A stretch of 19,731 nucleotides of DNA from NCBI GenBank assembly GCA_016872875.1, contig VGYW01000112.1, positions 1 to 19,731 of the forward strand, given 5' to 3'. Position numbers and translations under genes: made by a program. Shown in pieces: positions 1 to 19,731 of this stretch (the stretch's first letter is position 1; the number at the start of each line of letters is the position of its first letter). The stretch is from Planctomycetota bacterium. Its GTDB lineage: Bacteria; Planctomycetota; PUPC01; DSUN01. The notes beneath the pieces are model-generated. The model was given only the letters and a program-made list of their open reading frames with translations. It was not told the DNA's origin and did no database searches.

Positions 1-2
1 CC

Positions 3-665
3 GAGGCAAAGCCGGCCTTCGTGATTGGTCTGGGCGACTTCGTGGATGGGACGAGCAAGGATGCCGAGACGGAGATGGGCCACCTGAAGAAGATCGAGGG
101 CATCTTCCGCGGCTTCAGCGGCCCGCGATACCACGTGCTGGGGAACCACGACCTCGACGCCTTCTCGAAGGAGGAGTTCGTGAAGGCCACGGGCATGCCC
201 GCCCCGCACTATGCCTTCGACGCGGCACCCTTCAGTTGCGTCGTGCTCGACGGCTGCTTCCGCAAGGACTTCGAGCCGTATCGGAAGGGGAACTTCGTTT
301 GGACCGATAGCTGGATACCCGCCGCCCAGCTTCGGTGGCTGGAGGCCGAGTTGAAGAAGGCGGAGCGGAAGGCCATCGTCTTCGTCCACCAACCCCTCGA
401 TGGCGAGGGCGTCCACTGCGTGCGGAACGCGGCCGAGGTGCGGCGCGTGCTGGAGGATTCAGGCAAGGTGGTGGCGGCGTTCAGCGGGCATGACCACAAG
501 GGGGGCTATCGCAAGATTCGCGGGATACACTACCTGACTATGTGCGGCATGGTCGAGGGCCGCGGCATCGAGAACAACGCCTACGCTCTGGTCACGGTCT
601 CGCTCGCGGGCGGCCTGACGATCAAGGGCTTCGGCGCGCAGCCCAGTCGGACAGACGAGCCCTGA
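3..665 (+). CDS. Calcineurin-like metallophosphoesterase, 5'-truncated by the window edge
   Basis: The reading frame is open from base 3, so the gene begins upstream; an internal GTG at 21 is unlikely to be the true start because conserved sequence precedes it (AKPAFVIGLGDFVDG). Three metallophosphoesterase signatures are visible: GDFVDG near the visible N-terminus (second metal-binding block), GNHD (block III) at about residue 41 of the 214 counted from base 21, and GHDHKGGY near residue 156 (the GHxH-like block). A further His lies in VFVHQPL. The missing first block (DxH) should be upstream. The family hydrolyses phosphomono- or diesters with a dinuclear metal centre; the substrate cannot be told from this part. 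No signal sequence can be judged. The stop is followed by a repeat-bearing intergenic region. Confidence 0.85.
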   Translation, partial: EAKPAFVIGLGDFVDGTSKDAETEMGHLKKIEGIFRGFSGPRYHVLGNHDLDAFSKEEFVKATGMPAPHYAFDAAPFSCVVLDGCFRKDFEPYRKGNFVWTDSWIPAAQLRWLEAELKKAERKAIVFVHQPLDGEGVHCVRNAAEVRRVLEDSGKVVAAFSGHDHKGGYRKIRGIHYLTMCGMVEGRGIENNAYALVTVSLAGGLTIKGFGAQPSRTDEP

Positions 666-724
666 CCGTCTCCAGAAACGACCTCGGAGGTCGTTCTTTC
701 CCCAGCGCATGGAACGCGCCCACG

Positions 725-856
725 CCTTGTCATGCTGAGCTTGTCGAAGCACCTTTCAGGGGAGCGGACTCCGGCGACAGAGCGCGCTCTCTCGTGTTAG
801 CTCACTTCCTTGAAAGGTCCTTCGGCTCCGCTTCGCTGCGCTCAGAATGACAAGGC
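725..856. repeat. Imperfect inverted repeat with CTTGTCAT...ATGACAAG ends (REP/MITE-like)
   Basis: The left arm (725-758) reads CCTTGTCATGCTGAGC then TTGTCGAAGC and CCTTTCA. The right arm (811-856) is its near reverse complement, starting TGAAAGG and ending CTCAGAATGACAAGG. The spacer is about 50 bases (759-810). The right arm contains extra CTTCGGCTCCGCTTCGCTGCGCTC sequence, so the arms are of unequal length. It fills the space between the phosphoesterase stop and the convergent minus-strand gene at 897. From memory, such TCATTCTGAGCGCAGCGAAG-type palindromes recur in environmental genomes; I could not check this. No ORF inside looks real. Confidence 0.75.
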
Positions 857-896
857 TCATCGCGCGACTCCGTGCTGATGTGGTGGGAAATGCGCG

Positions 897-1289
897 TCAG
901 GGGGCTGTCAATCTGTGGATGACCTCAATGGTCCCAACGATGTTGTCGTTCAGTTCGTCAAGGTCATCTGCGGGAATCCAATACTCTGTGTGTTGGGCTG
1001 CGCCGACCCTGTGAGGCTCGTATCGGTCCATGAAGGACTTGCGTACGCGGAAGCGCGTGACGTAGCCGGCGTGGCCGCTGGCTGCATCCCGGGTGTTCCA
1101 CGTCCGGGCGATCTCGAGGGCATACTGCTCGCTTGTTACCGGGTAGAAGAAGGGCTGCCCTGGCAAGCGCGGAGGCCACCGTCGGTAGCCAGAGGCCCGC
1201 ACGAGATCAAGCTCTGCTTGGCCCGTGGGGCGATAAAGCGTCCTAATGTCCTCGGTCAATGTCGCGCATCCCAAAGAGCGGGGCGGCAT
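897..1289 (-). CDS. Small conserved protein of the type often labelled ADP-ribosylation/crystallin J1
   Basis: 130 residues. The core LYRPTGQAELDLVRASGYR, PPRLPGQPFFYPVTSEQYA, IARTWNTRD, GYVTRFRV and EYWIPADDLDELNDNIVGTIEVI matches my memory of a widespread ~110-130 residue actinobacterial/planctomycete family that databases label ADP-ribosylation/crystallin J1. That label is not, to my knowledge, backed by biochemistry. There is no signal peptide or membrane span. It lies 24 bases downstream of the Doc toxin gene on the same strand, so co-transcription with the toxin-antitoxin pair is likely. The start is uncertain: the ATG at 1289 gives a 17-residue leader (MPPRSLGCATLTEDIRT) before the conserved block. 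The stop at 897 is just before the inverted repeat. Confidence 0.7.
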   Translation of the reverse strand: MPPRSLGCATLTEDIRTLYRPTGQAELDLVRASGYRRWPPRLPGQPFFYPVTSEQYALEIARTWNTRDAASGHAGYVTRFRVRKSFMDRYEPHRVGAAQHTEYWIPADDLDELNDNIVGTIEVIHRLTAP

Positions 1290-1313
1290 TGGAGGAGCCG
1301 AAGGCTGTGACGG

Positions 1314-1703
1314 CTACTCCTCCCGCCACGGTTCTGTGTGTGCGCCAAGCCATGCCGCAATGCCCTCAATGTCCGCCTCGCCCCGTGCGATGGCCCAGAA
1401 GAAGGGCTCCACCTCCTCCGAGGGCCTTAGCCGGAACCCGTTTAGCCGCAGGCAAACATCGCCCGCGACCAGAGCCGTCCGCTTGTTGCCGTCGGCAAAG
1501 GGATGGAAGGAGGTGATTGCGTGGATCAGAGCGGCCACCTTGTCGAAAAGGGTGGGGAAGAGCTCGGCCCCTGCGAAAGAGACAAAGGGCCTGCCCAATG
1601 CTGATTCGAGCGCGCCGGGGTGGAGGACGCCGTGGCTTCCGCCTGTTTCCGCGATCACTTGCTCGTGAATCAGCACCAGCTCGTCGAGGTTGAGCCAGTT
1701 CAC
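1314..1703 (-). CDS. doc: Death-on-curing (Doc/Fic family) toxin
   Basis: 129 residues, the usual length for Doc. The Fic-fold signature is HPFADGNKRTAL: H67, D71, N73 and K74 correspond to the HxFx[DN]xNKR motif that separates Doc kinases from AMP-transferring Fic proteins (HPFxxGNGR). P1 Doc phosphorylates EF-Tu and stops translation; that role is transferred by family, not shown here. The upstream helix (LFDKVAALIHAITSFHPF) is typical. The gene starts with GTG and overlaps the stop of the preceding small gene by four bases (1700-1703), indicating translational coupling with its antitoxin. All recognisable catalytic residues are present, so it is probably intact and kept in check by the upstream product. 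Confidence 0.93.
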   Translation of the reverse strand: MNWLNLDELVLIHEQVIAETGGSHGVLHPGALESALGRPFVSFAGAELFPTLFDKVAALIHAITSFHPFADGNKRTALVAGDVCLRLNGFRLRPSEEVEPFFWAIARGEADIEGIAAWLGAHTEPWREE

Positions 1704-1921
1704 CGGGCGAGCCCCTCCAGGGTGCGGCGGTGGTCCGCAATCGAGCGCCTTGCCAGCTCCTCAATGCGCTGTAGACGCTTCCTGTCCAGAGGCGCCGCCA
1801 GAAGGAGGATGTCTCCCCCAGCTTCGACGACTTCGTATCTCTGGCCCTGCACCTCAGCCTCGAAGGCATCAGGCAATGTCAAGTGGCCGTTCTCGCGCTT
1901 CGCGATTCCTAGGTACTTCAT
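1700..1921 (-). CDS. Antitoxin partner of Doc, AbrB/MazE-like N-terminus
   Basis: 73 residues from the ATG at 1921, which has GGGAG ten bases upstream; a GTG three codons earlier (1930) would leave no room for that site. The N-terminal half (KYLGIAKRENGHLTLPDAF, then RYEVVEAGGDILLLAAPLD) has the short-strand pattern and an LTLP turn seen in AbrB/MazE swapped-hairpin antitoxins. The C-terminal half (RKRLQRIEELARRSIADHRRTLEGLAR) is a basic amphipathic helix that would contact the toxin. It is directly upstream of doc with a four-base overlap, the classic antitoxin-first order. The family assignment is from pattern only; the antitoxin role follows from position and size. It likely autoregulates the operon together with Doc. 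Confidence 0.8.
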   Translation of the reverse strand: MKYLGIAKRENGHLTLPDAFEAEVQGQRYEVVEAGGDILLLAAPLDRKRLQRIEELARRSIADHRRTLEGLAR

Positions 1922-1978
1922 GTGTTGCACACTCCCTTGGGCGTTTCGTGCCCGCCGGCCCCATCGGGCGTGCAGGGT

Positions 1979-3100
1979 CTACGCGATGCTCACGGCGCAC
2001 ACCTGGAAGCGGCCGTCCACGGTGTCGTTGTAGAGGAGCCAGCGGCCGTCGGCGGAGAAGGTGGCCTCGACGTGTTGGCCCCTGAACGGGACATAGGGGG
2101 TGTGGACGCTGGCCAGGGGCTTGAGGTCGAGCTTCGCGTCGTCCCACGAGAATGGTGCGGCGAAGACGAAGCTGTGGCCGTCGGTGCCCTCGCCGCACAC
2201 CCACTGGCCGTCGGGCGACACCGAGATGTGGGTGTGGTAGTGATTGAGGGGGTCTGAGAGGAAGACCTCGTTGCCGGCGAGGTCGGCGATGCCGAGGCGG
2301 GTGGACACGGGCGCGTATTCGCACCAGGGGAGCTGGTAGAGGGTGGCGTCGTTCCGGCGGTCCTGGTAGGTGTAGCCGATGTGCTCGCCGTCGGGCCACC
2401 AGAACTCGTGGGTGACGACCTCGAAGGGCTCCTGGTGCCGGATGCGGCGGAGGTCCGAGCCGTCCACCCGCACCGTCCACATGCGCTGGCCGAGGCCCTC
2501 GAGCATGTCCTTGGCGAAGCGCAGGAGCTCGGGGTCGGCGGGAGAGGTGTCGAGGTGGAAGAAGCAGAACTCGATCGACTCGGCGAGGCGGGCAAGGCGG
2601 CCGGTGTCGAGGTCGTAGGCCCAGATGCGGCCGTGGCGCGGGCGCGCGAGGAACCGCCAGACCGCCGCGGCGTCGCGCGTCGTGGGGATGCGGTAGCTGG
2701 CCGCCTCCTCGATCCGCTGGGTGAGGATGACGGTTTGGCCGTCGCAGGTGACGTCGGAGAGGTGGCCCGGGGCCTCCTGGGGGACCTCGCCGACGAGCTC
2801 AGGAGCGCCGTTGGGGAGGTCCACCGCCCAGACCTCGCGGCCGGGCTCGGGGAGGAACCACATGCGCCCCGTGGCCTCGTTGAGCTTGAGGAACTCGCCG
2901 ACGAGGAGCTTCCTGGGGAGCACCTCGCCCGTGGCGGGATTGATGAGGAGCACGTTCCCGCCGTCGTGTCGCCCCCAGGCGAGGACGAGGCCGCCTGGCA
3001 CGTGGCGCGGGAGCCGGAAGTAGCCGAGCGTGGCCCCGTGGGGCAGATCGGTCAGTTGCCGCACGCGGCGGCCGGTGTGTTGGTCCGTCCATTCCTTCAT
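1979..3100 (-). CDS. Beta-propeller protein resembling oligogalacturonate lyase (PL22)
   Basis: 373 residues from the ATG at 3100, which is preceded by GAGGAG five bases upstream; a longer frame to 3133 lacks support. The length fits PL22 oligogalacturonate lyases (about 385), which cleave pectin-derived disaccharides in the cytoplasm; no signal peptide is seen. The protein has repeated propeller blades with SPDG/SADG turns (HISVSPDGQW about 291-300, TFSADGRWLLY about 347-357) and the phrase THEFWWPDGEHIGYTY (230-245), which resembles the PL22 HEWW/HEFW block. Candidate Mn ligands are H231, H289/H291, Q342 and H343. In characterised enzymes the second site carries two His residues after Gln; here the order is GQHVEA, so activity could be altered. 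It is divergent to a permease with a palindromic repeat between them. A general TolB-like propeller is the alternative. Confidence 0.75.
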   Translation of the reverse strand: MKEWTDQHTGRRVRQLTDLPHGATLGYFRLPRHVPGGLVLAWGRHDGGNVLLINPATGEVLPRKLLVGEFLKLNEATGRMWFLPEPGREVWAVDLPNGAPELVGEVPQEAPGHLSDVTCDGQTVILTQRIEEAASYRIPTTRDAAAVWRFLARPRHGRIWAYDLDTGRLARLAESIEFCFFHLDTSPADPELLRFAKDMLEGLGQRMWTVRVDGSDLRRIRHQEPFEVVTHEFWWPDGEHIGYTYQDRRNDATLYQLPWCEYAPVSTRLGIADLAGNEVFLSDPLNHYHTHISVSPDGQWVCGEGTDGHSFVFAAPFSWDDAKLDLKPLASVHTPYVPFRGQHVEATFSADGRWLLYNDTVDGRFQVCAVSIA

Positions 3101-3199
3101 GTCATCTCCTCGCCGGGACGAGCCCGGGCACATTGCTGAAGCGACCGCACCCTATTATACTGACGGCAAGTGCCGGTTACAATGTGACAACCGCTCAAC

Positions 3200-3294
3200 G
3201 GGTGGCACCCTCAAGCGTCTTCGCTTGAGGGTGTCTTCGGCGGGGGGCCGCCCCCCGTTCGCACCCTCAACGGAAGCCGTTGAGGGTGCCACCC
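3200..3294. repeat. Nested palindrome with GGGTGGCACCCTCAA ends and three internal hairpins
   Basis: The outer ends are GGGTGGCACCCTCAA (from 3200) and its complement TTGAGGGTGCCACCC (to 3294). Inside are three separate hairpins: CACCCTCAAGCG with loop TCTT and CGCTTGAGGGTG; CGGGGGG-CCG-CCCCCCG at 3241-3257; and CACCCTCAACGG pairing with GCCGTTGAGGGTG. It lies in the 222-base divergent region between the propeller gene (start 3100) and the permease (start 3323), ending 28 bases before the permease start. It could affect permease expression, but no promoter is claimed. Bases 3101-3199 show no other clear feature. Confidence 0.8.
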
Positions 3295-3322
3295 ACCTGA
3301 GGACGAAGCTGGAGTCTGAAGA

Positions 3323-4684
3323 GTGAGTGCAGGACAGGATTCGGAGCGTGGTGGAGCGGGGCTTCACCGCGCGCTCGGCCTCGTGGCGCTCACGGCGTTC
3401 GGGGTGGGCGACATCCTGGGCGCGGGCGTCTACGGCCTGGTGGGCAGGATCGCGGGCGCGGCGGGCACAGCGGCCTGGGCATCGTGCGTGCTGGCGGGCC
3501 TGACGGCGGCGCTGACGGGGCTGACGTATGCGGAGCTTGCGTCGCGCCACCCGCGGGCCGGCGGCGCGGCGCACTTCTGCGAGGCGGCCTTCGGGCAGCC
3601 GCTCCTGACTTTCCTGGTCATCTTCTTCGTCGGCTCGTCCGGCCTCTTCTCGATGGCCACGGCGTCGCGGGTGTTCGCGGACTACGCCCTCGCGTCGGCG
3701 CCCGACGCCCCGGCGTGGCTGCGCGAGGGCGCCATGCCTGCGGCGCTCGTGGTGCTGCTCGCGCTCGTGGCCTCCGTGGGCATCAGGGTCTCGTCGGGCG
3801 CGAACGCGGTGTGCACCGTCATCGAGGTCGCTGGCCTCCTGGCCATCATAGTGGTCGGCATCCCATTCCTGGGGCGCGTGAGCTACCTGCGGTTTCCCGC
3901 GCCTCCGCCCGAAAGCTCGGCGGCGGTGGCCCACGGCCTGGCAGCCCTCACGGGCGCCTCCATCGCCTTCTTCGCGTTCATCGGGTTCGAAGACATGGTG
4001 AACATGGCGGAGGAGACCCACGACCCGGAGCGGACGGTGCCGCTGGGGATTTGCCTGGCGATCCTCATCACGACGCTCATCTACTGCGCCATCGCACTCG
4101 TATCGGTGTCGGTGGTGCCGCCCGAGGCGCTCTCGGGGAGCCGTTCGCCGCTGCTGGACGTTGTTCGCGGGGCGGCGCCGCGGTTCCCGCTGTGGGTCTA
4201 CTCGGTCATCCCGGCGTTTGCGGTGTTCAACACGGCGCTGCTGAACCTGCTGATGGCGTCGCGGCTGCTCTACGGGATGGCCCGGCAGAAGAGCCGGCTG
4301 GTGCCCGCCGTGTTCGGCCACGTCGAACCGCGCAGGCAGGCGCCCGTCGTGGGAGTTGGCTTCTCAGCAGCCGCGGCCGCGGCACTGGCGGTTGGGCTCC
4401 GCGACGTGAAGACCCTGGCGTCGGGCACCTCGACCTTTCTCCTGGTGGTGTTCTGCCTCCTTCACGTTGGGCTGTTGTGCCTCAAGCGGCGTGGGGGGCC
4501 GTCGCCCGCCTTCCGCATCCCGTCCGCCGTGCCGGTGGGGGGAATCCTCACCACGCTCCTCCTGCTGCTGCGTCAGGACGGGGCGGCCCTACGCGCGGCC
4601 GGCATCCTCAGCGCCGTGGCTCTCCTCCTTTTCGCCGCCCACCGCATCGCGCGGGGAAAGGTCACGGTGGAGGGGGTGGACTGA
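3323..4684 (+). CDS. APC-superfamily amino acid permease
   Basis: 453 residues, starting GTG at 3323 with GGAG eight bases upstream. The protein is an inner-membrane transporter with about 12 hydrophobic spans. The first span carries the substrate-binding unwound motif GVGDILGAGVYGLVG; span 6 and its loop read FFAFIGFEDMVNMAEETHDPERTVPLGI, a hallmark of the APC family (the EE..DPxRTVP loop). Members import amino acids or polyamines by proton symport or exchange; the substrate cannot be read from sequence. The length is at the short end of the family and the last two spans are compact. It is divergently oriented to the PL22-like gene and convergent with the GH116-like gene, and appears to be monocistronic. 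No frameshift was seen. Confidence 0.9.
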   Translation: MSAGQDSERGGAGLHRALGLVALTAFGVGDILGAGVYGLVGRIAGAAGTAAWASCVLAGLTAALTGLTYAELASRHPRAGGAAHFCEAAFGQPLLTFLVIFFVGSSGLFSMATASRVFADYALASAPDAPAWLREGAMPAALVVLLALVASVGIRVSSGANAVCTVIEVAGLLAIIVVGIPFLGRVSYLRFPAPPPESSAAVAHGLAALTGASIAFFAFIGFEDMVNMAEETHDPERTVPLGICLAILITTLIYCAIALVSVSVVPPEALSGSRSPLLDVVRGAAPRFPLWVYSVIPAFAVFNTALLNLLMASRLLYGMARQKSRLVPAVFGHVEPRRQAPVVGVGFSAAAAAALAVGLRDVKTLASGTSTFLLVVFCLLHVGLLCLKRRGGPSPAFRIPSAVPVGGILTTLLLLLRQDGAALRAAGILSAVALLLFAAHRIARGKVTVEGVD

Positions 4685-4690
4685 TTCCGG

Positions 4691-4733
4691 AGTTGATCAA
4701 CTGCGGAACCAACCACGGTTGGGTGTGCCACCC
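4691..4733. terminator. Cluster of short perfect palindromes between convergent genes
   Basis: Three small perfect hairpin-forming sequences sit in the 64-base gap between the convergent permease and GH116-like stops: AGTTGATCAACT at 4691-4702, CCAACC-AC-GGTTGG at 4709-4722, and GGGTG-TGC-CACCC at 4721-4733 (overlapping the previous stem). There is no T-tract, so a canonical intrinsic terminator is not shown. The location suggests a bidirectional transcription end, or a remnant of a palindromic repeat. Confidence 0.35.
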
Positions 4734-4748
4734 ACGATTCCCGCGCCC

Positions 4749-7700
4749 TCACCAGGTGAAGGTGGCTTTCAGTATCTCGCCCTTCGCCACGCGGGTGCGT
4801 CCGGGGAGGGTGAGGCGGACTGCGGCGCCGTCCTGAGCGAGGGCGGCGGGGACTTCCTTGGCGCCGATGGTGAGGGTGGCCTTGGGCTTTGCGCCCTCGG
4901 GGAGTTCGAAGCGGAGCTCTTTGAGGCTGAGGTGGCCGTAGCGGAGGTCGAGGGTGTCGGTCTGGGTTCGGGCCTCGCGCTTCTGGTCGAAGACGCCCCA
5001 GCCCTCGGCGGCGGTGAAGAAGCTGCGGTGGCGCTCGGGCTGGTAGCGGGGCCTGAGGCCGAGGGTGCCCGCCGGGCCGTCGTAGGTGTAGCCCTGGAGC
5101 GCGAGGAGGACCGACCAGCTCGACATGGCGCGGGCGTAGTTGGTGCCGCACTCGACTTCGTCGAAGGGGTTGCCGACGTTGCAGGCGGTGTTGGGGCGCG
5201 AGATGCCGTCGTAGCGGTCGCGGCAGCCGAGGACGACCATGAGGCCCTCCTTGAGGAGGCCCTGGTAGATGAGTGCGCCGGCGACCTCGTATTCGATGCC
5301 GGTCCAGATTTCGTCGGAGTAGAGGGTGACGGGGTCGGGGCGTCGGCCGTTAGGCCAGGTGCATATCAGGAGGCCCTTGTCGTCGTCGAGGGCGTAGACT
5401 CGCGGGACCTGTCTGTGGCCGTGGAAGTTGGTGCGCCAGTTGTGCTTGAAGGTGCTGCGGAGGGCGGCCTCCACGTGCTCCTTCGGGAGGATGTAGCCGA
5501 GGTCGAGGACGTCGGCCCACCACTGGCCCATGGTCTGGTCGGCGTGGCAGCCCCAGCCGAACTGCATGCCCTTGATCTTCTTTTCGTCGTAGGTCTGGAT
5601 ATAGTAGCCGAAGTTTGGGTTCCACATCAGCTCGTCGGCGTTCTTCATTCCGCGCTCGAAGATGGTGCGGCAGGTCTTGGCGAAGTCGGGGTCGCCGCAG
5701 ACCTTGGCCATCTCCTCGGCTGCGCGGAGTGCGGCGAGGTAGAGCGAGCCGATGAAGGGGTTGGGGCCGTGGACCGAGCAGTCGTAGGTGTTCGGCTGGT
5801 CGCCGAGGATGATGCCGTCGGGCTCGGTGGCCTTGACGATTTCAGCTAGCAGTGCGCGGTTCTTGACGGGCACCCAGTCGTCGAGGTTGGCGTCGGGGCT
5901 GAGGCCCTGCTTGTCTTTGTTGATGAGGAACTGGGTGGCGAGCTTGATCTTGGGCCACCAGGTCTTGAGCCAGGCGTCGTCCGGGCTTTGGAGGTACTCG
6001 CGGTAGGCCTTGAGGATGGTTCCACACTGGCCGTCGGTGGCCTCTCCTGCGGCGGGGCCTTTGGGGGGGACGGCGATGCGGTGTCCGACGACGCCCGCGG
6101 GGCTCAGGCACGGGCCGAGGTCGAGCTGGCGCATGTTGCGTTCGAGGCTGGGGAAGAGCTTGGCCATGGTCTGGGCGTAGTTCCAGACGTGGGTGCAGTT
6201 CATCGGGCAGCAGGCGTTGCCCTCGTAGCAGAGCACCTCGTCGTTCTCGGTCCACATGCACGTCTGGCTGCGGATGATGTCGGCCTGGGAGGTTAGGGCG
6301 TCAATGACGTAGTATGGGAGCGTGGAGTCGTAGATGGCGTCGTGATAGGCCAGGGTGTCGGCGCGGCGCGCGATGCCCGCGGCGGCCTCGGCGGCCACGG
6401 CCTCGGCGTCCTTGAACCAGTTGGCGTACATGTTGCCGATGCGAACCCTGGGGTTGCCCTGGTAGTGGTGGTTGGGGAAGTGCCAGGCGAGGAAGAAGGA
6501 GGCGGAGGCTGACTTTCCTGGCTCGACGCGGAGCGGGACGGCGAGTGCGGCGTTCCAGGTGGAGCCGGGGCCGGACGGCTTGTCGTCCTCGCTGGGGGCG
6601 AGGCGGCCGTCGGCGATGAAGTCGGCCCAGAGCTTGCCCACGTCGCGCCACTGGGCAGTGGCGGTGGCGTCCGTGGCGGGCGTGGCGAGTGCCATCGTGC
6701 CCCAGTAGCGGTGGGCGGGGTCGAGTCCCGTGGCGGGCTTGAAGGTGGTGCCCGCGGCGTAGGCCACGAGGTTGAGGGCGAGAGTGGTCGCGGGGGTCCA
6801 GGAGAGGCCGCGGGGCAGGTCGGCCAGAAAGGTGAGGAGCTTGCCCTTGCCGCACTTGCCCTCGATGAGGAGCGGCTCGCCGTCGGGGTCCTTGAGGAGG
6901 ATTCGTGCGCCATCTTTGAGCTTGAGGTTTCGCAGGCGGAGGGTTGGGCCGAGCTGGACGCCTGCCTCCGGGATGAGGAGCCAGGCGGGGTCGAGAGCGA
7001 GCATTTCGGCGGGGCGCTTGAGGGAGAAGGGCTTGCCCTCGGGGGCCAACCCGTCGCAGGTGAAGGGCAACAGGTCAGCCAGGCGCGGGCTGACGGCTTC
7101 GCCCGGGATGGCGAGCTGGCGGTCGCTGAAGAGGATATGGTCAATGTTGACGTGGCCCCAGCCGCCCGAGTGCTTGTCCACGATCTGGAGCTGGGCCTGC
7201 TTGCCGGCGAGGGGGCCGACGTCCCAGCAGGCCTGTTCGAGGAGCTCGATGTCCTTGCCGCAGGCGGTGCGGACCGCCTTGCCGTCTACCAGGAGGTTCA
7301 TGCAGGTCTGGCCTTCGTGGGAGCCGCCGGCGATGAGGAAGTTGACGTAGCGGCGCTCGATGGTGAAGGGCTTGGAGGTGGCGGTGCCGTGGGGCGCGTC
7401 GCCGCCCAGGTAGGTGTTGACGAGGAACTTGCCGCGGAAGCCGCTGACGGCCTGTTGGTTGGCGAGGGTGCCCGTGGCGGGCTTGTCGCCGAACGCCTTG
7501 CCCTCGACCTTCCAGTTGCCGTAGGTGCCGCTCTCGAAGTCCTCGAAGAGGATGTCGGGCTGTGCCTCCGTGGGGGCAGGGCCGGCGGACGGCTCCTTGT
7601 GCCTGGGGGCGGTGGCGAGCATTGCGGCGAGGGAGCCCTGGCGGCCAGAGGCGAGGAGGGCGGCGCCCTCCTCAATGGCGGCGGCGATGGCCTCGACGTG

Positions 7701-8600
7701 GGCGTTTCGGAAGTCGCGCCCCTGGACCCGCTCGAACCAGAGGACGTCGTGGCGCCCGGCGAGGTTGGCGCCCCAACTGTGGGCGGGCTCGGTGACGGCG
7801 AGGTTGCGGCACGGGGCGTCGTCGCGGCCGAGGGCATTGGTGAAGAGGCGGATGGGCTTTGCCATTTCGGCCGGCTGGCCCGGCTCGGCGCCGAGGCTCA
7901 GGAGCGTGAGGCCGCCCACGCGCTTCAGCTCGTTGCGGTTGCGGACGAAGCCCGGGTGGCTCGTCCCCGGGTAGCCGCCGTGGCCGGGGTAGCCAACGGC
8001 GTTCTGAAGGGTGGCCAGGAACGCGACGTCGCAGGGCTTGTCCCCCGCGTTGCTCGCGGTGAAGGTGAAGATGGCGCAGGGGAGAGCGGAGTCCTTCGGA
8101 TTGAGCGGCACCATCGGGTTGAATGCCTCCAGGCTCACCTGGACGGGCAGGCCCGGGTCGGCGTAGGTGAGCCGCGCGATGGGGTATTCGCCGACGAACG
8201 AGAGCCGCTCGACGCTGGGGAGGCTGAGGGCGCCCTTGGCCTGGAGGAGGCGCGCGGCCGCCTTCTCGCCCGCCGGCCTCGCCCAGACCGCGAAGAAGGT
8301 GTCGTTGACCTGTGCCCCCTTGTTGAAGTTGTTGAAGAGCTGCCACTGGATGAGCCGGCCCTCGCCGTTGATGGCCACGGACCCGGTGCCGATGCCGCCG
8401 AGTGGGAGGGCGACGTAGCCGAGGCGCTTGTCGGTGTACTCCCTGGGCCGTGCCCCGTCGTAGAGCTTCGCGGCCCACTTGTCGAGCTCCTCCTGTGGGA
8501 TGGGCTTGTGGGGTTGAGGCGGCGGCGCCGCCCCGCGGGCGGTTACAGCGAGAAGGAGAACCGCAAGGGCCATCTGCCACGGCCAAAGGCGTTTGCACAT
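4749..8600 (-). CDS. Large secreted GH116-like glycosidase with interrupted amidotransferase-like and CBM-like insertions
   Basis: 1283 residues with an N-terminal signal sequence (KRLWPW then MALAVLLLAVTARGA). The GH116 N-terminal block begins near residue 60 (ALPLGGIGTGSVAINGEG). The catalytic (alpha/alpha)6 part spans about 700-1230. By position, E793 in CYEGNACC is the likely nucleophile and D940 in PNTYD the acid/base; their 147-residue spacing is close to that in characterised GH116 beta-glucosidases (about 152). Inserted between the two GH116 parts is a block at 349-495 (LFEDFESGTYGNW to HSGGWGHVNIDHI) like the beta-sandwich attached to levanase-type enzymes. It is flanked by segments 284-330 (HDVLWFERV) and about 505-615 (LLIEGKCGKGKLLTFLADLPRG) that look like two halves of a class-I amidotransferase-like domain. 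It probably acts on glucosides or xylosides outside the cytoplasm; specificity is unknown. GGAG lies nine bases upstream of the ATG. Confidence 0.88.
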   Translation of the reverse strand: MCKRLWPWQMALAVLLLAVTARGAAPPPQPHKPIPQEELDKWAAKLYDGARPREYTDKRLGYVALPLGGIGTGSVAINGEGRLIQWQLFNNFNKGAQVNDTFFAVWARPAGEKAAARLLQAKGALSLPSVERLSFVGEYPIARLTYADPGLPVQVSLEAFNPMVPLNPKDSALPCAIFTFTASNAGDKPCDVAFLATLQNAVGYPGHGGYPGTSHPGFVRNRNELKRVGGLTLLSLGAEPGQPAEMAKPIRLFTNALGRDDAPCRNLAVTEPAHSWGANLAGRHDVLWFERVQGRDFRNAHVEAIAAAIEEGAALLASGRQGSLAAMLATAPRHKEPSAGPAPTEAQPDILFEDFESGTYGNWKVEGKAFGDKPATGTLANQQAVSGFRGKFLVNTYLGGDAPHGTATSKPFTIERRYVNFLIAGGSHEGQTCMNLLVDGKAVRTACGKDIELLEQACWDVGPLAGKQAQLQIVDKHSGGWGHVNIDHILFSDRQLAIPGEAVSPRLADLLPFTCDGLAPEGKPFSLKRPAEMLALDPAWLLIPEAGVQLGPTLRLRNLKLKDGARILLKDPDGEPLLIEGKCGKGKLLTFLADLPRGLSWTPATTLALNLVAYAAGTTFKPATGLDPAHRYWGTMALATPATDATATAQWRDVGKLWADFIADGRLAPSEDDKPSGPGSTWNAALAVPLRVEPGKSASASFFLAWHFPNHHYQGNPRVRIGNMYANWFKDAEAVAAEAAAGIARRADTLAYHDAIYDSTLPYYVIDALTSQADIIRSQTCMWTENDEVLCYEGNACCPMNCTHVWNYAQTMAKLFPSLERNMRQLDLGPCLSPAGVVGHRIAVPPKGPAAGEATDGQCGTILKAYREYLQSPDDAWLKTWWPKIKLATQFLINKDKQGLSPDANLDDWVPVKNRALLAEIVKATEPDGIILGDQPNTYDCSVHGPNPFIGSLYLAALRAAEEMAKVCGDPDFAKTCRTIFERGMKNADELMWNPNFGYYIQTYDEKKIKGMQFGWGCHADQTMGQWWADVLDLGYILPKEHVEAALRSTFKHNWRTNFHGHRQVPRVYALDDDKGLLICTWPNGRRPDPVTLYSDEIWTGIEYEVAGALIYQGLLKEGLMVVLGCRDRYDGISRPNTACNVGNPFDEVECGTNYARAMSSWSVLLALQGYTYDGPAGTLGLRPRYQPERHRSFFTAAEGWGVFDQKREARTQTDTLDLRYGHLSLKELRFELPEGAKPKATLTIGAKEVPAALAQDGAAVRLTLPGRTRVAKGEILKATFTW

Positions 8601-8727
8601 CCGCGGTCACTCCGGGAAAGGGATGGAACGACGGTCCGCGGGCATAGCGCGATGGTATGAAAGCGGGGGAGGCATGTCAAGGAGCCCTCGTGGGGTGACT
8701 TTGGTGCCAGTTGTGGCGGGCGGCTCG

Positions 8728-8795
8728 GGAGCCCCGACAGGGGCAGGCTCCGGGCTGTTATAGTACGCTCCGTTCGGAGCTTCAGAGCCGAAGAA
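8728..8795 (-). repeat. Half copy of the GCTGyTATAGyACGCTCC palindromic repeat
   Basis: Bases 8753-8791 (GGGCTGTTATAGTACGCTCC then a TTCGGAGCTTCAGAGCCGAAGAA run) match 18730-18773 with about three differences. A hairpin GCTCCGTTCGGAGC sits inside, and upstream is GAGCCCCGACAGGGGC, the family's other end motif. It seems to be a shortened copy of the 18554-18762 element. It lies in the 220-base gap between the kinase stop and the GH116-like start, within that gene's upstream region. The rest of the gap (8601-8727, 8796-8820) shows nothing I can name. Confidence 0.7.
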
Positions 8796-8820
8796 CTATG
8801 CCACGACCGGGAATGTGCTG

Positions 8821-10398
8821 TCACGGGGTGCCCGGGGGCGTCTCGGCCTTGTCGGGGGGCGGGGCGGGGGTGTCCGGCGGCGGCGTCTTCGGGCGGAGCT
8901 CGGATTCGACCTTCGACCACAGCGCGTCAATGGCCACGCTGTTCCGGGAGTAGAAGCGGGTTTTGGCGTATTCGGTCCTCAGGCGCCGCAGGAAGCTCTG
9001 TGCTGAGAGCCAGTTCTGGTTCTGCACGGCGCGCTGGGCGTCGAGGAAGCGCTGCTCGGCCTCGAAGTCCTTAAGGTCCTCAGGCGTCAACCTGGCGTCG
9101 GGCACGGTGCCTGTGCCGGGGTGGTCGCCCGTCTTGGGGCCGTTTTCGCGCCCAGGCCTGACGGCGAGGATGATGAGGCCGACGACGATGGCGGCGCCCG
9201 CGATGCCGCCGAGGATGAGCAGGAGAGCCATCTTCCTCTGCTGCTTCTTGTGGGCGGCCATCCGCGCCTCGTAGGAGAGGTGGAAGTGCTCGCCCGCGTG
9301 CTGCCCCGCGCCGACGGCTGGGAGAGGCGGAAACGGGGTCGGCGGCGCAATCGCCGGGATGCCGCCCGGAGGCGTGGCGTAGGGCGCTGGGTAGGGCGTG
9401 TGGGCCGGCCACTGGGGCGGCGGAGCCACGCCGCTGATGGCCTGCTCGGCCTGCGCCGCGGCGTCGAGGAGCTCCGCGGCGCTCCGGAAGCGCTCGTCAC
9501 GGCTCTTGCGGACCAGCCGGTCGATGATGTCGCAGACTGGGGCAGGGGCGTCCGGGGCCACCTCGCTGAGGGGCGGGACATCAGACTCTGTGTGCTTCAT
9601 GACGAGTTCGGCCAGGGTGGGGGCCTCGAAGGGGGGGCGGCCGGAGATCAGGTGGTAGAAGGTCGCGCCGACCGAATAGAGGTCGCTCCGCTCGTCGGCC
9701 CGCTCGCCCATGGCGACCTCGGGGGGGAGGTAGAGCGCCGTGCCGATGATCTGCCCGGTGCGCGTGACGCCGGTGTCGGACCCCATGCGCTTGGCGAGAC
9801 CGAAGTCGGCCACCTTGATCGCGCCGTCCTTGCGGACGAGGAGGTTTGACGGCTTGATGTCGCGGTGGACGATCCCCTTGGCGTGGGCGGCGGCGAGCGC
9901 GGCGGCGGTCTGCTTGAGGAAGCCGAGCGCGAGGGCGGGCGCCAGCGGACCGTCGCGCTTGAGCACCGCCGACAGGCTCTCGCCCTCCACCAGCTCCATG
10001 GCGATGTACTGGTAACCGCGCTCGTTGCCGACGTCGTAGATTTCGATGATGTTTGGGTGGGAGACGGCGGCGACGGAGCGCGCCTCGCGCTGGAAGCGGG
10101 CCACGAAGCTCTCGTCCTTCGCCAGGGCCTTCGGCAGCACCTTGATGGCGCACAGGCGGTCGAGGGCGGTCTGGCGGGCGCGGTACACGGAGGCCATGCC
10201 GCCGCGGCCCAGGACTTCGAGGATCTCGAACTGCCCCAGCTTCGCGCCCAGCAGCGGGTCCACGCGGTCCCCGCGCTTCACCTTCCCAGGCACCGCGAGC
10301 GTTGCCTGGCACTGGGGGCAGACCAACTGCTCGTCCACCGCCGTCTCGTAGAGCAGATGGTAGCCACAACGCGGACACTTCCCCGGATGTTTCGCCAC
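8821..10398 (-). CDS. Membrane-anchored Hanks-type Ser/Thr protein kinase with N-terminal zinc ribbon
   Basis: 525 residues, GTG start at 10398 with GAGGG seven bases upstream. A zinc ribbon (C8, C11, C27, C30) precedes the kinase domain (about 57-320). All kinase landmarks are intact: glycine loop GRGGMASVY (64-72), AIK lysine K86, HRDIKPSN (178-185), DFG (198-200) and PPE (225-227, in place of APE). A proline-rich linker (about 325-362) leads to one membrane span (390-413, KMALLLILGGIAGAAIVVGL). A ~110-residue outer part follows, with a TPR-like stretch (AQRAVQNQNWLSAQSFLRRL) and a Pro-rich tail. Zinc-ribbon kinases of this layout are common in planctomycetes. It likely senses an envelope signal and phosphorylates cytoplasmic targets. 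It is downstream of pyrC with an 85-base gap, so linkage to pyr expression is uncertain. Confidence 0.95.
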   Translation of the reverse strand: MAKHPGKCPRCGYHLLYETAVDEQLVCPQCQATLAVPGKVKRGDRVDPLLGAKLGQFEILEVLGRGGMASVYRARQTALDRLCAIKVLPKALAKDESFVARFQREARSVAAVSHPNIIEIYDVGNERGYQYIAMELVEGESLSAVLKRDGPLAPALALGFLKQTAAALAAAHAKGIVHRDIKPSNLLVRKDGAIKVADFGLAKRMGSDTGVTRTGQIIGTALYLPPEVAMGERADERSDLYSVGATFYHLISGRPPFEAPTLAELVMKHTESDVPPLSEVAPDAPAPVCDIIDRLVRKSRDERFRSAAELLDAAAQAEQAISGVAPPPQWPAHTPYPAPYATPPGGIPAIAPPTPFPPLPAVGAGQHAGEHFHLSYEARMAAHKKQQRKMALLLILGGIAGAAIVVGLIILAVRPGRENGPKTGDHPGTGTVPDARLTPEDLKDFEAEQRFLDAQRAVQNQNWLSAQSFLRRLRTEYAKTRFYSRNSVAIDALWSKVESELRPKTPPPDTPAPPPDKAETPPGTP

Positions 10399-10483
10399 AA
10401 AGCGGCCCTCGATTACGGCCTGCCGCCCGACGTTCCTTCTGCGCCGAGAATCCTACCCCGGCAGCGGAGGAATGTCAAGTCGC

Positions 10484-11857
10484 TCAGCGGTGGCGGAACT
10501 TGATCTCCCCGCCCACGATGGCGGCCGCGGCGCGGCCGCGGACCGGCCAGCCGTGGAAGGGGCAGTTGCGGGCCTTGCTGCGGAACTTCGCCGCATCAAT
10601 GGTCCACTCGGCCGCGGGGTCAATCAGCGTGATGTCGGCCGGGCGGCCGACCGCCAGGGTGCCCGCCTCGAGGCCCAGCACGCGGGCGGGATTGCACGTC
10701 AGAGCGGCAATGGCGCGTGGCCAGGCGAGGAGGCCAGGATCGATGAGCTTGGTCACCAGAAGGGGGAGAGTGGTCTCAAGGCCGATGATGCCGAAGGGGG
10801 CGAGGGCGAACTCCACGTCCTTCTCCTCCGCCGTGTGGGGCGCGTGGTCGGAGACCAGGCAGTCAATCGTGCCGTCGGCCAGGGCGGCGCGCAGCGCCGC
10901 CGCGTCCTCCGCGCTACGGAGCGGCGGGTTCATCTTCAGGTTCGCGTCGTAGCCCGCAAGGGCCTCGTCGGTGAGGATGAGGTGGTGGATGGCCACGTCG
11001 GCGGTCACGGGCACCCCGCGGGCCTTCGCCTCGCGGATGAGGCGCACGGAGCCTTTCGTGCTCGCGTGGGTGATATGAAGAATTGCGGATTGCGGATTGC
11101 GGATTGCGGATTGAGATCGCAAATCCGAAATCCGAAATCCGAAATCCGAAATGGGGGGGGTGGCCTCGGCCAAAATGATGTCCCTGGCAACCATCACCTC
11201 CTCGGCTGCGGCGGGGATGCCGCCCAGGCCGAGCCTGACGGACCAGGTGCCGGCGTGCATGACGCCCTTGCCGGCGAGGTCCTTGTCCTCGCAGTGGGCG
11301 ATGATCGGCTTGCCGAGCATGGCGGCGTAGGCGAGCGCCGTGCGCATCAGGCGCGATGAGCGCACGGGGTCGCCGTCGTCGGAGAAGGCCACGGCGCCGG
11401 CCCGCGCCATCTGGCCCATCTCGGCGAGGCGTTCGCCCTTGCGGCCGAGGGAGACGGCTCCGATGGGCAGCACGCGGCAGAGGCCCGCCCGCTCGCCCTG
11501 GGCGGCCTGGAAGGCCACGGCGGCCTCGTTGTCCACCGCGGGGTCGGTGTTGGGCATCACGGCCACGGCGGTGAAGCCGCCGGCCACGGCGGCCGCGGCG
11601 CCGCTCGCTATCGTCTCCTCCGCCTCGTTGCCCGGCTCGCGGAAGTGGACGTGCATGTCGATGAGGCCGGGCGCCACGATGAGGCCGGTGGCATCAAGGG
11701 TGGCACAGGCATCTTGCCTGTGGCCCACAGGCGGGACGCCTGTGCCACCAGAGCCTATGGCGGCCACGCGCCCGTCCTCGATCAGCACGTCGGCCTTCTT
11801 GTCAATCCCCTGCGCCGGGTCAATCACCCGGCCGCCCTTGATGAGCAGCTCTGCCAC
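10484..11857 (-). CDS. pyrC: Dihydroorotase, class I, with two in-frame repeat-derived insertions
   Basis: 457 residues from the GTG at 11857 (AGGAA eight bases upstream); an ATG at 11881 would add eight residues (MQEGRKRP) that the family lacks. It catalyses reversible cyclisation of carbamoyl-aspartate to dihydroorotate in pyrimidine synthesis. All metal and substrate sites are visible: DMHVHFREPG (H69, H71), SDDGDP (D160/D161), HCED (H188), LHITHAST (H264) and SDHAPH (D337). Two segments are foreign to the family. Residues 37-53 (TGVPPVGHRQDACAT) are encoded by a palindrome. Residues about 234-259 (ISDFGFRISDLRSQSAIRNP and onward) are encoded by a heptamer repeat and sit directly before the strand carrying H264. 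Both keep frame. The gene starts 28 bases after pyrB's stop, in one operon. Probably still active, since no ligand is lost. Confidence 0.96.
   Translation of the reverse strand: MAELLIKGGRVIDPAQGIDKKADVLIEDGRVAAIGSGGTGVPPVGHRQDACATLDATGLIVAPGLIDMHVHFREPGNEAEETIASGAAAAVAGGFTAVAVMPNTDPAVDNEAAVAFQAAQGERAGLCRVLPIGAVSLGRKGERLAEMGQMARAGAVAFSDDGDPVRSSRLMRTALAYAAMLGKPIIAHCEDKDLAGKGVMHAGTWSVRLGLGGIPAAAEEVMVARDIILAEATPPISDFGFRISDLRSQSAIRNPQSAILHITHASTKGSVRLIREAKARGVPVTADVAIHHLILTDEALAGYDANLKMNPPLRSAEDAAALRAALADGTIDCLVSDHAPHTAEEKDVEFALAPFGIIGLETTLPLLVTKLIDPGLLAWPRAIAALTCNPARVLGLEAGTLAVGRPADITLIDPAAEWTIDAAKFRSKARNCPFHGWPVRGRAAAAIVGGEIKFRHR
11080..11155. repeat. Heptamer tandem-repeat palindrome inside pyrC
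   Basis: The left arm is four tandem copies of ATTGCGG from about 11082. A short spacer (ATTGAGATCGC) follows, and the right arm is four tandem copies of AAATCCG, ending in AAATGGG. CGGATT in the left arm complements AATCCG in the right, so the whole can fold as an imperfect hairpin. It is contained in the coding frame of dihydroorotase without a stop, encoding ISDFGFRISDLRSQSAIRNP and the following residues. Translated peptides of this kind (IRNPQSAI) are familiar to me from environmental genomes, which suggests a dispersed element; unverified. Confidence 0.85.
11699..11749. repeat. 51-bp palindrome (GGTGGCACAGGC...GCCTGTGCCACC) inside pyrC
   Basis: The perfect outer arms GGTGGCACAGGC and GCCTGTGCCACC enclose two inner arms GCCTGTG and CACAGGC. 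The element can therefore fold as one long cruciform or as two hairpins with loops ATCTT and GGGAC. Its length is exactly 51 bases, 17 codons, so the dihydroorotase frame is kept; on the coding strand it reads GGTGVPPVGHRQDACAT. The HRQDACAT peptide is one I recall from many translated planctomycete-like proteins, consistent with a mobile palindrome that tolerates coding regions. Confidence 0.9.
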
Positions 11858-11884
11858 GGGTCGTTTCCTGCCTTCCTGCATTCC

Positions 11885-12814
11885 TTATGGGCTCTTCCTC
11901 GTCTGCGTCACCAGGGCTAGCACGGCCATGCGCACGGCCACGCCGTTGGTCACTTGCTCCAGGATCGCCGAGTGGCCGCCGTCGGCCACGTCGGGCGCCA
12001 TCTCAACTCCGCGGTTGATCGGGCCGGGGTGCATCACGAGGAGGCCGGGCTTGGCGCGCCGCAGCCGCGCGGCGTCGAGCCCGAAGAGGCGCGAGTACTC
12101 GCGCACCGACGGGAAGGGCTGCTCCTCGAGCCGCTCGGTCTGCACGCGGAGCATGTTCACCACGTCCATCTCAGGGAGGACGGCGTCGAGGTCGTGGCTC
12201 ACCTTCGCGCCCAGCTTGGCGAATGCCTTGGGCACGAGGGTGGTCGGGCCGACGAACCAGACCTCGGCCCCGAGCTTCGTGAGGCCCCAGAGGTTGGAGC
12301 GTGCGACGCGGCTGTGGGCGACGTCGCCCACGATGGCGACCTTGAGGCCGGCGACGCGCCCGAGGCGCCTGCGGATGGTGAAGATGTCGAGCAGCCCCTG
12401 GGTGGGGTGCTCGTGCTGCCCGTCCCCGGCGTTCACGATGCTCGCGTCAATCGAGCGAGCGAGGAGGTGCGGGGCGCCCGAGCAGCCGTGCCGCACCACC
12501 ACCGCGTCTATCCCCATCGCCGCGATGTTGCGGGCCGTGTCGCGCAGCGTCTCGTCCTTCACCACGCTGGAGGTCGCCACGTCGAAGTTGATGACCGTGG
12601 CCCCCAGGCGGCGCTCGGCGAGCTCGAAGGACGTGCGGGTGCGCGTGCTCGGCTCGAAGAAGAGGTTGACCACCACCTTCCCGCGGAGGTCGTCCCGCGG
12701 CCCGTCGTTCCGCGCGACGATCTTGCGGAACTCCTCGGCCATGTCGAGGACGTGGTTGATCTCCTCCGCCGAGTAGTCTTCCAGGCCGAGCAGGTGCTTC
12801 TGCTTCCATTCCAC
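11885..12814 (-). CDS. pyrB: Aspartate carbamoyltransferase catalytic subunit
   Basis: 309 residues, the normal length. It condenses carbamoyl phosphate with aspartate, the first committed step of pyrimidine synthesis. The carbamoyl-phosphate loop FFEPSTRTRTSFELAERRLGA is at about 52-72. HGCSGAPHLLAR (family: RHxxSGAP), then NAGDGQHEHPTQGLLDIFTI and MHPGPINRGVEM complete the active site. The ATG at 12814 has only a distant AAGGGG; no alternative start is better. pyrC follows after 28 bases, so the two form a pyrB-pyrC operon. No regulatory chain (pyrI) is nearby. Upstream lies copy 1 of the GGATG palindrome, and no pyrimidine attenuator or PyrR-type leader was recognised. Confidence 0.97.
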   Translation of the reverse strand: MEWKQKHLLGLEDYSAEEINHVLDMAEEFRKIVARNDGPRDDLRGKVVVNLFFEPSTRTRTSFELAERRLGATVINFDVATSSVVKDETLRDTARNIAAMGIDAVVVRHGCSGAPHLLARSIDASIVNAGDGQHEHPTQGLLDIFTIRRRLGRVAGLKVAIVGDVAHSRVARSNLWGLTKLGAEVWFVGPTTLVPKAFAKLGAKVSHDLDAVLPEMDVVNMLRVQTERLEEQPFPSVREYSRLFGLDAARLRRAKPGLLVMHPGPINRGVEMAPDVADGGHSAILEQVTNGVAVRMAVLALVTQTRKSP

Positions 12815-12848
12815 GGCGGCTCAGCCCCTTGTACCTGGTTCACCCGTT

Positions 12849-12948
12849 GCGGCGTGTGCCGCTCCAACCAAGGGGGATGATTGGATGGGTGGATGGATGG
12901 ATGATTGTCGGACACCCATCCACCCATCCATTCATCCATTCATCCCCC
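12849..12948 (+). repeat. GGATG palindrome, copy 1, with GCGGC side hairpin
   Basis: A small hairpin GCGGC-GTGT-GCCGC (12849-12862) is followed by the main palindrome 12872-12948. The left arm is GGGGGATGATTGGATGGGTG and onward; the right arm is CCATTCATCCATTCATCCCCC-like; the centre is TTGTCGGACA. A GCGCGCGC tract follows at about 12955. Copy 3, read on the opposite strand, matches the main palindrome at about 73 of 76 bases. It lies between the helical-protein stop (12983) and the pyrB start (12814), upstream of pyrB. Confidence 0.9.
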
Positions 12949-12982
12949 GCTGAAGCGCGCGCGGACTCTCTGGCGGTCGCGG

Positions 12983-13774
12983 TCAGCTCAGGTGAGCGTG
13001 AGCGGCGGCGTTGATCTTGCTGAGGAGTTGCGCCGCCTGCTTGTTCCTGGGGTCGAGCTTGCGGGCGCGCTTGCACAGCTCGCGCGCGCGGTCGAGCCAG
13101 CCGCCCTCGAAGAAGCTCCCCGCCGCCGCCACGTAGCCCCCGGCTGGGTGCCCGTCGTACATCTCCCCAAGGAGCCTCTCGAGCGAGCGCGGGCCGTAGA
13201 CGGCCTCGAGGAGCTCCTGGTTCTCGATGAGGGTGCGGACGAGGAGCGGGTTGTCGCGGTTCTCGACGATGACGTGGCGGAGCACGATGGCGGCCTCGTT
13301 GAAGAGCTCCACGGCGTAGGCGAACTCCTGCTGGAGCATGCGCCGCGACCTTGCGATGATGCGCTCGCCCTCCCGCAGAAACGTCTCCACCTGCTTGGGC
13401 GCCTCGACGACCTGGAACGACTTGCGGAGCGCGGCGTACTTCGGAGCGTAGCGCTCCACCTGATAGGCGTTCTCCTTCACCTTCATGGACTGGTGGAAGA
13501 TCGAGCCGACCAGGATGTCGAAGAGCACCGCCGTGCTCGCCTCGGCGGCCTCCGCGCGCTCCTGCCGCCGGTAGAGCCAGTGGCACTCCTCCTTCAGCTC
13601 GAAGAGCTGGTTCTCCACGAAGGAGTCCACCTCCGCGAACGGGATGCTCCCCGTGCTGGCGCCCTGGGCGATGATCTCGTCGAGCCGCGCGCGGGCGCGC
13701 AGGAACCGCACCACGATCCCGGCCACCCGCTCTTGCTCCTCACGTTCCCGCCGCAGTTCCGGCGTGGGCGACAC
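12983..13774 (-). CDS. Unrecognised helical protein with C-terminal TPR-like repeat
   Basis: 263 residues, GTG start at 13774 with a strong GAGGAGG eight bases upstream, so the gene is well supported although I do not recognise the family. There is no signal peptide or membrane span. The sequence is nearly all helical and charged: an N-terminal coiled-coil-like stretch (ELRREREEQERVAGIVVRFL), a central part (FHQSMKVKENAYQVERYAPK), and a C-terminal helix-turn-helix pair (GSFFEGGWLDRARELCKRAR then KLDPRNKQAAQLL) typical of a tetratricopeptide repeat. It is on the same strand as pyrB, but separated from it by repeat copy 1, and its own upstream region carries copy 2. A scaffolding or regulatory role is possible; no function is assigned. 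Confidence 0.8.
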   Translation of the reverse strand: MSPTPELRREREEQERVAGIVVRFLRARARLDEIIAQGASTGSIPFAEVDSFVENQLFELKEECHWLYRRQERAEAAEASTAVLFDILVGSIFHQSMKVKENAYQVERYAPKYAALRKSFQVVEAPKQVETFLREGERIIARSRRMLQQEFAYAVELFNEAAIVLRHVIVENRDNPLLVRTLIENQELLEAVYGPRSLERLLGEMYDGHPAGGYVAAAGSFFEGGWLDRARELCKRARKLDPRNKQAAQLLSKINAAAHAHLS

Positions 13775-13799
13775 CGCGCTTGCCTCCTCTCACCCTGGG

Positions 13800-13896
13800 G
13801 CGGCCTTCGGCCGCAGACGAAGGGGATGATTGGATGGGTGGATGAATGGATGATTGTCTGACACCCATCCAACCATCCATTCCTCCACCCATCCCC
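13800..13896 (+). repeat. GGATG palindrome, copy 2, with GCGGCC side hairpin
   Basis: Side hairpin GCGGCC-TTC-GGCCGC (13800-13814), then main palindrome 13822-13896 (GGGGATGATTGGATGGGTGG onward, centre TTGTCTGACA, ending CACCCATCCCC), followed by GGCTGATGCGCGCGCGAGCC. It has the same orientation as copy 1. The stem of the side hairpin keeps GCGGC/GCCGC while the loop differs from copy 1 (TTC versus GTGT). It lies in the divergent region between the helical gene (start 13774) and thiE (start 13995). The remaining ~95 bases before thiE contain no TPP-riboswitch core that I can see. Confidence 0.9.
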
Positions 13897-13994
13897 GGCT
13901 GATGCGCGCGCGAGCCACAGTTGGAGAATCTACCACACTGCCAGTGCAGGATCAAGCCCTTGCGTGCCCAGCGTCCTTCTGGTACGATCAGGAT

Positions 13995-15044
13995 ATGCCT
14001 GAGCCTGCGGTGCTGCGGATACTCGACGCCAATGCGAACCGGGCGCGCGAGGCGCTCCGGGTGGCCGAGGACTACGCGCGCTTCGCGCTCGACTCCGCCC
14101 GCCTGGCCGACGCCCTCAAGGGCTTGCGCCACAGGCTGCGCGAGCGGCTCGACGCCTTCGGCCTCCCCGCCGAAGCCCTCCTCGCCGCACGCGATACGGC
14201 GGGCGACGTCGGGACGCGGCTCTCGACCGAGCCGGAGATGCGCCGCTCCTCGGCGGCTGACGTGGCCAAGGCCGCCCTCAAGCGCCTCGAAGAAGCGCTC
14301 CGCTCCCTCGAAGAATACGGCAAGACCGTCAGCCCCGCCGCCGCACGCGGAGTCCAGGACATCCGCTACGCCGCCTACGAGCTCGAGCTCCAGCTCTTCA
14401 AGCTCCCGCGCGGCCGCCTCGCCCACGCACGCCTCTACGTCCTCATCGGACCCGTGGAGGGCCGCGAGCTGGACCTCGCGGCCGCCGGCCGCGCCGCCCT
14501 CCGCGGCGGGGCCGACATCCTCCAGCTCCGCCTCAAGGACGCCCCAGATCACCAGACCATCGCCATCGCCCGCGAACTGCGCGAGGCCACACGCGAGCAC
14601 GACGCACTTCTCATCATCAACGACCGCCCAGACCTCGCGCTCCTGGCCGACGCCGACGGCGTCCACCTGGGCGCGGACGACCTGCCGGTCCGCTCCGCAC
14701 GCCGCCTGCTCGGGCCAGAGAAGCTCATCGGCGGCACCGCCAACACCGTGCCCCTCGCCCAGGAGGCCGAGGCGCAGGGCGCCGACTACCTCGGCTGCGG
14801 CGCCGTCTTCCCAAGCCCCACCAAGCCGGACCGCGAGGTCATCGGCCCCGAGCGCTACGCCCAGGTCGCAAAGGCCGTCCGCGTGCCCGTCTTCGCCATC
14901 GGCGGCATCACGCTCGACAACGTGGCCGCCCTCGCCGCCGCCGGCTGCGAGCGCATCGCCGTCGGCTCCGCCATCCTGGCCAGCGGCGACGCCGAGGCCG
15001 CCACCCGCGCCCTCAAGGAACGGCTGGGCGGAGCCGGCAAGTGA
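13995..15044 (+). CDS. thiE: Bifunctional ThiD2-ThiE: HMP-P kinase / thiamine-phosphate synthase
   Basis: 349 residues from the ATG at 13995 with AGGA just upstream; the open frame extends back to 13854 only because it reads through repeat copy 2. The N-terminal domain (about 5-140; RILDANANRAREALRVAEDY at 8-27, then LRHRLRERL) matches the ThiD2 family, a strict HMP-P kinase known fused to ThiE. The C-terminal domain (about 146-345) is thiamine-phosphate synthase: LQLRLKD (177-182), IINDRPDLALLADADGVHLG, GADYLGCGAVFPSPTKPD (262-279), and AIGGITLDNV with VGSAIL for phosphate binding. The usual GxSxH segment is replaced by GGTANT (246-251), a modest variation. One protein would thus phosphorylate HMP-P and join the product to HET-P in the cytoplasm. 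purQ follows 160 bases later, separated by a repeat. Confidence 0.93.
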   Translation: MPEPAVLRILDANANRAREALRVAEDYARFALDSARLADALKGLRHRLRERLDAFGLPAEALLAARDTAGDVGTRLSTEPEMRRSSAADVAKAALKRLEEALRSLEEYGKTVSPAAARGVQDIRYAAYELELQLFKLPRGRLAHARLYVLIGPVEGRELDLAAAGRAALRGGADILQLRLKDAPDHQTIAIARELREATREHDALLIINDRPDLALLADADGVHLGADDLPVRSARRLLGPEKLIGGTANTVPLAQEAEAQGADYLGCGAVFPSPTKPDREVIGPERYAQVAKAVRVPVFAIGGITLDNVAALAAAGCERIAVGSAILASGDAEAATRALKERLGGAGK

Positions 15045-15066
15045 GAGATTCGTCGCATGAAAGACC

Positions 15067-15150
15067 AGGGACCACAGGGACCTCAGGGACCTCAGGGACA
15101 CAGACCAATGTCCTTATGTCCCTGTGGTCCCTGTGGTCCCTGTGGTCCCT
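15067..15150. repeat. Nonamer tandem-repeat palindrome between thiE and purQ
   Basis: The left arm is AGGGACCAC followed by two AGGGACCTC units and AGGGACACAG. The right arm is ATGTCCCTGTGGTCCCTGTG and onward, ending GGTCCCT, i.e. three complementary copies of AGGGACCAC. The centre is ACCAATGTCCTT. The 84-base element can form a long hairpin and starts 23 bases after the thiE stop. The 9-base unit keeps frame, so an open frame through it encodes GPQGPQGPQG and CGPCGPCGP, a collagen-like artefact ahead of PurQ. Confidence 0.9.
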
Positions 15151-15203
15151 CTCGCTCTCGGCCAGCGCCTGACCGGCCGCAGAGGGCAGTTTGGGAGACA
15201 GCT

Positions 15204-16031
15204 ATGTCCCTTTCGCCCAATCCGCACGGCGTTCGCGCCCTCATCATCACCGGCTTCGGCCTCAACTGCGAGGCGGAGACCGCCCACGCCTTCAGGCTGG
15301 CCGGCGCCGAACCCGAAAAGGTCCACCTCAACGACCTCCTCGACGGCCATCGCTCCCTCGACGAGTTCGACGTCCTCGCCATCATCGGCGGCTTCTCGTT
15401 CGGCGACCACATCGCCTCGGGCCGTGTGCTCGCCAACCGCCTGAAGCACCGCCTGGCCGAGCCGCTCCAGCGCTTCATCGCCCAGGGCAAACTCGTCATC
15501 GGCATCTGCAACGGCTTCCAGACGATGGCCAAGCTCGGCCTCCTGCCCGGCCTCGACGGCGACTACCACAGCCAGACGGTGACGCTGACGAACAACGACA
15601 GCGGGGTGTTCCGCGACGCCTGGGTGACACTTCGCATCGAGCCCGACTCCCCCTGCATCTTCACCCGCGGCATCGAGCGCCTCGACCTGCCCGTCCGCCA
15701 CGGCGAGGGCAAGTTCCTCACCCTCGACGACAAGGTGCTCGACCGCATCGAGCGGGAGCGGCTCGTGGCCTGCCGCTACGCTGACCCCGCGACGGGCGAG
15801 CCGACCTTTCGCTTCCCCCACAACCCCAACGGCTCGGTTGCCGCCATCGCCGGCATCTGCGACCCAAGCGGCCGCGTCTTCGGCCTCATGCCGCACCCCG
15901 AGGCCCACCTCTTCCCCTGGAACCACCCGCACTACGCCCGCCGCGCCCTCGCCGGCGCCGCGCCCGACGAGGGCCAGGGCCTCGCCGTCTTCCGTAACGC
16001 CGTCGCCTTCGCACGCGAGAGGCTCCTTTAG
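15204..16031 (+). CDS. purQ: Phosphoribosylformylglycinamidine synthase, glutaminase subunit
   Basis: 275 residues from the ATG at 15204 (GGGAG six bases upstream); an in-frame ATG at 15057 would add 49 residues translated from the nonamer repeat and is rejected. It is a class I glutamine amidotransferase that feeds ammonia to PurL in purine synthesis. The start of the domain (ALIITGFGLNCEAETAHAF), IIGGFSFGDHIASGRVLA (oxyanion region), the nucleophile elbow GICNGFQ with C102, and HPE with H231 and E233 form the complete triad. NPNGSVAAIAGI and GLMPHPEAHLFP are typical of PurQ. It is slightly longer than short PurQ forms because of a segment around 110-200. No purL or purS is in this window, so the partners are elsewhere. 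Confidence 0.95.
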   Translation: MSLSPNPHGVRALIITGFGLNCEAETAHAFRLAGAEPEKVHLNDLLDGHRSLDEFDVLAIIGGFSFGDHIASGRVLANRLKHRLAEPLQRFIAQGKLVIGICNGFQTMAKLGLLPGLDGDYHSQTVTLTNNDSGVFRDAWVTLRIEPDSPCIFTRGIERLDLPVRHGEGKFLTLDDKVLDRIERERLVACRYADPATGEPTFRFPHNPNGSVAAIAGICDPSGRVFGLMPHPEAHLFPWNHPHYARRALAGAAPDEGQGLAVFRNAVAFARERLL

Positions 16032-16050
16032 ACTGTTCCGTCGTCACTTG

Positions 16051-16170
16051 TGCGCGCTTTGCGCGCATGTTGGGGGATGAATGGATGAATGGATGGGTGG
16101 ATGGGTGTCAGACAACCATCCATTCATCCACCCATCCAATCATCCCCTTTGGTTGCGGCCATAAGCCGCA
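16051..16170 (-). repeat. GGATG palindrome, copy 3 (inverted), with two side hairpins
   Basis: From left to right: hairpin TGCGCGC-TTT-GCGCGCA (16051-16067), which starts 20 bases after the purQ stop and may act as a weak terminator without a T-tract; main palindrome 16072-16147; and side hairpin TGCGGC-CATAA-GCCGCA (16154-16170). Read on the minus strand, the order and sequence are those of copies 1 and 2, with about 73/76 identity to copy 1 in the palindrome. The side-hairpin loop (TTATG) differs from both other copies while the stem is kept. Confidence 0.9.
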
Positions 16171-16223
16171 TTGAGTACACCGCGGTGCGTGAGAGGCCAA
16201 CGCCCTGGGCGCTTCGCTGTCTT

Positions 16224-16430
16224 GCTCCCGAAGGGAGCACAGTGGGTTGCCGGCGGCTTCAGCCGCCGGACCCGGTCGCCAGAACCAGCGAAGTCCCGAA
16301 GGGACGGCAGAAGGGGGGTGGGGGCCGTTACGTCTCGGGGCTCTGCCGTCCCTTCGGGACTGGTCCCGGGGTCGGCCCCTGGTCCGGCGGCTGAAGCCGC
16401 CGGCAACCGACTACAGTCCCTTCGGGACTG
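16224..16430 (+). repeat. 205-bp six-hairpin palindromic element, copy A
   Basis: Six hairpins in mirrored order: GCTCCC-GAA-GGGAGC (16224-16238), CCGGCGGC-TTCA-GCCGCCGG type (from about 16250), GTCCC-GAA-GGGAC (about 16273), then on the right GTCCC-TTC-GGGAC (about 16348), CCGGCGGCTGAAGCCGCCGG (from about 16384), and AGTCCC-TTC-GGGACT (16415-16429). The conserved linkers are ACAGTGGGTTG beside hairpin 1, GGCAGA beside hairpin 3, and CAACCgACT on the right. The central 40 bases (16289-16340) are G-rich and differ from copy B. No ORF inside looks real. It lies between purQ and the small membrane protein. Confidence 0.9.
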
Positions 16431-16506
16431 AGCGGAGCGCCCCCGCGGGCATTCCTGGATCTGTCATCGCAAGGAAGTGTGCCAGGCCATTGCGAAGGAG
16501 TTGCGC

Positions 16507-16890
16507 GTGGCTTCGGGAATCCGCCTGAATGCCTGCCAGTGGGTGGCCGCCTGCCTTGGGGGCGCGCTGGCGCTCACATTGGTCCTCTACCCGCCCTGGC
16601 TCTGCCGCATCCGGGCTCCGTACGTGCTCCATCCTGCCATAGAGGGCATTTTCCCTCCCGACTCGCCAACGGTGTCCTGCGAGAAGGAGACCGTTGTCCA
16701 TTCGTGGGTCTTCAGGCCGCCGGACCCATCCCCTGGCCGGCAATCCACGGCCTCCATACACTGGCCGGTGCTGAGCTTCAGATTGATTCTTGTGTTCGGC
16801 GCGACGCTGCTCGCGATCGGCTTCCTCGCCGACAAGGGACCCGTCCTTCGCCTCCTGGCGCGTCTGCGCGGAGAGAGCAACGCACCATGA
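16507..16890 (+). CDS. Small two-span membrane protein, unknown function
   Basis: 127 residues from the GTG at 16507, chosen because AAGGAG sits six bases upstream; the frame is open to a GTG at 16477, but that codon has no usable ribosome site. Two membrane spans are visible: about 13-32 (VAACLGGALALTLVLYPPWL) and about 90-109 (LSFRLILVFGATLLAIGFLA). They are separated by a ~55-residue loop rich in Pro and Ser with VLHPAIEGIFPPDSPTVS, and followed by a short basic tail (LRLLARLRGESNAP). The N-terminal phrase LVLYPPWL recurs, as I recall, in short planctomycete hypothetical proteins. The gene overlaps the next one by ATGA (16887-16890), so the two are translationally coupled. Function unknown. 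Confidence 0.75.
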   Translation: MASGIRLNACQWVAACLGGALALTLVLYPPWLCRIRAPYVLHPAIEGIFPPDSPTVSCEKETVVHSWVFRPPDPSPGRQSTASIHWPVLSFRLILVFGATLLAIGFLADKGPVLRLLARLRGESNAP

Positions 16891-17855
16891 CGCCGCGCGA
16901 GAAGGCCATCGCAGCGTTCGAGCTTCGCACCTCGCACGGGCTCGTGCCGCACCTCGAGCTGGAGTTCCAGCTCAGCGAGCAACTCCTCGGCCGCAAGGCC
17001 CTCCGCCGCGACGACCTCAAGGATGCCTCGCCCGCCGAACGCGACCGCCGGCTCCACGAAAACGTCGAGCACTGGCTCGCCATCTGCGAACGGCTCGACT
17101 ACTGCATCCTCACCGGCCTCCACTGGCTCGGCGTCGAAGACCAGATCGAGTCCTTCAAGATCGTCCGCCAACTGGCCGGCGACCGCTACATGCTCTCGGC
17201 CTTCGTGGACGGCACGGCCGGCATCCCGAACGGCACGAACATGATGGAGCAGGCGTGGCGGATGGCCGACAGGCCCGACGAGGTGCTGGCCGAGCACGAT
17301 CGCTGGGCGCGCGACGCCGCCGAGGTGGGCAAACGCCTCATCGGCGCGGGAGCCGAGGTCGTCTTCATGTGCGCCGACTACTGCTTCAACGACGGCCCGT
17401 GGCTCTCGCCGACCATGTTCCGCCGCTTCGTCACCCCCTTCCTCGCCCGCAACATCGCCGAGTTCCGCAAGGCCGGCGCCTACCCCGTCAAGCACACCGA
17501 CGGCGACATCATGCCCATCCTCGACCAGCTCGTCGAGTGCGAGCCGGCCGCCATCCACTCCCTCGACCCAATGGCTGGGGTGGACATCGCGGAGGTCAAG
17601 CGCCTCTACGGCCACCGCGTGGCCCTGATGGGCAACGTCAACTGCGCTCTCGTCCAGGCCGGCACGAAGGAGCAGATCGCCGCGAGCGCCCGTTACTGCC
17701 TCGAGCACGGCGGCGTCCGCCAGGGCGGCTACTTCTTCACCACCAGCAACTGCATCTTCGCAGGCGTCCCGCTCGAAAACTACTTCGCCATGCTCGACGT
17801 CCGCCGCCAGTTCGGCGTGCAGCCCAGCAACCATAGATGCACCGCACCGCAATAG
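16887..17855 (+). CDS. URO-D superfamily protein, possible corrinoid-type methyltransferase
   Basis: 322 residues, with an ATG at 16887 overlapping the upstream stop. The overall pattern is that of uroporphyrinogen-decarboxylase-fold proteins: TPREKAIAAFEL at the start, ADYCFNDGPWLSPTMFRRFV (163-182), KHTDGDIMPILDQLVE (202-217), SLDPMAGVDIAEVKRLYG (225-242), MGNVNCALVQAGTKEQI (248-264) and GGYFFTTSNCIFAGVPLENY (280-299). The haem-pathway HemE motif FPRFR-like N-terminus is absent, so it is not true HemE. Related proteins such as MtaA/MtbA and many planctomycete paralogues transfer methyl groups to or from corrinoids, with His and Cys binding zinc; H203 is a candidate ligand here. No corrinoid protein gene is adjacent. 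The substrate is unknown. Confidence 0.88.
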   Translation: MTPREKAIAAFELRTSHGLVPHLELEFQLSEQLLGRKALRRDDLKDASPAERDRRLHENVEHWLAICERLDYCILTGLHWLGVEDQIESFKIVRQLAGDRYMLSAFVDGTAGIPNGTNMMEQAWRMADRPDEVLAEHDRWARDAAEVGKRLIGAGAEVVFMCADYCFNDGPWLSPTMFRRFVTPFLARNIAEFRKAGAYPVKHTDGDIMPILDQLVECEPAAIHSLDPMAGVDIAEVKRLYGHRVALMGNVNCALVQAGTKEQIAASARYCLEHGGVRQGGYFFTTSNCIFAGVPLENYFAMLDVRRQFGVQPSNHRCTAPQ

Positions 17856-17890
17856 AGGAGACAAGAAAACCCGCGCGCGTGCTCTGCTTA

Positions 17891-18094
17891 GTCCCGAAGG
17901 GACAGCAGTGGGTGGCCGGCGGCTTCAGCCGCCGGATCACGGCGCACCCACGGCCCAGTCCCGAAGGGACGGCAGAGCCCCGCGGCGAGGCTGTCCCGCC
18001 CCCGTTTCTGCCGTCCCTTCGGGACTTGGGTAGTTCCGGCACCCAAGTCCGGCGGCTGAAGCCGCCGGCAACCCACTGTGCTCCCTTCGGGAGC
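17891..18094 (-). repeat. 205-bp six-hairpin palindromic element, copy B (inverted)
   Basis: Read on the minus strand, it reproduces copy A: GCTCCC-GAA-GGGAGC (18080-18094), ACAGTGGGTTGCCGGCGG and onward, AGTCCCGAAGGGACGGCAGA, a variable centre, CTCTGCCGTCCCTTCGGGAC, CCGGCGGCTGAAGCCGCCGG, and a closing GTCCCTTCGGGAC (17891-17903). The hairpins and linkers are nearly identical to copy A, while the centre and the segments between hairpins 2 and 3 differ. It starts 35 bases after the URO-D-like stop. Bases 18095-18221 show no clear feature apart from a short GGGGCCGACCTCTTGGCCAG resembling 18867-18887. Confidence 0.9.
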
Positions 18095-18221
18095 GGGACG
18101 GCTAGACGCCCGCGGTTTGGTCCGCCCTGAATGTGGGACGATGCGCTGACCATGTAAGGGGCCGACCTCTTGGCCAGGCGGCACGGGAGGGTTCCGCGTG
18201 CAGGTATGCACGCCCTATCGT

Positions 18222-18443
18222 CTATGCGCTGACGACTTCGACGGAGAGGAGTTGCTTGACCTGGTGCTGGCCATCGAGCATTGCGTCAATGCGGTCGAGG
18301 GTGCGGGCGTGGAAGTAGCGCTCGCCGCACTCCTGGCAGACCTCGGCCTCGACGTTCTCGACGATGTAAAGCCTGCCCTTGTGCCAGTGCTGCTTCCTCA
18401 CCCTCCGAACGGCTGTGTCGGCAGCGCAGATCGCACACTTCAT
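18222..18443 (-). CDS. YgiT/MqsA-type zinc-finger protein, orphan antitoxin candidate
   Basis: 73 residues from the ATG at 18443 with GAGGTG seven bases upstream; the frame extends to 18512, but the added residues are not family-like. The four cysteines of the YgiT-type zinc finger are C3, C6, C36 and C39 (MKCAIC and CQECG). The linker HKGRLYIVENVEAEVCQECG and the tail RYFHARTLDRIDAMLDGQHQ are typical. Proteins of this size usually pair with a DUF4258 or MqsR-like toxin encoded just upstream, and often lack the helix-turn-helix of full MqsA, as here. No such toxin is found on either side: upstream is the repeat at 18554-18762. It is therefore either an orphan or has lost its partner. Confidence 0.85.
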   Translation of the reverse strand: MKCAICAADTAVRRVRKQHWHKGRLYIVENVEAEVCQECGERYFHARTLDRIDAMLDGQHQVKQLLSVEVVSA

Positions 18444-18553
18444 GGGAGTCACCTCTTTGCGTATGCACTTATGACCAGGACGTATTATAGCGCGTCGTGG
18501 CCGTGTTCGCATCCGCAGATGAGTACTGCCCCCAATCCTGGTGCACTGCTCCA

Positions 18554-18762
18554 GAGCCCCGATAGGGGCGTACTATAGCAGCCCAGGGCGAAGCCCTGGG
18601 AAAGGGCGATGGGTGGGTCAGCCCTGAAAGGGCGTACTATGTGGTCTGAGTGCCACCTCCTGCCCAGGGCGGCTAGTACGCCCCTACAGGGCTGAATCCG
18701 GCCGCCCGCCTCTCCCAGGGCTGCGCCCTGGGCTGCTATAGCACGCTCCCTTCGGAGCTTCA
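18554..18762 (+). repeat. 209-bp multi-hairpin palindromic element, second sequence family
   Basis: Mirrored order: GAGCCCC-GATA-GGGGC, GTACTATAGCAGCCCAGGGC closed by GAAGCCCTGGG (to 18600), AGCCCT-GAA-AGGGC with GTACTAT (about 18620-18640); then CTAGTACGCCCCTACAGGGCT (18673-18693), CCCAGGGC-TGC-GCCCTGGG and CTGCTATAGCACGCTCC (18715-18750), and a GCTCCC-TTC-GGAGC end. The plan and length equal those of copies A and B, although the sequences differ. The right end continues as TTCAGAGCCGAAGAA and matches the half copy at 8753-8795. It occupies most of the 400-base space between the zinc-finger gene and the hydrolase; the rest (18444-18553, 18777-18843) shows nothing else. Confidence 0.85.
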
Positions 18763-18843
18763 GAGCCGAAGAAGATTGCGAGAACTGGGGGCCACGCTCT
18801 TCGCAAATGCGCCTGTTGACAGGCCGCAGTGGATTTGGTAACG

Positions 18844-19713
18844 ATGGCGGCGGAAGACAACGCATGTAGGGGCCGCCCGTTGGCCAGAAAGCAAACCAGC
18901 GTAAGGCGCCGCATCGTGACCATCCTCGCCACTATCGCTGCCATCTATTGCGCCCTGTGTGTCCTCCTGTACCTCACCCAGTCGCGGCTGGTCTACTTTC
19001 CCTTTCGGGAGATCGAGGGGACGCCACGCTCGCTGGGGCTAAACTACGAGGAGGTGAAGCTCCGGGCATCGGATGGCGTGGAGCTTTCGGCCTGGTTCAT
19101 CCCCCGCGAGCGGGCCAGGGGCACCGTGCTCTTCTGCCACGGCAACGCGGGGAACATCTCGCACCGCCTGGGCGTCATCAGCATGTTCCACGAGCTTGGC
19201 TTCGCGATGCTGATCTTCGACTACCGCGGCTACGGGGCAAGCCAGGGCAGCCCGACCGAACGCGGGACATATCTCGACGCCGAGGCTGCCTGGAACCACC
19301 TAACCAACGAGCGGAAGGTGCCGCCTCAGCGGATCGTCCTCTTTGGCGAATCGCTCGGCGGGGCCGTGGCTGCGTGGCTGGCGAAGGAGCGCACGCCGGG
19401 GGCGCTCGTCCTCCAATCCACCTTCACCTCCCTGCCCGACATCGGGGCGCGGCTCTACTGGTGGCTGCCCGTGCGGCTGCTGTCGCGCTTCCGCTACGAT
19501 GCGAGGAGCCACGTGCGGCAGGCGAAGTGCCCGGTGCTCGTCGCCCACAGCCCGCAGGATGAGATCGTGCCTTACGCTCTGGGCCGCCAGCTCTTCGAGG
19601 CCGCCAACGAGCCCAAGGAGTTCCTCCAGCTCAGCGGCTCCCACAACGACGGGCTTCTGCCGAGCGATGCCGCGGCCATTGACGCTTTCCTCGCGAAGCA
19701 CCTTGCCCAGTAA
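18844..19713 (+). CDS. Membrane-anchored alpha/beta hydrolase (BEM46/ABHD-like)
   Basis: 289 residues from the ATG at 18844. A GTG at 18829 is also possible, and a GTG at 18916 would start just at the hydrophobic helix; none has a strong ribosome site. The N-terminal anchor is RRRIVTILATIAAIYCALCV (21-40) followed by QSRLVYFPFREIEGTP, typical of this family, so the enzyme probably faces the periplasm while tethered to the inner membrane. The catalytic triad is complete: S170 in GESLGG, D239 in SPQDEIVP and H267 in GSHNDG. The oxyanion region is CHGNAGN (98-104), and FDYRGYGASQGSPTE matches BEM46/ABHD13-type hydrolases. It is likely an esterase or thioesterase; the substrate is unknown. The stop lies near the window end. 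Confidence 0.92.
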   Translation: MAAEDNACRGRPLARKQTSVRRRIVTILATIAAIYCALCVLLYLTQSRLVYFPFREIEGTPRSLGLNYEEVKLRASDGVELSAWFIPRERARGTVLFCHGNAGNISHRLGVISMFHELGFAMLIFDYRGYGASQGSPTERGTYLDAEAAWNHLTNERKVPPQRIVLFGESLGGAVAAWLAKERTPGALVLQSTFTSLPDIGARLYWWLPVRLLSRFRYDARSHVRQAKCPVLVAHSPQDEIVPYALGRQLFEAANEPKEFLQLSGSHNDGLLPSDAAAIDAFLAKHLAQ

Positions 19714-19731
19714 ACGGTGGCCGGCGGCTCC

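Follow-up and report, generated by a model that had tools for sequence, protein, structure and literature searches.

How does the gene of an essential enzyme come to carry two palindromic repeats within its reading frame, and are they additions to the protein or something else? A first-pass annotation of a 19,731-nucleotide stretch of planctomycete DNA (the window) had noticed two unrelated palindromes inside pyrC, and had proposed that such elements can spread into coding sequence as peptide-encoding inserts which the host enzyme tolerates. The gene, encoding a type I dihydroorotase (10484..11881, minus strand), comprises 465 codons with zero internal stops in the window translation. The database start lies 8 codons later, giving a protein of 457 aa (P0001) in whose numbering insert 1 spans residues 37-53 and insert 2 residues 234-259. 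Directly upstream lies pyrB, encoding aspartate carbamoyltransferase (11885..12814, minus strand; NF002032 403 bits, cut-off 263), in a pyrBC arrangement. The product displays the HxH, Asp, His, His and Asp metal ligands and the fold of a type I dihydroorotase, and the ligands had rightly been described as kept: H69, H71, D160, D161, H188, H264 and D337 are invariant in 24 of 24 aligned PyrCs. Fold and metal ligands are common to the enzymes from Aquifex (4bjh/3d6n) and Bacillus anthracis (4yiw), from which the window PyrC differs in having two additional repeat-derived loops.

Insert 1 is a REPIN, a head-to-head dimer of GTGG-tagged REPs (11699..11749, minus strand), whose 51 bp form exactly 17 codons and encode GGTGVPPVGHRQDACAT. 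It consists of two GGTGGCACAGGC-NTC-YYGCCTGTG copies facing each other across a 3-bp spacer; each unit follows the formula GTGG + CACAGGC-NTCYY-GCCTGTG, with a GTGG tag of the GTRG-head type, a 7-bp stem and a 5-nt loop. REP unit 1 (GGTGGCACAGGCGTCCCGCCTGTG; 11726..11749, minus strand) is in frame S0 and reads GGTGVPPV, and the inverted REP unit 2 (GGTGGCACAGGCATCTTGCCTGTG; 11699..11722, plus strand) lies in antisense frame A0 of pyrC and reads HRQDACAT. The palindrome is as described before, in frame and with 22 of its 25 symmetric positions complementary, and all six frames of the window copy are open. Its half-unit matches the window twice, once in each arm, as against 0 matches in 200 shuffles, and its fold has a z-score of -6.5.

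Insert 2 is unrelated to insert 1 in repeat type. It consists of two tandem heptamer arrays in inverted orientation, (GGATTGC)n / (GAAATCC)n, whose hairpin contains a single mismatch in each heptamer (11080..11155, minus strand), and likewise lies inside pyrC in frame. A 20-base heptamer probe returned 5 matches in the window and 0 in 200 shuffles, and the fold z-score is -4.9. The closest published likeness is to the tandem heptanucleotide elements of Geobacter (PMC2700814), which also comprise tandem heptamers and inverted pairs. As described in excerpts of that paper, they consist of four to five tandem heptamers, with one family located both within and between genes and another drawn as strand-switching hairpins; the unit given there (GGACCGG or MTYCTGA) differs from the GGATTGC/GGATTTC found here. 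A motif search of 119 other PyrCs, the best of 7999, did not return the insert 2 motif. Among 99 relatives searched, the heptamer was present in 6, one of them G001, the Planctomycetota metagenome-assembled genome that is the nearest named one to the window. One 1947-codon PQQ/TPR open reading frame of G001 contains three heptamer arrays and one REP, all in frame, while for none of the 18 further arrays (of 21 in the relatives) do the two flanks agree on a best frame free of stops. The proposal that both elements spread into coding sequence is thus weaker for the heptamers.

Comparison with orthologues allowed us to ask what the inserts replaced. The pyrC of G001 (L001), 77% identical to that of the window by tblastn, lacks both. 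At the insert 1 site it has 8 codons against 18 in the window (net +10), and at the insert 2 site relatives have three codons (mostly GGR, otherwise GAR or similar) in place of the 26 in the window (PPISDFGFRISDLRSQSAIRNPQSAI; 11081..11158, minus strand; net +23). The extra codons are therefore real, as first claimed, but the inserts are not pure additions. In a 24-row PyrC alignment, insert 1 recurs in decayed form in three further proteins (P0002-P0004), with position and length unchanged and the peptide differing at 4 to 7 of 17 positions when counted by eye. The remaining rows are 9-10 residues shorter there, except P0028 (5 shorter) and P0014, whose N-terminus is missing. Most close orthologues thus lack insert 1, and insert 2 is present in the window PyrC only among the PyrCs compared. 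Because close orthologues are without both inserts and unrelated genes contain the same DNA (see below), we ruled out that the two are ancestral protein loops rather than mobile DNA. A single origin of insert 1 in pyrC was neither shown nor rejected by an AU test (p 0.30), from which P0014 was dropped for its missing N-terminus and the PyrB-PyrC fusions P0027 and P0029 were excluded.

An AlphaFold model made from the 24 close sequences was poor (pLDDT 66), and was remade with 55 more diverse ones, reaching pLDDT 93. All 19 residues with pLDDT below 50 fall in 38-49 and 247-253, both within the inserts, which the model places in surface loops and predicts to be disordered. Insert 2 ends directly before the strand 260-263 leading to H264, in agreement with the earlier reading, and in the model occupies a helix-to-strand connection. 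Such connections in this barrel fold face away from the active site. A further extra stretch, PSTSLGPG, is present in one and the same loop in P0006 (and L001) and in P0014, which are not sisters in the tree, and is possibly another repeat-derived insert.

The REP of insert 1 belongs to a dispersed family. We detected 54 exact half-units in G001 and 0 in a reversed control; copies occur as singlets and as head-to-head inverted pairs with variable spacers, and the core is preceded by GGT, with G, G and T conserved in 89, 97 and 97%, respectively, of 74 unit matches. The tagged form is present in 10 of 392 planctomycete genomes, G001 included. Using a codon model trained on 155 long open reading frames, we found 26 of 52 element places in G001 to be in frame between coding flanks, the sample being the loci around all 54 exact half-units and so limited to these and their surroundings. 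One place lies between coding flanks in different frames, and 25 are elsewhere or unclear. The window copy itself is classed as ‘other’ by the model since the start of pyrC is close to insert 1. The in-frame count for nine other planctomycete genomes was 1 of 30 places examined (Fisher p 5.7e-6), a control with smaller training sets, in which the G001 codon model served for five genomes with little sequence and 10 of 14 exact matches were taken for one genome (G311).

These in-frame counts depend on the codon-usage model, and 8 of the 25 spanning open reading frames in G001 had no Pfam match. Domains flank or span the insert in another 8, namely a glycosyltransferase, a PQQ protein, a sigma-54 activator, a radical-SAM protein, an ATP-grasp/GNAT protein, a sulfatase, an AMP-ligase and carA, and 9 more have matches not clearly on both sides. 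The insertions are thus in frame in unrelated Pfam families, and for the first element the proposed spread into coding sequence is borne out. A sister family in G001, with a GTGG tag and a GCGGGGC stem, numbers 291 copies and is in frame at 11 of 15 places in the loci examined, leaving out the transposase locus L119 discussed below; its hosts include mnmG, where the element lies inside a 680-bit model match.

The explanation we favor, and hold to be probable, is that in the lineage of the window and G001 REPs spread into genes, where surface-loop swaps in harmless frames survive and decay, the heptamer hairpin being a second and unrelated arrival. Insert 1 would be a small non-autonomous mobile element of the type moved by REP-associated tyrosine transposases. 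Frame-shifting insertions and those entering the structured core would be purged, while swaps in surface loops, in frames giving peptides rich in Gly, Pro, Thr and Val, could persist as near-neutral inserts and then decay through point mutation. Insert 2 probably entered pyrC later than insert 1.

The enzyme that would move the family does not stand beside it in G001. None of 19 Y1-transposase matches in this genome has a CACAGGC-type REP nearby (up to 4 mismatches, mostly within ~1.5 kb on each side), and three of these loci have REP matches at 5 mismatches only; a cognate RAYT next to this REP was thus looked for in G001 and not found. Among the nine other genomes, where 30 loci of 76 matches were examined, two CACAGGC-type REPs lie inside a frame-broken Y1-transposase gene of G367 (L154:1334-1845, contig C18), and one locus of G247 has a weak match with up to 4 mismatches. 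REPs with one or two changed stem pairs, present in 57 copies across G322, flank a 49% match to the G367 transposase piece in that genome.

The arrangement expected of a REPtron, in which the same REP adjoins a Y1/RAYT gene, was found only for sister GTGG-REPs. At L119:1399-2352 of G001 (contig C34), which matches the REP-associated tyrosine transposase model with 97 bits (cut-off 80) and Pfam Y1 with 22 bits (below cut-off), sister REPs lie all around; four occupy its reading frame immediately ahead of the matched part, and another four lie in an N-terminal extension that is possibly not translated. PMC8266576 describes cleavage by a REP transposase as still guided by a GTGG head, with lower efficiency at the usual site. 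Taken with the sister REPs beside transposases, this makes it likely that the insert 1 family is moved by a REP-associated transposase. As no cognate RAYT adjoins the REP in G001, we propose such mobilization without claiming membership in a RAYT system.

Two other genes show the exchange seen in pyrC. In carA, a REPIN peptide lies between two domains in 5 of 20 aligned rows, and the other rows have a linker 4-5 residues shorter, mostly of the V-x-D/E-L-P type. A single clade for the five insert-bearing rows was rejected (p 5.8e-6). Since the insert-free rows, including outgroups, have a common linker type, several insertions, or recombination between species, explain the pattern better than several losses. 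Of 11 aligned rows of an acyl-CoA ligase, G001 alone has HRQDACAT, the others having five residues. The element takes the place of a resident loop, so that the net gain is smaller than the element: 10 of 17 codons in pyrC, 4-5 of 17 in carA and 3 of 8 in the ligase. By these alignments, all three genes had their resident loop exchanged and not just lengthened.

This is not what simple insertion predicts, and it counts against our favored explanation. Microhomology-driven template switching, or gene conversion from other copies, in which the stretch between two short matches is replaced, would account for the small net gains. The insert-free site of L001 carries GGTGGCA, the same 7 bases as the element head, and the recurrence of carA inserts at the same codon in five rows that do not form one clade is also consistent with it. 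However, the orthologues without inserts are rather distant, so trimming after insertion may have occurred, and REPs elsewhere are tied to RAYT genes. We regard template switching as a possible but somewhat doubtful substitute for transposition.

The reading frames are used unequally. Frames of the first unit in the 26 in-frame elements of G001 are S0 in 13, A1 in 9, A0 in 2 and A2 in 2, with S1 and S2 unused; two of the six frames thus account for 22 of 26 (chi-square p 2.9e-6 versus equal use). Frame S0 reads GGTGxxPV and A1 reads TGxxPVP, while the unused S1 and S2 encode Trp, Cys or His. The skew suggests selection acting at the peptide level. There are exceptions: the first half of the carA insert, too diverged for inclusion in the count, is in S1, and the 11 in-frame elements of the sister family are spread over S0 (5), A2 (3), A0 (2) and S2 (1). 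The skew could instead reflect a target-site preference of the mobilizing enzyme, given that C or T followed by GGT precedes the core in 46 of 74 unit matches in G001 (CGGT 27, TGGT 19). By itself that context hardly seems strong enough to set the codon phase, and the two unused frames are those which encode Trp, Cys or His, making this reading unlikely.

It is less probable still that the inserts are beneficial, acting as a flexible linker or assembly surface in PyrC and CarA, or as an mRNA hairpin that tunes expression. The constant length of insert 1 in four PyrCs and of the carA insert in five of the 20 aligned CarAs, and the strong single-strand folds, could be read this way, but the peptide has drifted in P0002-P0004, the hosts are of unrelated families and most aligned orthologues do without an insert.

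The host gene is mostly under purifying selection. Relative to L001, dN/dS is ~0.21 over 417 codons, with ~0.19 in the stretch separating the inserts and 0.14 past insert 2; the value of 0.78 over the 43 codons before insert 1 is for a stretch that includes codons upstream of the database start. Low values past insert 1, together with the confinement of low model confidence to the inserts, agree with the proposed tolerance by the enzyme. That pyrC is an assembly chimera or pseudogene, as the high value before insert 1 and the probably metagenomic source of the window might suggest, is scarcely credible given the low values downstream, a protein cluster found on 4 contigs, the lack of stops and an insert 1 common to related species.

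A more speculative reading, which we offer tentatively, is that in this planctomycete lineage REPs act as mobile loop cassettes, with repeated entry into the same loop and frame (as in carA), replacement of the resident loop, filtering for Gly/Pro-rich peptides, and in-frame placement even in transposase genes. If so, they would provide core enzymes with replacement loops in an ongoing natural process.

By definition REPs are extragenic, a mainly extragenic location being customary and not required. G001 departs from it, with half of its places in frame; the nine other genomes are compatible with it, 29 of the 30 places examined not being in frame. Nearly all REPs of SBW25 lie outside genes, the most abundant 16-mers overlapping genes at 14 of their 1,067 occurrences (PMC3116915). 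Insert 1 has in common with the REPINs and RAYT transposases described there the REP doublet and the single-strand hairpin; it differs in that no cognate RAYT is beside the family in G001 and that many copies are in frame.

The principle of genic palindromes as peptide inserts is not new: intragenic REPs, and Rickettsia palindromic elements (RPEs), palindromes translated in frame within genes as peptide inserts, are already in print, as excerpts of PMC3733652 make clear. The same excerpts attribute the most intragenic GTAG copies to Opitutus terrae, another PVC bacterium, most of whose GTAG-20 elements are GTGG-headed; we liken these to the insert 1 family by description and not by consensus sequence. 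GTAG-tagged REPs as portrayed there share with the insert 1 family the tagged stem-loop, head-to-head dimers, dispersal and occasional genic location, while the family differs in having about half of one genome's places in frame, a frame skew and loop replacement. The likeness to RPEs, likewise one of description, is in-frame insertion in unrelated genes; insert 1 is from another phylum and has a GTGG head, and RPE-1 is described in the same excerpts as longer.

Literature searches with the insert peptides or the heptamer string returned no match, and PMC3733652 was the sole fitting paper among the matches listed for planctomycete palindromes or intragenic REPs. Among those matches, we did not find in print the family in planctomycetes, a high in-frame fraction in a single lineage, the frame skew or the loop replacement, in which we see the novelty. 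With roughly half of one family's places apparently translated, peptide-level selection on mobile DNA becomes testable, as do whether mobile hairpins rebuild protein loops and why genes are entered in one planctomycete and not in others with the same repeat. For annotation, peptides such as GTGVPPVGHRQDACAT or ISDFGFRISDL signal repeats and not domains.

The window contains other repeats. Two matches to the Acido-Lenti-1 ‘sRNA’ (Rfam RF01687) are on the minus strand at 17890-17935 and 18555-18600, the first overlapping a GTGG-tagged hairpin at 17912. With 150 candidates scored in each genome, this family had 142 matches in G001, 120 in G311, 0 in G369 and 1 in G100, and it brackets a Y1-transposase match in G001 (C21:3148-3492, region C21:2894-3922); it resembles a further transposase-linked REP more than it does an RNA gene. 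A third repeat kind besides the REPIN and heptamers, a palindrome of GGATG/GGAT-type short tandem units, is present in three copies (12873-12963, 13822-13912 and 16073-16163). An inverted array of 9-base units, AGGGACCTC/AGGGACCAC, at 15067-15150 lies inside the 58-residue leader (QGPQGPQG...CGPCGPCG) of the purQ open reading frame, ahead of a GATase_5 match beginning at residue 59, and the true start of purQ is probably further down than that of the frame. Inverted repeats of 171 nt (16207-16377 and 17941-18111; 82% complementary) have REP-like hairpins and an open reading frame in between. A Doc-type toxin (TIGR01550; 1314-1703, minus strand) is distant from an MqsA-like antitoxin domain (18222-18512, minus strand; 30.1 bits, cut-off 30).
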